A stretch of DNA of 64,000 nucleotides from Chitinophaga alhagiae (lineage in GTDB: Bacteria; Bacteroidota; Bacteroidia; Chitinophagales; Chitinophagaceae), in contig NZ_QXMH01000004.1 in the NCBI RefSeq assembly GCF_003568665.1, positions 476,942-540,941 on the forward strand, given 5' to 3'. Made by a program: the position numbers and the translations under genes. Positions 1 through 64,000 of the stretch are shown one piece after another. Positions within the stretch are counted from its first letter, which is position 1; each line of letters begins with the position of its first letter. The notes beneath the pieces are model-generated. The model was not told where the DNA came from and made no database searches. It saw only the letters and a list, made by a program, of their open reading frames with translations.

Positions 1-1645
1 GCAAAAAGACAAGTCCGTGAAGAACCAGCACCTGTTCCTGCAGCCCTTCAAAGACGTACACCTGTATGATGAGTACAAGAACTGGAAAAACGTGGGCGGG
101 CGCATTAAATACATCCGGCTGTTCGGCATCATCGGCATATTTGTGCTGCTCATAGCCTGCATCAACTTTATGAACCTGGCCACGGCACGTTCCGAGAAAC
201 GCGCCAAGGAAGTGGGCATCCGCAAAACAGTAGGCTCCCGGCGCGGGGAGCTGGTGCTGCAGTTCCTGGCGGAGTCTATGCTCACCGCTTTCATTGCCTT
301 TATTTTCTCGCTGCTCTTGATACAACTGATACTTCCCCTGCTGAAAGACATCGGCTTTGAGCATATCCGGTTTGATTTCGGAGACGTTTACCTGCTGGGC
401 GGCGTGCTGGCGGTTTGCCTGCTCACCGGCCTGGTGGCCGGCAGCTATCCTGCTTTTTACCTCTCCTCCTTTCTGCCGCTGAGAGCGCTGAAAGGGAACC
501 TGAAACAAGGCCGGGGCGCCATTACCTTCCGTAAGGTGCTGGTAGTATCCCAATTTGCCGTGTCTATAGCACTGGTGGTATGCACCATTATTGTGTTCCA
601 GCAAATACAACATGCCAAGAACAGGTCTGTTGGCTACGATCCCAGCAACCTGATCACCATCAACATGAGCAGCGACCTGCAGAAAAATTATACAGCAGCC
701 AGGCAGGAGCTGTTGAATACCGGCGCCATTGCTTCGGTAGCCCGCGCATCCAGCCCCATGACGCAGTCTTACAACAACTGGGGCGGCTTTACCTGGGAAG
801 GCGCCGCGCCCGACGTAAAAGACAATGTAGTATTTGACGTGGTGATGACGGATGTTGACTATGAACAGGCCACCGGCCTGAAATTCCTGCAGGGAAGGCC
901 TTTTTCCAGCGCTTACGCTACAGACTCTTCCGCCATCATACTGAACCAGGCCGCCCTGAAGGTGACCGGTTTTAAAGACCCCATCGGCAAGATCATCAGG
1001 CTGGACGGACGACCGCTGACCATTGTAGGCATTACAGAAAATGTGCTCAACAGAGATCCCTTCAGGTCATTTACCCCCGGTGTGATCCTCTTTCAGCCCG
1101 GCAGCGCCTTTATTATGTTGGTACGCCTCAAACCGCAGGCAGACCTGCGCAAAGCGCTGGCCGCCATTCAGCCGGTCATTGAAAGGCACAACCCGGCTTA
1201 CCCCTTCGAGTATAGTTTTGTAGACCAGGAATTTGCCAAAAAATTCACCACGGAGAACCAGGTAGGCAAGCTGGCCGCCGTGTTTGCGGTACTGGCCATT
1301 TTCATTTCCTGCCTCGGCCTGTTCGGGCTGGCCGCTTTCATGGCGGAACGCCGCACCAAGGAAATAGGCATCCGCAAGGTGCTCGGCGCTTCGGTGGCCA
1401 ACCTGTGGTTGCTGCTGTCTAAAGAATTTGTGCTGCTGGTACTGCTGGCATGCACCATTGCATCTCCCCTGGCCCTGTGGCTGATGCATAGCTGGCTGGC
1501 ACAGTACGATTACCGGATAGACATCAGCTGGTGGGTATTTGTGGCAGCGGGCATACTGTCTTTGCTGATTGCGCTGAGCACGGTGAGCTTCCAGGCCATC
1601 AGGGCGGCGCTGGTGAACCCGGTGAAGAGCTTACGGGCGGAATAG
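1..1645 (+). CDS. MacB/FtsX-type ABC transporter permease, 5' end cut by window
   Basis: The open frame runs from the first bases (codons in phase with position 2) to a TAG at 1645, so about 543 C-terminal residues of a protein that is normally near 800 are visible. A GTG at 17 lies inside the gene and is not the likely start. The sequence shows paired FtsX modules: a helix near residues 30-55 followed by EKRAKEVGIRKTVGS, a helical block to about residue 155, a periplasmic MacB-like domain (about 190-400), then a second module with ERRTKEIGIRKVLGAS and three more helices. This is the large Bacteroidota permease family that usually works without an ATPase encoded in the same gene. Two complete relatives lie at 49132-51510 and 58193-60556. 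Substrate unknown. Family call certain, function only general. Confidence 0.93.
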   Translation, partial: QKDKSVKNQHLFLQPFKDVHLYDEYKNWKNVGGRIKYIRLFGIIGIFVLLIACINFMNLATARSEKRAKEVGIRKTVGSRRGELVLQFLAESMLTAFIAFIFSLLLIQLILPLLKDIGFEHIRFDFGDVYLLGGVLAVCLLTGLVAGSYPAFYLSSFLPLRALKGNLKQGRGAITFRKVLVVSQFAVSIALVVCTIIVFQQIQHAKNRSVGYDPSNLITINMSSDLQKNYTAARQELLNTGAIASVARASSPMTQSYNNWGGFTWEGAAPDVKDNVVFDVVMTDVDYEQATGLKFLQGRPFSSAYATDSSAIILNQAALKVTGFKDPIGKIIRLDGRPLTIVGITENVLNRDPFRSFTPGVILFQPGSAFIMLVRLKPQADLRKALAAIQPVIERHNPAYPFEYSFVDQEFAKKFTTENQVGKLAAVFAVLAIFISCLGLFGLAAFMAERRTKEIGIRKVLGASVANLWLLLSKEFVLLVLLACTIASPLALWLMHSWLAQYDYRIDISWWVFVAAGILSLLIALSTVSFQAIRAALVNPVKSLRAE

Positions 1646-1677
1646 GCTTTTCGAGGCCTTAAAAAACGCGGCCGGCC

Positions 1678-1779
1678 GCAGTCAGATATGCGGTGGAAAC
1701 GTATGGCCCCCAGCTTCAACTCAATATTGCGGAGTTGAAGATAAAGGACGAAGAATTTATAGAAGAACCTGTAAAATAA
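1678..1779 (+). other. possible remnant coding tail
   Basis: Between the permease and the sulfatase a short open frame ends at TAA 1777-1779 and reads about 33 residues ending IKDEEFIEEPVK. It has no ATG; a GTG at 1693 is the only plausible start. The composition looks protein-like, so it may be the tail of a lost gene, but I do not recognise it and it could be chance. Confidence 0.2.
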
Positions 1780-1782
1780 CAG

Positions 1783-1806
1783 AAAGGGCCGCGCGAGCGG
1801 CTCTTT
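1783..1806. terminator. hairpin downstream of permease
   Basis: AAAGGGCCG and CGGCTCTTT form a 9-bp stem with one G-T pair and a 6-nt loop. No long T-run follows, so it is a moderate terminator candidate. Confidence 0.45.
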
Positions 1807-1925
1807 GATAGAAATCCTGTACGGCAGCCCTGCGCATGCCCCGTAATATTATCCATATATCCCATAAAAATTTCCATTAAAATCCCCGCCGGCAAAAGTA
1901 ATATTGTACCAACCAAACGCCACGT

Positions 1926-3422
1926 ATGAAGCACATCTTCGCCCGCGCCGCTTGTTTTGTATCAATACTGCTCAGCGCCTGCACCACCGCTCCCGAAAAG
2001 AAACCCAACATCATCCTGATAGTGACAGACGACCAGGGGTATGCCGACCTTAGCGCCTACTCCCATGTATCAAAAGATTGCGCCACGCCTAACATGGACC
2101 GTATTGCCAAAAGCGGCGTGCTGTTCACCAACGGCTATGCTTCCGCGCCCGTATGCAGCCCGTCCCGCGCCGCCATCTATACCGGCAAATACCAGCAGCG
2201 GTGGGATTCCGCCATGTACTGGAGTCCCGGGCTGCCGCAGAACGTGCTCACGCTGGCAGAAATGCTGAAAAGCGCGGGGTACATCACGCAGAAAGTTGGC
2301 AAGAGCGACTTCGGCAAACATTACCACACCGCCCGGGCCAGAGAGTTCCCCACCCGCCATGGCTACGATCATTTCCTGGGTTTCAGCGCCCATGCGCACG
2401 ATTATTTTTTGCTGGATGAAGACATTGAAAAGGCCACGCCTGACCCTTACGGCCCCAGTGAAGCCCTGGGCCGCCTGTTTCGTGACACTGCCAAAGAGAG
2501 TTTCCGCAATACCTATACTACAGACCTGTTCACCGATGAGGCCATCCGGTTCATCAACCGGCAACAGGGCGATACGCCTTTCTTTCTCGACCTCTCCTAC
2601 AACGCCGTGCACCACCTGATACATGAGGTGCCGCAAAAATACCTCGATAAATGGGGCGTTCGCAAGATACCTGACTATGACACCGCTTACGGTAAATACG
2701 CGCAATATTACTGGGATTACACACAGGTGAACAAGATCACTGATGAGGAAATGCGCCGCTACTACCTGGCCAACCTGAACTGCCTTGACGATAACATTGG
2801 CCGCTTGCTGCAAGCGCTGCAGGCACGTCATATGCTGGAGAACACGCTGATCATTTTTGTGTCTGACAACGGCGGAGAGCCGTTGAGCGGCGCCAACAAC
2901 CTGCCTTTATGCGGATCGAAATACACCATGCACGAGGGCGGCATACGGGTACCGTTCATGATGAGCTGGCCGGGCAGGCTGCCTGAAGGAAAGATATACG
3001 GCCACCGGGTGTCTGCGCTTGACATTGTTCCCACCACGCTGGAAGCGGCGGGCATCAGCGATACTGCAAAGTTTGACGGGGTAAGCGTGTTGCGGCCCAT
3101 CAAAGAGGACCGCCCGTCTCAAGCGGCTATGGCGCCGCTCTGTTTCCAGTTCGACAAACATTATGCGGTGATAGACGGCCCCTGGAAGCTGGTGCATACC
3201 TTCGACTATAACCCTGCTAACCGGCCCATCACCAGCCAGATACTGCTGGGCGCCCATAACAATGAGCTGGCTTTGTACAACCTTGAACAAGATCCCGGTG
3301 AAAGGAATAACCTGATTGAAAGGGAACCGGCCATAGCCGCAAAGCTGAAGGAGCACTTTGCCCAATGGAAAGCCGCCATGCGGGCAGACCATCCGCATTA
3401 CAGGCAGGCAGCTATGCGTTGA
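1926..3422 (+). CDS. sulfatase lipoprotein (type I, Cys-type formylglycine)
   Basis: A 498-residue alkaline-phosphatase-superfamily sulfatase. The N-terminus is a lipoprotein signal with lipobox LLSAC (Cys19), so it is probably anchored in the outer or inner membrane. The metal-binding Asp pair is in IVTDDQGYAD (about residues 33-41). The formylglycine site is CSPSR with Cys77, in the context APVCSPSRAAIYTG. C-terminal metal and substrate residues fit SDNGGEP and the HEGG loop. It resembles arylsulfatases and GalNAc-6-sulfatases; the sulfate ester cleaved cannot be told. A TAATATTG box at 1899-1906 lies 19 nt before the ATG and is a weak match to the Bacteroidota -7 element. Its stop overlaps the convergent DinB-like gene by 11 bp. 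It stands alone, not in a Sus operon. An anaerobic or FGE-type maturase is needed but not seen here. Confidence 0.92.
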   Translation: MKHIFARAACFVSILLSACTTAPEKKPNIILIVTDDQGYADLSAYSHVSKDCATPNMDRIAKSGVLFTNGYASAPVCSPSRAAIYTGKYQQRWDSAMYWSPGLPQNVLTLAEMLKSAGYITQKVGKSDFGKHYHTARAREFPTRHGYDHFLGFSAHAHDYFLLDEDIEKATPDPYGPSEALGRLFRDTAKESFRNTYTTDLFTDEAIRFINRQQGDTPFFLDLSYNAVHHLIHEVPQKYLDKWGVRKIPDYDTAYGKYAQYYWDYTQVNKITDEEMRRYYLANLNCLDDNIGRLLQALQARHMLENTLIIFVSDNGGEPLSGANNLPLCGSKYTMHEGGIRVPFMMSWPGRLPEGKIYGHRVSALDIVPTTLEAAGISDTAKFDGVSVLRPIKEDRPSQAAMAPLCFQFDKHYAVIDGPWKLVHTFDYNPANRPITSQILLGAHNNELALYNLEQDPGERNNLIEREPAIAAKLKEHFAQWKAAMRADHPHYRQAAMR

Positions 3423-3861
3423 ACTGGCGTAAATGATGATCTAAATGCTTGTAGACAAAGATGCCTATTTCATTGACCGTCATTTTGCCGAAGAAGTTGT
3501 GAATAAAAGCAGGGTTGGAGAAATGCCCGTATGCAGCGATCTGTTCCATCCATATCTTTTTTTGTAGCTCCACATCTCCCTCCTTCTCTTTTATGGCGAA
3601 GCTGCCTGCTGGCATGTTCTTTTTCATGGGGCGCTCATCTTTTACCAGGCCCTTCAGGGCCATTTTGCCGAAGATCCTACCCAGTAATTCCTGCTTGTAA
3701 GTGTGCCAGCCCCTGCCTAGCATCCAGTCGTTCCATACCGTGCAATGTTTCGTCATCTGGTAAATATTCATTTTACCCCATTGGCCGGTGTTGTTACCGG
3801 TAAGGGAATTGACCCTGCCCGTCAATTCCTGCCTTATTGTGTGATCAAATATTGTCTTCAT
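3412..3861 (-). CDS. DinB-like / DUF1569 protein
   Basis: About 149 residues if translation starts at the ATG 3861-3859 (MKTIFDHTIR...), which fits the family better than an in-frame start at 3933. The helical bundle pattern, an N-terminal region with WGKMNIYQMTKHC and a C-terminal HLDHHLRQF motif match DUF1569 members of the DinB/YfiT-like metal-dependent fold; the spaced histidines are the likely metal ligands. Biochemical role unknown; relatives are often thiol-dependent transferases or stress proteins. Convergent with the sulfatase and divergent from the GlxA-type regulator. Confidence 0.75.
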   Translation of the reverse strand: MKTIFDHTIRQELTGRVNSLTGNNTGQWGKMNIYQMTKHCTVWNDWMLGRGWHTYKQELLGRIFGKMALKGLVKDERPMKKNMPAGSFAIKEKEGDVELQKKIWMEQIAAYGHFSNPAFIHNFFGKMTVNEIGIFVYKHLDHHLRQFNA

Positions 3862-3995
3862 AACAGTTTCTTGTTGTTGTTGTATGTAAAAGTAGCCCTG
3901 CCTGCCAACACCCTCACTACGTAAAAATGACATTGAAGGGTGTATTTTGTGCCATTATTTTTAGGTAATTTTGGTTATACCATGCACAAAGAAGG

Positions 3996-4982
3996 ATGAA
4001 ACATATTTCCATTGTAGTATATGAAGATGTGATGCTGCCGGCGGTATCCAACACCGTATCGCTATTGCTGAGTGCCGGTGAGGCGGCGGTGAAAAGAGGA
4101 AAACCCTTGCCCTTCCAGGTAGAGCTGGTTGGCGTACACCTCAAAAACGTGCAGCTCAACCTGCCCGTGCAGTTCTATTGCAGCAAAACCATTGCCGATG
4201 AATTTGACACGGATATTGTGGTGGTCCCACCCATGAGCCCCGCCGCGGGAGACATTGATGCGCTGCTTTCGCGGAACGGCAAGCTCGTTAACTGGATCAG
4301 GGAGAAATATGACCGTAATGCGCAGGTCATCAGCCTTTGCACAGGGGCCTATTTTCCGGCGCAGTGCGGCTTGCTGAACGGCATGCCGGCCACCTCTCAT
4401 TGGGGCGCCATGGAAGACCTGCAGAAAAGGTACCCTTTAATAGATTTTAAGCCGGACCATGTTGTTACGCACTCCAAAGGGATCATTACCGGCGGTGGCG
4501 GATTTTCGTCGCTGAACGCTCTGCTGTACTTTATTGAGCAGCATTGCGGCAAGGAGGTTGCTGTAGAATTGAGCAAGTTCTATGCGCTGGACTATGGCCG
4601 CACTTCGCAAAACATCTTCACCATCTTCTCCGGACAGCGCCTGCATAACGATGATGAGGTCCATCAAGCCCAAAGCTATATTGAGCAAACGTTCAAATCA
4701 GACATTTCGGTAGACGAAGTTGCCCGGCAGGTGAACATGAGCAGGCGGAACTTCATCCGCCGGTTCAAGAACGCCACCTCGCTAAACCCCATAGAATTTA
4801 TTCACCGTGTAAAGGTAGAGGCCGCCAAGAAAGCGTTTGAGGCCGGAGAGAACATTGCCTCCGTTACGTACGATGTGGGGTATAACGACCTGAAAACGTT
4901 CAGGATGGTATTCAAGCGGGTAACAGGGTTAACGCCGGCGGAGTACCGGAACAGGTATAATACGCAGGCGGTGGCGCGTTGA
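3996..4982 (+). CDS. GlxA-family AraC transcriptional regulator
   Basis: 328 residues with two domains. Residues 1 to about 190 are a DJ-1/PfpI-like amidotransferase-fold sensor; the nucleophile-elbow region reads ISLCTGAYFPAQCGLLNG, and ATSHW follows. Residues about 215-325 are an AraC double helix-turn-helix: DISVDEVARQVNMSRRNFIRRFK and the second helix ending VTGLTPAEYRNRY. Such proteins are cytoplasmic activators or repressors of nearby metabolic or stress genes; the sensor domain usually binds a ligand rather than acting as an enzyme. Target genes are not evident: the next gene is a hibernation factor and the divergent one a DinB-like protein. Confidence 0.9.
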   Translation: MKHISIVVYEDVMLPAVSNTVSLLLSAGEAAVKRGKPLPFQVELVGVHLKNVQLNLPVQFYCSKTIADEFDTDIVVVPPMSPAAGDIDALLSRNGKLVNWIREKYDRNAQVISLCTGAYFPAQCGLLNGMPATSHWGAMEDLQKRYPLIDFKPDHVVTHSKGIITGGGGFSSLNALLYFIEQHCGKEVAVELSKFYALDYGRTSQNIFTIFSGQRLHNDDEVHQAQSYIEQTFKSDISVDEVARQVNMSRRNFIRRFKNATSLNPIEFIHRVKVEAAKKAFEAGENIASVTYDVGYNDLKTFRMVFKRVTGLTPAEYRNRYNTQAVAR

Positions 4983-5036
4983 CAGGGAACGCTTTGCATA
5001 AATTTCAGTAACTTCAGATACCATAAACTGAAAACC

Positions 5037-5399
5037 ATGAAATTCCGCATTGAATCTCCCGGCCACAACATCAGCCCTTCCTTAAAAGCCTTTATCAAAC
5101 TCAAACTCGGAGCGCTGGACAAATATTACAAAGACCTGCAGGAAGTGGAAGTAACCATAGAAAACAAGCCCCGTGGCCAGCGGGAAAATATTGTGTGCAT
5201 CCTGAATATGCGCATGCCCGGAAAAGATGACTACGTTAAAGCAAACTCCCCCATTTTTGAAGACGCTATTCTGAAAGCGGCCGATGCGGCCAAACGCCGG
5301 TTAAGGATCAGGAAAACACAACTGCAGAATGCCCGAAAGGCACAGACAAATAACCGGCGGGTAGTGGCAAAAAAAGCCGCGGCCGGTAGGTTGCGGTAG
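5037..5399 (+). CDS. ribosome hibernation promoting factor, HPF/RaiA family
   Basis: A 120-residue protein that begins MKFRIESPGHNISPSLKAFI and continues with the beta-alpha-beta-beta-beta-alpha pattern of HPF/YfiA (sigma-54 modulation family). It binds the 30S subunit at the tRNA/mRNA channel in stationary phase. The length is that of a short HPF without the dimerisation domain of long HPF; the last 35 residues are very basic (RRLRIRKTQLQNARKAQTNNRRVV...), which fits rRNA contact. It follows the GlxA regulator by 54 bp on the same strand, so co-transcription is possible. Confidence 0.85.
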   Translation: MKFRIESPGHNISPSLKAFIKLKLGALDKYYKDLQEVEVTIENKPRGQRENIVCILNMRMPGKDDYVKANSPIFEDAILKAADAAKRRLRIRKTQLQNARKAQTNNRRVVAKKAAAGRLR

Positions 5400-5485
5400 G
5401 TTAAATACTACCTTTTGTCAAGGATCTGCTTCATTAGACGTAAAAATCAATCCCCACTACCCTGCATATCGTAGCTTTCGGAAAA

Positions 5486-5995
5486 TTGCCGTACATGAAA
5501 CAGCCCAAACCTGTTTTGATAGCCGCTTTATTGCTATGTATCATATCAACTGCGTATTCACAGCATAATAGCCGGGGAAATTCGCCCAATCCCGGAACTT
5601 TTGTGGCAAGCACGCCCTGCAGCCAGGGTACGAGACCTTTGCCCGGCATTTCCGCCAGCGCAGATTGCGAGCTGATGAAGTGGAAACTTGTGCTTTACCA
5701 GGACAAAGACACCACTTTTCAACTCCATTGCCGGTACGGATTGCCCCAACAAGGAACTACCGGGCTTACCGGGGGAGGAACAACCATTGAGCTGAAAGGG
5801 AAATGGACAGTGCTGAAAGGCGCCCCTTCCAACCCACATGCAATAATTTACCAGCTGCATGACAGTAAAACGAATCGGATAATTTCCCTCCTGAAGCTCA
5901 GTAACAACCTGCTTCACCTGCTGGACAGTGATCTTCATTTAATGATAGGCAGCGCCGCATGGAGCTATACGTTCAACAGGGTCGGGAATAAATAA
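5486..5995 (+). CDS. secreted NlpE-like protein (paralogue 1)
   Basis: 169 residues with a Sec signal (MKQPKPVLIAALLLCIISTAYSQ). The mature part has a small beta-barrel-like pattern seen in the NlpE N-domain: a Cys/Gly turn (TPCSQG...LPGI), then KWKLVLYQDKDTTFQL, ELKGKWTVLKG and IIYQLHD. No lipobox Cys is present, so it is probably periplasmic or secreted, not a lipoprotein. The next gene is a clear paralogue with the same order of motifs and the same NR ending. Start is the ATG directly before the signal peptide. Function is inferred only from the fold-like pattern; relatives are linked to copper or envelope stress. Confidence 0.6.
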   Translation: MPYMKQPKPVLIAALLLCIISTAYSQHNSRGNSPNPGTFVASTPCSQGTRPLPGISASADCELMKWKLVLYQDKDTTFQLHCRYGLPQQGTTGLTGGGTTIELKGKWTVLKGAPSNPHAIIYQLHDSKTNRIISLLKLSNNLLHLLDSDLHLMIGSAAWSYTFNRVGNK

Positions 5996-6015
5996 ACCGG
6001 GTAAACCGAAATATC

Positions 6016-6549
6016 ATGAAAACTATTCTGGTCATAACTTTCTGCTCCCTGTTTGTACATTTTTCAAAGGCGCAAACAACAACGGCTGACAATAAACTTT
6101 CGCAGACCATCACATTCCGGCCCATCCCGAAAGGCCCGTCTGTTTTGGGCGTTTTTCAGGGGCGTCCCCCTTGTGCCGGGCTAGCCGGACAGCTGCAATT
6201 GTCAGTGCCAAATGATTGTATAAAGCTGAAATGCGATCTTGTACTTTACCGGCAACCGGCCACATTTACGCTGTATGTAGTGGGCGGTGGGGATCTGGTG
6301 CAACAGGATGGGAATACTTACCGGCGAAAGTTACTGAAAGGCAAATGGAGCATCGTCAAAGGCCTTGGGGCAGACCCGGAGGCAGCAATTTATGTGCTGG
6401 ATTTTGACGCCCCGAAGACCCGCATCTACCTGTTCAAGGGAAATGAAAATGTTCTTTTCTTTCTGGACAACAACAAACAATTCAGGGTGGGAAATGAAGA
6501 TTTCAGCTATACGCTGAACAGGGTGGAGCTGGTGGCTGGGGTTAAATAG
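6016..6549 (+). CDS. secreted NlpE-like protein (paralogue 2)
   Basis: 177 residues, signal peptide MKTILVITFCSLFVHFSKAQ. The body aligns by eye with the gene 20 bp upstream: GRPPCAGLAG, KLKCDLVLYRQPATFTLYVV, LKGKWSIVKG, AAIYVLDFD, and SYTLNRVE at the end. Here the Pro-Cys-x-Gly motif typical of the NlpE N-domain is clearer. The pair probably arose by tandem duplication and is co-transcribed. It is convergent with the LytTR regulator, 19 bp away. Role unknown; an envelope or metal-stress link is only an inference. Confidence 0.6.
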   Translation: MKTILVITFCSLFVHFSKAQTTTADNKLSQTITFRPIPKGPSVLGVFQGRPPCAGLAGQLQLSVPNDCIKLKCDLVLYRQPATFTLYVVGGGDLVQQDGNTYRRKLLKGKWSIVKGLGADPEAAIYVLDFDAPKTRIYLFKGNENVLFFLDNNKQFRVGNEDFSYTLNRVELVAGVK

Positions 6550-6568
6550 TTACAGGAAGACACGTAAA

Positions 6569-7291
6569 TTATCTGCCCACGATCTTTTTCGTTACAAATT
6601 CGCTGAAAAAGAGATCCCGGTAAATACTTCCGATAGGAATTTCGTTTGTACCTATGTACACCGTGTTGTTATCCACAGAACCGATATGCCTGACATTGAT
6701 CACATAGGATTTACTTACTCTCACAAACATGTCTTTTGGCAATTGATCGTAGATAGTTTTGATGTTCATGGCCGTAATTACCTTCTGGTTTTCGCTATGC
6801 ATCACCACATAATCTTTTAAACCCTGGATAAAAAGCAGGTTATTGAAATAGACTTTAAAAATCCTCCGGTCCGCTTTAACAAAGAAAAAATCATCTGCTA
6901 CCTGTTCAATATTATTATGAGCGTAATCCGCCTTGAATAATTTGGAATAGGTGTGGGCTTTTTCAACAGCCTTTTGAAAACGCGCCAGTTTTACGGGTTT
7001 TATCAGGTAGTCTATGGCATCTACTTCATAGCTGTCGGTAGCAAATTCAGAATAGGCAGTTGTAAAGATCACAAATGTTTCTTTCGGGATGGACCGGGCA
7101 AATTCAATGCCGTTAATTCCCGGCATCTGTATGTCAAGAAAGATCAATTCAACTGTATTGCTTTTCATAAAGTCCGTGACGGTTTCCGGACTGTTGAATG
7201 AGCCGATCAAATCCAGATCATCCGTTTGGTTGACCAACATCTCTATAGCCTCCCTTGCCAGTGGTTCATCATCTATAATAATGCAGTTCAT
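6569..7291 (-). CDS. LytTR-family response regulator
   Basis: Start chosen at ATG 7291-7289 (MNCIIIDDEPLAREAI): it overlaps the kinase stop as ATGA, a classic coupled junction; a further in-frame start eight codons upstream is unlikely. Residues 1-120 are a receiver domain with the acidic pair in IIDDEP, the phosphoacceptor Asp in IFLDIQMPGINGIEF, a conserved Thr/Ser position in FTTAYSEFA and Lys in YLIKPVKL. Residues about 140-240 are a LytTR DNA-binding domain (FFVKADRRIFKVYF, LKDYVVMH, FVRVSKSYVINVRHI). It likely binds direct repeats upstream of its targets, the best candidate being the divergent TonB-receptor operon at 8506. Confidence 0.93.
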   Translation of the reverse strand: MNCIIIDDEPLAREAIEMLVNQTDDLDLIGSFNSPETVTDFMKSNTVELIFLDIQMPGINGIEFARSIPKETFVIFTTAYSEFATDSYEVDAIDYLIKPVKLARFQKAVEKAHTYSKLFKADYAHNNIEQVADDFFFVKADRRIFKVYFNNLLFIQGLKDYVVMHSENQKVITAMNIKTIYDQLPKDMFVRVSKSYVINVRHIGSVDNNTVYIGTNEIPIGSIYRDLFFSEFVTKKIVGR

Positions 7292-8295
7292 AGCTTTATG
7301 GTTAAGGTTACGCAATATCTTTCCGGGTCATCTTCTATATTCAAGTGATGCGTTGCCGGGAACAAAAGCGCCAGTCTTCGCTTTACATTTGTCAACCCCA
7401 ATCCGCCTGTACTACTAACGGGTTTAAGCACAGGTTTGGAGTTGATGCATTTAAAAAAAAGCTCATTGTTCCTGACATCGAAATACAGATTTACATAAGA
7501 CGATCTTGTTGCGTCATTGTTATGCTTCACCGCATTTTCCACAAACGAAATGAACAGCAAGGGAGGAATTTGCACCCCGCTCAAATTCCCCTCTTTTGAA
7601 ATAAGGAAATCAAAACTATCTCGCCTTACCTTTTCTAGATTTAAAAAATCTTCCAGGAAATGAATATCTGCAGTCAACAATACTTTATCTCTCGCACTGT
7701 CATAAAGCTGGTAGCGAAGCAGATCGCTTAGCTTCATTAAAACCTGTGAGGCCTTTTCCGGGTCTTTCTTCGTCAGAACATTGGCATTGTTCAGCGTATT
7801 GAACAAAAAATGCGGGTTGATCTGGTTTTTCAATTGTTCCAATTCCGCATAGGCTTTCGACTGTTCCAGCTCGTAGATCAATTGTTTGTCTATTATTCCC
7901 TTCTGAAACAGTTTTATGGAGGAAGAGGCCGCTAACAGCAGTGCGGTAAGAAAGGAAAAAAGCGGGATGTTCAGCCCGTTCTCTTTATTAAAAGGGTTCA
8001 AAAAGTAACCGCAAACAGCTACTATAACAAGAATGCCGATCACAGACAAGCAGTATGCCATATTTCTGTTCCTGAACAAAAACTTCGGCACCAGCACATA
8101 CATATTTATATAAAACAATATAATGAAGTATACAAATACCATTACCGGGCTGTCAATTACGGAAGCACTGTTATACAACACAGCACCTATAAAAACAATG
8201 AGCAGCAGATGCCGCAGCACCCTGCGGTCAGGTGAGGTCAGGAAACGAAAAAGCATGTTTTCGCTGGTGAGCTGCTGACGGGTAAGATCACTCAT
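7288..8295 (-). CDS. LytS-type sensor histidine kinase (His_kinase family)
   Basis: 335 residues. The N-terminal half is hydrophobic with about four helices (for example VLRHLLLIVFIGAVLYNSASV and VMVFVYFIILFYINMYVLVP), typical of the small membrane kinases of Bacteroidota that lack a large sensor domain. A short coiled coil precedes the phosphoacceptor motif QLKNQINPHFLFNTLNN, where His is phosphorylated. The C-terminus is a HATPase_c domain with PPLLFISFVENAVKHN and GGLGLTNVKRRL. It acts with the LytTR regulator just downstream (4-bp overlap). The 5' end faces the TonB-receptor gene across a 210-bp divergent promoter region. Confidence 0.93.
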   Translation of the reverse strand: MSDLTRQQLTSENMLFRFLTSPDRRVLRHLLLIVFIGAVLYNSASVIDSPVMVFVYFIILFYINMYVLVPKFLFRNRNMAYCLSVIGILVIVAVCGYFLNPFNKENGLNIPLFSFLTALLLAASSSIKLFQKGIIDKQLIYELEQSKAYAELEQLKNQINPHFLFNTLNNANVLTKKDPEKASQVLMKLSDLLRYQLYDSARDKVLLTADIHFLEDFLNLEKVRRDSFDFLISKEGNLSGVQIPPLLFISFVENAVKHNNDATRSSYVNLYFDVRNNELFFKCINSKPVLKPVSSTGGLGLTNVKRRLALLFPATHHLNIEDDPERYCVTLTIKL

Positions 8296-8464
8296 TTATC
8301 AAATTGTATACAACAAACTTAACATTTAAAACCCTGATCTGATCTGCTTTTATACAAAAGTGCATGTTTTTTATACGAAAGCAAATTTTGTAGCGCCCCG
8401 GCATACTTTGCTATAAAAGATACGGCGTTTGGTATAAATAGGAACAAACGGTTATCCAAAGGAA

Positions 8465-8472
8465 TTTTCTTT
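8465..8472 (+). promoter_or_regulatory. candidate -7 box for the TonB-receptor operon
   Basis: TTTTCTTTG just before GTGCCC resembles the Bacteroidota TAnnTTTG -7 element. It sits 34 nt before ATG 8506, which supports that ATG and argues against the GTG at 8473 as start. Confidence 0.35.
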
Positions 8473-8505
8473 GTGCCCAGGTTGCCATTGTTAAACCGGT
8501 TTTAC

Positions 8506-10881
8506 ATGATGAGACACAAGATCATTTACACCATGCTATTTGTAGCCATTTCATTCAAGAGCTATTCACAGGAGAAAGTCACATTGAGTGGAACAATCAC
8601 CATAAAAACAAGCGCCGAAACAATAATCGGCGCAAGCATTTTCATCCCTGAAGCAAAAATTTCAGCAGTGACCAATGCGTATGGATTTTACACGATCACC
8701 CTGCCGAAAGGAGAATACACCATCTTTATCAGCCATGTGGGCTTTGAGAATATTGAGGAACATATCGTTTTGAGAGCAAACACCAGGAAAGACTTTTCGA
8801 TGCCTGAAAAAAGCAAAACTTTGGATGAGGTAGTGGTAAAATACAATAGTTCAGCCACCAGCATCCGGAAACCGGAAATGAGCGTGAACAGGCTCTCCAT
8901 CGCCACCGTCAAAAAGATGCCGGCAGTGATGGGCGAGGTGGATGTTTTGAAGGCTATCCTGCAACTGCCGGGCATTTCCAATGCCCAGGAAGGAGCAACA
9001 GGCTTTAACGTAAGGGGTGGTTCGGTTGACGGTAACCTGGTATTGCTGGATGAAGCCGTTGTTTACAATACTTCACACCTGTTCGGTTTTCTCTCCGTTT
9101 TTAATGCCGATGTGATCAAAGATCTAAAATTGTATAAAAGTGGAATACCGGCCAATTTTGGTGGGCGTACTTCTTCGGTTCTGGATATTTATCAAAAAGA
9201 AGGGAACAATAAAGAATATCATATAACAGGTGGAATTGGGGCGGTTTCGAGCAGGTTATTGGCAGAAGGGCCTATTGTAAAGGATAACGGGTCGTTCGTG
9301 GTTGCCGGGCGCGCTTCTTACGGTCATTTATTCCTGAAACTGGCTGACAACCCCAATGCTGTTTCTTTTTATGATCTGAACGCCAAACTGAATTACATGA
9401 TCAATGACAATAACCGGCTCTTCCTTTCAGGGTATTTCGGTAAGGATAACATGGATTTCAGCAATTTTTTCAACAACGATTATTCGAACTCATTCTTTAA
9501 TCTTCGCTGGAACCATATCTTTTCCGATAAACTTTTTTCCAATGCGTCAATCATCTACAGCAAGTACAATTATGGCCTGAAGATAAAATATGTCGGTATT
9601 GACTGGGTATCGGACATCCGTAATTATAATTTCAAGTACAATCTAAGCCATCATCTGTCTGACAAGCTGGTATTGAATTATGGCGTCAACTCCCTCTACT
9701 ACCAGTTCAATCCCGGCACAATAAACCCTTTGGATGCCGCATCGCCTGTTAATGCAGAGCAGATCGAAAAAAAATATGCCTGGGAAAATGCATTATATAT
9801 CAGTGCCGAACAAAAGCTCACAGATAAAATATCATTGAACTATGGACTGCGATACAGCCATTTCCAACGGCTGGGAGAACAGCGTGTAAATAATTATGCC
9901 AATGATCAGGCAGTGCTTTTCAACCCCGAATTGCAAATTTATGAGGAAGGAACACCCACAAGCATCACGCATTACAATAAAAACAAAAAGATCATTGATT
10001 TTGGGAACCTGGAACCCCGCCTGGCAGTTTCTTATGCCATCAATCACGACCAGTCCATTAAGGCGAGCTATAACCGCATGAGCCAGTATATTCATTTAAT
10101 TTCCAACACTGCGTCTGTCTCCCCGCTTGATATTTGGGCGCCGAGCGACCAATATTTGAAACCGGAAATTCTTGACCAGGTTGCATTGGGCTATTTCAGA
10201 AATTTCAGCAATGGAAAATATTCGTTAGAAACAGAAGCTTTTTACAAGAAAACCAAAAACAAGGCAGATTACATTGACGGCGCCGAACTGATTGCCCATA
10301 GGGCTATAGAACAGGTATTGCTAAATGGGGAGGCAAGGGCTTACGGGCTTGAGGTAATGCTCAAGAAAAACACCCAAAAGCTGACAGGCTGGCTTTCTTA
10401 TACACTCTCCAGAGCAGAGCAGCGCACGCCGGGAAGAAATGCAGCAGAACCTGGGATTAACAACGGCGAATGGTACCGGGCCAATTACGATAAAACGCAT
10501 AATCTTTCACTTACAGCCGCCTATCAACTGAATAAAAAATGGAGTTTTGGCGGCATTTTTACCTACCAGACCGGGAAAGCAGCCACCTATCCCATCGGCA
10601 AATATCAGTATCAGGGAATCACGATTGCGAATTACGGAGAGCGAAATGTTAATTCACTTCCGGCTTATCATCACTTGGACCTATCAGCTACCTACACACC
10701 CAAACCAGACAGTAAAAAAAAGTGGAAGGGTGAATGGGTCTTCAGTGTTTACAATGTTTACAACAGGAGCAACGCCGCCTCCATGATGTTTGAGCAAAAT
10801 AGGGAAACGGGGTTGAGTGAAGCAAAGCGGATATCCATTTTCGGTATCATTCCGGGTGTGACTTACAATTTCAGATTTTAA
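8506..10881 (+). CDS. TonB-dependent receptor with CarboxypepD_reg-like N-domain
   Basis: About 791 residues from ATG 8506 (MMRHKIIYTMLFVAISF... signal peptide, cleavage after SYSQ). Residues about 25-110 form a carboxypeptidase-regulatory-like beta-sandwich (VTLSGTITIKTSAETIIGASI, ending LDEVVVKYN). Then comes a plug domain (MPAVMGEVDVLKAILQLPGI, GFNVRGGSVDGNLVLLDEAVVYN) and a 22-strand barrel to a C-terminal Phe (GVTYNFRF). The size and the following DUF4249 lipoprotein place it in the TonB/DUF4249 subfamily, distinct from SusC. It is a transporter or receptor of the outer membrane; ligand unknown. The divergent LytTR system is the probable regulator. G+C is clearly lower than in the flanking loci. 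Confidence 0.9.
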   Translation: MMRHKIIYTMLFVAISFKSYSQEKVTLSGTITIKTSAETIIGASIFIPEAKISAVTNAYGFYTITLPKGEYTIFISHVGFENIEEHIVLRANTRKDFSMPEKSKTLDEVVVKYNSSATSIRKPEMSVNRLSIATVKKMPAVMGEVDVLKAILQLPGISNAQEGATGFNVRGGSVDGNLVLLDEAVVYNTSHLFGFLSVFNADVIKDLKLYKSGIPANFGGRTSSVLDIYQKEGNNKEYHITGGIGAVSSRLLAEGPIVKDNGSFVVAGRASYGHLFLKLADNPNAVSFYDLNAKLNYMINDNNRLFLSGYFGKDNMDFSNFFNNDYSNSFFNLRWNHIFSDKLFSNASIIYSKYNYGLKIKYVGIDWVSDIRNYNFKYNLSHHLSDKLVLNYGVNSLYYQFNPGTINPLDAASPVNAEQIEKKYAWENALYISAEQKLTDKISLNYGLRYSHFQRLGEQRVNNYANDQAVLFNPELQIYEEGTPTSITHYNKNKKIIDFGNLEPRLAVSYAINHDQSIKASYNRMSQYIHLISNTASVSPLDIWAPSDQYLKPEILDQVALGYFRNFSNGKYSLETEAFYKKTKNKADYIDGAELIAHRAIEQVLLNGEARAYGLEVMLKKNTQKLTGWLSYTLSRAEQRTPGRNAAEPGINNGEWYRANYDKTHNLSLTAAYQLNKKWSFGGIFTYQTGKAATYPIGKYQYQGITIANYGERNVNSLPAYHHLDLSATYTPKPDSKKKWKGEWVFSVYNVYNRSNAASMMFEQNRETGLSEAKRISIFGIIPGVTYNFRF

Positions 10882-10896
10882 TCCTAATAATATAAC

Positions 10897-11718
10897 ATGA
10901 GAAATATACTTAAATGCCTGATCGTTTCATGCTGCTTTTTTCTTCCGGCTTGCTCAAAAGTGGTGGAAGTGAACCTAACAACAGCAGCACCGAGATTGGT
11001 AATTGACGCATCTATTGATTGGGTAAAAGGTACCGCCGGCCATGAGCAGAAAATAAAACTCTCCACCACAACCGGATATTATAATACAGTATTCCCTACA
11101 GTTTCAGGAGCGGATATAGTTGTCACAAATTCAGAAAATATTGTTTTCAGTTTTACAGAAAATCCGGGTACGGGAGAATATACCTGCTCCAATTTCCATC
11201 CGGTTATCGGGGAAACTTATACATTAAAAGTGGCTTTGAATGGGGAGGTCTATACCGCCACCGAAACCTGTATAGGGGTACCGCATATTGAAAATGATAT
11301 TGTACAGAACAATGCCGGCGGATTTGGCGGTGACGAAGTAGAGATCTCCTACTACTACCAGGACAATGGCAATGAAGTAAATCATTATCTACACCGTATT
11401 ATATCTCCTGTATCAACGTTCCCGGATTATAAAGCCGAAGATGACGGGAATAGTCAAGGCAACCTGATGCAGACATATTTTTCTGATAAAGAGCTGAAGG
11501 CCGGAGATATCATAAACATCAGGCTGTATGGAATTTCCAGGAGATATTATGATTATTTCAGAAAATTGCTGACAGCATCCGGGGCTGGTAACGGCCCGTT
11601 TCAGACAACACCAGGTACCGTGAGAGGGAATATCATCAATCAGACCCACTTCGCCAACTTCGCTTATGGATATTTCAGGTTATCGGAAGTAGATGTAAAG
11701 GAATATACGATACAGTAA
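10897..11718 (+). CDS. DUF4249 family lipoprotein
   Basis: 273 residues. The signal ends in the lipobox FLPACS (Cys19). The mature protein begins VVEVNLTTAAPRLVIDASIDW, the usual DUF4249 opening, then several beta-rich stretches and FFSDKELKAGDIINIRL-like central sequence, close to the family length. It starts 15 bp after the TonB-receptor stop, so the two are one operon; DUF4249 proteins are thought to sit on the cell surface as partners of the receptor, in the way SusD partners SusC. A strong hairpin terminator follows. Confidence 0.85.
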   Translation: MRNILKCLIVSCCFFLPACSKVVEVNLTTAAPRLVIDASIDWVKGTAGHEQKIKLSTTTGYYNTVFPTVSGADIVVTNSENIVFSFTENPGTGEYTCSNFHPVIGETYTLKVALNGEVYTATETCIGVPHIENDIVQNNAGGFGGDEVEISYYYQDNGNEVNHYLHRIISPVSTFPDYKAEDDGNSQGNLMQTYFSDKELKAGDIINIRLYGISRRYYDYFRKLLTASGAGNGPFQTTPGTVRGNIINQTHFANFAYGYFRLSEVDVKEYTIQ

Positions 11719-11730
11719 TGCTAAAAAAAT

Positions 11731-11759
11731 GGGACAAGTCTTTGTTTGAGACTTGTCCC
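11731..11759. terminator. strong hairpin after the DUF4249 gene
   Basis: GGGACAAGTCT and AGACTTGTCCC form a perfect 11-bp stem with a 7-nt loop. An A-run (11722-11729) precedes it, so it can also end transcription from the other strand, behind the tRNA. Confidence 0.8.
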
Positions 11760-11764
11760 GAGAA

Positions 11765-11839
<75 letters not shown>

Positions 11840-11937
11840 AAAAAGTGGACAAATTTAACAAATAATCCGCAAATTCCACAAATTTCTACCGTTATCCCCT
11901 CCTTTCATTCCATAAATTTTATTATTATACTTGTCAG

Positions 11938-13116
11938 ATGAAACACCGCTTACTATCCATAGCACTGGCAATTATTACCTATACCGCCGCCCATACGCAG
12001 GATACACGTCCTCCCGGCACCATCATCACCCACATTCCCGCCGCCACCCAAACCTACATCGGTTCCCCTGCCATAGCCATTTTGCCCAATGGGGACTATG
12101 TAGCGTCTCATGATCTTTTTGGCCCTAGCAGTTCCGAATTTGTACAGGCCATCACGCGGGTGTACCGTTCAAAAAACAAAGGCAAAACCTGGAAACAGGT
12201 ATCCGAAATAAGGGGCGCTTTCTGGTCAAGCCTCTTCATGCATAAAGACACCTTGTACCTCCTGGGTCCTGACCGACACCACGGCACCGTGCTCATACGC
12301 CGGTCTGTGAACGGCGGCAAAACATGGACGCAGCCCACCACCAAAGAAAACGGCCTGCTGCTGGCAGGGCAGTTTCACTGCGCTCCCATGCCGGTAGTGG
12401 AGCATAACGGCCGCCTCTGGCGCGCCATGGAAACGGCCCACGGCCCCATTTTGCAATGGGGAAAGCGTTATGGCGCCATGATGATGTCTGCCGCGGTAGA
12501 TGCTGACCTGCTGAAGGCCGCCAGCTGGACGGTGAGCAATTCACTGCTCTATGATTCCAGCTATCTGAGCGGGCAATTCACCGGCTGGCTGGAAGGCAAC
12601 GCAGTAGCGGCGCCAGACGGCAGCATGCTGGACATTTTGCGGGTAGATGATAAAACTTCGCTCAATGAGAAAGCGGCCGTGGTAAAGATCAGCGCAGACG
12701 GTAAAAGGGCCAGCTTTGACCCGGCTACGGGTTTTATTCCCTTCCCCGGCGGCAGCAAGAAGTTCGTAATACGTTTTGACAAAACCTCCGGCCGCTACTG
12801 GACGCTGGCCAACAGCATCCCTGACTCCTTCCGGCAGCAGTACCCAAAAAGGAACCCCGCCGGCTTCCGCAATACGCTGGTGCTGATGAGCTCCGGGGAC
12901 CTGCTGCACTGGCAGGAACATGAAACAGTTCTGCAGCACCCGGATGTGCTGCACCACGGGTTCCAGTACGTAGACTGGCTGATCGAAGGTAACGATATGA
13001 TAGTGGCCTGCCGCACAGCCTTTGATGAAAAAGGCGGCCAGGCCCACAACAACCATGACGCCAACTACCTGACCTTTCACCGCATCGTCAACTTCCGCGA
13101 GCAGGCAGGCCGGTAA
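11938..13116 (+). CDS. secreted sialidase/BNR-fold protein
   Basis: 392 residues with signal peptide MKHRLLSIALAIITYTAAHTQ. The start of the mature part, YIGSPAIAILPNGDYVASHD, and two Asp-box-like (BNR) motifs, SKNKGKTWKQV (about 78-88) and SVNGGKTWTQP (about 133-143), point to a six-bladed sialidase-fold propeller. Family members act as exo-alpha-sialidases or on other glycans, and catalytic residues cannot be assigned by eye, so the substrate is open. The gene stands alone between the tRNA and an acyl-CoA dehydrogenase-type gene. Alternative: a non-catalytic propeller. Confidence 0.7.
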   Translation: MKHRLLSIALAIITYTAAHTQDTRPPGTIITHIPAATQTYIGSPAIAILPNGDYVASHDLFGPSSSEFVQAITRVYRSKNKGKTWKQVSEIRGAFWSSLFMHKDTLYLLGPDRHHGTVLIRRSVNGGKTWTQPTTKENGLLLAGQFHCAPMPVVEHNGRLWRAMETAHGPILQWGKRYGAMMMSAAVDADLLKAASWTVSNSLLYDSSYLSGQFTGWLEGNAVAAPDGSMLDILRVDDKTSLNEKAAVVKISADGKRASFDPATGFIPFPGGSKKFVIRFDKTSGRYWTLANSIPDSFRQQYPKRNPAGFRNTLVLMSSGDLLHWQEHETVLQHPDVLHHGFQYVDWLIEGNDMIVACRTAFDEKGGQAHNNHDANYLTFHRIVNFREQAGR

Positions 13117-13171
13117 AAAGAACTCAACTTTCCGCCCGCTCCAATGTTTATACCTGTAAAACCCATCCGCA

Positions 13172-14056
13172 ATGAACATAAAAAACGTAACAGTGGCAGG
13201 CAGCGGCGTGCTGGGCTCGCAAATTGCCTTTCAGTGCGCTTTTCACGGTTACCAGGTAACCGTGTACGACATTAGTGATGAAATACTGGAAAAAGCCAAA
13301 ACAAGCTTTCAGCAATTGGGAGAGAACTTCAGGCGTGACCTGGGCGCCACGCAACAACAGGTGGAAGCCGCCGTTCAGCGGCTGGCCTATTCTTCAGACC
13401 TGCCCACAGCCGTAAAAGATGCAGACCTGCTGATTGAAGCGGTGCCTGAAAACCCGGCCGTCAAAACGGAGTTCTATACCAAACTGGCCGCTTCCGCGCC
13501 GGAGAAAACCATCTTTGCCAGCAACTCCTCTACCCTGTTGCCCAGCCAGTTTGCAGCGGCTACCGGCCGCCCGGCGCAGTTCCTGGCGCTGCACTTCGCC
13601 AATGAAATATGGAAACACAATACGGCGGAGATCATGGGCCACCCGGGTACAGACCCTGCGGTGTTCAATACCGTGGTAGATTTTGCCAGGTCCATTGGCA
13701 TGGTGGCGCTGCCACTGCACAAGGAGCAGCCGGGCTACATCGTGAACTCCCTGCTGGTGCCCCTGCTGAGCGCGGGCCTGGGCCTGCTGGCAAAAGGTGT
13801 GGCAGACGTGGAAACCATCGATAAAACCTGGATGGTGGCCACCGGCGCGCCCATGGGCCCCTTCGGCATACTGGACGTGGTAGGTATCACCACGGCTTAC
13901 AACATCAACAAAATGAGCAGCGCACCGGGCGCGGCGCAGGTGTCCGCTTTCCTCAAGGAGAAATTTATTGACACGGGCAAACTGGGCGTGGCCGCGGGAG
14001 AAGGGTTTTACAAGTACCCCGGCCCGGCGTATAAACAGCCGGGGTTCCTACAATAG
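13172..14056 (+). CDS. 3-hydroxyacyl-CoA dehydrogenase (3-hydroxybutyryl-CoA type)
   Basis: 294 residues, the length of single-function 3-hydroxyacyl-CoA dehydrogenases. The N-terminal Rossmann fold has VAGSGVLGSQIAFQ (about residues 8-21) and the NAD-ribose-binding VTVYDIS. The mid-part has LLIEAVPENPAVKTEFY and IFASNSSTLLPSQFA, followed by the His region ALHFANEIWKHN. The C-terminal helical domain reads PGYIVNSLLVPLLSAGL and GAPMGPFGILDVVG. It oxidises 3-hydroxyacyl-CoA with NAD in the cytoplasm. The HFxNP motif of classical enzymes is HFANE here, so the substrate may differ. No neighbouring beta-oxidation genes. Confidence 0.85.
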   Translation: MNIKNVTVAGSGVLGSQIAFQCAFHGYQVTVYDISDEILEKAKTSFQQLGENFRRDLGATQQQVEAAVQRLAYSSDLPTAVKDADLLIEAVPENPAVKTEFYTKLAASAPEKTIFASNSSTLLPSQFAAATGRPAQFLALHFANEIWKHNTAEIMGHPGTDPAVFNTVVDFARSIGMVALPLHKEQPGYIVNSLLVPLLSAGLGLLAKGVADVETIDKTWMVATGAPMGPFGILDVVGITTAYNINKMSSAPGAAQVSAFLKEKFIDTGKLGVAAGEGFYKYPGPAYKQPGFLQ

Positions 14057-14194
14057 AGAGGAAATTATCTTCTCCTTCAAACAAGTTTGTTAAAATGCCC
14101 AGAATTTCGGGGTATGATTTTCTTTTGTTATATTCGAGAACTTTTTTGTTAAGTCCATCAATTACAAATCCTTATATCACCCAAAATTACACTT

Positions 14195-15279
14195 ATGGAT
14201 TTTAAGACCTCATTAAACAACTTGGAGAAAGAGCCGTAAAAATTAAAGACTCCGTTAATACAGAAGAAGCAACCAAAAACGCCTACATTATGCCCTTTAT
14301 TCAATCCCTGGGCTACGACGTTTTTAACCCAGCAGAAGTAATTCCCGAATTTGTAGCTGATCTAGGAATTAAGCAAGGAGAAAAAGTAGATTATGCGATT
14401 CTACGCAATGGGCAACCTACTATACTTATTGAATGTAAATGGCATGGCTCCTCGCTGGATGTGTTTAACTCACAGTTATTTCGATACTTTCATACAACGA
14501 AAGCTAAGTTTGGGCTACTAACAAACGGTTTTGAGTATCGTTTTTATACTGATTTGGTTGAGAATAACAAAATGGATGAAAAACCATTCTTCACATTTAA
14601 TATTACTGATCTACGGGATAATCAAATTGAAGAAATCAAAAAGTTCCACAAAAACTACTATGATCATGACACTATAGTAAGTACAGCCACTGAGCTAAAA
14701 TATATGAATGAGCTGAAAAACCTTATTCATGCTGAACTAAATACCCCTTCCGAAAACTTTGTTCGACATTTTGCTAAGCAGATTTATTCCGGCGCTATAA
14801 CTGCAAAAGTGCTGGAGCAATTTACCAATCTAACGAAAAAGTCAACAACTCACTACATAAATGATTTGATAACAGATAGGCTAAAATCAGCATTGGCCAA
14901 AGAAGCAGACATGCAAAAACTTGAAAAAGAAACTGAAGCACTTAGACCTCAAGTGGAAGAGCCTAAAATAGTCACCACTGCTGAGGAACTTGAGGCATTT
15001 TACATTATTAAATCCATTCTTCGCAATAAAATTGATGTCGAGCGAATAGCTTATCGGGATGCTCAGTCTTATTTCTCCATCCTATTGGATGACAACAACA
15101 GGAAGCCGATTTGCCGAATGCAGCTAAGTGGAGTCAAAAAGTATATCTTCCTATTTGATGAGGATCGCAAGGGCAATAAGAAGGAAATAACAGGTATTGA
15201 TGCCATTTTCGGGCTCGCCGACAACCTTATCAAGACTGTTGAAAACCTGGAGGCAAAGCCAGAAAGTGCATTAAATTAA
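14195..15279 (+). pseudogene. orphan type I restriction R-subunit-like endonuclease, start frameshifted
   Basis: The long frame (in phase with ATG 14290) gives 329 residues. From about residue 30 it shows a PD-(D/E)xK-type core: KVDYAILRNGQPTILIECKWHG, with Asp and Glu-x-Lys. It resembles the HSDR_N domain of type I restriction R subunits, but has no helicase domain. Upstream, GACCTCATTAAACAACTTGG at 14206 onward reads DLIKQLGERAVKIKDSV..., the family's normal N-terminus, in the same frame, and ATG GAT TTT (MDF) sits at 14195-14203 one base out of phase. So one base is missing around 14204-14206, either a real mutation or a sequence error. As it stands, translation from 14290 would lose about 30 N-terminal residues. 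The gene is AT-rich compared with neighbours (21 G+C of 60 at 14641-14700), which suggests transfer. Confidence 0.75.
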
Positions 15280-15314
15280 AAAAGCATATAGCCACCCAAT
15301 AACCTGGTAGCATC

Positions 15315-15351
15315 CCGGAAATGAGCGCTGGCGGATACGCTCATTTTCCGG
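15315..15351. terminator. hairpin between convergent genes
   Basis: CCGGAAATGAGCG and CGCTCATTTTCCGG pair with one bulged base around a 10-nt loop. TTTGCATTT follows. It can serve both converging genes. Confidence 0.6.
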
Positions 15352-15373
15352 TTTGCATTTGTAGATGCAGGTA

Positions 15374-16450
15374 TTATTCTTCCAGCTTTGCTTTCACCCC
15401 CCAGCCGCCGAACGTTTCGGATACGGCTATCCACAACTCATTACGGCCTTTTTTCAGGTCAAGATAAACTGCGTCCCAGTACCCTACAGTACCCAGGAAG
15501 CGGTAGTCGCGAGACATAAAGACATCTTCTCCCGCGTACAGCAGCTTGTTGTTGAGATACACCTTTGCCCGGTCTGAAAACCCGAAAGACAGTTTCCGGA
15601 TGCCGGGCTGGTCTGCCTCTATTATTTTTCTCACAAACACGGTATTGCTGTCTTGCGTAACGCCAGCCAACATGGAAAGGTCTGTAATGCCGTTATAGTC
15701 TGCTTCCAGGGTTTTCCAGGTGAGGGCGCCGGCATCTTCCGGCTTCAACCATGTTTTGCCGGCCAGGCTCTTTTCCGTGAACACGTTGCTTACCTGCCAT
15801 GCGGTAATGGTGCCGGCGGGCAGGGGGGCTACCGGTTCCGGGCGACTTTTGAGCGTTACCTGGTCATCCGCGCTGTAGGAGAAATTGCTGAACCAGGCGG
15901 TGGCGGGGGCGCCGTTGACCAGGGCTATCATGCCGCTGGCCACGTCTCTCTTCAGTTCCCGGATGAAAAGCACGGGCGTGTCTTTTTTGTTGAGGTACAC
16001 TTCTGCCTGCTTGTCTTTCACCACCAGGCGCACGTGCAGCCAGCGGTCAACAGGTAATGGTACCGGGTTGTTGTAACCGGCGCCGTAGTAAAGCTGCCAG
16101 CCTCCCAGGCCGTTCCACACGGGCGTGTATTGCATGGCGTCCGGGTTGCCGGACTGGTGCGGGCGCAGGTAGTATTGTTCGTAATTGAACTCGTCCTGCA
16201 TACGGAAGTTCACAGACGGGAAATAGCGGCCGTTAGACAGGGCAATGTCAAATTCGATCACCCCGTTGCGGAAATTGGCATCTTTCAGCACAACCCCGCC
16301 TCTTTTGACCCGCAGCGCGGGCTGGCCCAGGTGAGCCTCCTGCACGGCCTCTTCCGCCTGTATCGTCCAGCGGGGCGAGTCAAACGGAATGGCCGTTTGT
16401 GCAGTAGCATGCGTAGAAAAAATAATCAGGATAATAAAAAGGCGGAACAT
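15374..16450 (-). CDS. secreted protein with concanavalin-like lectin domain
   Basis: 358 residues with signal peptide MFRLFIILIIFSTHATAQ. Residues about 25-205 are a LamG/GH16-like jelly roll: FRNGVIEFDIALSNGRYFPSVNFRMQD, then EQYYLRPHQSG and the closing ATAWFSNFSYS. The second half (about 225-358) is another beta-rich domain ending RNELWIAVSETFGGWGVKAKLEE, like the galactose-binding or carbohydrate-binding C-domains of glycosidases. No catalytic Glu pair is evident, so it may bind rather than cut a glycan. It is divergent from the membrane-spanning 463-residue protein, with 146 bp between the starts. Role not known. Confidence 0.6.
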   Translation of the reverse strand: MFRLFIILIIFSTHATAQTAIPFDSPRWTIQAEEAVQEAHLGQPALRVKRGGVVLKDANFRNGVIEFDIALSNGRYFPSVNFRMQDEFNYEQYYLRPHQSGNPDAMQYTPVWNGLGGWQLYYGAGYNNPVPLPVDRWLHVRLVVKDKQAEVYLNKKDTPVLFIRELKRDVASGMIALVNGAPATAWFSNFSYSADDQVTLKSRPEPVAPLPAGTITAWQVSNVFTEKSLAGKTWLKPEDAGALTWKTLEADYNGITDLSMLAGVTQDSNTVFVRKIIEADQPGIRKLSFGFSDRAKVYLNNKLLYAGEDVFMSRDYRFLGTVGYWDAVYLDLKKGRNELWIAVSETFGGWGVKAKLEE

Positions 16451-16596
16451 GAATAGAATGAGTTAAGTGGTTAAAAAAAATACTATTTTGGATGTGGTAC
16501 CAGATGCAAGGTATTATTTCCGGCAGCCCGCGGCTATTCATGCAAAGTGCAAGACCGTTCAAAGTTGTTCACGCCATATTTAATTGATTATCAATT

Positions 16597-17988
16597 ATGA
16601 ACACCTCCCAACTCCTGCAGCAATGTTGCACCCTGATAGAGCAAAAACTTGATTGGGGCAGCAGTGAGCATTGGCAGAACCAGGATTTTGATGCGCTCAG
16701 CACCCGTATATTTGAAGAAACGCAGGTGGTATTGAGCGTGAGCACGCTCAAAAGAGTATGGGGCAAGGTGAAGTACGAGAGCCTGCCTTCCGCCACCACG
16801 TTGAACACACTGGCCGTGTTTGCAGGGTATGAAAACTGGCGGGCGTTCCGGCAGCAGGTGGCGGGCAATGGCAACGGGGGTCCTGATGCGCCTGATGGCA
16901 AAACAGCGGAACAGTTTTTTCATCCTGTGGCTGATAGTGAAGGTGAGGAGGAGGATAACGAAATGCCGGCGAAGGGCAACGCCATCGCCGCCGGGCATTC
17001 TTCCGGAAATCCCGTTGCTCTGCCTGTTGATACCACCGCCCCGCGCAAGCGCCACCCTGCCTGGTACGCCATTCCCGCCGTAGTAGTGGTGCTGGCCCTG
17101 GCCGGCTGGATGTACAAAAAGAGCGGCACCACCAGTTCAGACAGCTACAGCTTCAGCAGCCAGCCCCTGGCCAGCGGCATTCCCAACTCAGTGATATTTA
17201 ATTATGATGCGGAAGCGGCGGGAGACGATTCCGTGTTCATCCAGCAATCGTGGGACCCGCGGCGCCGCTTCCAGGTGCCGACCAGCGGGCATACATATAC
17301 TTCCATGTACTATTACCCCGGTTATTTCAGGGCCAAGCTGATAGTGGGCAAAAAGATCGTACAGGAGCATGACCTGCTCATCCCCTCCAACGGCTGGCTG
17401 GCAGCGGTAGAACAGGAACCGGTACCGGTGTATTTTAACCGGCAGGAAACGGTAAACGGTGGCATGCTGCACATCACCCCCACCCTCATGCAAAGCAAAA
17501 ACATTCCCCTCCAGCCCCAGGTGCCCAAAGTGCGGTATTATTACATAGGAGATATGCAGGGGCTGATGAACGATAACTTCGTATTCGAAACGGAGCTGAA
17601 AAGCGAATTTGGCCAGGGCTCCGCCGTATGCCAGCGGGTAACCGTGCTGGTACACTGTGAAAAGGCCGCTTTTATGATCCCCCTGGGCATTCCCGGCTGT
17701 GTGGGCGATATGTTCCTCATGTTGCCGGACAATGAAATGATGGCCGCCAACGCAGACCTCTCCGGTTTTGGCGTGAATATGAATGAATGGGTGCAGTTGC
17801 GCTGCGAGGTGCGGAACAAGCAGATCCGGATCTCCGTGAACGGCAAAAAAGCGTTCGAAAGTTCCTTTACCAGCGAAGCCAATAAAATTGTGGGCGTTAG
17901 CTACCGTTTTGACGGCCCGGGGGCGGTGAACGGGGTGAAGCTGGCCCGCCTCAATGGCAGTACGGTGCTGGCAGATGCATTTGATTAG
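16597..17988 (+). CDS. membrane-spanning protein with cytoplasmic N-domain and lectin-like C-domain
   Basis: 463 residues. Residues 1-90 are a conserved soluble domain (LIEQKLDWGSSEHWQNQDF, VSTLKRVWGKVKYESLPSAT, TLAVFAGYENWRAFRQQ) with the look of a helical DNA- or protein-binding module. A low-complexity acidic linker follows, then a positive patch RKRH and one membrane helix (about 155-173, WYAIPAVVVVLALAGWMY). The outside part has a PKD-like domain (about 190-270, SVFIQQSWDPRRRF, MYYYPGYFRAKL) and a concanavalin-like domain to the end (NEWVQLRCEVRNKQIRISVNGKKAF). I recall this architecture from other Chitinophaga-like genomes but know no function. It could signal from a periplasmic glycan or polymer to the cytoplasm. 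Confidence 0.6.
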   Translation: MNTSQLLQQCCTLIEQKLDWGSSEHWQNQDFDALSTRIFEETQVVLSVSTLKRVWGKVKYESLPSATTLNTLAVFAGYENWRAFRQQVAGNGNGGPDAPDGKTAEQFFHPVADSEGEEEDNEMPAKGNAIAAGHSSGNPVALPVDTTAPRKRHPAWYAIPAVVVVLALAGWMYKKSGTTSSDSYSFSSQPLASGIPNSVIFNYDAEAAGDDSVFIQQSWDPRRRFQVPTSGHTYTSMYYYPGYFRAKLIVGKKIVQEHDLLIPSNGWLAAVEQEPVPVYFNRQETVNGGMLHITPTLMQSKNIPLQPQVPKVRYYYIGDMQGLMNDNFVFETELKSEFGQGSAVCQRVTVLVHCEKAAFMIPLGIPGCVGDMFLMLPDNEMMAANADLSGFGVNMNEWVQLRCEVRNKQIRISVNGKKAFESSFTSEANKIVGVSYRFDGPGAVNGVKLARLNGSTVLADAFD

Positions 17989-18037
17989 CGCGGAACAGCG
18001 GGATCATCAGCCTCTTGAAGGCGCCGGTTAAATATTA

Positions 18038-18082
18038 TGCCGGCAGCCTGCAGAAAAAAGCCCGGCTGCCGGCACTTTTTTT
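18038..18082 (+). terminator. intrinsic terminator
   Basis: TGCCGGCAGCC and GGCTGCCGGCA make a perfect 11-bp stem, loop of 15 nt, followed by C and seven T (18076-18082). It ends the gene at 16597-17988 and faces the minus-strand DUF5017 gene. Confidence 0.85.
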
Positions 18083-18088
18083 ACGCCT

Positions 18089-19027
18089 TTAGGGGACCGT
18101 AATCTCAATCTCACGGACCACGCTGTATTGCCCTTCATAACTCGTATTGGAAGCAATGAAAGCAACCTTGTAGGTTCCCGGGGCGGTATAATTAAAAGCA
18201 TAGGTGGTAAGCCGGGGGTTTATCACGCTTTTGATGGCAATAGGCCTGTCTGGCCCCATATCAGTTTTAGCCAGCACAAACCCTTTACTCACCGCCCAGG
18301 ATTCTGTGTCCTCTTCTTTGTGAAGATGATTGCCGTTCAGGCGGATGGCGCCCGAACTTTCAATAACAGCGCCTCTGCCCGGGTCAACTACCGCGCCTTC
18401 ATTGATCAGCTGCCAGTCAGCCGTTGTCAGCGAGGCAAGCGGCACGGTGCCGAGGTCTGTCTGGGACTCCAGCGAGAATGCGCGGATACGCCAGGTTGAA
18501 TTAGCCCCATGTACCGACTGCGGTTTGCAGATATAGCGAAACGCATAATAAAAGGGCTTCCCTTCCACAAGAAGGTCTTTGACATCTTTCGTTCCGGAAG
18601 GAAGCGACGCCGACGCATTTCTGCTATTCAGCGTAAAGCGGTCGGTAATGTCTGTCCAGGTAGCCGCCCGTATGTTGCCAATATCATACGTTCCGTTAAA
18701 ATCGCTGGAAACAAGCACAGACAGCTGGTTTTCCTGTGTTCCGTTATTCAGGGTGGTAGAGAACGAAGACAATAGCCCCTTTATATCCAGCATACGCCCC
18801 TCGCGATAGCTGTAATCATTCCCCATAATACCCGGGTAAAAAGACACAATTTGCGCATCTCCCGAAAAGCCGAAGGTTACCTGTTTCACTTCATTGCCGG
18901 ATGAGTCAACCATGGAGGCCACCTCGTACCCCGTAACATTAAAATCCGGTGCAACGGCAGTATCCTTCTTTTCGCAGGCGGCAACAATGCCGGAACACAA
19001 AACGATCACTATATACTTGAGTTTCAT
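18089..19027 (-). CDS. DUF5017 lipoprotein (locus 1, SusE-position)
   Basis: 312 residues. The signal MKLKYIVIVLCSGIVAAC has its lipobox Cys at 18. The DUF5017 signature is clear: VTFGFSGDAQIVSFYPGIMGNDYSYREGR, followed by LSVLVSSDFNGTYDI, a domain in surface lipoproteins encoded after susD. The C-terminus (FNYTAPGTYKVAFIASN) is a PKD/Ig-like sandwich. It is the last gene of the minus-strand operon, 21 bp after susD, and probably binds the glycan at the cell surface. Confidence 0.85.
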   Translation of the reverse strand: MKLKYIVIVLCSGIVAACEKKDTAVAPDFNVTGYEVASMVDSSGNEVKQVTFGFSGDAQIVSFYPGIMGNDYSYREGRMLDIKGLLSSFSTTLNNGTQENQLSVLVSSDFNGTYDIGNIRAATWTDITDRFTLNSRNASASLPSGTKDVKDLLVEGKPFYYAFRYICKPQSVHGANSTWRIRAFSLESQTDLGTVPLASLTTADWQLINEGAVVDPGRGAVIESSGAIRLNGNHLHKEEDTESWAVSKGFVLAKTDMGPDRPIAIKSVINPRLTTYAFNYTAPGTYKVAFIASNTSYEGQYSVVREIEITVP

Positions 19028-19048
19028 ATGTTTTGTTTTAATAGGTAA

Positions 19049-20863
19049 TTACCATCCGGGATTTTGTACGAGGGCGCGGTTCAGGGACATTTCGCCCGTT
19101 GGGATGGGAAAAAGGAAATTCTTCTCCGTTACATTGAGGCCCGCCCTTGATTCGAATTTATAAGCAGACGCGGCGATCTGGCTAATTTCCGTACCTGCCG
19201 CATGCATCTCCGCCAGAAATTCCTGCCAGCGGATGAGATCACCTTTCCGCAGGCCCTCAAAGCATAATTCGCGGCTGCGCTCGTCATGGATGAATGACCT
19301 GAAATTTTCTTTGGTGGCGTAGTCTGCCGCCGGTATTTCATCGTCACCATTAACCGTGATGGTAGCTGTTGCGGCAGCGCCGGTACCGCCGCCGCTGATG
19401 GTGACGGTGGGGTTAGCGGTATAAAATTTACCGCGGTCAGTGATAATAATGGAGGTTACTCTGCCGCCTGACACCGTTGCAATGGCAGTGGCGCCACTGC
19501 CCCCGCCGCCGCTGATGGTTACTGTAGGCAGGTTGGAAGATGAATACCCGCTGCCGCCGCCCGTTAACGTTATCTCCGCCAGGTTCTCACCATGAATGGC
19601 CTTGCCGTACCCTCTTTTTCTTACAAGGCTCACAGCATTGATCGCTTCGGCGGAAGGGGTGGCCGTTAGCTCGTTGTCTGCTTCGGCAAACATCAGCAGG
19701 ATGTCCGCATAACGAAGAATGGGGTAATTGATGGGCGTAAAGCTGGTGCTTTTGGGTGTCAGCACCTCGTACATCCGGCGGTATTTGCCACAGCTCCGTT
19801 GCCAGAGATTGCTTTCCGGCCAGTATTGCCGTTCCGCATTGTCTGTTCCACCGTAGATGTATGGTGCAATATTCCAGTCGCGGCGGTCGTCTGTGGGTTG
19901 ATAGCGATTGTAAAAGCGCGGCGTGGCGTTGATGCGGCCAAGGCTGTAGCCAGTGTCTACATTGGTACACCGGATGCCGTTACGGGAGCCCAGGCGCCCG
20001 CTTTCTGTGTAAGCGTCCGAGCGGTTGCCCCAGAACTCCACTTCAAAAATGCTTTCTTTAATATCATACTTGTCTGCTGCAAGGTTAATGAACACCTGGC
20101 TATAGGAACTGTTCAGGGCGTGGCCTGCTTCTCCGTCGTCCATTACTTTTTTTGCCCAGTCGCGCGCGTCGGCGTATTTCGACTTGTCGTTCAGCGGATA
20201 ACCGGCCATGTGCAGGCACACACGCGCAAGCATGCCGCGCACCGCAGATTTGCTGACCCGGCCGCCAAAGCCGACGGCACTGATCGGCAGCACCAGCGTT
20301 TCCGCTTCTTGCAGATCGGCCAGTATCTGGTTATATACTCCGGCAAGGGGCGCACGCGGCACCTGCGTATTTTCAGGAGATTTGATTGTTTCCAGTACCA
20401 GCGGCACATCGCCCCACATCTGGGCAAGCAGGAAATAATAATAGGCCCTTAAAAAAAGCGTTTCTCCTTTGACCACCTTCCTTTTTCCTTCGTCCATAAC
20501 AGGCTTGCCTATGTTTTCCAGCAGCAGGTTGGCACGGCCCACGCCATTGTACAGCGCTTCCCATGTTGCCGCTACCACAGGATCTGAATTGGAGAGATTG
20601 TATACCTGCACCCCATTCACCACGCCGGCGTGGCCATACACGCCTTCGTCCGAAATATCGAACTGATAGAACATATTATCGCCATAAAGGTTTGAATTGC
20701 CCAGCACATCGTAAACGCCTGTCAATGCGTAATTCAGTTCCTTTTCTGTATTATAGTACGTACCCGGCGCAAGAAAATCACTTGGCTGAGTTTCCAGGTA
20801 TTTATTGCAGCTTGCCAGCACAAGCAGGTTAACCGCAATAATATATAAGTGTATTTTGTTCAT
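19049..20863 (-). CDS. SusD/RagB family lipoprotein (locus 1) with inserted Gly-rich repeats
   Basis: 604 residues; signal with lipobox LASCN (Cys19). SusD-like features are the N-terminal helices (NYALTGVYDVLGN), the TPR-type segment FLRAYYYFLLAQMWGDVPLV, PILRYADILLMFAEADN and the closing FIHDERSRELCFEGLRKGDLIRW. It forms the lid of the SusC transporter and binds glycan. Residues about 431-504 are unusual: two repeats (GGGSGYSSSNLPTVTISGGG..., FYTANPTVTISGGGTG...) interrupt the normal loop before the C-terminal helices. Similar Gly-rich units occur in tail-fibre-like and adhesin proteins. Directly downstream of susC (18 bp apart). Confidence 0.93.
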   Translation of the reverse strand: MNKIHLYIIAVNLLVLASCNKYLETQPSDFLAPGTYYNTEKELNYALTGVYDVLGNSNLYGDNMFYQFDISDEGVYGHAGVVNGVQVYNLSNSDPVVAATWEALYNGVGRANLLLENIGKPVMDEGKRKVVKGETLFLRAYYYFLLAQMWGDVPLVLETIKSPENTQVPRAPLAGVYNQILADLQEAETLVLPISAVGFGGRVSKSAVRGMLARVCLHMAGYPLNDKSKYADARDWAKKVMDDGEAGHALNSSYSQVFINLAADKYDIKESIFEVEFWGNRSDAYTESGRLGSRNGIRCTNVDTGYSLGRINATPRFYNRYQPTDDRRDWNIAPYIYGGTDNAERQYWPESNLWQRSCGKYRRMYEVLTPKSTSFTPINYPILRYADILLMFAEADNELTATPSAEAINAVSLVRKRGYGKAIHGENLAEITLTGGGSGYSSSNLPTVTISGGGGSGATAIATVSGGRVTSIIITDRGKFYTANPTVTISGGGTGAAATATITVNGDDEIPAADYATKENFRSFIHDERSRELCFEGLRKGDLIRWQEFLAEMHAAGTEISQIAASAYKFESRAGLNVTEKNFLFPIPTGEMSLNRALVQNPGW

Positions 20864-20881
20864 ATGATATATTGATGATGG

Positions 20882-23800
20882 TTAAAAAACTGCCCGGATG
20901 CTGAAGGTAAGCGTGCGGGCCCTTGGATATGCCGAATAATCGAACCCCGGGGTAAGCGCGGAATTGCGCACGGAAACTTCGGGGTCCATACCGGAATATT
21001 TTGTCCAGGTATACAGGTTCTGCGCAGCAACCGAAGCCACAATATTTTTCACAAAAGATGACCGCAGTACCTTTGGAGGCACCCTGTATGCCAGCGAAAC
21101 CGTTTTGAGGCGCAGGTAAGAACCATCCTCTAAAAAATAATCCGAATAATATCCCGTTGGGCCGTATCCGCCGGCGCGGAATTTCTTGCTGTCCTGGTTA
21201 TTGATAGACCAGCGGTCGTTGTAAGAAGCGTATTGATTGAGGCCGGTACGGTTGCTCATATTCCCTTCAAACATTGTTCTGTTGGCATTGTATATTTTGT
21301 TGCCGTAAGACCACTGGAAAAAAATACCGAGGTCAAACCCTTTGTAGCTGAAGTTATTGTTCAGACCACCCACATGCCTGGGCAGCACCCGGCCGATCAC
21401 CACCCTGTCTTTTTCATCCACCACGCCATCGAGGTTCACATCCTTGTACCGGATATCTCCCGGCTGGACCCTGTACCTGGCCATACCGTTCGTAGGCTCG
21501 GAGAGCTTCAGGGTGTACGCGCCGCTGGCAGACACATCAAAATCACTCACCTGGTACAACCCGTCGCTCAGGTAGCCGAAGAACATGGCGGCGGGCTCGT
21601 TGAGCGCGGCAACATACAGCGGTACGGTATTGAAGCTGTTCTCCCACCCTACCGTACTGAGCAGGTTATCCTGGTTTTCCGACAAGCCCAATACAACATT
21701 CCGGTTAAAGCTGATGTTAATGTCCGTGTTCCAGCTGAAGCTGCCGGATTTGACGTTGGTGGTGGCCAGCGTTAGCTCCAGCCCTTCGTTCCGTACTTTC
21801 CCGATGTTCTTGTACACCCTTGTAAAGCCTGTAGTTTTCGGGAGACTGGCATTGAGCAGCAGGTCTGAGGTTGTTTTCCGGTACAGGTCTACCGTCAGTT
21901 GTATGCGGTTGCGCAGAAAACCGAGGTCAAGCCCGATATCGGCTTGCGCGGTGGTTTCCCATTTCAGTTTCGTATTACCCAGGGAGGTTTGTATAACGCC
22001 CGTTTGCGGCATGCTGTTGTTTTGAGAATAGGATGCGCCTATAGGGCTGGTGAGCGCCGGCAGCGTGGCAAAGTCGCTCACCCGGTTGTTTCCCGTTGTG
22101 CCGTAGCTGGTGCGGAGTTTTGCATCGGAAATGAATTTAACAGATTGCATGAACCGCTCTTCCTTGATCTGCCAGGCAAAAGCGGCAGACGGGAAATACG
22201 CCCAGCGGTTCTCGGGAGAGAATTTGGAAGACCCATCCGCCCGGAAACTGACTGTCAGCAGATATCTCGAAAGAAAGCTGTAATTCACACGCGCCAGAAA
22301 AGAGCCCAGCTTGCTTTCAGTGGCGGACGATGAGGTGGAGCCAGGAATGCCCTGCTCAAGCCCGGGAATGCCCAGCGACTCGTTCGGTACGTTTTGCGAC
22401 ATAAACCCGTAGCCGCTTGCTTTTATTCCCTGCATGGTGAAACCGCCCAGTACTTCCAGCCGGTTTTTCCGGTTGAACCTTTTTATCCAGGTAAGTGTGT
22501 TTTCATTCAGCCAGCTGCTTCTTTCCACAAAGTTCACACTGCCATACTGTCCTTTGGTGTTGTTGGGGAACCTCGGGGTGCCCCTGGAGGTAAGCGAGTT
22601 GTAAAAACTTGTGTTTTTCCGGTTGAGGCTTTCCACACCGCCGCTTACCCGCAGTTTCAGGCCGGGAATAATTTCATAGGTGATATACGCATTGGCCAGA
22701 ATATTGCTCGTTGCAGATTGCCGCAGTTCATTTTTTGCATTGATGATGGGGTTGATGCGGTAGTCCATCGTTTCGTCTATTTCATCGTCCATCAGCTCTT
22801 CACTCAGGTCCGTGGCATCCTCCAGGCTTTTACCGGAAACGGGCCTGTACCCCCAAACGGAGTACAGCAGGTAGGCGCTGGCGCCGTTGCCGGCATTGGC
22901 GCCCGACGCGATCTGGCCAAAATTGCGAACGCGGCTGTAATTCAGGTTTACGCCTGCCGTTACTTTTTTACCAATGTTCTGATCAATAACAAAACGCCCC
23001 TGGTAGCGGCTTAACCCGGAATTGATCAATACGCCCTGCTGATCGGCCACAGATCCGGAGAGCGAATATTTTGTGCCCTGGTTGCCGCCACGCATGGCCA
23101 GGTTGTATACCTGCATCGGCGCATCGCGGAACAGTTCACCCTGCCAGTCCACGCCCTTTACCCGCTTATAGTCATCCAGCGTGGCATCTGAGAGATAGGT
23201 TGTTTTGGCAATTGTGGAATCCCGTTCAAGCTGATAGCTCACAAAGTCATACGGGCTCATAACGTCCATTCGTTTGGCCACATGCTGGTAGCCCAGAGAC
23301 GCGGTGGCGGTAACAACAGGCGCCCCGATCTGCCCGCGCTTGGTTTCGATCACTACCACGCCGTTTGCGCCACGCGCGCCGTAAATGGCGGTAGCAGACG
23401 CATCTTTCAGGATATTGATCGTTTTGATATCTTCCGGGTTCAGCGACATGTTTTCAGGATCTTCCATCGGGAACCCGTCTATCACAAAAAGCGGTGAATT
23501 GCTTTGAGAAAGCGAGTTGGCGCCGCGAATAACGATATTGATCCCTTCAGCGCCGGGCTGGCCGTCATTAGAAGATACCTGAACACCGGCCACCCTCCCC
23601 GCAAGGGCCTGGTCAAACGACAATACCGGCGCCTTCTGAAGATCTTCCACCTGTACCTGCGCTACCGAACCGGTGAGGTCTTTTTTGGAGGTGGTACCAT
23701 AGCCGATCACCACCACTTCATTCAGCTTTGAGGCGTCCGGCAGCAGGGTTACCGTAACGGAAGTACGCCCCCGTATGGCTTCCTCATGTTTTTTAAACCC

Positions 23801-24046
23801 GATATGATTAAACACGAGAGTACCTTGCAGGTCAGGCACGCGGACCGTGAAACCGCCATTCTTGTCGGTGCTGGCGCCGGTTGTTCCGTTCTTCAGCCGT
23901 ACGCTCACGCCGGGCAACCCTACACCCTGCTCGTCAACCACCCGTCCGGTAACGGCAGGCAAAACCTGTTGTGCGGGGACCGCGTACGCTAAACCGATCA
24001 GCAGCAGCAACAGTACGGCGCTTTTGAAGCCGCACCGCCTGCTCAT
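20882..24046 (-). CDS. SusC/RagA TonB-linked outer membrane transporter (locus 1)
   Basis: About 1054 residues from ATG 24046 (MSRRCGFKSAVLLLLLIGLAYAVPAQ, good signal peptide); an in-frame ATG at 24097 would add 17 charged residues and is less likely. Order: carboxypeptidase-regulatory-like domain (VTGRVVDEQGVGLPGVSVRLKNG, about 30-115), linker ending LNEVVVIGYGT, plug (GSVAQVQVEDLQKAP, INIVIRGANSL, NSPLFVIDGFPMEDP), then a large beta-barrel ending in FSIRAVF. It imports oligosaccharides together with the SusD lid. Stands second in the order sulfatase-SusC-SusD-DUF5017, so the imported glycan is probably sulfated. Confidence 0.95.
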   Translation of the reverse strand: MSRRCGFKSAVLLLLLIGLAYAVPAQQVLPAVTGRVVDEQGVGLPGVSVRLKNGTTGASTDKNGGFTVRVPDLQGTLVFNHIGFKKHEEAIRGRTSVTVTLLPDASKLNEVVVIGYGTTSKKDLTGSVAQVQVEDLQKAPVLSFDQALAGRVAGVQVSSNDGQPGAEGINIVIRGANSLSQSNSPLFVIDGFPMEDPENMSLNPEDIKTINILKDASATAIYGARGANGVVVIETKRGQIGAPVVTATASLGYQHVAKRMDVMSPYDFVSYQLERDSTIAKTTYLSDATLDDYKRVKGVDWQGELFRDAPMQVYNLAMRGGNQGTKYSLSGSVADQQGVLINSGLSRYQGRFVIDQNIGKKVTAGVNLNYSRVRNFGQIASGANAGNGASAYLLYSVWGYRPVSGKSLEDATDLSEELMDDEIDETMDYRINPIINAKNELRQSATSNILANAYITYEIIPGLKLRVSGGVESLNRKNTSFYNSLTSRGTPRFPNNTKGQYGSVNFVERSSWLNENTLTWIKRFNRKNRLEVLGGFTMQGIKASGYGFMSQNVPNESLGIPGLEQGIPGSTSSSATESKLGSFLARVNYSFLSRYLLTVSFRADGSSKFSPENRWAYFPSAAFAWQIKEERFMQSVKFISDAKLRTSYGTTGNNRVSDFATLPALTSPIGASYSQNNSMPQTGVIQTSLGNTKLKWETTAQADIGLDLGFLRNRIQLTVDLYRKTTSDLLLNASLPKTTGFTRVYKNIGKVRNEGLELTLATTNVKSGSFSWNTDINISFNRNVVLGLSENQDNLLSTVGWENSFNTVPLYVAALNEPAAMFFGYLSDGLYQVSDFDVSASGAYTLKLSEPTNGMARYRVQPGDIRYKDVNLDGVVDEKDRVVIGRVLPRHVGGLNNNFSYKGFDLGIFFQWSYGNKIYNANRTMFEGNMSNRTGLNQYASYNDRWSINNQDSKKFRAGGYGPTGYYSDYFLEDGSYLRLKTVSLAYRVPPKVLRSSFVKNIVASVAAQNLYTWTKYSGMDPEVSVRNSALTPGFDYSAYPRARTLTFSIRAVF

Positions 24047-24175
24047 CTTTAGGTGTGCGCAATCCCGGAAAGTAAAGACAATAGTTCTCTGACACATACT
24101 TTAGATAGTTTATGTGGTTAAATCCTGAAGTAATAAAGGTGATGTGTGGAAACCCTGGAAGCGGGTCCCGGAATC

Positions 24176-25630
24176 CTACTTCATATTCCTGTAGGCCTCT
24201 AATAATGCACCCAGTTTTTTTTCAACCGGCTGATATTTTTTTGTTCCTGAAAGATTTTCTTGTTCAACCCGGCCATTCCCCAAATAGTACAGCTCCCTGT
24301 TTTCAATGGCATTGTTAGACAGGTTGTACCAGACCGTGTATCGCCACTCCCGGTCCCTGACGGAATAGCCCATATGCGTGGCGGTTTTTGACAGTATGGC
24401 CCTGTAAGGCCTGCTGAACTGGCTGTATGCCACCTTATCCCATCTTGAAGCCGGATCTCGCAAAAGCGGTGCAAGGCTGCCGCCGCTCAGCTTTGACGCC
24501 GGACCGATCTTGCACAGGTCCAGCAGCGTAGGATAAATATCAACGGCTTCCACAATAGCATCCGTACTGGCGCCTTTTTTTGCGCTGCCCGGTGCGGATA
24601 TCATCAAGGGAACTCTTGCATCCAGTTCGAAATTGGTAGATTTACACCATAAGTTCTGCTCGCCCAGGTGATAGCCGTGATCGCCTACTAGTACAACTAT
24701 TGTGTGCTCGCTCATGCCAAGCCTGTTCAGCTCTTCCAGCACTTTGCCCACCTGCGCGTCTACAAAACTGATACAGGCGTAATAAGCGCGGATCAGGTCG
24801 TTTTCCTTTTCATGGGTGAGCGGCCCTTCATCAGGTATATCTGTATAACCCCGCAGTTCCTGGCACTGGTGAAACGCAATTTCCGGCGCGCCCGCGGGCC
24901 TGTTCCTGTTTTCTACGCCGGGAAAAGAAGTGTGCGCGTACATATCCCAATACTTCCTGGGGGCGCAATACGGGAGATGCGGCTTTCTAAACCCGGTTGC
25001 CAGGAAAAACGGCTCGCCCGAATTTTTAAACCTTCTTAACAGGTCAATAGCCTGATCTGCCACCTTTCCGTCTGGATAACTGGCATCGGCGCTATCAGTA
25101 AACTCATAGGCGTCCGCTTTGCCGCCTTTTTTGTTCCTGTCGAGGAAATATTCCCTGCCCTTGGGCCCGTTGAACGCCAATTGCACGGGAGACCAACTGA
25201 CGGGGTCTACCGTTCTTTTTGTATCATGGAAGATCTTGCCCACGCCCACCGCGGTGTAGCCATTATTTTTGAACGCCTGCGGCAGGGTAGTCACATCGGG
25301 TACCTTTTCCCTGAAATGCGTTATCAGGTCTGTAACGCCGGTCTGGTCCGGGCGCAACCCGGTTAAAATGGAAGCGCGGGAAGGGCTGCAAACCGCCTGC
25401 TGGCAGTATGCATTTTTAAACAATACACTGCGTTGCGCCAGCCGGTCCATATGGGGGGTAATGGCCCTGGCATCGCCATAGCTGGCCAAATCCGGCCTCA
25501 GATCATCAATGATGATAAAAAGCACATTGTATTTTTTGTCTTTCTCCTTGTCATCGGCAAAAGCGGCAAATGCATGTAAAATGCATATGGCAATGGCCAA
25601 AGACCTGTTAAAATAACTGCGTGGAACCAT
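24176..25630 (-). CDS. sulfatase (iduronate-2-sulfatase-like), locus 1
   Basis: 484 residues, signal peptide ending FAAFA. The metal-site motif is FIIIDDLRPDLASYGD, and the formylglycine site is CSPSR with Cys81 (QQAVCSPSRASILTGLRPDQTGV). VVLVGDHGYHLGEQNLWCK and KSTNFELDARVPLMI give the C-terminal metal and substrate side, as in iduronate-2-sulfatases and related choline-sulfatase-like enzymes. It is exported, probably periplasmic. The first gene of the operon, with 129 bp to susC. Its place with SusC/D suggests removal of sulfate from the imported oligosaccharide; the exact linkage cannot be told. Confidence 0.92.
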   Translation of the reverse strand: MVPRSYFNRSLAIAICILHAFAAFADDKEKDKKYNVLFIIIDDLRPDLASYGDARAITPHMDRLAQRSVLFKNAYCQQAVCSPSRASILTGLRPDQTGVTDLITHFREKVPDVTTLPQAFKNNGYTAVGVGKIFHDTKRTVDPVSWSPVQLAFNGPKGREYFLDRNKKGGKADAYEFTDSADASYPDGKVADQAIDLLRRFKNSGEPFFLATGFRKPHLPYCAPRKYWDMYAHTSFPGVENRNRPAGAPEIAFHQCQELRGYTDIPDEGPLTHEKENDLIRAYYACISFVDAQVGKVLEELNRLGMSEHTIVVLVGDHGYHLGEQNLWCKSTNFELDARVPLMISAPGSAKKGASTDAIVEAVDIYPTLLDLCKIGPASKLSGGSLAPLLRDPASRWDKVAYSQFSRPYRAILSKTATHMGYSVRDREWRYTVWYNLSNNAIENRELYYLGNGRVEQENLSGTKKYQPVEKKLGALLEAYRNMK

Positions 25631-26298
25631 GAGATCATATTATTTACCTGTTGTAAAAATCAAGCGGAGATGTTCATAACGATGGCCATCTTTTCCTGGC
25701 CGCTCGGATGTTCTGGAAATACGTAACGTGTAATTTTTCTTACTCTTCATTTCCATCGATTGCAAAACAACTCCCCCTTTTTCCATCGATTGCAAAACAG
25801 AATGAACCTGATCATTGCTGGAATAATTTTTGGAACTTTGCTGGCAGGAACGGTCTCTTTTAAGAAACTGTATTGGCTACAACTTTGCCCTGGTGTGATC
25901 TTTCTAAATAAGAATGAAGTGTAATTTTTTCTCTAACCAGTGGAATTGTAAATTTTCGCTGCTCCGCTTTAAACCTTGTCCATAGGCAACAAAAGCAATA
26001 GATAAGGGAATCTGATGATTGGTTGCTGTGATAACAGTTCTACATACGTGATCTGGCAACTGGTTTTATACCCCTTGTCTTCCCGCTTATGTTTACTCGT
26101 ACTTATGTACTACATAACAAATGTAGGGTTCATATTTTGAATCTGCAAACTTTTTCTGCTTTAATATTTCCGCAACCTTGAAAATGATGATATTTTACCT
26201 TGAACAGGATGTCCGTGGCGAGTCCGTGTGAGCTATGGGGTATCTGATATTGAATGATGGGAGAAGGGTTGTAGGAGAGCAACCCGGTTGGCGGGCAA
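25631..26298. other. AT-rich gap with operator-like repeats and a protein-like fragment
   Basis: No complete gene. It contains the 20-bp direct repeat at 25750-25799 (listed separately) and an open stretch on the minus strand from 26065 to a TAG at 25904. That stretch reads NQLPDHVCRTVITATNHQIP and continues for about 54 codons without an ATG. I do not recognise the fragment; it may be a gene remnant. The base composition is AT-rich, unlike the flanks. The promoter of the sulfatase operon must lie in its left part. Confidence 0.4.
25750..25799. repeat. 20-bp direct repeat, period 30 (possible operator pair)
   Basis: TTTCCATCGATTGCAAAACA occurs at 25750-25769 and again at 25780-25799 with no mismatch. 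Each copy is an imperfect palindrome around ATCGAT (arm TTTnCnATC against GATTGCAAA). Centre-to-centre spacing of 30 bp (about three helical turns) puts them on one face of the DNA, 120-170 bp upstream of the sulfatase start. LacI-type operators often have a similar core; no LacI gene is in the window. Confidence 0.55.
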
Positions 26299-26940
26299 CT
26301 ACACAGGGTTGATCCGGTAAGCGCAGTGCCGCGCGCCTTCCAGCGCATGGTCCAGCCGCTCAATGGTACCCCACTCCTTAAATATCTGCTGAAAGGTCTG
26401 CAGCTCTACCTTGCAGATGTCATGGCAGGCCGTGGCGGCCGCACAAATGGGACAATGGTTCTCTATCATCACAAAACCCTCCCCCTCCGGCCGGTATTCG
26501 GCCAGGTAACCGTCCCGGGAGCGGAGTTCGGCAAATTTCTTCACTTTGGCCTCCAGGCCGTCTTCCAACCTTAAAATATCATAATACCGGAGCAGTTGTT
26601 TATGTTCCCGGGAAGAAATGACCTGGCCCAGCGCCTCATCTCCCAGCACGTCCCGGATGGTATTGATCAACTGTACCGTCAATTCGGCATGCGTATCCGG
26701 GAACTGGCGGTTGCCCCGCCCGGACAGGCTCCATACCAGGGAAGGGCGACCTACCCCCCGGGAAATGGACTCAAACACCACCCAGCCCTCTTCCGCCAGC
26801 CGCTGCAACTGCTGGCGGGCGCCTTCGCCCGTAATACCCAGCTCCTGCGCAACGGCGGTAGTGGCCAGCGGCCCTTTCGTCTTGAGCAGCAGCAACATAC
26901 GGTCTGTTGATGAATTATGAGATGCTTTATAATTTTCCAA
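26299..26940 (-). CDS. SufR-like Fe-S sensing repressor
   Basis: 213 residues with a TTG start at 26940; no ATG lies upstream in frame and the next ATG (26898) would cut into the first helix, so TTG is preferred. Residues about 13-75 form a winged helix-turn-helix (ATTAVAQELGITGEGARQQLQRLAEEGWVVFE). The C-terminal half has the Cys set of SufR: NHCPICAAATACHDICKVELQTFQ and GARHCAY near the end, expected to hold a [4Fe-4S] cluster. It is divergent from sufB with a 247-bp shared control region. By analogy with cyanobacterial SufR it should repress the suf operon while clusters are plentiful and release it under iron or oxidative stress. Confidence 0.85.
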   Translation of the reverse strand: MENYKASHNSSTDRMLLLLKTKGPLATTAVAQELGITGEGARQQLQRLAEEGWVVFESISRGVGRPSLVWSLSGRGNRQFPDTHAELTVQLINTIRDVLGDEALGQVISSREHKQLLRYYDILRLEDGLEAKVKKFAELRSRDGYLAEYRPEGEGFVMIENHCPICAAATACHDICKVELQTFQQIFKEWGTIERLDHALEGARHCAYRINPV

Positions 26941-26948
26941 GTTTTGAC

Positions 26949-27063
26949 TTGCTTTATTCGCAAATATCGTAACTTTGTGGGGATTTCAAGCAAACTATTT
27001 GAAAACCAGTTTGAAATTCTGCGGCCAGCAGTGATTATTACCGCTCCCAAGGCACTATCTTTG
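26949..27063 (+). promoter_or_regulatory. suf operon control region: two promoter boxes and an inverted repeat
   Basis: TAACTTTG (26970-26977, with TTG at 26949-26951) and TATCTTTG (27056-27063) match the Bacteroidota -7 consensus TAnnTTTG. Between them lies a perfect 6-bp inverted repeat CAAACT-N11-AGTTTG (26991-27013), a candidate SufR operator placed to block the first promoter and the divergent sufR start. Confidence 0.5.
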
Positions 27064-27187
27064 TACCGGCGTAACCAGCAATTACCCTTGCAATTACGGT
27101 ATGAAAAGGTGGCAGTTTTCCGGAAAAAGCGGATGGTCCCGGTCCCGTAGCAATCACCCAACAATTTGATAGAGAAGTATATATATT

Positions 27188-28633
27188 ATGAGCGCAGAAC
27201 AAGACATATTACAGGAACTGGCCGGCCGGGATTATGAGTTCGGGTTCGAGACGGATATCGAAATGGATATTGCGCCTCCGGGACTGAATGAAGACATCAT
27301 CCGCTTCATTTCCGCCAAAAAGAACGAACCGGAATGGCTCCTGGAGTGGCGTTTGAAAGGGTTTCAACTCTTCCAGAAGCTGGCCATGCCCACCTGGCAA
27401 AACTTCAAGCTGCCGGAAGTAGACTTCCAGAGCGTTTCCTACTATGCCGCACCCAAGAACAAGGTAAAGTATGAAAGCCTCGATGAAGTAGACCCGGAAC
27501 TGCTCCGTACCTTTGAGAAACTGGGCATTCCCCTGGAAGAGCAGAAAATGCTCTCCGGCGTAGCGGTAGACGCGGTGTTTGACAGCGTGTCCGTTGCCAC
27601 CACGTTCAAGAAACAGCTGAACGAACTGGGTATCATCTTCTGCTCTTTTACCGAAGCGGTACAGGAACACCCTGAGCTGCTCCGCAAATACCTCGGTACG
27701 GTAGTGCCGCAATCAGACAACATTTACGCCGCGCTGAACTGTGCCGTATTCTCAGACGGCTCTTTTGTATACATTCCCAAGGGCGTACGCTGCCCTATGG
27801 AGCTGTCCACCTACTTCCGCATCAACGCCAAAAACACCGGCCAGTTTGAGCGCACGCTCATTGTGGCGGACGAGGGCAGTTACGTAAGTTACCTGGAAGG
27901 CTGTACCGCTCCCATGCGGGACGAGAACCAGCTCCATGCCGCCGTGGTGGAACTGATAGCGATGGACAATGCGGAGATCAAATACTCCACCGTGCAGAAC
28001 TGGTACCCCGGAGATGCCGACGGCAAAGGCGGTATCTACAACTTTGTGACCAAACGCGGCATCTGCAAGGGCAAAAATTCCAAAATATCCTGGACGCAGG
28101 TAGAGACCGGCTCCGCCATTACCTGGAAGTACCCCGGCGTGATCCTGCAGGGGGATAATTCCATCGGCGAGTTCTATTCCGTGGCCGTTACGTCCAAACG
28201 CCAGGTAGCGGATACGGGCACCAAAATGGTGCATATCGGCAAAAACACCCGCAGCCGCATCATTTCCAAAGGCATTTCCGCCATACACGGCCAGAACACG
28301 TACCGTGGCCTGGTGAAAGTAGGGCCTAATGCCACCAATGCCCGCAACTTTACGCAGTGCGATTCCCTGCTGATAGGAGACCGCTGCGGGGCGCACACAT
28401 TCCCGTACATCGAGTCCAAGAACAATACGGCTATGGTAGAGCACGAGGCCACCACCTCCAAGATCGGGGAAGACCAGGTGTTTTACCTCAACCAGCGCGG
28501 CATAGACAGCGAACAGGCAGTGAATATGATCGTGAACGGATACGCAAAAGAAGTTTTAAACCAGCTGCCCATGGAATTTGCCGTGGAAGCGCAAAAATTA
28601 TTGTCCATTACCCTGGAAGGTAGTGTTGGATAA
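27188..28633 (+). CDS. sufB: Fe-S cluster assembly scaffold SufB
   Basis: 481 residues, standard SufB length. Typical stretches are [32 protein letters not shown] (Bacteroidota type), [30 protein letters not shown], and the C-terminal core [29 protein letters not shown], with the conserved Cys and the [21 protein letters not shown] motif. SufB forms the SufBC2D scaffold on which clusters are built in the cytoplasm. It is first in an operon with sufC, D, S, E and a DUF59 gene; SufC follows after 17 bp. Confidence 0.98.
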
Positions 28634-28650
28634 CTATTAATAACAAAGAG

Positions 28651-29418
28651 ATGCTCAATATTAAGAACCTGCATGCTGCAGTAGAAGGAAATGCTATTCT
28701 GAAAGGCATTAATCTGAATGTAAAAGCGGGCGAAGTACACGCCATCATGGGGCCCAACGGCTCCGGCAAAAGCTCCCTGGCCTCTGTGCTGGCCGGCCGT
28801 GAAGCCTATGAAGTAACAGACGGCTCTGTGGAGTTTGAAGGGAAAGACCTCCTGGACATGAGCCCCGAGGTACGTGCCCGCGAAGGCCTGTTCCTGGCTT
28901 TCCAGTACCCGGTAGAAATACCCGGTGTATCCAACATCAACTTCCTTAAAACGGCAGTGAACGAAATACGCGCCTACCACGGGCAGCCGCCCATGCAGGC
29001 CAAAGCGTTCCTGGACATGCTGAAAAGCAAACAGAAACTGATGGAGTTTGACGCCAACCTGATGAACCGCTCCCTCAACGAAGGTTTTTCCGGCGGTGAA
29101 AAGAAACGGAACGACATTTTCCAGATGGCCATGCTGGAACCTAAACTGGCTATCATGGACGAAACGGACTCCGGCCTGGACATTGACGCCCTGCGCGTAG
29201 TATCTGCCGGCGTGAACAAGCTGCGCAGCAAAGACAATGCCTTCATCATCATCACCCACTACCAGCGCCTGCTGGAATATATTGTTCCAGATTTTGTACA
29301 CGTACTCTACAACGGCCGCATCGTGAAATCAGGCACCAAAGAACTGGCGCTGGAACTGGAGGAAAAAGGCTACGACTGGCTGAAAGAAGACATCCGTTTA
29401 GAAGAACCTGTACAATAG
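28651..29418 (+). CDS. sufC: SufC ATPase
   Basis: 255 residues. Walker A is GPNGSGKSSLA (about 33-43), the signature is FSGGEKKRNDIFQ, Walker B is LAIMDETDSGLDIDAL, and the His switch is in IIITHYQRLLEYI. It is the ABC-type ATPase that drives conformational change in the SufB-SufD scaffold. 17 bp after sufB, 3 bp before sufD. Confidence 0.98.
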   Translation: MLNIKNLHAAVEGNAILKGINLNVKAGEVHAIMGPNGSGKSSLASVLAGREAYEVTDGSVEFEGKDLLDMSPEVRAREGLFLAFQYPVEIPGVSNINFLKTAVNEIRAYHGQPPMQAKAFLDMLKSKQKLMEFDANLMNRSLNEGFSGGEKKRNDIFQMAMLEPKLAIMDETDSGLDIDALRVVSAGVNKLRSKDNAFIIITHYQRLLEYIVPDFVHVLYNGRIVKSGTKELALELEEKGYDWLKEDIRLEEPVQ

Positions 29419-29421
29419 ATC

Positions 29422-30744
29422 ATGACCACTATAGCAAGCAACATACCATCATTATATGATACGCTGCCGGCGCAGTTCAGCACCCTGACGGCCGGCGCGC
29501 AATGGCCGGAAGCCCGGAAGGAGGCGTTTGACCGCTTCCAGGCGCTGGGCGGGTTCCCCACGGTAAAGGTGGAAGACTGGAAATACACCAACGTGATCCC
29601 CTTCTTCCGCAGCCTGCAAACCCTGCAGCTCCCCGCTCCCATTGCCATCACCGAAGCGCAGTTGGAGGCCACCGGCCTGCTGCTGCCAGACGTTTACCGC
29701 ATTGTGCTCCTCAACGGGGAACTGCAGCCGCAACTCTCCGAGCTGCCCCCCGCCAAACAGGCCACCGTGCTCAAAATGAGCGAGGCCGCGGCAGAACCGG
29801 CTTTTACCGCTCACTTTAACAATAGCCAAAAACTGGCGGAGCATCACTTTGCCCAGCTCAATACCGCCTTCTTCACCAACGGCCTCTTCATTGAAGCCAA
29901 GGCAAAGGCGCAGGTGGAAAAACCCCTGCACATCATCCACCTCTACCACAACACCAGCAGCCTGCTCGTAAACCCGCGCCACCTCTGGGTAGCGCAGGAA
30001 GGCGCCAGCATTCAGATCATAGAATCCGCGGCCGGCCTTGACGGGAGCGGTACCATGGTGGTGAACAGCGTGGTGGAAGCAGTGACCACAGAGCGCTCGC
30101 AAATGAGCCACTACCAGCTGCAGACGGGCGGCGGCCAGCTCCGGTTCATTAACCAGACGCTGGTGCAGCAGCGCGGCAAAAGCCTGTACAACAATTACAC
30201 TTTCACGCTCTCTGAATCCGAACTGGTGAGGAACAACCTCAACATTTCGCTGGATGACGAGCGTACCGAAACGCACCTGTTCGGCTTCTACATAGCTACC
30301 GGCAACCAGCTGGTAGACAACCATACCAGCGTAGACCACCGCATGCCTAACTGCGAAAGCAACGAGCTGTACCGCGGGGTGTTGATGGACAAAGCCACCG
30401 GCGTTTTCAACGGCAAAATATATGTGCATGAAGATGCGCAGAAAACCAATGCCTTCCAGCAGAACAACAACCTGGTGATCAGCCCCGAGGCCAACATTTA
30501 CACCAAGCCGCAACTGGAAATCTTTGCGGACGATGTAAAATGCAGCCACGGCACCACCATTGGCCAGGTGAGCGAAGAAGCGCTGTTTTACCTGAAAGCC
30601 CGCGGTATTGGCGATGCCATGGCCCGCAGCATGCTGGTAAAAGCATTTGCCTTTGATATTACCGCCCAGGTCAAAATTCCAGCCGTGCGCAAACAGGTGG
30701 AGCAACTGGCCACCCGTTACCTGAGCGCGGCGGTTAACAACTAA
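29422..30744 (+). CDS. sufD: Fe-S cluster assembly protein SufD
   Basis: 440 residues. N-terminal part has FPTVKVEDWKYTNVIPFF, the usual SufD opening; the right-handed beta-helix core follows (NNLNISLDDERTETHLFGFY, NHTSVDHRMPNCESNELYRGV), ending with SCHGTT-type sequence KCSHGTTIGQVSEEALFYLKARGI, where the conserved His sits. It is the SufB partner in SufBC2D and is needed for iron acquisition. Within the operon, 12 bp before sufS. Confidence 0.97.
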   Translation: MTTIASNIPSLYDTLPAQFSTLTAGAQWPEARKEAFDRFQALGGFPTVKVEDWKYTNVIPFFRSLQTLQLPAPIAITEAQLEATGLLLPDVYRIVLLNGELQPQLSELPPAKQATVLKMSEAAAEPAFTAHFNNSQKLAEHHFAQLNTAFFTNGLFIEAKAKAQVEKPLHIIHLYHNTSSLLVNPRHLWVAQEGASIQIIESAAGLDGSGTMVVNSVVEAVTTERSQMSHYQLQTGGGQLRFINQTLVQQRGKSLYNNYTFTLSESELVRNNLNISLDDERTETHLFGFYIATGNQLVDNHTSVDHRMPNCESNELYRGVLMDKATGVFNGKIYVHEDAQKTNAFQQNNNLVISPEANIYTKPQLEIFADDVKCSHGTTIGQVSEEALFYLKARGIGDAMARSMLVKAFAFDITAQVKIPAVRKQVEQLATRYLSAAVNN

Positions 30745-30756
30745 AAAGGAATTACC

Positions 30757-32001
30757 ATGGAAACCGCCACCGCGAAAAATACTATCTGGCCGGACGTTGA
30801 ACTGATCCGGAACGAATTTCCCATTCTGCAGCAGACCGTGAACGGCAACCCGCTGGTGTACCTGGATAACGGGGCCACCACGCAAAAGCCGGTACAGGTG
30901 ATCCGCGCCATGCAGGAATATTACACCGGGTACAACAGCAACGTTCACCGCGGCGTACACACGCTCAGCCAGAAAGCCACCAGCGCTTACGAGGCCGCAC
31001 GCCACCAGGTGGCCGCCTACATTGGCGCGCACCATCATGAGGTGGTGTTCACCAAAGGCACCACAGACGCCATCAACCTGGTAGCCGCCGGTTTCCGCAG
31101 GGCGTTCCTGCATGAGGGGGACGAAGTGATCATTTCCGGCATGGAGCACCACTCCAACATTGTGCCCTGGCAACTGGCCTGCGAAGAAAAGAAAGCCCAC
31201 CTGAAAGTAATACCGGTAACGGACCAGGGCGAGCTGGACATGGACACTTTTGCGGCCATGCTCAACCCGCGCGTGAAAATAGTGTCTGTTGCCTGGGTGA
31301 GCAACACCCTGGGCACCATCAACCCGGTGAAAGACATTATTGCCATGGCCCATGCCAAAGGCATTCCCGTACTGCTGGACGCGGCGCAGGCCGCGGCGCA
31401 TACGCCCATCAAGGTGCATGAGCTGGATGTGGACTTCCTGGCGCTCTCCGCCCACAAGGTGTACGGCCCTACCGGCATCGGCATCCTTTACGGCAAGGAA
31501 AGCTGGCTGCAGCAGCTGCCTCCCTACCAGGGCGGCGGAGACATGATCAAACATGTTACCTTCGAAAAGACCACCTACGCAGAGCCGCCGCTGAAATTTG
31601 AGGCCGGCACGCCCGCTATTTGCGAAGCCATCGGCTTTGGCGCGGCCGTAGCCTACGTTACGCAGCTGGGCATTCATAAAATACAGGCTTACGAGCACCA
31701 GCTCACAGAATACGCCGTAGCGCAGCTGAAAACCATCCCGGAGCTGCGGTTGATAGGCGAATCCAGGCACCGCGCCGGCGCCATCTCCTTCCTGATAGGC
31801 CAGCACCACCCGTCAGACGTGGGCGTGCTGCTTGACCAGCAAGGCATTGCCGTGCGCACGGGCCACCACTGCACCCAGCCGCTGATGGACCGCTTTGAGT
31901 GCCCCGGCACGGTAAGGGCTTCCCTGGCGCTGTATAACACCACGGCAGACATAGACCGCCTGGTAGCAGGTGTGCAAAAAGCCGTAACTTTGCTGGGATA
32001 A
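30757..32001 (+). CDS. sufS: cysteine desulfurase SufS
   Basis: 414 residues, class II (SufS/CsdA) type. NGATTQKP near the N-terminus, SGMEHHSNIVPWQ for PLP binding, the PLP-Lys in SAHKVYGPTGIG, and the persulfide Cys in RTGHHCTQPLM near residue 370. It takes sulfur from cysteine and passes it to SufE. The short N-terminal extension METATAKNTIWPD is common in Bacteroidota. SufE follows after 18 bp. Confidence 0.98.
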   Translation: METATAKNTIWPDVELIRNEFPILQQTVNGNPLVYLDNGATTQKPVQVIRAMQEYYTGYNSNVHRGVHTLSQKATSAYEAARHQVAAYIGAHHHEVVFTKGTTDAINLVAAGFRRAFLHEGDEVIISGMEHHSNIVPWQLACEEKKAHLKVIPVTDQGELDMDTFAAMLNPRVKIVSVAWVSNTLGTINPVKDIIAMAHAKGIPVLLDAAQAAAHTPIKVHELDVDFLALSAHKVYGPTGIGILYGKESWLQQLPPYQGGGDMIKHVTFEKTTYAEPPLKFEAGTPAICEAIGFGAAVAYVTQLGIHKIQAYEHQLTEYAVAQLKTIPELRLIGESRHRAGAISFLIGQHHPSDVGVLLDQQGIAVRTGHHCTQPLMDRFECPGTVRASLALYNTTADIDRLVAGVQKAVTLLG

Positions 32002-32019
32002 ACCAAACGGAACAATACA

Positions 32020-32451
32020 ATGACCATTAAAGAGCAACAGGATAATATCATAGCTGATTTTGAAGTGTTTGGAGACTGGATGGAGAAATACGAGTACATC
32101 ATCCAGCTGGGGAAAGACCTGCCGCTCATAGACCCGACATACAAAACGGACGACAACCTCATCCGCGGCTGCCAGAGCAAGGTATGGCTGCATGCGGAAA
32201 TGCAGGGAGATAAACTGGTGTTCACGGCAGACAGTGACGCGGTGATCACCAAAGGACTGGTAGCCCTCATGATACAGGTACTCAGCCACCAGGCGCCGAA
32301 AGACATTGCCAACGCGGATATCTATTTTATTGACGCCATCGGCCTCACCAGCCATCTCTCCCCCACCCGTTCCAACGGCCTGCTGTCTATGCTGAAACAG
32401 ATCAAGCTGTACGCCATCGGGTACCAGGCTAAAAGCGTTCAACAAAACTGA
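32020..32451 (+). CDS. sufE: sulfur acceptor SufE
   Basis: 143 residues, the usual length. The active Cys is in DNLIRGCQSKVWLHAE (about residue 50); the start IIADFEVFGDWMEKYEYIIQLGKDLP is characteristic. It accepts persulfide sulfur from SufS and delivers it to SufB. Next gene begins 6 bp later. Confidence 0.97.
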   Translation: MTIKEQQDNIIADFEVFGDWMEKYEYIIQLGKDLPLIDPTYKTDDNLIRGCQSKVWLHAEMQGDKLVFTADSDAVITKGLVALMIQVLSHQAPKDIANADIYFIDAIGLTSHLSPTRSNGLLSMLKQIKLYAIGYQAKSVQQN

Positions 32452-32457
32452 CGGACC

Positions 32458-32766
32458 ATGGAAACAACACTCAGAGACCAGGTAGAAGAAACACTGCGCA
32501 CCGTATACGACCCGGAAATACCGGTAAATATCTTTGACCTGGGGCTGGTATACAAGATAGAGGTAGGAGATAACAACAACGTGCTGGTGATCATGACCCT
32601 CACGGCTCCCGGTTGCCCAGTGGCCGGCAGCATTATGGAAGAGGTAAACAACAAGCTGCTGGCCATTCCCGGCATAGGCGGCGCAGACGTAAGGCTCACC
32701 TTTGACCCGCCCTGGACGCGAGACATGATGAGTGAAGAAGCCAAGCTCGAACTAGGATTTTTGTAA
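32458..32766 (+). CDS. sufT: DUF59 / MIP18-family Fe-S maturation protein (SufT-like)
   Basis: 102 residues covering a complete DUF59 domain: VYDPEIPVNIFDLGLVYKIEV, VIMTLTAPGCPVAGSIMEEV with the conserved Cys, and DVRLTFDPPWTRDMMS. SufT/PaaD-like proteins help deliver clusters to target enzymes. It ends the suf operon and is directly followed by an intrinsic terminator. The symbol follows operon position; PaaD-like is the alternative name. Confidence 0.88.
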   Translation: METTLRDQVEETLRTVYDPEIPVNIFDLGLVYKIEVGDNNNVLVIMTLTAPGCPVAGSIMEEVNNKLLAIPGIGGADVRLTFDPPWTRDMMSEEAKLELGFL

Positions 32767-32775
32767 TAAACGGAG

Positions 32776-32806
32776 AAGTGTGCCAGGGACCCGGTACACT
32801 TTTTTT
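32776..32806 (+). terminator. terminator of the suf operon
   Basis: AAGTGTGCC and GGTACACTT pair (one G-T) around AGGGACCC, and the second arm runs into a T-run to 32806. Confidence 0.8.
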
Positions 32807-32847
32807 ATATCGCCACGGCTGCTTCGTGGCATTATTTCTTTATCACT

Positions 32848-33318
32848 ATGGCAGAAGATCTCACCATCGCCAAAGGCACCAAAGCCGAACAATATACCGC
32901 TCTGCTCCCGCAGATCAAGGCACTGATCACCGGGGAGCCTGACCAGACGGCCAACCTGGCCAACATCACCGCCGCGCTGAAAGAACAGTTCGGCTGGCTG
33001 TGGGTGGGCTTTTACCTCGTCAAAAACAATGAACTGGTACTGGCGCCCTTCCAGGGGCCGGTAGCGTGTACCCGCATCCGTTACGGCAAGGGCGTATGCG
33101 GCACGGCCTGGCAGCAGGCTAAAACCCTCATTGTGCCTGACGTGGAGAAATTTCCCGGCCACATTGCCTGCAGCAGCCTCTCCCGCTCTGAAATTGTAGT
33201 GCCGGTTTTCCGCAACGGCGAAGTGGCCGGCGTGCTGGATGTTGACAGCACGGAACTGAACACGTTTGACGAAACAGACCGGCAATACCTGGAAGAGATC
33301 GTTTCCTGGGTGGGGTGA
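32848..33318 (+). CDS. msrC: free methionine-(R)-sulfoxide reductase (GAF domain)
   Basis: 156 residues in one GAF domain. The fRMsr signature is clear: FQGPVACTRIRYGKGVCGTAW, VPDVEKFPGHIACSSLSRSEIVVPVF and GVLDVDSTELNTFDETD, including the three Cys of the active centre (in VAC, GVC and IAC). It reduces free L-methionine-(R)-sulfoxide in the cytoplasm with thioredoxin. It stands alone after the suf operon, in line with a shared oxidative-stress theme. Confidence 0.93.
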   Translation: MAEDLTIAKGTKAEQYTALLPQIKALITGEPDQTANLANITAALKEQFGWLWVGFYLVKNNELVLAPFQGPVACTRIRYGKGVCGTAWQQAKTLIVPDVEKFPGHIACSSLSRSEIVVPVFRNGEVAGVLDVDSTELNTFDETDRQYLEEIVSWVG

Positions 33319-33408
33319 GGCCAGCTTGCTGTTCCCTGACCCGGCCCCCGTTATGTCACTCCCTTCAGCATTTGTGCAGGCCCGTGCAAAAACAAAAGGC
33401 GCGGGCAT

Positions 33409-35133
33409 TTAATCCTCCACCACCGCAAACACCACAGACATAGGCGGCAGCGCCAGCCTGATGCGTTCCCCTACCGGCGCAGACCATGCCTTCAGCCCCG
33501 CATACCCTTCCGGCCCGCCCGCCGCGCCTGCGGGGCCTTGCCCGTTCACCAGCACCTTGCGGGAAAAACCGGCGCCGCCATCTCCCCCCGTGAGCACATA
33601 CCAATAGTACCGTTTGCCCGGCCTGAAGTTGCGAAAAGCCAGCTCCACGTTGCGGGTTACCGTGCCCTTGTTCACCAGCGCCAGCCCTGTTTCGCCGGAG
33701 CTGTACGTGGAAGCATAGGCGCTGATGTTAGCATTGGCGCCGCTCACTTCGGCGTTCACCAGCCGGTCACCAAACATTTTGCGGAAGTAATAGAGGTAAT
33801 AAAAAGCCGGGCGCGGCGTCCATTTGGTTTCGCCGGAGGCTGGTTCTCCCTGGCTGAAAAGGCCATGATCGTTACCGTTTTCCCAGGCGTTGGCCAGGTC
33901 CCAGCGGGCGGCCATGCCGTATTTGTTTTTCATCAGTTCGCCCAGTACCAGCACCGCGTGCATACCGGCCACCTGGGATACCATCTGCTGCGAGCCGGTG
34001 GCAAAAATGTTCCATTCCGTGAGCGCCAGCGGTTTCATGGGTACCTGCGCGGCGGTGGATGCCGCGGTAACATAATCCAGGATGGCTTTGGTAACCGCAT
34101 CCGCGGAAGCCAGTATTTCAGGCGGGTTGGAATTGGTGTTGTAGGGCGTAAAGTAACTGTGTACAATAAAATAATCCGCACCGGCGGCCTGTTTCAGCAC
34201 ACCGGCGTTCCACTGTTTATCCGTGGCGGTGGCCCATATCGCCGGTTCATGCTCCAGCAGCTGCGCGCCGATGTAAATGGTTTTACCCAGTTCCGCGGCC
34301 GCTTTGCGCATGGAGTCTGCAAACACTTTGAAGTGGCGGCCGTAGAGATCGCCGGAGATGACCTCCGGCTGGCCGTCTTTGTTCTTTGTAACGTCTATGC
34401 GGTAGCCGGCCTGCCATACGCCGTTGCTTTCGTTGCCTATTTCCCAGTACCGCGTGCGCCCTTTGTCAAACCGCACCCATTCAGCCGCCAGGTGGGCGGC
34501 GGCGGCCACGGGGTCCGCGGCGGTGCTGTACCGCGCATAGGCGTAGTTGATGGTGATGATGCCCTCGTTGCCGGTTTGCGCCAGCATCTTGTAATAATTG
34601 GCTACGGCCAGCGTCCACCCGTCTGTATTGCCACCGTACCAGTAACCGGCGTCCGCCAGTGTCCCTTCTCCGTCTGGCAGCTGGTCTGGCGCGTCTGCGG
34701 GGTGGCTGCCGGGCACGGCGTTCCAGAAAAACAGGCTGCTCAGGTTGCCGCCCGGGAAGCGGACAATACCGGGGTTGAGCGCTTTCAGGTGGTTGAGCAG
34801 CAGCGGCTCCGTTACCATCTGGCCCATGTAGATGTTGCTGTTGTTGCCGAACAGCGCGGGGGAAACTTTGGTAACAATGGTAGAAGCATCTACCGTTACG
34901 GTATGGGCCGCGTCCGGGGGCGGCTCCTTGTCACTGTAGGGCGGCGCCGTAAACTTTTTTTCCGCCCAGCTGTCCATAAAAAACCCGATGGAGGGCGCCA
35001 CGGCGGGGTCAGGAACGGCGGTTACCGTTCCTGAAGTATCGCTCCCGTTATACTTTTCCGCCGATTTTTTATTACATGCCATCACTGTTGTAAACACCAC
35101 GCTTAACAACAAACCACTAGCTATTTTTACCAT
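33409..35133 (-). CDS. secreted clan GH-A glycoside hydrolase (GH51/GH39-like), locus 2
   Basis: 574 residues. Lipobox VMACN (Cys20) suggests a surface lipoprotein. After a linker, a TIM barrel begins around residue 90 (SPALFGNNSNIYMGQM, GIVRFPGGNLSSLFFWN). The acid/base Glu is in YWEIGNESNGVW (Glu235), the Asn-Glu pair of clan GH-A, and the nucleophile is likely Glu373 in LALTEWNIF. A beta-sandwich domain ends the chain. This resembles arabinofuranosidase- or xylosidase-type enzymes of GH51/GH39, but exact family and substrate are not certain. Its stop-start touches the glycan-binding gene (one-base overlap at 35133), so it is the last gene of the locus 2 operon. Confidence 0.75.
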   Translation of the reverse strand: MVKIASGLLLSVVFTTVMACNKKSAEKYNGSDTSGTVTAVPDPAVAPSIGFFMDSWAEKKFTAPPYSDKEPPPDAAHTVTVDASTIVTKVSPALFGNNSNIYMGQMVTEPLLLNHLKALNPGIVRFPGGNLSSLFFWNAVPGSHPADAPDQLPDGEGTLADAGYWYGGNTDGWTLAVANYYKMLAQTGNEGIITINYAYARYSTAADPVAAAAHLAAEWVRFDKGRTRYWEIGNESNGVWQAGYRIDVTKNKDGQPEVISGDLYGRHFKVFADSMRKAAAELGKTIYIGAQLLEHEPAIWATATDKQWNAGVLKQAAGADYFIVHSYFTPYNTNSNPPEILASADAVTKAILDYVTAASTAAQVPMKPLALTEWNIFATGSQQMVSQVAGMHAVLVLGELMKNKYGMAARWDLANAWENGNDHGLFSQGEPASGETKWTPRPAFYYLYYFRKMFGDRLVNAEVSGANANISAYASTYSSGETGLALVNKGTVTRNVELAFRNFRPGKRYYWYVLTGGDGGAGFSRKVLVNGQGPAGAAGGPEGYAGLKAWSAPVGERIRLALPPMSVVFAVVED

Positions 35134-36365
35134 TACCTGATCTTTATGATTCTGAAATTATCGAACGCGGTGTTGAACACTTCTATAGGCGTGTCTCCCG
35201 CAATAAAGCGGTAGCCAAAGGCCACCTTGCCGTCTGATTTTACCACATCGCTCATGGCCACGGCGTTGGCGCCCATGCCTTCTATCCCGTCTGCGGTGGA
35301 TTTAAATTCTGACAGTACCACCGTAATGGTGCGCCATTTGTTTTCCGTGTGGAACGTTTGCCCCGGCTCGCTGTTGAACGGCATAAAGCGGTAGGCAAAG
35401 GTGGTAGGGCCGTCGTTGAAGCGCAGTACGCAAATGGCGTTCGTCCACGGTTCTTTGGTGTTCACTTCAAATTTCAGCGCGTAGTTGGCGGCCTGCTGCG
35501 TTAACACGGCGGGCGTAAAACGCTGCACTTCGTTGAAGTTGCCGGAGCGGTTGCCGTTCCACCAGGCGCCGTCGTTAGCGCCTACGCCGCCAAAGATGTT
35601 CTGCAGGTAATAACCGCGGGCGCCGGGGAAAAGCGCTCCATCGTTGGTGCGGTTGGCGCCCCACCAGGCCCAGTTGAACACCGGCGTTTCACCTTCTTCC
35701 GGCTTTTCTGTGAGATTGCTGAGCAGGTTGGCGCTCTGGTGGTCGTTGAGCGGGCCGTGGGAGCTGACGGTGCCGTATTTGGCCTGGATAGTGATGCGCC
35801 CCGTGTCTGTTCCCAGGTCTGGCATGATCATCCCTACCCACGTGCCGGCCACATCTCCGGCAAGCGCCGTTACTTCGCGGCCGCCGGGGAAGGTGATCTT
35901 GTCTATCAGCCACAGGCTGGAGCCGACAATGATCAGGGAATCTCCGGGCTGCGCGTTCTCATTGGAGATGTAGGCAATAGAGGGCGGCGGAATGTCTACC
36001 GCAAAAGAGTACCGTGTTTCCCCGTGCGTGGTCACAATGTGTATCTCGTTGGGCACGCCGGGGTCTGTGGCTTCTGTGGGCGCATTGTCAGGGATGGTGA
36101 GTATAACGTGGGTGTGGGTATTGTACGTTGGATTGAAGTAGGCCGGCAAACCGTTGAAGGAGATACTGGTGATACCTCCCAGGTTATCGCCCGTGATCAG
36201 CACCAGGGTGCCGGGCAGGGCGCGGGTAAAGGCACTGTCTTGCCGGGCGGAGTCCAGCAGGCTGACCGCCCGTACCACCGGCGGGCCGCTGAAGTCATTG
36301 TCTTTGGAACAGGCCGCCCAAAGCAGGCATAATAGCAGGAATGCAATACTGGTATGTTGACGCAT
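35133..36365 (-). CDS. surface glycan-binding lipoprotein with IPT/TIG domains (SGBP-B type), locus 2
   Basis: 410 residues, lipobox LWAACS (Cys19). Two IPT/TIG-like Ig domains (about 30-125: LVLITGDNLGGITSISFNGLPA; about 130-205: DSLIIVGSSLWLIDKITFPGG) precede a C-terminal sandwich (about 230-410: GYYLQNIFGGVGANDGAWWNGN..., IKIR end) like the C-domain of xyloglucan-type SGBP-B proteins. It holds polysaccharide at the cell surface for the SusCD pair. It lies between susD (18 bp) and the hydrolase. Confidence 0.87.
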   Translation of the reverse strand: MRQHTSIAFLLLCLLWAACSKDNDFSGPPVVRAVSLLDSARQDSAFTRALPGTLVLITGDNLGGITSISFNGLPAYFNPTYNTHTHVILTIPDNAPTEATDPGVPNEIHIVTTHGETRYSFAVDIPPPSIAYISNENAQPGDSLIIVGSSLWLIDKITFPGGREVTALAGDVAGTWVGMIMPDLGTDTGRITIQAKYGTVSSHGPLNDHQSANLLSNLTEKPEEGETPVFNWAWWGANRTNDGALFPGARGYYLQNIFGGVGANDGAWWNGNRSGNFNEVQRFTPAVLTQQAANYALKFEVNTKEPWTNAICVLRFNDGPTTFAYRFMPFNSEPGQTFHTENKWRTITVVLSEFKSTADGIEGMGANAVAMSDVVKSDGKVAFGYRFIAGDTPIEVFNTAFDNFRIIKIR

Positions 36366-36383
36366 AATTTTCTTTTTTAGGCA

Positions 36384-38027
36384 TTAAAACTCATAAGGCA
36401 CGGGCGGCTTGCGCAGGTTGGGCGCGGCGGCCAGTTCCACTGCCGGGTAGGGCAGGTAAAAGTTGCTTTCCGTTACCGGGTAATAGGCCGGCGTGTCTGA
36501 GGTGATGGTCCACGAAGTGGCAAAAGTGGCCGAGTTGGGTACTACGCGGTAGGTGCCCCTGTCCTGGTTGCTCAGCATGTTGAGCACTTTGGCGGGGTTG
36601 TAATAGTGCATGCGCACCGCATCGTACCAGGCCTGCCCTTCCATGGCCAGCTCCAGCTTGCGTTCATTAAAAATATCTTCTTCCGTGATGAGCGCTTTTC
36701 CCTGCAGCCCCGCGCGGGTGCGCACGGCGTTGAAGTATTGCAGCGCCTGCGGGTCTGCCGTAGAAGCGGCGGTACCCAGTTTGGCCTCCGCGTATACGAG
36801 GTAGAGGTCTGCCAGCCGCAGCATGTAGGTGTTGATTTCCGTATGCTGCTGCGTTACCTTGCCGTCATTGTCTTCCGGCCGGCCCACTACGTACTTCTTC
36901 ACCCAGGCGCGGGTATTGTAACGTTCCGTGCCTACATAGTTCCAGGGTACCTGTAGTTCCTGTATGATCTTTTTGCCGGGGTTGGCGGGATCGTCTACAG
37001 ACTGGTGGATGTAGCTGTAATGCGTGCCGGGCAGCATAAAGGTGGCCTTCAGCCGCTTGTCTGCCGGGGTGTACATCTTCAGCATGTCCAGCGAGCCGCC
37101 GAGGTCCCCGCCCCAGCCGTCTCCAAAACCGGTGATCTCCGAGCCGTAGGCCAGGAAGGCCTGCACGCTGTTTTGCGTACCCCAGTCCCCGTCATATTTC
37201 CATTGCAGCGCAAAAAGGCTTTCGGTGTTGTTGTTGTTCTTCATCAGGAAGAGGTCTTCGTAGTTGGTCATCAGCCGGGCGCCGCTGTTCTCGATCACGT
37301 CCAGCGCGTATTTGGCGGCACTGTCCAGGTCTGCCTGGTTGCGCGTGCCGCTAACGCCGGCGCGGGTGAGGAACATTTTGGCCAGCATGCCTTTGGCGGC
37401 CCATTTGGTAAGGCGGCCTTTAAGGGCGGGCGCGGGCGGCAGGTATTCCGCGGCAAAACGCAGGTCGCGGATAATGAACTCCCACACGGTCTCAACGGTG
37501 TTGCGGGTAATGGAGGTATCTGTGAGCAGGGTGTTATTGTCCGTGATGATGGGCACCGGCCCCCAGTTCTGCACCAGGTAGGAATAAGCTACCGCGCGCA
37601 TGAAACGGCCTTCCGCAATACCCGCCTGTTTGGCCGCTTCAGACACGGAGGGGGCGGTGTATTTGGTGAGGTTGTTGATGATCATGTTAGACTGTGCCAC
37701 CACGTTGAAGAAAGATGTCCACGAGGTATATACTTCCCCTGTTACATCGGTAGTTTGCATGCGGATGTTCTCCACCTGGTAGGAGCCTGACATGAGCACG
37801 CCGCCCCTGCCGTCTCCCAGGCCGTGGGAGGCCTTGTCGTTATACGCAAACCATACAATGTTGTACAGCGGCGCCGTGCCGGCCAGCACCTGCTCCGGCG
37901 TTTTGTAGAAGTTCACGTCTACAATGGCGTCTTCAGGCGGCCGGTTGAGAAATTCCTTGCTGCAGGCGCCCAGCAAAATGAGGCCGGCCAACGCTATGAT
38001 GTATCTGGTATATTTGAGCTTGTTCAT
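36384..38027 (-). CDS. SusD/RagB family lipoprotein (locus 2)
   Basis: 547 residues; lipobox LLGACS (Cys22). It has FLNRPPEDAIVDVNFYKTPEQVL, the TPR-like MRAVAYSYLVQNWGPVPII, YMLRLADLYLVYAEAKLG, and FNERKLELAMEGQAWYDAVRM near the end. No insertion like that of the locus 1 SusD. It is the substrate-binding lid of the SusC partner and lies 18 bp downstream of susC. Confidence 0.94.
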   Translation of the reverse strand: MNKLKYTRYIIALAGLILLGACSKEFLNRPPEDAIVDVNFYKTPEQVLAGTAPLYNIVWFAYNDKASHGLGDGRGGVLMSGSYQVENIRMQTTDVTGEVYTSWTSFFNVVAQSNMIINNLTKYTAPSVSEAAKQAGIAEGRFMRAVAYSYLVQNWGPVPIITDNNTLLTDTSITRNTVETVWEFIIRDLRFAAEYLPPAPALKGRLTKWAAKGMLAKMFLTRAGVSGTRNQADLDSAAKYALDVIENSGARLMTNYEDLFLMKNNNNTESLFALQWKYDGDWGTQNSVQAFLAYGSEITGFGDGWGGDLGGSLDMLKMYTPADKRLKATFMLPGTHYSYIHQSVDDPANPGKKIIQELQVPWNYVGTERYNTRAWVKKYVVGRPEDNDGKVTQQHTEINTYMLRLADLYLVYAEAKLGTAASTADPQALQYFNAVRTRAGLQGKALITEEDIFNERKLELAMEGQAWYDAVRMHYYNPAKVLNMLSNQDRGTYRVVPNSATFATSWTITSDTPAYYPVTESNFYLPYPAVELAAAPNLRKPPVPYEF

Positions 38028-38045
38028 GATGTAGTTTTTTCTGCA

Positions 38046-41000
38046 TTAAAAATCAACGCCAATGCTGGCCGTATACAAACGCGTAAGCGGGTACCGCCCG
38101 GCGTCTACCGCTATGAGCTGGCTGTTGAGCTGCACTTCCTTGCCCAGGTAAGCGCCCACCTCGGGGTCAAAACCTTTGTACTTCGTAAACGTGAAAAGGT
38201 TCTGCGCCCCCACGGTGAGCCGCACGCCCTTCACTACGTTCTGTTTGCGTAGCAGGGCGCCGGGGATGTTGTAACCCAGCTGTACGTTTTTGATGCGGAT
38301 GTAGGAACCATCTTCCACAAAAAGATTGGTAAAGCGGTTGCCATTGCCGTTGATGTCGCTGCCTACAATACGGGGTACGGTGGTGCCGGGGTTTTCCAGC
38401 TTCCCGTCTGCCGTTACGCGGGCATAGCTGAACGCATCGCGCAGCAGGTTGCGGCCCAGGTTGATGTTGTTGGGCTGGGTGTTGTCATAAGCGAGGTAAT
38501 TGAAAATATCATTGCCCTGCGCCCCGGTAACCAGTATGCTCAGGTCAAAGCCCTTGTAGGCGAAAGTGTTGGTAAAACCGAAAGTGAGCTTGGGCCAGGG
38601 GTTGCCGATGTAGGTCTGGTCCCGGGAGTCTATGATGTTATCGCCGTTCAGGTCCCGGTACTTGATATCTCCCACCCAAACGCCGGCATCCCTGTTGACC
38701 GGCAGGCGGGAGCCATCTGCCTGTGCGGGAATAGCGCTTTTATTGATCTCTTCTTCAGACTGGAAAACACCTTCCGCTATGTAGCCCCAGAACATCCAGG
38801 GCGCCTGGCCAATGGCGGAACGGGAGGTGAAGTTGTTCATATACCAGGCGGAGCGGGAAAGGAAGGCCGCGTCTGAATAGAATTGGGTGATCTTTGTTTT
38901 GAAAGAGGAGATATTGAAGTTGCTGCGCCAGGTGAAACCGTTCCGGTTGTCTATGTTCACCGTGTTGAGCGTAATGCCGAAGCCCCTGTTCTCCATGGCG
39001 CCGATGTTCACAATGGGCGGGTTGATACCCCCTTCTCCCTGCGTGCCCATGTAAGCGGGCAGCGGGTTCGGCATCAGCAGGTTATCTGTTTTCCGGATAT
39101 AATAATCGCCTTCCAGCTGTACCCTGTCTTTGAACAGGCTTATGTTCAGGCCAATGTTCTGCGTTTCGGTAGATTCCCATTTCAGCCCCGCGTTGCCATA
39201 CTGCCCGGTGCGGAAACCCGCGCCCCAGGGCGTGGTAACGGAGTTGAGCGCGGAATACTGCGCGCCGCCGCTGCCGTTGTTGCCGGTGGTGCCATATTCG
39301 GCGCGTATCTTCAGGTCGCTGATAAAAGTAAGGCTGCGCATGAACGGTTCTTGCGAAATGCGCCAGGCGGCTGATACAGACGGGAAATACCCCCACTTGT
39401 TCTCCGGCCCGAAGTTGGAGGAACCGTCTGCACGGCCGGCCAGTTGCAGGATGTATTTATTGTCATAAGAATAGTTGATGCGGCCCAGCCACGATTCCAG
39501 GGCGCCGGAGCCTTTGGAGCTGCCGGTGGTCTGGCCCAGCGCATCGCCCAGGTTGATGGAGGGTATCTCGTTGCTGGCAAAACCTACGCGCGTGGCGGAA
39601 AAGTTCTGGTAGTTCCAGGCCTGCGCCTCGTGGCTGGCCATTACGCCAATGCTGTGTTTGCCGATGTCTGTATTGTATTGCAACAGTTCGTTGAGGTTCC
39701 AGTAAAAATTGCGGTTGCTGGTAACGCTCAGGCTGGCCTTCTCATTGGCATTGTAGCCCAGGCGGTAGGTGGGGGTGAACTTGCTGCCGTCCGCATATTC
39801 AAAGTTGCCGTTGAAACTGGTGCGGAACACCAGGCCTTTGATGATGTTCACATCCGCGGAGAGGCCGCCCAGGCCGCCGGTCCTTTTCAGCTGGTTGCTC
39901 ACCAGGCTGGCAATGGCCACGGGGTTGAGCGGGGCAAACTTGGCGTTGCTGCCGTACTCGTTCTCGGTAGCGCCGCCCCAGCTGCCGTCAGGGTTCTTTA
40001 CGGGAATATTGGGGGCCAGGTTGATGGCGTTGCGGATCACATCTTCGCTGGTGGAGGCCAGCTTTTCCTTTGTCTGGTAAAAATTGAGCGAGGTGCTCAG
40101 TTTCAGCCATTTGAAAGCCTGGTTGTCCAGGTTGAGACGGAAAGAATACCGGTCAAAGCTGGAGCCGATGGCCACCCCTTCCTGGTCAAAATATTCACCG
40201 CCCAGGTAGTAGGTGGTGTTATTGTTGCCGCCGCTCATGGAGAGCTGGTGTTTTTGCAGGGGCGCTGTTTTGAACAGGGCATCCTGCCAGTTGGTGCCGG
40301 CGCCCAGCACGGAGGGGTTGGCAAATTCCGCCGTGGGGGTGCGGCCCAGGATGGCGGCAATTTCATTGTTCATGATGGCGAACTGCTGCAGCGTCATGGT
40401 AGGCAGGTCGTCCGGTTTGTCTTGCTGGGAGTATAAATAATTATAGCTCACCTTCAGTTGCCCGGCCTTGCCTCTTTTGGTGGTGACCAGCACTACCCCG
40501 TTGGTGGCGCGGGAGCCGTACACCGCGGTGGCGGAAGGCCCCTGCAGGATCTCCACAGACTCAATATCGGAGGGGTTGATGCCGGCCAAGGGGTTGATGG
40601 AGCTGGTGGCGCCGTAAGACACGGTGGCGGGCTGCAGCTGCACGCCATCTATTACGTACAGCGGCTCATTGGTGCCGCTGAGGGTGTTCACCCCGCGAAT
40701 CACCACGGAAAGGCCCCCGCCCGGCTGCCCGGAGTTCTGGGTCACGTACACACCGGCCGCGCGGCCCTGGATGGCCTGGTCTATAGTGGTGTTCACCGTT
40801 CTGTTGATGTCTGCGGAGGTGATGGAGACCTGGGCGCTGCTCTGGTCCGTTTTCTTCATTTTGCCGTAGCCTACCACCACCACATCATTTAAAATGCGGT
40901 AGTCTGTTTCCAGGCTTACGTTCATCACACCGGAGCTGCCCACTTTCAGCTCCCGGGTGGCAAAACCGATAAAGGAAATGCCGATCACCTGCCCCGTTTC

Positions 41001-41234
41001 AGCGGCAATGCTGAAGTGGCCATTGGCATCGGTCACCACCGCGTTGGTGGAGCCCCTGACCACTACGGTAGCCCCTGGCACCGGCCTGCCGGTAGCCTGG
41101 TCCGTAACGGTGCCGGTGATCTTGCGGGCTGTAGACGTGGCGTTTTGTGCATACACCGGCAGGGTAGCCAGCCAGGTGAAGACCATGGCCCATAATAGCA
41201 GGCATAGTCTTACTGCAAAACTGTTTTTTTTCAT
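38046..41234 (-). CDS. SusC/RagA TonB-linked outer membrane transporter (locus 2)
   Basis: About 1062 residues from ATG 41234 (MKKNSFAVRLCLLLWAMVFTW, signal peptide to VYAQ); an upstream TTG at 41243 is less likely. Carboxypeptidase-regulatory-like domain (ITGTVTDQATGRPVPGATVVVRG), SusC box RILNDVVVVGYGKMKKTDQSS, plug with SVVIRGVNTLSGTNEPLYVIDG and TRGKAGQ-type loop, then the barrel to a final Phe (TASIGVDF). It imports oligosaccharides. The hybrid regulator upstream on the same strand is its probable activator. Confidence 0.95.
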   Translation of the reverse strand: MKKNSFAVRLCLLLWAMVFTWLATLPVYAQNATSTARKITGTVTDQATGRPVPGATVVVRGSTNAVVTDANGHFSIAAETGQVIGISFIGFATRELKVGSSGVMNVSLETDYRILNDVVVVGYGKMKKTDQSSAQVSITSADINRTVNTTIDQAIQGRAAGVYVTQNSGQPGGGLSVVIRGVNTLSGTNEPLYVIDGVQLQPATVSYGATSSINPLAGINPSDIESVEILQGPSATAVYGSRATNGVVLVTTKRGKAGQLKVSYNYLYSQQDKPDDLPTMTLQQFAIMNNEIAAILGRTPTAEFANPSVLGAGTNWQDALFKTAPLQKHQLSMSGGNNNTTYYLGGEYFDQEGVAIGSSFDRYSFRLNLDNQAFKWLKLSTSLNFYQTKEKLASTSEDVIRNAINLAPNIPVKNPDGSWGGATENEYGSNAKFAPLNPVAIASLVSNQLKRTGGLGGLSADVNIIKGLVFRTSFNGNFEYADGSKFTPTYRLGYNANEKASLSVTSNRNFYWNLNELLQYNTDIGKHSIGVMASHEAQAWNYQNFSATRVGFASNEIPSINLGDALGQTTGSSKGSGALESWLGRINYSYDNKYILQLAGRADGSSNFGPENKWGYFPSVSAAWRISQEPFMRSLTFISDLKIRAEYGTTGNNGSGGAQYSALNSVTTPWGAGFRTGQYGNAGLKWESTETQNIGLNISLFKDRVQLEGDYYIRKTDNLLMPNPLPAYMGTQGEGGINPPIVNIGAMENRGFGITLNTVNIDNRNGFTWRSNFNISSFKTKITQFYSDAAFLSRSAWYMNNFTSRSAIGQAPWMFWGYIAEGVFQSEEEINKSAIPAQADGSRLPVNRDAGVWVGDIKYRDLNGDNIIDSRDQTYIGNPWPKLTFGFTNTFAYKGFDLSILVTGAQGNDIFNYLAYDNTQPNNINLGRNLLRDAFSYARVTADGKLENPGTTVPRIVGSDINGNGNRFTNLFVEDGSYIRIKNVQLGYNIPGALLRKQNVVKGVRLTVGAQNLFTFTKYKGFDPEVGAYLGKEVQLNSQLIAVDAGRYPLTRLYTASIGVDF

Positions 41235-41243
41235 ACGTAGCAA

Positions 41244-41500
41244 TTAGTTTTTGAGTGGAATGTGGAATCTTGAGTAACGACTTTGGTTGTTATTTCATAG
41301 GAGCTAAAGCTAGGCAGCCGTTCTCATACCCCGGGGCGGCGTATGTTTATTATCCCGGACGGAATGTTGCCCGGTATGGACCAAATGTTTATTTGAAGGG
41401 TATCATTTGTTGCCCGGCAGGGTACGAAATGGCCACTGCAGGGCGTTTGGCGGATCACCGCCACAAGCCGGAAAACCGGCGGCCGCTTGCAGGCCGGTGT
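41244..41500. other. upstream region of locus 2 SusC
   Basis: No gene. A perfect 5-bp inverted repeat CAAAT-GTTT-ATTTG is at 41382-41395 and could be part of a site for the hybrid regulator. I found no clear TAnnTTTG box on the minus strand. Confidence 0.3.
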
Positions 41501-41796
41501 GCTATATGCGGGCGCTTGCCTGCTCATACGCCATCCTCTCCGGCACGTGCGGCCTGCTTCCGCATGGCCGGTTCGCTATATGCGGGCGCTTGCTTGCACA
41601 TACGCCATCCTTTCCGGCACGTACTGCCTGCTTCCGCATGGCCGGTTCGCTATATGCGGGCGCTTGCCTGCTCATACGCCATCCTCTCCGGCACGTACTG
41701 CCTGCTTCCGCATGGCCGGTTCGCTATATGCGGGCGCTTGCCTGCACATGCAACATCCTCTCCGGCACGTACGGCCTACTTCCGCATGGCGGACGC
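41501..41796. repeat. four tandem copies of a 74-bp unit, overlapping the 3' end of the hybrid regulator gene
   Basis: GCTATATGCGGGCGCTTGCC recurs at 41501, 41575, 41649 and 41723, exactly 74 bp apart. The copies are nearly identical; the last one contains the stop codon of the regulator gene, and the other copies keep the same segment but with CAG where the gene has TAG. No spacers separate the copies, so it is a minisatellite, not a CRISPR. Confidence 0.9.
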
Positions 41797-44700
41797 GTAG
41801 GCCGAGGGCAGCATGTTGTACGCTATCTTGAAATACCGGGCAAAGTATTTCGGGTTGTTGAAGCCCACCTCATACGCCACTTCGGTAATGTTCATTTCCG
41901 TTTGGCTCAGCAGGCGGGCGGCATGCTGCAGGCGTATGGTACGGATAAATTCTATGGGAGAATGCCCGGTGAGGGCAAAAATGCGTTTATATACAGATAC
42001 GCGGTTCATGCACAGCTCCCGGCTGAGCATTTCAACGGAAAAACCGGCGTCTGACAGGTGCTTTTCCACAATTTCGAGGGCGCGGCGCATGAACTTGTCG
42101 TCTGCCGTGAGCGCGGCTTCCTGCGGGGCTTCGGGCCGGGGTATCACCAGTTGTACGGGCGCCTGCCGGGCCAGCAGGTTGCGCACGCGGGAAAGCATGA
42201 TCTCGAAGTTGAAGGGCTTCACCATATAGTCTGCCGCGCCGGTTTCCAGGCCTTTCAGCTGCGCATCTTCCGCCGCCATGGCGGTGAGCAGTATAACGGG
42301 TATCTGGCGGGTGCGGGCATCGGCATTGATCTTCCTGCACAGTTCCAGCCCGTCCATTACCGGCATGTCCACATCGCTCACCACCAGGTCTGGCAGCCGC
42401 TCCAGGGTTTTCTGCCAGCCTTCCGCCCCGTTGGCGGCCTCCGCAATATCATACCATTCCCTGAGGTTGTCTTTGAGGTAGAAACGGAAATCGTCATTGT
42501 CTTCCACCAGCAAAACGCACTGTTTTTTCCGTTTGCGTTTGTCTGCCAGGCGGGCAGCAGCCTGGTGGTCATGAACGGCAGGCGCTTCCGTATGCGGGGC
42601 CGCCGCTCCCGGGGTCAGGCCCGCCGCGCCGGGCAGCATCTCATCCGTGCCGCCGGCTGGCCCGGCCAATCCGCCGGGCATAGACCGGCCCAAAATGGCG
42701 CCCCGCAGTTCCTCCGCTCCGGCCGTACCATCCGCCACACCCTCCTGCCCTGCCCGCGCCACCGGAAAGCGCAGGCTGAAGGTAGTGCCTTCGTTCTCTT
42801 TACTGTATATGGAAATGTGGCCATTGCAGAGCTTTACGAACTCTTTGGTAATAGCCAGCCCAATACCGCTGCCGTGGCTCACAAAGGTGCCGGGGTTGTG
42901 CAGCTGGAAGTACCGTTCGAATATTTTTTCCTGCCGCTCTTCGGGTATGCCGATGCCGGTATCCTGTATGCTGATATCCAGCCACTGGCCGGTCACATTG
43001 GCCGTTACGCTGACGGCGCCGCCTCCCGGCGTGAACTTGAAGGCGTTGGAGAGCAGGTTGAAAAGAATGCGCTCCATCTTGTCGTGGTCAAACAGCGCGG
43101 GCAGTTTGGTGCAGTTGGTATGATAACTGAAGGTCACGCCCTTGCGCTCCGCCAGGTCTGTGAAGGAGTCTGCCGTTTCCTGCACAAAGGCCATCAGGTC
43201 TCCCGGGGCCGGGGCGGGTTTCAGCTCCTGCAGCTCCATTTTCCGGAAGTCCATCAACTGGTTCACCAGGTTCAGCAGGCGGCGGGCGTTGCGGCGTATC
43301 AGCTGGAAGCGCTGTTTTTCTTCCGGGTCCCGGGCCTGTTTGATCATTTCTTCTATGGGGGATAAAATGAGGGACACGGGCGTTCTGAACTCGTGGCTCA
43401 CATTGGTGAGCAGCTTGATCTTCATCATGTCCAGCTCATGCAGGCGCTGTGCTTCCCTCCGCTCCTGCTGCAGCGCAAAGCGGCGGTGGGCGCGGTTGAT
43501 GGTCATTTTACGGGCAAACAGCAGCAGCGCCAGGGCCAATACAGCGTACAGCAGGTACGCCCACGTGGTTTTCCAGAAGGGCGGCAGTATGCGGATGCGC
43601 AGCGAGATCCCTTCTTCGTTCCAGACCCCGTCTTCATTGGCGGCCTTGAGATGCAGCACGTACTCGCCGGGGTTGATGTTGGTATAGGCAATGCGGCGGG
43701 TTTTGCCGTCCGTGGTCACCCATTCTTTATTGAATCCCTCCAGCTGGTAAGCGTAGCGGTTCTTGTGGGTGTTGATGAAATTGAGGGCGGCAAAGTCTAT
43801 AGCAAAATCGTTCTCGTGGTGGCGCAGGGTAATAGCGGGTGTTTCCGGCAAGGCCGCGGGCAGCACTACGTGGTTTTGCCGCTTTTCGCCCACTGCCACG
43901 GGTTTGTTGGAAATGTGCAGGCCGGTGAACACCAGCACCGGTTCATGCTGGTTCTGCCGCATGTCTGCCGGGTTGAAAATGTTGAACCCGTCCGCCCCGC
44001 CAAACAGCAGCTCGCCGGAGCGCAGCCGGAAGCCCGCGCTTACATTGAAGGCCCGGCCCTGCAGGCCATCGTCTTCATCATAATTGCGGCAATGGATGTG
44101 GATGCCGTTGTGGTCCTGCTCTACGGTAATGCGGCTCAGGCCGTTGGAGGTGCTGACCCATAGCTGGCGGTTATTGTCTTCCAGGATGCTGTTGATGTTA
44201 TTGTCCGGCAACCCGTCTTCAATGCGGAAAGAACGGAAGCTGCCGGTTTTGGCGTTGTATACGTTCAACCCCTCGCGGGTGCCGGCCCACATGTTGCCGT
44301 AACTGTCGCAGTGGAGCGAGGTCACGTTGTCGTTGCTGAGGTTGTGGGTGCTGTGCAGCAGGTGCGTGAAAGTGCCTTTCTCCTTGTCCATGATATCTAT
44401 GCCATAAGCGGTGGCAATCCAGAGATCGCCGTTGGGGCTTTCCGCCAATGCGCTGATGAAGTTGGAGTGTACGGAATTGGGCAGGCTGATATTGTTATGA
44501 TAAAAGATGCCGTTGCTGGGGTCAAACCTGTCCAGCCCGCCGCCCAGCGTGCCTACCCAGAAGTTGTTCCGTTTGTCCCGGTAAATTTTCCAGACGGTTT
44601 TGTTAGACAGGCTGTTGGGGTCTTGTTCGGAATGGCGGTAGTGGTTGAAGCGGCTGTGGTTGTAAAAGTCCATGCCGCCGAAGTAATAGCCTATCCATAG

Positions 44701-45963
44701 ATTGTCCCCGTGGTCTGCGTACAGGCTGATGATAACATCGTTGCTGGGGCTGTTATCATCGGCGGCGTTATGTTTGAACTGGCGGAAGGTGCCGGCCTGG
44801 CGGTCAAAATAGACCAGCCCGCCGCCGTTGGTGCCTATCCAGATGTTGCCTTTTTTGTCTTCCGCAAAACAGTTGATATCGTTATAACTCAGCCCCGGCC
44901 CTTTGCCCGCCTGCTTGTTGCGGTACAGGGTGAACTTCATCTTGTTTTCCGCGTAATAGCTGATGCCTCTTTTATAGGTGCCGCACCAGATGATGCCCTG
45001 ATCATCGCGGTAGAGCGCATAGATAGCGTTTTCCGCCACGCTTTTTACATCGTCCGGCTGGTTGGTGAGGAAGGTAGAAGAAAAATCTTTTTTATCTACG
45101 AGGTTGATGCCGCCATGGTCTGTGCCTATCCACATGGTGCCGTGCTCATCCTGTATCACGCTGTTCACAATATCGTTGTTAAGGATGCCCTGGCGGCGGG
45201 ATACCTGTTTGACCGCGCCGGTCTGCGGGTTGAGGTACAGTACGCCAAAGTCTATACCGGGCATGTACACCCACAGCTCTTTTGCCGCATCCACAAAAAG
45301 CTGCAGTGTAAGCGGGCGCGCGGCAACATATTTACGCAGCACGCCGGTATGCTGTACAATACTGCCGGTACGCGCATCCAGCTTCAGCAGGCCGCCATTG
45401 TACAGGAGCACGTACAGGAAATCCGTGCCGTACATTTTCATGTCTGCCACCGCCGCTTCTCCACCCGGCAATGCTATCCGCCGGGCGCGGCCATCCGCTT
45501 CGAGCCTGTACAGGCCGGAATCCGCATAGGCCACCCAGCAGCGGCCGCCCGCCTTCAGTACGCTGCTGACGCCCACGGCGGGCATACCGGCGGCCTGCAG
45601 CCAGGGAGCGGCGTTGGTGAACTGTTCCTTTACCGGGTCATAGAGATTATCCCCGTTGCGGGTCTTGATGAACAGGCGGTGGTCTGGCAGGGAAAAAATA
45701 TGGGTGATATAATCGTCACTGAGGGAAAGGGAATCAGAGAGGCTGTGGCGGAACACCCGGAAGTTGCTGCCGTCGTACCGGTTGAGGCCGCTCATGGTGC
45801 CGAACCATAAAAACCCTTTGGCATCTTTATGAATGCAGTTCACCTGGTTGTTGGAAAGGCCGGCGTGGATGTTGAGGCCCGAAAACTGTACAGGTTGCCG
45901 CTGCGCATAGGAAAACCACGGCAGGGAAAGCAGCAGCGAAACCAGGATGCAACTTCTTAACAT
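41776..45963 (-). CDS. hybrid two-component system regulator (HTCS), locus 2
   Basis: About 1395 residues from ATG 45963 (MLRSCILVSLLLSLPWFSYAQ, signal peptide); an upstream start at 46017 is unlikely. Outside the cell: two seven-bladed Reg_prop propellers (repeats such as GLNRYDGSNF, DHGGINLVD, IWIGTNGGGLVYFD) and a Y_Y_Y domain (YAYQLEGFNKEWV). One membrane helix (TWAYLLYAVLALALLLF). Inside: HisKA with NVSHEFRTPVSLI, HATPase_c with LFNLLSNAFKFTPGGG and HGSGIGLAITKEFV, a long Ala/Gly/Pro-rich linker of about 80 residues, a receiver with Asp in VVSDVDMPVMDG, and an AraC HTH (YFARYFKIAYNMLPSAYA). Such one-protein systems bind an oligosaccharide in the periplasm and activate the adjacent susC operon. 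Confidence 0.96.
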   Translation of the reverse strand: MLRSCILVSLLLSLPWFSYAQRQPVQFSGLNIHAGLSNNQVNCIHKDAKGFLWFGTMSGLNRYDGSNFRVFRHSLSDSLSLSDDYITHIFSLPDHRLFIKTRNGDNLYDPVKEQFTNAAPWLQAAGMPAVGVSSVLKAGGRCWVAYADSGLYRLEADGRARRIALPGGEAAVADMKMYGTDFLYVLLYNGGLLKLDARTGSIVQHTGVLRKYVAARPLTLQLFVDAAKELWVYMPGIDFGVLYLNPQTGAVKQVSRRQGILNNDIVNSVIQDEHGTMWIGTDHGGINLVDKKDFSSTFLTNQPDDVKSVAENAIYALYRDDQGIIWCGTYKRGISYYAENKMKFTLYRNKQAGKGPGLSYNDINCFAEDKKGNIWIGTNGGGLVYFDRQAGTFRQFKHNAADDNSPSNDVIISLYADHGDNLWIGYYFGGMDFYNHSRFNHYRHSEQDPNSLSNKTVWKIYRDKRNNFWVGTLGGGLDRFDPSNGIFYHNNISLPNSVHSNFISALAESPNGDLWIATAYGIDIMDKEKGTFTHLLHSTHNLSNDNVTSLHCDSYGNMWAGTREGLNVYNAKTGSFRSFRIEDGLPDNNINSILEDNNRQLWVSTSNGLSRITVEQDHNGIHIHCRNYDEDDGLQGRAFNVSAGFRLRSGELLFGGADGFNIFNPADMRQNQHEPVLVFTGLHISNKPVAVGEKRQNHVVLPAALPETPAITLRHHENDFAIDFAALNFINTHKNRYAYQLEGFNKEWVTTDGKTRRIAYTNINPGEYVLHLKAANEDGVWNEEGISLRIRILPPFWKTTWAYLLYAVLALALLLFARKMTINRAHRRFALQQERREAQRLHELDMMKIKLLTNVSHEFRTPVSLILSPIEEMIKQARDPEEKQRFQLIRRNARRLLNLVNQLMDFRKMELQELKPAPAPGDLMAFVQETADSFTDLAERKGVTFSYHTNCTKLPALFDHDKMERILFNLLSNAFKFTPGGGAVSVTANVTGQWLDISIQDTGIGIPEERQEKIFERYFQLHNPGTFVSHGSGIGLAITKEFVKLCNGHISIYSKENEGTTFSLRFPVARAGQEGVADGTAGAEELRGAILGRSMPGGLAGPAGGTDEMLPGAAGLTPGAAAPHTEAPAVHDHQAAARLADKRKRKKQCVLLVEDNDDFRFYLKDNLREWYDIAEAANGAEGWQKTLERLPDLVVSDVDMPVMDGLELCRKINADARTRQIPVILLTAMAAEDAQLKGLETGAADYMVKPFNFEIMLSRVRNLLARQAPVQLVIPRPEAPQEAALTADDKFMRRALEIVEKHLSDAGFSVEMLSRELCMNRVSVYKRIFALTGHSPIEFIRTIRLQHAARLLSQTEMNITEVAYEVGFNNPKYFARYFKIAYNMLPSAYASAMRK

Positions 45964-46116
45964 GGAATTTGGACGTGGGTGTGCTCGTGAATATAACGAT
46001 TTAGGGGGATATAACATTAAAAAAGGAACTGTTCGGGTACGGGAGGCTGCCTTTGGTATATTGTTTTATATTGACATTAATTGCACAATAATGTGCATTT
46101 GTATAATCTTTTCGAA

Positions 46117-46211
46117 CCTTCGGCCATGGTTCGGTGATCCTTCGGTCAACCTTCGGTTAAACACCCTCAAAGCCGTACCCACACCGAACACCACCGAAGG
46201 ATCACCGAAGG
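46117..46211. repeat. CCTTCGG repeat cluster with a 17-bp inverted pair
   Basis: TTCGGTGATCCTTCGGT at 46130-46146 is exactly inverted as ACCGAAGGATCACCGAA at 46193-46209, separated by 46 nt. Further CCTTCGG copies are at 46117-46123 and 46150-46156, and CCGAAGG at 46194-46200 and 46205-46211. The arms could form a large hairpin about 150-250 bp upstream of the hybrid regulator start, or be a binding-site array. Confidence 0.75.
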
Positions 46212-46356
46212 ATGGCAGGAGGATGTCAGCAGGTTTGGGGGCGGTTCACGCAAAAAGCCCGTTTAAGGGGCTATTGCTGCTATATTTTACCAAAACGTAC
46301 CCTTGCCTCAAAATTGTAATAAAGCAGCCAAATGGGGCCAGAAACACCCTGTAGCT

Positions 46357-46404
46357 AAAAAAAACCGGCCGCCCTGTTGCCGTTATGGGCAACCGGGCGG
46401 CCGG
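46357..46404 (-). terminator. intrinsic terminator of the M1 peptidase gene
   Basis: On the minus strand CCGGCCGCCC-x-GTTGCC pairs with its complement (one mismatch, 6-nt loop), followed by eight T (46364-46357). Confidence 0.9.
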
Positions 46405-46456
46405 GCGGAATGATATAGTTGTAAACAACAATGTAAACATCTTGTGCAGCGGGTAG

Positions 46457-48424
46457 CTACTCCGGTCTGTTCCAGGTGTTGTTGGTGCTGTTCACGTCAG
46501 GCAGGCGCTTGTCAGGGTCTGCTGTTACGCTTTCAATTTTGATACCGGCGGGCAGGGTATGGCGGAACTGCTTGACCCCGCCGGTTTGCCATACTTCTAC
46601 CGGCAGTTTCACCCGGTCAGATTTGCCGTCTGTAGTTTTGATCTCTACCGTTACAGGCATGGGCAGCTGTTCTAAACATGCAATGCTGACAATAGCGGTG
46701 GTGTCATTGGCGTAGGTAACGCCTTGCGCGGCCATGTCTACCTTCCAGTTGTTGATGATCCAGCCGCGCCAGAACCAGTCAAGGCTTTCACCGGCGGCAT
46801 TTTCCATGGCGCGGAAAAAGTCCCACTGGGTGGGATGTTTGAAGGCCCAGTTGTCTATGTAATACCTGAACGCCTTGTCGAACCGCTCTTCTCCCAGTAC
46901 TTCTTCCCGCAGCAGGTCAAGGCCCATGGCGGGTTTGTAGTAGGCCAGTATGCCCAGGCTCCTGTTCTGGATCACGTCTGCCCGGTGCATGATGGCACTG
47001 GCGGAGTCATAGAACATGGTGCGGCTCATGGCATGGCGGTCTCTCGACTTGCGGTCGAACTCGCCGTTATTAAAGGCCTTGTCCGCAATACCGTTGATAA
47101 ACGTGTTGAAACCTTCGTCCATCCACGCAAAGCTCCTTTCGTTGCTGCCCACTATCATGGGGAACCAGTTGTGGCCAAACTCGTGGTTGGTAACGCCCCA
47201 GAGGCCGGCCTTCTGGGAGCGGGCGGAGCAGAACACGATGCCGGGGTATTCCATACCGCCTACTATGCCCGCCACGTTCACCGCTACGGGGTACGTATAG
47301 GGATACCATTTTTCAGAATAATGTTCAATACAGCCTTTCACGAACTCGGTAGAACGGCGCCAGGCGGAGTCTCCCGCGCTTTCTTCGGGATAGGCGCTCA
47401 TGGCCAGCGCTTTTTTGCCGGCAGGCAGGTTAATGCGGGCGGCATCCCATACAAAAGCGCTGGAAGAAGCCCAGGCCACATCGCGGGTGTTGGCGCATTT
47501 GAACTTCCAGGTGAGGCGCTCCCTGCGCGGGCGTGTAGCCGGGTCCGTTACCTCGCCCACATCGCGCAGCATGACCGTTTTATCGCTTTGCTGCGCCTGT
47601 TTGTAACGTTGCAGCTGCTGCGGGGTGAGCACTTCAGCCGGGTTGAGGAGCAGGCCGGAACCTACTACAATGTGGCTGGCGGGGGCGTTGATGGAATATT
47701 CGATATCCCCATACTCCAGGTAAAATTCACCCTGGCCCAGGTACGGGAGCGTATTCCACCCCAGCACATTGTCAAACACGCACATGCGGGGGTACCACTG
47801 CGCTATTTCGAACACCTTGCCGTTTTTGGTAGGCAGAATGCCCATCCTGTCTGTTCCGTACTGCGGAATATTGAACGCGAACTTCACTTTCACCTGTATA
47901 ACGCCGCCGCCCGCCTTCAGCGGCTGCGGCAGGTCTATGCGCATGCGGGTGTCTATCACTTCGTGCCGGGCGGACTGTTCTTTACCCGCGGTGAGCAGGG
48001 AAACGCCGCCAATGGTGTAGCCGCCGTTGAAATTGCGGTTGGCCCAGCGGCCGCCGGTAACGGGCGTTACGGCCGCCCCGCGCGAATCGGGTTTGTAGAT
48101 ATTCTGGTCCAGCTGCAGCCAGAGGAACGGCAGGTTTTCCGGACTGTTGTTCTTGTAGGTGATCACCACGGCGCCGCTGATATGTTCCTTTACATCATCA
48201 AACGTCACGTCAATTTTGTAGTCCGCTTCGTTTTGCCAGTACTTTGTACCGGGCCGTCCGCTGGCGGTGCGGATGTTGTTCCCTTCGGATGCATAAAACA
48301 CCGGTTGAAAGGCTTCGTAGGCATTGAACCTGGAGGCACTCTGCTGTGCAGACAGGGCCATGGGCAGGCAAATACATCCCGCCAGGATGGATATCCACTG
48401 TTTTTTTCGCTGTTGTGCAGGCAT
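46457..48424 (-). CDS. M1 family metallopeptidase (aminopeptidase)
   Basis: 655 residues; signal peptide to about residue 25 (LPMALSAQQ). N-terminal beta domain ([24 protein letters not shown]) as in M1 enzymes. The catalytic domain has [11 protein letters not shown] (GxMEN-type exopeptidase loop), zinc motif HEFGHNW (HExxH) and the third ligand Glu in [12 protein letters not shown]. The C-terminus has a short immunoglobulin-like part. It cleaves N-terminal residues from peptides, probably in the periplasm or at the surface. A strong terminator follows, and its upstream neighbour on the same strand is the ASCH gene, 100 bp away. Confidence 0.9.
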
Positions 48425-48524
48425 AATAAGATTTTGTTAACGGCCTAAACTAGGGATAATATTCGGTTTTAAAAAGCCGGAAATGACAGGCGGGGCGGCT
48501 ACTGCCGGGGGAGCGCGCCCCCTT

Positions 48525-49112
48525 CTACCCCATCCGCTTGAAAGCCGCCAGCAGCACCTCTCCCCGCGGGCTTAACCGGTAACCGGGGTGCAGGCTTTCT
48601 GTGAGGCCCAGGGCTTTCAGCTTGCGGATGTTGACCTTCAGCCACTCTTTGTCCATGTTCATATCCACCGCCATATCGCCCGCTTTGGTCTGGGGGTAGC
48701 GGTCTATGTGGCCCATGACCCTTTTGGTCCACGGCCCGTATATGCTGCGGGCATCTATGTGCCGCAGTTTTTTGAGAATGACGGCGGTTTCCTGTTCAGA
48801 TACCTCGCTGTTTTCGCGGAGGGCAATGCGGGGGTCTTCTCCGGCGTAGCGCAGGCGGACGCGGTAGAGCTTTTCCCCGGCGTGTTTGGCCAGCTCCGCC
48901 AGCAGGGCGGCTTTAGACGGGAAGCCGCTTTGCAGGGCTTCCGCTTCCGTGATGCCGCGCGCCGTTACCACGTCTACCGCGTCAATGGCCAGTACGCCGG
49001 CCTTTGTGGTAAGCTGGCCGCCTGTTTTTACGGTGGGCCGGTTCCATTTGCGGAAGGCCAGCGTTATTTTTCCCTGCAGCATGCCCTGCAGGTGACGTTC
49101 CTTGATGAGCAT
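48525..49112 (-). CDS. ASCH-like (PUA-fold) protein with C-terminal winged-helix region
   Basis: 195 residues. The N-terminus (LIKERHLQGMLQGKITLAFRKWNRPTVKTGGQLTTKAGVLAIDAVDVV) has the pattern of ASCH domains, a PUA-related RNA-binding fold with a conserved Lys/Trp/Arg patch. The second half (about 105-195; MNMDKEWLKVNIRKLKALGL, LSPRGEVLLAAF) looks like a winged helix. The combination suggests nucleic-acid binding. It is 19 bp downstream of the FtsX permease on the same strand, though no functional link is known. Confidence 0.6.
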   Translation of the reverse strand: MLIKERHLQGMLQGKITLAFRKWNRPTVKTGGQLTTKAGVLAIDAVDVVTARGITEAEALQSGFPSKAALLAELAKHAGEKLYRVRLRYAGEDPRIALRENSEVSEQETAVILKKLRHIDARSIYGPWTKRVMGHIDRYPQTKAGDMAVDMNMDKEWLKVNIRKLKALGLTESLHPGYRLSPRGEVLLAAFKRMG

Positions 49113-49131
49113 AACCCTATAAAAATAAGGA

Positions 49132-51510
49132 TTATTCAGACCGCAGGCTAACCACCGGGTTGGCCAGCGCCGCCCGCAGGGCCTGGTACCCTACCGTGGC
49201 CAGGGCCACCAGCAAGGCCAGTCCGCCGGCCAGCGCAAACATCCACCAGTGGAGGGAAATGCGGTAGGCAAAGTCTTCCAGCCACATGCCCGTCATCCAC
49301 CAGGCCAGGGGAATGGCCAGCAGCGCGGAGAGCAGCACCAGCTTCAGGAAATCGCGGGAGAGCATGCCGGTAATATCGGCGGCGGAAGCGCCCAGCACCT
49401 TGCGGATGCCTATTTCCCGGGTACGCTGCTCCGCCGTGAAAGCGGCCAGCCCGAACAGGCCCAGGCAGGCTATAAAAACGGCCAGCGCCGTAAACACTAC
49501 GAACACGCGGCCCTGCGCCTGCTCCGAATGGTACTGCCGGGCAAAGTCATCGTCAATAAAATGCGCTTCCAGCGGGTAGTTCTTTTCGAACTGCGCATAT
49601 ACTTTTTCAATATGCCGCAGCCCTTCGGGAATATGCCCCTTCTGCAGGCGCACGTACAGGTTATCTTCCCATGACGGGCTGGGCGGCATCATCAGGGCTA
49701 CGGGCGCTATTTTATGCTGGAGGGAATAAATATGAAAGTCTTTCACCACACCAATGATGCGGCGCTCCCGCACACTGTCTGCCGTAAACTGCACCCGCTT
49801 GCCAACAGGGTTTTGCAGGCCCATTTCCTTCACCATCGTTTCATTCACCAGCATGCCGGTATAACGGTCTGTGTGCGTGAAATTGCGGCCTTCCAGCAGT
49901 TTCAGGCCCATGGTGGCTATAAAATCTTCGTCTACTTTAAAGTTCTGCGTAATGAGGGAGGCTACTTCAAACTTGCCGTCTTTCTCCGCCCTGAAGCCGT
50001 TGGAACCAATGTTGTTCCGGCCAATGGGGTTGCTGGAAGAAGCCACGCTTTCGATGTGCGGGCTCTTTTTCAGCTCCGCCTTGATGGCCGCCACGCTGTT
50101 GCGCATGGCCTGGCTGTGCAGGTGAAAGGTCAGCACCTGGTCTTTCTGGAAACCCAGGTCTTTCTGCTGCATGAACCGCATTTGCAGCCAGCATACCAGT
50201 GAAACGGCTATCAGCACAATGGCCGCCGTGAACTGGAAAGACACCAGCGCCTTCCGGAACGAAGCAGTACCAAAATTGTTGCCCAGCCTGCCTTTGAGGG
50301 CATTCACCGTTCTGAAGCCAGACATGAAGAACGCCGGGTAGGAACCCGCCAGCAAACCGGCCAGCAGCGCAAACGCGCCCAATGCCGTTAACGTATAGCC
50401 CATGCCGTATTGCCAGAGAGACAAAGCGGTGCCGGCCATGGTATTGAAATACGGCAATACCACCGAGGTGAGCGCCATAGCCAGCATGGCCGCCAGCAGC
50501 GTGAGCAGCACGGACTCCGTCAGGAAAAGCGCGGCCACCTGCCTCCTCACGGAGCCGAGCGATTTGCGCACGCCTATTTCCTTTATTCTTACAGCGGAGC
50601 GGGCGGTGGAAATGTTCATGTAGTTGATGCAGGCAATGAGCAGGATGAGCACCGCCACCATGCCGTACAGGTAGGTATTGCGCAGGCTGCCGTTGGGGCT
50701 TAGCTCGTAGCTGAGGGCGGAACGCAGGTGAATATCCCGGAGGGGCTGCATGTCCAGGCGGAAGTTGATCCCGTCTCCCATTTCTGCCCGCAGGTACCGG
50801 TCATAAAACTGCCGCAGGCGGTTGTTGAGCGTGGCAATGCTGGCGCCGGGCCTCAGCAGCAGGTACGTGTACAGGTTAAAGTTCTGGATGCCGTCCGAGA
50901 AATTGGCGGGCAGGGCGCGCACCGCCTCAAACCGCAAATGCGAGTTGGCCGGCACGTCTTTTATAATGCCGGTAATGGTGTTGGCCTGCTGCATGTCCCA
51001 GGTGACCTGCTGGCCCAGGGCTGCCTCCGGCGTACCGAAAAACCGGCGGGCCAGGGATTCAGACACCACTACCCCATCCGGCGCAGACAGGGCGGTAGCC
51101 GGGTTGCCGGCCAGCATGGGGAAACTGAATATGCTGAAAAAAGTACTGTCCGCAAAAATGACCGCGCCCGTTTGCAGGCTTTTGCCGCCCGCGGTGAGCA
51201 AACCGCCGCCCTCTCCCAATATGCGCACATATTGCTCCACTTCCGGGTAATCCCGCTGCATAATGGGCCCCATGGGCGCGGAAGACACCGCCAGCTGCAG
51301 GTTGCTGCCCGGCCAGGAGGCCAATACCGCCGCGCGGTAAATGCGGCTGTTCTTCTCGTGAAACCGGTCATAACTCCATTCATTCCCCACATACAATAAA
51401 ATGACCCAGCACGCGGCCAGGCCAATAGCCAGCCCTGCCAGGTTGATAGCCGTGTAGGAACGGTATTTCCAGAGGTGGCGCAGCGCTATTTTGAAGTGAT
51501 TGCGGAACAT
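49132..51510 (-). CDS. MacB/FtsX-type ABC transporter permease
   Basis: About 792 residues from ATG 51510 (MFRNHFKIALRHLWKYRSYT, the usual opening of this family); an in-frame start at 51537 lies in the upstream repeat. Helix 1 (AINLAGLAIGLAACWVILLYVG) is followed by a MacB periplasmic domain (about 40-265), three helices with IKEIGVRKSLGSVRR, a linker, a second helix/periplasmic domain and three more helices with TREIGIRKVLGAS, ending FSLRSE-like NPVVSLRSE. No ATP-binding domain. The upstream region carries two TGTCC-type palindromes and a TGGTACG element (see there), shared with the permease at 58193-60556. Substrate unknown; relatives export peptides, antibiotics or lipoproteins. Confidence 0.92.
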   Translation of the reverse strand: MFRNHFKIALRHLWKYRSYTAINLAGLAIGLAACWVILLYVGNEWSYDRFHEKNSRIYRAAVLASWPGSNLQLAVSSAPMGPIMQRDYPEVEQYVRILGEGGGLLTAGGKSLQTGAVIFADSTFFSIFSFPMLAGNPATALSAPDGVVVSESLARRFFGTPEAALGQQVTWDMQQANTITGIIKDVPANSHLRFEAVRALPANFSDGIQNFNLYTYLLLRPGASIATLNNRLRQFYDRYLRAEMGDGINFRLDMQPLRDIHLRSALSYELSPNGSLRNTYLYGMVAVLILLIACINYMNISTARSAVRIKEIGVRKSLGSVRRQVAALFLTESVLLTLLAAMLAMALTSVVLPYFNTMAGTALSLWQYGMGYTLTALGAFALLAGLLAGSYPAFFMSGFRTVNALKGRLGNNFGTASFRKALVSFQFTAAIVLIAVSLVCWLQMRFMQQKDLGFQKDQVLTFHLHSQAMRNSVAAIKAELKKSPHIESVASSSNPIGRNNIGSNGFRAEKDGKFEVASLITQNFKVDEDFIATMGLKLLEGRNFTHTDRYTGMLVNETMVKEMGLQNPVGKRVQFTADSVRERRIIGVVKDFHIYSLQHKIAPVALMMPPSPSWEDNLYVRLQKGHIPEGLRHIEKVYAQFEKNYPLEAHFIDDDFARQYHSEQAQGRVFVVFTALAVFIACLGLFGLAAFTAEQRTREIGIRKVLGASAADITGMLSRDFLKLVLLSALLAIPLAWWMTGMWLEDFAYRISLHWWMFALAGGLALLVALATVGYQALRAALANPVVSLRSE

Positions 51511-51536
51511 TGGGTATACATTTTGTGTTGATATCA

Positions 51537-51565
51537 TGACAGGTTAAAAATCGTACCACCTGTCA
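51537..51565. repeat. 8-bp inverted repeat between divergent genes
   Basis: TGACAGGT (51537-51544) and ACCTGTCA (51558-51565), 13 nt apart. It embraces the TGGTACG element of the permease promoter and could bind a repressor or form a hairpin. Confidence 0.45.
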
Positions 51566-51637
51566 ATTAACTGGCAATCAATTGATTACCATTAAGTGAT
51601 TGTCCATTTCAGTACAATGCCCGTCCGTTTCCGGACA
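51543..51637 (-). promoter_or_regulatory. candidate sigma-54-type promoter with two upstream palindromes
   Basis: On the minus strand TGGTACG (51558-51552) has a -24-like form, but the -12 part is TTAA instead of TTGC, so the promoter is weak. Upstream lie two tandem palindromes 21 bp apart: TGTCCATTTCAGTACA (51601-51616) and CGTCCGTTTCCGGACA (51622-51637). They resemble enhancer-binding-protein sites. The same design precedes the permease at 60556. Confidence 0.5.
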
Positions 51638-51720
51638 ACCGGCGCGCCTGCCAGGCTGAACGGCCGGCAGGTAAAGGTTGCCCGGGGCACTTCCAGTCAT
51701 CTTAAAAACAGACCGCGCGT

Positions 51721-52929
51721 ATGGACCTGCAAGCTGGTTACCCCTATTCATTGGTAAAATACGGCCTGCCCAATGATTATCCAAAACTGGACCGTGACCT
51801 CCGTACAACCGTTGCCGTTATTGGCGGCGGCATCTCCGGCGCGCTCACCGCGCACGCGCTGGTGCAGGCGGGCATTGCATGTGTAGTGCTGGATGCCCGC
51901 ACCGTGGGCCTGGGCAGCACCGTTGCCAGCACTTCCCTGCTGCAATATGAAATAGATGTACCGCTGAGCAAACTCATCCCGCAGATAGGCCGCAGCCGCG
52001 CGGAACGGGCCTACCGGCTTTGCGCTGACGCCATTGCCGCACTGGCCGGTATCAGCAAACGCCTGCCGGGCGTACCCTTTGACAGGAGACCCAGCCTCTA
52101 CCTGGCCTCTTATCAAAAACACCTGTCGCTGATTATAGCGGAACACAAAGCCCGCCGCGCCATGGGGCTGGACGTAGTGCTTTGGGACGCGGACACCGTT
52201 AAGCACACCATTGGCCTCGATGCGCCCGGCGGCATCTATTCCCGCACCGGCGCGCAAACAGACGCCTACCTCCTCACCCACGGCCTGCACCGGTACAATA
52301 TCAAAAAAGGCGCGCAGGTGTATGACAGAACGCTGGTCACCCACATCCGCCACCATAAAAAAGGCGCGGTGCTCACCACGGCCACCGGCCACACCGTACA
52401 CACCCGCAAAATAATAGTAGCCACCGGGTACGAATCCCTGCAATACATCCGCGAAAAGATCGTAGACCTCCGCTCCACCTACGCCATAGCCGGCGAACAT
52501 GGCGAAACGGCCACGCCCTGGTATGAGAACTGCCTGATATGGGAAACAAAAGACCCCTACCTGTACCTGCGTACCACGCCAGATAAGCGCATTGTGGCCG
52601 GCGGGCGGGATGAGCAATTCTACAGCCCCGCCCGGCGGGACAAGCTGCTGAAACGCAAAACGCGCCAGCTGGAGCAGGACGTGCGGCGCCTGTTCCCCCA
52701 CCTCCCTTTCCATGCGGAATTTAGCTGGACGGGCACCTTTGGCAGCACGCAAGACGGCCTGCCCTACATTGGCGAATACCCCCGCATGCCGCATACCTTT
52801 TTTGCCCTTGGTTTTGGCGGCAACGGCATCACCTTCAGCCAGGTGGCGGCGGATATTGTCTGCCGCCTTGTACAGGGCCGAAAGCACCCCGATGCGGCGC
52901 TGTTCTCCTTCAGCCGGTATAAGGGATAA
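51721..52929 (+). CDS. FAD-dependent oxidoreductase (DAO family)
   Basis: 402 residues. The Rossmann motif is VAVIGGGISGALTAHALVQAG (about 31-50), then VVLDARTVGLGSTVASTSLLQYE, a substrate domain, and the closing FAD contact GLPYIGEYPRMPHTFFALGFGGNGITFSQVAADI. It is a cytoplasmic flavoprotein that oxidises an amine or amino-acid-like substrate; which one is not evident. Divergent from the FtsX permease and sharing its control region. The FrnE-like gene follows after 32 bp. Confidence 0.85.
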   Translation: MDLQAGYPYSLVKYGLPNDYPKLDRDLRTTVAVIGGGISGALTAHALVQAGIACVVLDARTVGLGSTVASTSLLQYEIDVPLSKLIPQIGRSRAERAYRLCADAIAALAGISKRLPGVPFDRRPSLYLASYQKHLSLIIAEHKARRAMGLDVVLWDADTVKHTIGLDAPGGIYSRTGAQTDAYLLTHGLHRYNIKKGAQVYDRTLVTHIRHHKKGAVLTTATGHTVHTRKIIVATGYESLQYIREKIVDLRSTYAIAGEHGETATPWYENCLIWETKDPYLYLRTTPDKRIVAGGRDEQFYSPARRDKLLKRKTRQLEQDVRRLFPHLPFHAEFSWTGTFGSTQDGLPYIGEYPRMPHTFFALGFGGNGITFSQVAADIVCRLVQGRKHPDAALFSFSRYKG

Positions 52930-52935
52930 AATGCG

Positions 52936-52943
52936 TAAATTTG
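52936..52943 (+). promoter_or_regulatory. -7 box TAAATTTG before the FrnE-like gene
   Basis: TAAATTTG fits TAnnTTTG exactly and lies 19 nt before ATG 52962, so the in-frame TTG at 52941 is inside the promoter and not the start. Confidence 0.5.
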
Positions 52944-52961
52944 CAGCTTAATTTGAGACGA

Positions 52962-53648
52962 ATGAAGATAGATATCTGGTCAGATGTGGCGTGCCCCTTC
53001 TGCTTTATCGGCAAACGCCACCTGGAGGCGGCACTGGAAAAATTCCCCCACCGGGAGAACGTGGAAGTGACCTGGCACAGTTTTGAGCTGGACCCGGGCG
53101 CCAAACAGGAATACGAAGAAAACCAGTACGAGCTGCTGGCCCGCAAATACGGCATGTCTGTAGAACAGGCCAGGGAAAACACCGCGCGGGTAGAGGCCTC
53201 CGGCGCCGCGGCCGGCATACAGTTTGACTTTGACAACGTGAAACCGGCCAACACCTTCAATGCCCACCGGCTGATACAGCTGGCCGCGCAACACGGCAGA
53301 CAGAACGAAGTGGAAGAACTGCTGTTTACCGCCTACTTCACGAAAGGCCAGCACATTGGCCGCCCGGAAACGCTGCAGGCCATTGCCACCGCCGCCGGCC
53401 TAAACGCCGCGGGCCTTTTCGATACAGACGCCTATACGAAGGAAGTGCGGGCGGACGAAGCGGAAGCGCAGGCCATCGGCATCAGGGGCGTTCCGTTTTT
53501 TGTGTTTGACCGCAAATACGCCATCTCTGGCGCACAACCGGTCAACGTGTTTGAACAAACGCTGCAAAAAGTATGGGAAGAAAGCCGGCCCGCGGATGTA
53601 GCGCCGGGCGGGGTTTGTGAAGACGGGGTTTGTACGCCGGGGGAATAA
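52962..53648 (+). CDS. FrnE-like DsbA-family oxidoreductase
   Basis: 228 residues from ATG 52962 (MKIDIWSDVACPFCFIGKRHLEAAL). The thioredoxin-like active motif is CPFC. The helical insert holds ANTFNAHRLIQLAAQHGRQNEVEELLFTAYF, and the C-terminal part has RGVPFFVFDRKYAISGAQP with the cis-Pro of DsbA-like proteins. There is no signal peptide, so it acts in the cytoplasm as a disulfide oxidoreductase or isomerase. A Cys pair near the C-terminus (CEDGVCTPGE) matches the extra Cys of FrnE-type proteins. Confidence 0.9.
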   Translation: MKIDIWSDVACPFCFIGKRHLEAALEKFPHRENVEVTWHSFELDPGAKQEYEENQYELLARKYGMSVEQARENTARVEASGAAAGIQFDFDNVKPANTFNAHRLIQLAAQHGRQNEVEELLFTAYFTKGQHIGRPETLQAIATAAGLNAAGLFDTDAYTKEVRADEAEAQAIGIRGVPFFVFDRKYAISGAQPVNVFEQTLQKVWEESRPADVAPGGVCEDGVCTPGE

Positions 53649-53689
53649 TATTTAAACGTGCGAATATTCAGCCCAAAGGCTGGATGTTC

Positions 53690-53767
53690 TCATTTTGAAG
53701 ATGTCAGCTTTTCTATATCATCAAGGTCTTTATGCCTGCCCGCGGCCTTTTTGGCCATCGTTCCCAT
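53690..53767 (-). pseudogene. C-terminal remnant of a nucleotidyltransferase (MNT-type)
   Basis: The frame starts ATG 53767-53765 and gives 25 residues, MGTMAKKAAGRHKDLDDIEKL then TSSK. The AxGRxKDLxDIExL motif is the usual end of nucleotidyltransferase-family proteins in Bacteroidota defence or toxin-antitoxin modules. Almost all of the gene is missing. The start still overlaps the stop of the gene upstream as TGATG, the normal coupled arrangement, so an internal deletion joined the ATG region to the tail. No product of use is expected. Confidence 0.6.
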
Positions 53768-53973
53768 CAATTATTCATTTTCCGGCTCGAAAAATACTTC
53801 CTGTCCATTTTGGGCGGCGTATTGATATTAAAGCCATAAGCCTGTGAAATAAGGTAATACGCCTGCCTCAAACGCTCCGCATACGGAACACTTTTATCGA
53901 AAACATTCGCGGCGTCCGCCTCCCTGAATGTCATCATCTTAAACGCTGTTCTATCAAATTTAAACGCTCCCAT
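53767..53973 (-). CDS. small conserved protein, partner of the lost nucleotidyltransferase
   Basis: 68 residues (MGAFKFDRTAFKMMTFREAD..., SVPYAERLRQAYYLISQAYGF, PPKMDRKYFSSRK). This small family is usually encoded just before a nucleotidyltransferase, with start-stop overlap, and the same arrangement is kept here although the second gene is a remnant. Function unknown; a role as antitoxin-like partner is only an inference. If the partner is gone, the gene may be on its way to loss. Confidence 0.6.
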   Translation of the reverse strand: MGAFKFDRTAFKMMTFREADAANVFDKSVPYAERLRQAYYLISQAYGFNINTPPKMDRKYFSSRKMNN

Positions 53974-54008
53974 AGCTGCCTTGATTTGTTATTAAAGGTA
54001 CGAAAAAG

Positions 54009-54056
54009 AAAAAAGCCTTTTAAAAGGGCCGTTCAGCTCTTCTTAAAAGGCTTTTT
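54009..54056. terminator. bidirectional terminator
   Basis: AAAAAGCCTTTTAA and TTAAAAGGCTTTTT pair with a 20-nt interior (AAGGGCCGTTCAGCTCTTC-like), with A-run on the left and T-run on the right. It serves the beta-barrel gene and blocks read-through into the small gene. Confidence 0.8.
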
Positions 54057-54074
54057 ATATGTTGCCATGGAAAG

Positions 54075-54566
54075 CTAGAAGTTAAACCCGGCCTTCAGGC
54101 CAAAGAAACCCAAACCGCTGTTCCGGAACCAGTTTTCATACTTGGCCTGTACATCCAGCCCCAGCACGCGGATGCCTATGCCCGGGGCAAGCAGGAACGC
54201 CGAACCGTCCAGGTCGCCAACAAAATTGGCGGCGCCGCCTTCCAGCTTCACATACAGGATAGATACCAGCTGGTATTTCAGGCCTACCCTTACCGGTACG
54301 GCAGCCACTGCGGGAAAATCCGTATTGCCTACTGTTTGCCCGCCGAAACGCATGTACCCTACGGAACCGGTTACCCCAAAACCTGCTATCAGCTTGATGT
54401 CTGCGTTAAGGCCCACACCAAACCCGGTCTTGTTGATATCTCCGAAATCGCCTACAGGAAAACCGGCTTCTACATAAGGCCCCAGGCTGAACCGTTTTAA
54501 TTGCGCGTGTGTTGCCAGACTGCCCATGAGCAACACCGCCATCATCAGGAAGAGTTTGTTTTTCAT
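54075..54566 (-). CDS. small outer-membrane beta-barrel protein
   Basis: 163 residues; signal peptide to THAQ (residue 21). The body shows alternating strands (GPYVEAGFPVGDF, GFGVGLNADIKLIAGFGVTGSVGYMRFG, LSILYVKLEGGAANFVG) and ends in Phe (KAGFNF), the C-terminal signal for barrel insertion. About eight strands, similar to OmpA/porin-like families. Role unknown. Confidence 0.8.
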   Translation of the reverse strand: MKNKLFLMMAVLLMGSLATHAQLKRFSLGPYVEAGFPVGDFGDINKTGFGVGLNADIKLIAGFGVTGSVGYMRFGGQTVGNTDFPAVAAVPVRVGLKYQLVSILYVKLEGGAANFVGDLDGSAFLLAPGIGIRVLGLDVQAKYENWFRNSGLGFFGLKAGFNF

Positions 54567-54682
54567 TCAAAGGATATTTCGAGGTTATGGTTATGGTGAT
54601 GTATTACACGAAAGTATTAGTTATTTCTCACACACCCTAAAAGAGCTTTTAAAGGCAGCCGGATTTTACTAAATTTCCGGTC

Positions 54683-55840
54683 ATGAAAAACTGCCTGGTC
54701 CCCTTGTTGTTAGCACTGGCCCTGCAAGCCTCCGCACAAAATACCCGATCCTGGAAGTACCATATGGACATCACGATCAACACCACGCCCGCCGGCGCCC
54801 ATATAGCAGGAGACGTGCATCACTACCCGCTGGCCGTAAAACTGGACGCACAGCATTTCGACTTCGGGGAAGCCAAGGCCAACGGGGCGGATATACGTTT
54901 TTCCCAACCCGGCGGCGCCGCCTTTCTGCCCCACAGCATTGAATGGTGGGACCCCGTTCACCGGGTGGCGCTGGTATGGGTGAAAGTACCGCTCATCAAA
55001 GGCAACAACGATACGCAGTTCATTACGCTGCACTGGGGCAATGCCGCCGCCGGCGCGGAAGACCGCTCTCACGACGTATTTGCCACCGGCGAGGGATTTG
55101 TAGGGGTATGGCACCTCAACGAGCCCGGCAATACCCTGCCCGGCGGTTACAAAGACGCTACGGCCAGCGCCGCGGACGCCACCGGCGTAAACATGCTGCC
55201 CGGCAACCTGGCCGCCGGCATACTGGGCAAAGCCCAGCAATTCAATTACAGCAACCGGCAGTGGATCAAAATAGACAGCGATAAACGCAAACTGTTCGAC
55301 CTCACCAACCAGCTCACCTTTTCCATCTGGGCGCAGGCCCGCAGTTACGCCAACAAGGGCAACGAGGCCAAACGGGTGCTGCCCGGCTATGAGACCATGA
55401 TAGCCAAGGGAGACAACTCCTGGCGGCTGCAAAAGTACGGCACCCGCCAGTGGCATAACCCTCCGGCGGAGCTGATAGAGATCTGCGTGGAGCGCCTGGA
55501 CCCGAAAGGAGACCTCTGCGTGATAGGGAAAACAGATATGGTCACCGGCCGCTGGTTCCACATTACCGGCGTGCATGACCACCCCTACGTACGCCTGTAC
55601 GTGAACGGCGTGCTGGACGCCACCGCCACCTATGACAGCAAATGGACAACAGACGACCATCCCGTGGGCATCGGCAACCAAAGCCAGTTCCCTGACAAAG
55701 GCGGCCGCTTTTGGGACGGCTGGCTGGATGAGGCGCGGGTGCTGAACGTGGTGAAAGACGAATACTGGATCAAACTGGACTATGAGAGCCAGCGGGAAGG
55801 GCAACGGTTGCTCCGGTTCGGAAAAACGGTGCGGCAGTGA
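54683..55840 (+). CDS. secreted DUF2341 plus LamG protein
   Basis: 385 residues; signal peptide ends LQASAQ. Residues about 25-145 are a DUF2341 domain (HHYPLAVKLDAQHFDFGEAKANGADIRF, IEWWDPVHRVALVWVKVP, ITLHWGN). Residues about 150-375 are a LamG/concanavalin domain (GVWHLNEPG, TFSIWAQARSY, GRWFHITGVHDHPYVRLYVNGVLDA, FWDGWLDEARVLN). This pair usually occurs in surface proteins that bind or cut polysaccharide. The last 15 codons lie in the first copy of a 68-bp tandem repeat. Confidence 0.82.
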   Translation: MKNCLVPLLLALALQASAQNTRSWKYHMDITINTTPAGAHIAGDVHHYPLAVKLDAQHFDFGEAKANGADIRFSQPGGAAFLPHSIEWWDPVHRVALVWVKVPLIKGNNDTQFITLHWGNAAAGAEDRSHDVFATGEGFVGVWHLNEPGNTLPGGYKDATASAADATGVNMLPGNLAAGILGKAQQFNYSNRQWIKIDSDKRKLFDLTNQLTFSIWAQARSYANKGNEAKRVLPGYETMIAKGDNSWRLQKYGTRQWHNPPAELIEICVERLDPKGDLCVIGKTDMVTGRWFHITGVHDHPYVRLYVNGVLDATATYDSKWTTDDHPVGIGNQSQFPDKGGRFWDGWLDEARVLNVVKDEYWIKLDYESQREGQRLLRFGKTVRQ

Positions 55841-55995
55841 ATAGGCCACCCGCCAATAAATGGAAAGGGCAACGGTTGCCCCGGTTCGGGAAAACGGTGC
55901 GGCAGTGAATAGGCCCCCCGCCAACAAACGGGAAGGGCAACGGTTGCTCCGGTTCGGGAAAGCGCCACGGCAGTGAATAAGCCCCCCGCCAATAA
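55792..55995. repeat. three tandem copies of a 68-bp unit, overlapping the LamG gene end
   Basis: The string GCAACGGTTG starts at 55801, 55869 and 55937, 68 bp apart. The first copy encodes the last codons and the stop of the LamG gene; copies two and three repeat the same sequence past the stop with small changes. No spacers. Confidence 0.88.
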
Positions 55996-56045
55996 AAACG
56001 GGCCGCAGAAACCTGCCGCCCGCCTGTAAAAAACGCGTATAATGC

Positions 56046-56555
56046 CTATTTTTTCTTCCTGTTCCTTTTTTCCGTGATAACGCCGTTAAAGGAAATAGGT
56101 TGCCGGTTGGTGCTGGTTACCTGGAGGGAAGCATATCCGTCTTCAGACACGGAAAGGAACAGCTGCTGCACCTCGCGCACGTCTTTGGGCTGAATGGTAA
56201 TGTCCCAACCGCCGCGCTTGCCGGGTTTTTCCGTATACTCAAAATCTTTTGAAATGAACTGCACGCCCCCCTTGGAAGGGTCTAGCGGAGCGGAATAGGC
56301 CCGCCCGAAATAAGGCAGGAAAGAATTGATGGTATCTTTTGATACGGTGAGGTCATACCCTTCTCCCGTTATCTGCCGGGTGCGCCCTCTCATGGGGAAC
56401 ACAGACTGGGCCTCAAAAACGAAGTTCCGGCTTTGCACCAGCTGTTTGATCTTGTCTGTTCTGGACGTTTTGACCTGTGCGCCGGACTGCGCGCCCGCGT
56501 TCAGGAAGGCGGCCATCAGCAGCAACAGAACAGGTATCGTTTTGACTGCTTTCAT
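56046..56555 (-). CDS. DUF4251 family secreted protein
   Basis: 169 residues with signal peptide (LLLLMAAFLNAGAQ). DUF4251 signature is visible: DKIKQLVQSRNFVFEAQSVFPMRGR, LPYFGRAYSAPLDPSKGGVQFIS, SEDGYASLQVTSTNRQPISFNG. The protein is probably periplasmic or a small outer-membrane protein of unknown role. It is divergent from the small membrane protein at 56656. Confidence 0.85.
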   Translation of the reverse strand: MKAVKTIPVLLLLMAAFLNAGAQSGAQVKTSRTDKIKQLVQSRNFVFEAQSVFPMRGRTRQITGEGYDLTVSKDTINSFLPYFGRAYSAPLDPSKGGVQFISKDFEYTEKPGKRGGWDITIQPKDVREVQQLFLSVSEDGYASLQVTSTNRQPISFNGVITEKRNRKKK

Positions 56556-56655
56556 ATGATCTGGGTTTTACCTTTTTTGCATATAGAACAAATCATGTAC
56601 CATAAAGGTTTTTTCATTATATTTAACCATCATATATCCTAAACCACCTTACACT

Positions 56656-56970
56656 ATGACTCCTTTCACATTGTTGGCGGTAGCAGCCGCCGTTTTTTTT
56701 GTGGCCCACGTATTTTTACTGTTCACCTCCTTCGGCCGCGGCATCTATCACAAACGCAAGTACCTCTGGTCTCACCTCACCCTCTGGATCTGCGGGGCCA
56801 TCCTTTTTGCCATGGCAGCGCTGTACGCGGGCAAAGGCGAATCTCCCGTTATGGACGTGTTTGATACACCGGTGAAACGCTGGCTGATCATTGCAGTGGC
56901 CTTCGGCCTTTCCGCCGCCGCGCACACCATTGTAAAATTGCTGGTGATGCCCCGCTACCAGGGCCGGTAA
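56656..56970 (+). CDS. small integral membrane protein
   Basis: 104 residues with three likely helices: FTLLAVAAAVFFVAHVFLLF, HLTLWICGAILFAMAALYAG, and WLIIAVAFGLSAAAHTIVKL. No known domain recognised. It precedes the DNA polymerase IV gene by 36 bp and may be co-transcribed, though no functional link is known. Confidence 0.6.
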   Translation: MTPFTLLAVAAAVFFVAHVFLLFTSFGRGIYHKRKYLWSHLTLWICGAILFAMAALYAGKGESPVMDVFDTPVKRWLIIAVAFGLSAAAHTIVKLLVMPRYQGR

Positions 56971-57006
56971 CGCGCGCCGGCTGGAATGTTTCTGTATCTT
57001 GCAGGC

Positions 57007-58083
57007 ATGACCGTTCGCAAAATCATTCATGTGGATATGGATGCATTCTATGCATCGGTTGAGCAGCGCGATTTTCCAGTATACAGGGGCAAGCCCATTG
57101 TTGTAGGCGGCTCCCCGGAAGGGCGTGGCGGAGTGGTGGCAACGGCCAGCTACGAGGCCCGGAAATACGGCATCCGCTCTGCCATGCCTTCCAAAAGAGC
57201 TTTGCAATTATGTCCAGATGTAATTTTTATACGCCCCCGCTTTGCCGCCTACAAGGAAGTGTCTCAGCAGGTGCGCGATATTTTCAGGCGGCATACGGAC
57301 CTGGTAGAACCCCTCTCTCTTGATGAAGCCTACCTGGACGTAACGGAAGACAAACAACAGATCGGCTCCGCCATTGCCATTGCCCGGCTGATCAAACAAG
57401 CCATCCGGGACGAGCTGCAGCTCACCGCCTCCGCCGGTGTTTCCATCAATAAATTTGTGGCAAAAATTGCGTCAGACATGCAGAAGCCGGACGGCCTCAC
57501 GTTCATAGCGCCGGAGCAGGTGGAAACATTTATGGAGCAACTGCCCGTGGAAAAGTTCTTCGGCGTGGGAAAGGTAACGGCGGATAAAATGAAACGGATG
57601 GGCCTGCATACTGGCGCCGACCTTAAGAAGCTGACGGAAAACAACCTGGTGCAGCTTTTCGGGAAAACAGGGCATTTCTATTACCGCATCGTGCGGGGGA
57701 TTGACGAACGGGAAGTACAGCCGCACCGCGAAACCAAATCGCTGGGCGCTGAAGACACCTTTCCGCATGACCTTACCACTGTTGAAGAGATGAACCTGGA
57801 GCTGGACAAAATAGCGCTCACAGTAGCCGGCAGGCTGGAGAAATACCAGCTCCGCGGCCGCACCGTTACGTTGAAGATCAAATACAGCGATTTCCGCCAG
57901 ATCACCCGCAACCAGTCTTTCCCGCTGCCGGTGGGAGACCTGGCCACCATTGCCGCCACCGCCAAACAGTTGTTGCTGAAAACAGACCCTGCGGATGTAA
58001 AGGTCCGCCTGCTGGGCATTACCCTCTCCAATTTTGCGGACGATGCGCCCGCCGCGCCCGCGCAGCAGCTCAGCCTGTTCTGA
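57007..58083 (+). CDS. dinB: DNA polymerase IV (Y family)
   Basis: 358 residues from ATG 57007 (MTVRKIIHVDMDAFYASVEQ); a start 21 bp earlier is less likely. The catalytic residues are Asp in HVDMDAFYA and Asp-Glu in SLDEAYLDV. Palm and fingers give the usual Y-family pattern (KPIVVGGSPEGRGGVVATASYEARKYGIRSAMPSKRA), then the HhH part (FFGVGKVTADKMKRMGLHTGADL) and little finger. It ends QQLSLF, a perfect beta-clamp-binding motif (QxxLF). It copies past lesions in damaged DNA. Confidence 0.96.
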   Translation: MTVRKIIHVDMDAFYASVEQRDFPVYRGKPIVVGGSPEGRGGVVATASYEARKYGIRSAMPSKRALQLCPDVIFIRPRFAAYKEVSQQVRDIFRRHTDLVEPLSLDEAYLDVTEDKQQIGSAIAIARLIKQAIRDELQLTASAGVSINKFVAKIASDMQKPDGLTFIAPEQVETFMEQLPVEKFFGVGKVTADKMKRMGLHTGADLKKLTENNLVQLFGKTGHFYYRIVRGIDEREVQPHRETKSLGAEDTFPHDLTTVEEMNLELDKIALTVAGRLEKYQLRGRTVTLKIKYSDFRQITRNQSFPLPVGDLATIAATAKQLLLKTDPADVKVRLLGITLSNFADDAPAAPAQQLSLF

Positions 58084-58192
58084 CCATTTCTTTCCCTGCA
58101 TGCAGAGAGCAGCTGCGGAACCTTGCTGCTCCGTAACATACCGGCTGCCTGCGGGCAAACCGGAAGTGCCCTGTTACCCTCTGCCGCGCCCG

Positions 58193-60556
58193 TTACTCCG
58201 TTCTCAAACTATGCACCGGGTTGGCCAATGCCGCCCGCACCGCCTGGTAACTGATAGTGAAGCAGGTGATAAGCAGTGTGACCGCGCCGGCCAGTACAAA
58301 CATGCCAACGCCGGGCGTGATGTGATAGGCAAACCCTTCCAGCCAGCGGTGGGTGGCCCACCAGGCCAGGGGCAGCGCAATCAGCACGGCCAATGCCACC
58401 AGCTTCAGGAACTCGCGGGAAAGCAGCATCACCACGTTGCTCACGGAAGCGCCTACCACCTTGCGCACGCCTATTTCCTTTTGCCTGCGCTGGGCGGTGT
58501 AAGCAGCCAGGCCAAAGAGGCCCAGGCAGGATATCAGGATGGCCAGCCCGGCAAAATACCGGCTCAGGATGCCGATCCTTTTTTCGGAAGCATACATTTT
58601 CTGGTACCCTTCGTCCAGGAACTGGTAATCGAAGCTGAAGCCGGGGTTAAACTGGCGGTAGAGCTGCTCCAGGCCCGCAATGGTCTCCTTTTCACGGCCC
58701 GCCTGTATTTTGATGACGGCCGCATAGGTAGCGCCGGGGTTCAGGCGGAAAAACACCGGCTTTACACTTTCGTGCAAAGACTCGAAGTGAAAATCTTTTA
58801 CCACCCCAATGATGTGGCGGGTCTCTCCCCAGAGCTGCACGGTTTTACCCAGCGGCTCCTTCATGCCCATATACCTGATAGCGGCCTCATTAAAAATAAT
58901 GGCATTGCTGTCTGAGGCCAGATCTCTTGAGAATGCCCGCCCAGCTACTACCTGGAAACCCATGGTTTCCTCCATGCTGTATGAAACGGCAATGTTCTCG
59001 AACTCCGTTCTGTCTTCCGGGTCGCGGCCCGGCCATTGCACGCCGGAAGTGCCGCTGTTATGCCCCGTCATGTTGTGGGCCATATAGGTGGCGCTGACAA
59101 CGCCCGGTACGTTCCTTACACGGGCCATAAAGGTCTCCAGGTGCTCTTCAGCGCCCAGCTTGCCTTCCCGGGTGAACATGATCACATTGTCCCTTTTATA
59201 GCCGAGGTTCTTGTTCTGCACAAACGCGATCTGCTGGTACACCACCATCACAGACACGATCAATACAGCGGATATAGCGAACTGGAAAACCACCAGGCCC
59301 TTGCGCACCCACAGTTCCCCGGCGGAGCCGGCCAGCCGGCCTTTCAGCACGGCAATGGGCTTGAAGCCAGACAGGTAAAGAGCCGGGTAACTGCCGGCCA
59401 GCAGCCCGGTAACAAAGGTGATAAGCACAAAAGCGCCGGTCATCCCGGGTGTAACCGCAAGCGCCAGTTGTTTGCCCGTAATGTTGTTGAAAGACGGCAG
59501 CAGCAGGGCCACCAGCAACACCGCCACCGCCAGGGCCATGAAGGTGAGCAGCACGCTCTCCCCCATATATTGCAACATCAGTGACGCCCTGCTGGCGCCG
59601 GCCACTTTCTTGATACCGATCTCCTTCATTCTCCTGGCCGCCCTGGCCGTGGAAAGGTTCATGAAATTGATGCTGGCAATGAGCAGGATGAATACCGCTA
59701 TGATGATGAACATCTTTACATAGGTAATGCGCCCGCCGCTGGCTACGCCATTCTCATAACTGCCATGCAGGTAGTTTTCGGAATATAGTTTGAGGAACGG
59801 CGTGCGGTGCTTGACCTCGCCATTGGTCTGTTTCTTTACAAAACCGGCCAGCCTGCTGTTAAACCGGGCCAGGTCAGTGCCTTCCCGCAACAGTACGCGG
59901 GTATGCGCGCCGGTATTGCCCCAGCTGCCAACGTATGGGTTGGTATCGAACAGTATCTGGACCGGCAGCAGAAAGTCGAACTGCTCGGTAGCATTTGCCG
60001 GCCCGGGCCTGAACACGCCAGACACGGTATATTGCTCCTGGTGCTGCAGCGCAATGGTTTTCCCGATTATGTTTTCCGTGGTATTGAACAGCTTGCGGGC
60101 AAGGGTTTCAGACAATACAATGGAATTTTTACCCGCCAGCGCCTGGTCAGCATTGCCCTGCAGCAAGGGATAAGAGAACATCCTGAAAAAATCCGGGCCG
60201 GTGTACTTCCCATTGGCCCGCACGTCATTTTGCTGCACGCTGAGGGTGGCATTGTCAAACGGCCGCTCCGTAACCGCATATTCCACTTCCGGCATTTCCG
60301 CTTTCATGGCAGCCGCCATGGGGCCGGAGGTGGTGGGGGATGTCCAGATGCCGCCGGCGCGGGCGCGGTTTTCCATTACCCGGTACAACCTGCTGTCTTT
60401 TTCATTGAACCTGTCTACCGCCAGTTCGTCCGCTACCCACAAGTAAATAAATAAAGCGCAGGCAAGGCCCGTGGAAAGGCCTACCAGATTGAGCATAGAC
60501 GATTGCCTGTTTTTCAGCAGGCTGCGCCAGGCCATTTTGAAGTAGTTTTTCAGCAT
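58193..60556 (-). CDS. MacB/FtsX-type ABC transporter permease
   Basis: 787 residues (MLKNYFKMAWRSLLKNRQSSMLN...). Helix 1 (LVGLSTGLACALFIYLWVADEL), a MacB periplasmic domain (about 40-270), three helices with MKEIGIKKVAGASRAS, a linker, then the second domain and three helices with QKEIGVRKVVGASVSN, ending NPVHSLRTE. Closely parallels the permease at 49132-51510 in size and motif order. Its upstream region has the better of the two candidate sigma-54 promoters with tandem palindromes. Confidence 0.93.
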   Translation of the reverse strand: MLKNYFKMAWRSLLKNRQSSMLNLVGLSTGLACALFIYLWVADELAVDRFNEKDSRLYRVMENRARAGGIWTSPTTSGPMAAAMKAEMPEVEYAVTERPFDNATLSVQQNDVRANGKYTGPDFFRMFSYPLLQGNADQALAGKNSIVLSETLARKLFNTTENIIGKTIALQHQEQYTVSGVFRPGPANATEQFDFLLPVQILFDTNPYVGSWGNTGAHTRVLLREGTDLARFNSRLAGFVKKQTNGEVKHRTPFLKLYSENYLHGSYENGVASGGRITYVKMFIIIAVFILLIASINFMNLSTARAARRMKEIGIKKVAGASRASLMLQYMGESVLLTFMALAVAVLLVALLLPSFNNITGKQLALAVTPGMTGAFVLITFVTGLLAGSYPALYLSGFKPIAVLKGRLAGSAGELWVRKGLVVFQFAISAVLIVSVMVVYQQIAFVQNKNLGYKRDNVIMFTREGKLGAEEHLETFMARVRNVPGVVSATYMAHNMTGHNSGTSGVQWPGRDPEDRTEFENIAVSYSMEETMGFQVVAGRAFSRDLASDSNAIIFNEAAIRYMGMKEPLGKTVQLWGETRHIIGVVKDFHFESLHESVKPVFFRLNPGATYAAVIKIQAGREKETIAGLEQLYRQFNPGFSFDYQFLDEGYQKMYASEKRIGILSRYFAGLAILISCLGLFGLAAYTAQRRQKEIGVRKVVGASVSNVVMLLSREFLKLVALAVLIALPLAWWATHRWLEGFAYHITPGVGMFVLAGAVTLLITCFTISYQAVRAALANPVHSLRTE

Positions 60557-60583
60557 AAGGTAAGCATCATGGACACTCCCGGC

Positions 60584-60687
60584 GCTAATTCGGTACCACT
60601 TTGCGAGGCATTGTATATAAAAGGGAAACAGATGATCAAATTCACCATATGTCCATTTTCAGGATAGCTGTTGTCCGGAATCGGACA
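60584..60687 (-). promoter_or_regulatory. candidate sigma-54 promoter and two upstream palindromes
   Basis: On the minus strand TGGTACCGAATTAGC (60598-60584) keeps the GG-N10-GC spacing of -24/-12 promoters and lies 28 bp before the permease ATG. Upstream are TGTCCATTTTCAGGAT (60650-60665) and the perfect 16-bp palindrome TGTCCGGAATCGGACA (60672-60687), 22 bp apart. The distance (about 50-90 bp upstream of the -24 element) fits enhancer-binding-protein sites. Confidence 0.6.
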
Positions 60688-60689
60688 GC

Positions 60690-62417
60690 TTATTCAGACC
60701 GTACTACCGCTCCCCCGCGGGAGGTGCCGTTTTCATTAATGGCCTCTATGGAGAAATAATAGGGCCGTTCTTTATCCATTCCCTTGAAATAGTATTCATT
60801 GCCGCCATGTACCATGATGCAGTTGTACAGTTTGTTTGGCGCTATGCCCACGTAAATGTTATAGGCATACGCACTTGTTACCGGCGCCCATTTCAGCCAG
60901 GCGCTCCGTTTATCTTTCTCCGTGCGGAGCACCACAAAATCTTTGACCGTATCTGGCGGAGCGCCGCTGCCTTTGCCAAACGCGCGCAGGCCGCTGATGG
61001 CAAACTTGCCCGTGGGCATGTGTATGTTTTCCAGCTTGATGAAACGGGCCTTTACAGGCTGCGGCAGCTCCACGTAATCATGCGGCACATCCTGCCGGTT
61101 GTTGCTTTTGTCCGCAAGCAGTTTCCACCGCCGCCCATCCAGCGAGTAATACAGTGTATACTGGTGATAAGTGCCTTGCTGCTTGCCGAGAAATTCCGCG
61201 TCCTGGTCCGCATAATTGATCTGGACGGCATGTACCGTGCCGGCGGCGCCCAGGTCTGTGCTGATCCATTCCCCCTTGTTGCCGGTGGCCGCGCTCCAGT
61301 AGGTCTTTATATTTTCATCTACCGCGTAATTGGGCAGGTAACCGCCTAATGTAGAAGACACCTGTACCGGCCGCTGGTAGTTCAGCAGCATCCAGCCGGT
61401 AAAGTAACTGTCGCCATTGGGCTGCAGGTAATGCGGGTAATCCCCGAAGGCGGTGTTGCAGTACATCACACCGTCCTGATCAAACCCCGCCGGCCAGATA
61501 CCGATGCGGCGCTCAAAATTGTTCTTGACAGATACCACTACGGTAGACACGTGCCAGTAATGCCCATTGTTATCTTTGAAAGTACTGCCATGACCCGCGC
61601 CGCGGGCAAAGCCGCCGGGCTTGTAAGCAAACGGATTGTGCGCCTGCGGCGTGAAAGGCCCGAGGGGATGATCTCCCACCACCACGCCGTCCGCATACCC
61701 GCTGAACTCGGTGCCCGGCGCCCCGTATTGCAGGTAGTACTTCCCGTTATGTTTGGTCATGTGTGCGCCCTCAATAAAAGGATCGAGGAAAGTATTGTCG
61801 CTGTACTCTCCAAAGCGCTGCCAGCCGTAGCGCCAGTCTTCCAGGAGGTACATTTCCCTGCGCGTGCCCAGCGGCTGCAGGGTTTTCCGGTCCAGCTCCA
61901 CACCGTAGAGCGGGTAGCGGTTGCTGCTGCCGTTGTACATGTAGAGGCGGCCGTCATCATCCGGGAAAAGATCAGGGTCCCAGCCGCCAATAGCAAAGGA
62001 GTTTACAGCTTCTTTCCACTCGTTGCCCCTGGGGTTGGTGCTCATCCATATGGGGAAATTGGTGGAATAGGTGGAGCCGAATACCAGCATGGTATCTCCC
62101 ATCACGGCCACTGCCGGGGCGCACAGCTCGTCGTACACCTTATGCCAGGGTTTGAGGAACCGGCGTGACACAAAATGCCAGTTGAGCATGTTGCTGCTCC
62201 ACCAGTATCCCCACTGGTTGGTAGAGAAGAGGTAATAATCGCCCTTGTAGTTAACGATCACCGGGTCTGCCGTAGCGCGGTGTTTGCCCCAGGCGGCAAA
62301 ATCGGGGATGGGCGTATAGCCGTAGTCAATGTTGACAGGGTTGCAGTATGTACGCTGCTGCGCCTGTAGCGGCGCGGCCAACAGCAGCAAGAGGCATGCG
62401 GACAAAATGGTTCTCAT
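60690..62417 (-). CDS. secreted GH43 glycoside hydrolase with CBM32-like and FN3 domains
   Basis: 575 residues from ATG 62417 (MRTILSACLLLLLAAPLQAQ signal peptide); an in-frame start at 62471 would add charged residues before the signal. The five-bladed propeller of GH43 begins near residue 30: the base Asp is in ATADPVIVNYKGDYYLFST, the pKa-modulating Asp in GGWDPDLFPDDDGRLY, and the acid Glu in DPFIEGAHMTKHNGKYYL. A discoidin/CBM32-like domain follows (about 345-480, SSTLGGYLPNYAVDENIKTYWS, INYADQDAEF) and a fibronectin-III-like domain ends the chain (AWLKWAPVTSAYAYNIYVG). It should act on arabinose- or xylose-containing glycans. Confidence 0.9.
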   Translation of the reverse strand: MRTILSACLLLLLAAPLQAQQRTYCNPVNIDYGYTPIPDFAAWGKHRATADPVIVNYKGDYYLFSTNQWGYWWSSNMLNWHFVSRRFLKPWHKVYDELCAPAVAVMGDTMLVFGSTYSTNFPIWMSTNPRGNEWKEAVNSFAIGGWDPDLFPDDDGRLYMYNGSSNRYPLYGVELDRKTLQPLGTRREMYLLEDWRYGWQRFGEYSDNTFLDPFIEGAHMTKHNGKYYLQYGAPGTEFSGYADGVVVGDHPLGPFTPQAHNPFAYKPGGFARGAGHGSTFKDNNGHYWHVSTVVVSVKNNFERRIGIWPAGFDQDGVMYCNTAFGDYPHYLQPNGDSYFTGWMLLNYQRPVQVSSTLGGYLPNYAVDENIKTYWSAATGNKGEWISTDLGAAGTVHAVQINYADQDAEFLGKQQGTYHQYTLYYSLDGRRWKLLADKSNNRQDVPHDYVELPQPVKARFIKLENIHMPTGKFAISGLRAFGKGSGAPPDTVKDFVVLRTEKDKRSAWLKWAPVTSAYAYNIYVGIAPNKLYNCIMVHGGNEYYFKGMDKERPYYFSIEAINENGTSRGGAVVRSE

Positions 62418-62504
62418 ACGCAGTAACTTTCCTGATGTTCTAAGTTCCGAAAAAATGACATGCGCCCGCATAAAAAATTACCGGTACTGTTGGGTAGCGA
62501 GATA

Positions 62505-62767
62505 AGCGGTTGGCCTGCGGGCGATACCTGTATGTCCGCCTGCCAGAAAAAACCGGCAGTTGGTACTGCCGGTTAACGAGATGTAGCGGTTGGCCTGCGG
62601 GCGATACCTGTATGTCCGCCTGCCAGAAAAAAACCGGCAGTTGGTACTGCCGGTTAACGAGATGTAGCGGTTGGCCCTGCGGGCGATACCTGTATGTCCG
62701 CCTGCCAGAAAAAAACCGGCAGTTGGTACTGCCGGTTAACGAGATGTAGCGGTTGGCCCTGCGGGCG
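62505..62767 (-). repeat. tandem 80-82-bp units holding three intrinsic terminators
   Basis: AGCGGTTGGCC starts at 62505, 62585, 62666 and 62748 (periods 80, 81, 82; the last unit is partial). In each full unit the minus strand reads ACCGGCAG-TACCAA-CTGCCGGT followed by 6, 7 or 8 T, i.e. an 8-bp hairpin plus T-run. Thus three terminators in a row follow the S10 peptidase gene. The unit also repeats sequence like the end of that gene (CGCCTGCC). Confidence 0.88.
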
Positions 62768-62769
62768 TG

Positions 62770-64000
62770 TCAGTATTTTGCCGCCTGCCCGTTTTTCGGA
62801 ATAGCTTTCAGGATGAACTCGCGGAGGTGGTCGTTACTGGTGGCCAGGTCATCTTTGCGGAGGTACATCATATGCCCGCTGCGGTAGCCTTCCCAGGAGA
62901 GGCGGTCTTTCAGCCGGCCGCTGGGGTCCAGCTGCCACATGCTGTATTTGGCGTTGAAATAATCACAGGCGCCATCGTAATACCCGCTCTGGATCAGCAC
63001 GTGCAGGAAAGGGTTTTGCGCCATGGCCTGCCGCAGGTTCTCCCCTGTTCTGTTGCCGTTATTGTCCCACGGAAATACCGGCCCGAACATGTAGTATTTC
63101 AGGTCTGTTTTGTATTTCAGCTCTTCCCGCAGGTACATGTTGATGGCGGGGGTGAAAGAATGCAGCCAGGAGGTCAGCTCGGCGTTAAAATCCACCCGGT
63201 CTCCCGCATCGCGCCGGTCAATGCCCAGGTAGCGGGAATCCAGCCGGCCTACAGTGTAGCCGCGTTCGCGCAGCAGCTCTTTCCAGAAGAAGTTCAGGGG
63301 AATGTCCAGGTTATTTTGCAGCACGGCTTTTTCCGAGATGCCGGCATAGCGGCTTACCCGGGCGGCAATTTCCTTTTTGCGCGCATCGGTAATAAAGCCG
63401 CCCTCCGCCAGCGCGGGCAGGTACTCCTTGATGGTGAACTGCTCTACTTCCTGCAGCATCTGGGTGAGGTCTTTCTGTTGCAGGTCTGCCGCCAATGCTT
63501 TGTGGTACCAGGCGGTGGCCGCAAAGTAAGGGAGGCGCAATGCGGCAGACGCGGGGCCTGAGCGCTCAATGCCCAGCTCCGTGGGCGATACGAGCACCAC
63601 CCCATTCACATAGATCCATTGCGCATTTTGCAGTTCCAGCGCCAGCCCGGACACACGCGTGGTGCCGTAGCTTTCGCCCACCAGGTACTTGGGAGAGGCC
63701 CAGCGGTTGTAGCGGGTAATAAATGTATTGATCCATTCGGCCAGGTACTTCACATCCTGGTTCACGCCAAAGAATTTTGTGCCGGGCACGTCTTTACCGG
63801 CGGCGCGGGAAAAGCCGGTGTTCACGGGGTCTACGTACACAATATCCGCCGCGTCCAGTATAGAGTGCGGGTTATCTTTCAGGCCGTACGGCTGTACGGG
63901 ATATCCTTCATCGTCAATATTCAGCACCCTTGGGCCGGTGTAGCCGATCTGCATCCATACAGACGCCGTGCCCGGCCCGCCATTGAACGAAAACACCAGC
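62770..64000 (-). CDS. serine carboxypeptidase-like (S10) protein, 5' end cut by window
   Basis: About 410 C-terminal residues, in frame from 63999; the start lies outside the window. The oxyanion region is FSFNGGPGTASVWMQIGYTGP, the nucleophile Ser is in YLVGESYGTTR, Asp in GYYDGACDYFNAKYSMW and His in YRSGHMMYLRKDD, in family order. S10 members remove C-terminal residues from peptides and in bacteria are usually secreted. It has three tandem terminators downstream. Confidence 0.9.
   Translation of the reverse strand, partial: LVFSFNGGPGTASVWMQIGYTGPRVLNIDDEGYPVQPYGLKDNPHSILDAADIVYVDPVNTGFSRAAGKDVPGTKFFGVNQDVKYLAEWINTFITRYNRWASPKYLVGESYGTTRVSGLALELQNAQWIYVNGVVLVSPTELGIERSGPASAALRLPYFAATAWYHKALAADLQQKDLTQMLQEVEQFTIKEYLPALAEGGFITDARKKEIAARVSRYAGISEKAVLQNNLDIPLNFFWKELLRERGYTVGRLDSRYLGIDRRDAGDRVDFNAELTSWLHSFTPAINMYLREELKYKTDLKYYMFGPVFPWDNNGNRTGENLRQAMAQNPFLHVLIQSGYYDGACDYFNAKYSMWQLDPSGRLKDRLSWEGYRSGHMMYLRKDDLATSNDHLREFILKAIPKNGQAAKY

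Follow-up and report, generated by a model that had tools for sequence, protein, structure and literature searches.

Paired operators and sigma-54-type elements upstream of FtsX permease genes in Chitinophaga alhagiae: probable promoters of an NtrC-family regulon that includes a small RNA

Two Permease Genes and Their Upstream Regions

The window, which is the whole stretch of 64,000 nucleotides analysed here and corresponds to G000:C10:476942–540941, carries two genes for double MacB_PCD-FtsX permeases on the minus strand, at 58193–60556 (787 aa) and at 49132–51510, and Pfam finds two stretches of each domain in both products. Both genes are predicted targets of the regulation discussed below. 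The permease at 58193–60556 shares 50% identity over about 490 aa with a permease on C12 of the same genome (L144), which has the same promoter architecture. For the gene at 49132–51510, the longest open reading frame begins at 51537, and the start at 51510 yields the N-terminus of the family, MFRNHFKIA.

Upstream of the first gene, a sigma-54 −24/−12 element, TGGTACCGAATTAGC, lies at 60584–60598 on the minus strand, and 27 nt separate it from the ATG at 60556. The GG-N10-GC signature that the first-pass annotation had reported is present in this element. The distal operator, TGTCCGATTCCGGACA on the minus strand at 60672–60687, starts 89 bp before the −24 element and reads TGTCCG-GAAT-CGGACA, where the 6-bp arms are perfect and the 4-bp centre is non-palindromic. 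The second operator, at 60650–60665 on the minus strand and 22 bp from the first, is a half-site only (TGTCCATTTTCAGGAT; the plus strand reads TGTCC from 60650, the minus strand GGACA), and a weight-matrix scan gave no good full second operator at 60.6 kb. The earlier description of tandem TGTCC sites holds for the 22-bp spacing and for the perfect palindrome arms, but the second site is half of one.

At the second gene, operator 1 (TGTCCGGAAACGGACG on the minus strand, reading CGTCCG-N4-CGGACA) is located at 51622–51637, 79 bp before the −24 element, and operator 2 (TGTCCATTTCAGTACA, minus strand) at 51601–51616, 21 bp from operator 1. The sigma-54-like element TGGTACGATTTTTAA at 51544–51558 on the minus strand has a good −24 with its GG; however, its −12 is degenerate, with AA instead of GC. 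The same layout had been claimed for this permease. This is true of the operators and only half true of the promoter, because the −12 at 51.5 kb reads AA. The motif TAnnTTTG is absent from the 204 bp upstream of the first gene (60557–60760) and from the 250 bp upstream of the second (51511–51760), so that a rival promoter of this type, one of the refuting outcomes named in the first-pass annotation, was found at neither permease.

When the window was divided into 318 overlapping 400-bp tiles, the operator pair occurred in four, all of them over the two permease sites. This confinement to the two permease promoters agrees with the earlier statement that a layout shared by chance is unlikely. 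The sigma-54 consensus alone, at two mismatches or fewer, is no commoner than chance (59 seen versus 71 expected) and is therefore informative only when combined with the operator.

Operators and Promoters across the Genome

The exact palindrome occurs at eight places in the 6.13-Mb genome, compared to two for the reversed pattern. Seven of the eight (C1:2051518, C10:136115, C10:537613, C10:565888, C11:232562, C12:19686 and C13:28620) head FtsX genes or operons, and the eighth (C10:375790) heads a putative small-RNA gene. Palindromes at random positions, the other refuting outcome named beforehand, were thus not seen. The operators are 16 bp long, follow TGTNCG-N4-CGNACA and are mostly paired 20–22 bp apart, which corresponds to two helical turns.

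With imperfect sites included, 12 promoters of the genome combine the operator with a sigma-54 element: the eight exact-palindrome sites, two on C8 (L060, L061), one on C11 (L067) and the 51.6-kb site of the window. Twelve of the 16 double-FtsX genes of the genome, including the three of the C1 operon, stand behind ten of these promoters, and the remaining four (L052, L062, L063 and C10:477069) have no operator plus sigma-54 site. The promoter at C10:565888 (L066) is weak, as its −24 starts with AGG and its −12 ends in GA, and the −12 of the C1 operon itself reads TTGG. No good full second operator was obtained for L064, L066 and L070 in the weight-matrix scan.

The final scan of own DNA used the operator weight matrix together with a plain sigma-54 consensus score, and it covered a sample of 315 kb consisting of the window and of regions picked around FtsX and activator genes. 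In this sample, one combination of operator and box lies away from FtsX and RNA genes (L061:5707), and some weaker boxes flank real operators on the opposite side. A weight-matrix model of the sigma-54 box was tried and rejected. It missed the 60.6-kb promoter, because the matches on which it was trained had to read TTGC, and it chose a different box at 51.5 kb.

An NtrC-Family Regulator beside the Operator

The genome has one RpoN, with a single Sigma54_DBD match at C1:1928793–1929266, and 11 Sigma54_activat matches, of which seven are strong; two of the strong ones (C1:2050401 and C13:34977) lie beside palindromes and FtsX genes. The first of these belongs to G000:C1:2050002–2051345, which lies outside the window and encodes a response regulator of the NtrC family with a receiver, a Sigma54_activat AAA+ domain and a Fis-type HTH (PF00072, PF00158 and PF02954, all above the cut-off). 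A histidine kinase gene comes next after it (HATPase_c in L051:2665–3996). In the other direction the regulator is divergent from genes for HlyD, an ABC ATPase and three double-FtsX permeases, and an operator pair lies between. A sigma-54 activator gene does therefore adjoin another copy of the operator, as the first-pass annotation had suggested looking for, and its proposal that an NtrC-like regulator outside the window controls the permeases is supported by sequence comparison, with the C1 regulator as the candidate and RpoN encoded in the genome.

An orthologue of the C1 regulator with at least 78% identity occurs once per genome in all 36 genus genomes, one copy being a fragment. In 23 genomes from elsewhere in the order, none was found at E ≤ 1e-120. 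Of the 36 loci, 30 were fetched, and in 28 of these the 400 bp upstream hold two operators at a spacing of exactly 21 bp; two have no operator pair. Such a 21-bp pair appeared in none of 1500 dinucleotide shuffles. The loop of the C1 regulator reads GAFTDA where GAFTGA is usual, and all 59 regulators examined read G[AS][FY]TDA at this place; GAFTDA is listed as a tolerated variant in passages of PMC4641369. In all 59 homologue loci an open reading frame of kinase size (428–463 aa) follows the regulator, Pfam having been run on the kinase of the own genome only. In 57 of the 59 kinase N-termini, the loop between the first two hydrophobic stretches measures 25 residues or fewer by a crude hydropathy measure, in which some calls split one helix. 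On these comparisons, the C1 regulator is the likely activator of the operator promoters.

A second regulator, at G000:C13:34554–35900, also carries GAFTDA and lies inside its own row of HlyD-OEP-ABC-FtsX-FtsX genes. Its recognition helix is nearly identical to that of the C1 regulator (TRSALYRRLEKYNI in C13 and SRAALYRRMEKYNL in C1), and the row carries the palindrome TGTCCGGAACCGGACA 67 bp before the sigma-54 element TGGCACCGCGCTTGA. Because of this near-identical helix and the palindrome at its own operon, the assignment of the operators to a single regulator is tentative. It is conceivable that the C13 paralogue reads these operators or that both regulators share them, which we regard as unlikely but worth serious consideration. 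Against it stands the linkage to the operator pair surveyed for the C1-type regulator, which holds in 28 of the 30 genus loci and in most loci of the phylum. The C13 row as a whole (G000:C13:28620–37150, L070) is a complete HlyD-OEP-ABC-FtsX-FtsX-regulator-kinase row with the same palindrome, and cross-talk between the two systems is possible.

Spacing and Helical Phasing

Each distance given here is counted from where the distal or main operator begins up to the T of the −24 element. The values for the 12 own promoters are 67, 69, 79, 79, 89, 89, 89, 89, 90, 90, 91 and 101 bp. With the period varied from 10 to 11.5 bp, the vector length peaks at 0.92, a value reached in none of 20,000 random draws from 45–115; when the two weakest promoters (L066 and 51.6 kb) were left out, two of 20,000 draws reached the vector length. 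The activator sites of the own promoters thus lie upstream and in phase.

The scan for operator plus sigma-54 element proposed in the first-pass annotation was run in the genus, using TGTCC-N6-GGACA followed by TGGNA-N6-TTGC, and gave 29 matches, spread over 15 of the 60 genomes, with none for the reversed pattern. Judged by eye from the N-termini, 23 of the matches precede FtsX permeases, three the small RNA, two a 95-aa protein and one another protein. Their distances are 58, 69–70 (11 matches), 79 and 88–91 bp (16 matches), and the vector length is 0.93 at 10.5 bp. The phasing counts of genus and phylum include orthologues, and the Rayleigh value for the 29 matches is overstated because orthologous promoters are among them. 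As a control for spacing, a −24/−12 element one base longer (TGGNA-N7-TTGC) gave four matches in the same 60 genomes, compared to 29. The longer variant TGGCA-N7-TTGC gave eight matches in the whole collection, from mixed phyla. The 95-aa protein (L129 and L138) is conserved and stands behind an identical layout of operator and sigma-54 element; the L129 protein has no Pfam match.

The Layout in Other Genera of Bacteroidota

A homologue of the C1 regulator at E ≤ 1e-100 is found in 58 of 198 genomes of the phylum, the own genome included. Among the 29 such loci fetched from other genera, 20 carry a divergent TGGYA-N6-TTG element 88–91 bp from the operator; of the remaining nine, two have the element at 81 and 99 bp and seven have none. 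The pattern TGTNCG-N4-CGNACA followed by TGGCA-N6-TTG has 39 matches in 27 of the 198 genomes, six of them in the own genome, and the reversed pattern never occurs. Thirty of the 39 matches were fetched and represent 30 distinct promoters, which by eye, from the N-termini, precede 20 HlyD-like genes, five FtsX permeases, two ABC ATPases and one regulator. The distance is 68–70 or 89–91 bp in 25 of the 30, and the two promoters that precede other genes do not share the main phase, their distances being 61 and 83 bp. At L230 (G290), L212 and L219, sigma-54-like boxes are also directed at the regulator gene, 90 bp from the operator, a sign that the regulator may control its own gene in some genomes.

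These counts bear on the nature of the promoters. If the operators were genuine but the regulator activated or repressed sigma-70-type promoters in the usual way, the TGGYA-TTGC boxes would be coincidental; the poor −12 at 51.5 kb and the chance frequency of sigma-54 boxes alone in the window fit such a situation. However, the correct spacing outnumbers the one that is longer by one base by 29 to 4, the operators are helically phased, the regulators carry a variant of the sigma-54 contact loop, and TAnnTTTG is missing upstream of the two window genes, which makes sigma-70-type promoters very improbable. The palindrome alone is moderately enriched in the genus, with 89 forward versus 48 reversed occurrences (sums over 36 genus genomes), and the occurrence of the reversed pattern here and in the own genome is what could be said for inverted repeats arising by chance or from a repeat element; this reading, already disfavoured by the absence of such pairs from the 1500 shuffles, is hardly credible in view of sites that precede FtsX genes, pair at 20–22 bp, are phased and recur in other genera.

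A Putative Small RNA behind the Same Layout

At C10:375790, an operator pair and TGGCATCAAAGTTGC are followed by about 110 nt that end in an intrinsic terminator and contain no gene. The small RNA is placed at C10:375587–375704; it is flanked by an MFS gene, recognised by Pfam, and by a convergent gene that looks by eye like a kinase gene. A covariance model was built from three genomes; it starts at TTGC, so that the operators and the −24 lie outside it. This model gave 16 matches in 79 genus genomes, and 11 of them (L148–L156, L160 and L161) have upstream operators 20–21 bp apart and TGG[CT]A-N6-TTG[CT]. Without the three seeds, which were themselves found via the operator, the pair is present at eight of 13 matches. 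The five matches with no operator pair are L157, L158, L159, L162 and L163. Among these, L158 and L163 look like chance, and L157, L159 and L162 represent a separate locus. A second model covers 15 genomes, the main nine among them.

The conserved parts of the small RNA are TAGCRA near the 5′ end, a hairpin loop TTGCTAC (ATGCTAC in L160 and L161) and the terminator. Pairing of TAGCRA with TTGCTA, together with the hairpin, would form a probable H-type pseudoknot. The hairpin arms vary between genomes yet remain complementary, a statement that leans on the choice of stem because the script that listed the arms picks the best one. Only five of the six pairs of the first helix were found in L160 and L161. 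Because the second helix was misaligned by MAFFT, RNAalifold recovered the first helix and the terminator only. When three members were folded singly, the z-scores were −2.5 to −2.8. Searches of Rfam gave no match at E ≤ 1 for three loci and none at the gathering score for six others. We infer that the small RNA is transcribed and that it would act by base pairing.

Between the operators and the −24 of the small RNA, L148–L156 have a conserved AT-rich element resembling TGATAATGA, which is possibly a DNA-bending site. The related locus with the same terminator (L157, L162/L254, L159/L258, L256 and L257, in other genus genomes) lies in L157, L162/L254 and L159/L258 behind a gene that by eye looks AraC-type. 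The sigma-54-like box GGCATCTAAGTTGA precedes it in L157, L162/L254, L256 and L257 and is degenerate in L159/L258. It has no operator pair, with one operator-like site in L159/L258, and is perhaps a second class of RNA under another activator.

Comparison with Known Systems

The Bce-type modules for antimicrobial peptides combine a short-loop, two-helix kinase with a neighbouring FtsX-fold ABC permease. The likeness to the present system rests on this kinase topology and on the neighbouring FtsX permeases; the Bce regulators differ in that they are OmpR-type and do not depend on sigma-54.

In Bacteroidia, sigma-54 promoters are statistically enriched upstream of COG0577 FtsX-like permeases, which was called first evidence (PMC12316311), and the link between sigma-54 and FtsX permeases is common to that work and to ours. 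The passages of PMC12316311 on those permeases name no activator, describe no operator or spacing rule and mention no small RNA, and the terms "small RNA" and "upstream activating" are absent from its main text. The CbrAB-CrcZ/CrcY system of Pseudomonas resembles the present one, according to passages of PMC6296734, in having a sigma-54 two-component activator, spaced subsites (20–25 bp apart on one helix face for CbrB) and small RNAs (CrcZ/CrcY) as well as protein genes among its targets. It differs in that the CbrB subsites are non-palindromic and serve carbon metabolism in Pseudomonas, and the likeness drawn here concerns the regulation. DVU1419 of Desulfovibrio vulgaris is, in the passages of PMC4641369, likewise a sigma-54 response regulator connected with envelope stress and posttranscriptional regulation and has an ncRNA target; unlike the C1 regulator, it has a GAFTGA loop, and it is listed with a different set of target genes, in a different organism. 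The sigma-54 regulon of Flavobacterium psychrophilum, also a member of Bacteroidota, comprises mapped sigma-54 promoters and in part envelope-stress genes, but the activators are unassigned in the passages of PMC9723704, from whose main text the word "permease" is absent. The words "Bacteroidetes" and "FtsX" do not occur in the main text of PMC3162934. The literature searched, mainly open-licence, contained no description that we could find of the regulator, of its operator, of the phasing or of the RNA, and nothing on TGTCCG operators with sigma-54 in Bacteroidota or on a sigma-54 RNA of Chitinophaga.

Proposed Mechanism and Significance

The two window sites are probably promoters of one sigma-54 regulon that would unite FtsX exporters and a small RNA under an NtrC-family regulator. 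In this layout, operators on one face of the helix lie 57–101 bp upstream of a TGGYA-N6-TTGC-type element. The layout precedes double-FtsX permease genes that stand alone, exporter operons of MacB type and the small RNA. The architecture, the phasing and the co-conservation of regulator and operator are read directly from the DNA, and the steps of binding, oligomerisation and looping are taken from established sigma-54 biology.

A histidine kinase in the membrane, whose predicted sensor consists of two helices with almost no loop, would phosphorylate the C1 NtrC-family regulator, which would then bind the operators as neighbouring dimers and form a ring. By DNA looping, this ring would contact RpoN-RNA polymerase through the GAFTDA loop and remodel the polymerase, which would turn on the set of permeases together with the small RNA and the HlyD-ABC-FtsX operon divergent from the regulator. 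The small RNA would presumably tune other genes by base pairing. The signal is likely to be membrane or antimicrobial stress, possibly sensed via the transporter itself, as suggested by the position of the short-loop kinase next to FtsX permeases.

More speculatively, and with clearly less confidence than in the regulon itself, this could be a phylum-wide envelope response in which a short-loop kinase sensing via its own FtsX exporter drives a GAFTDA sigma-54 regulator, to which Chitinophaga-like bacteria may have recruited stand-alone FtsX permeases and a pseudoknotted RNA that retunes the envelope.

This genome alone holds 16 double-FtsX permeases, and few sigma-54 regulons of Bacteroidota were found in the literature searched. 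A concrete candidate activator, an operator, a spacing rule, a list of targets and a putative sigma-54-driven small RNA are now offered for testing. If the proposal is true, it would supply a mechanism for the association of sigma-54 with FtsX permeases, which has been published as a statistical one.
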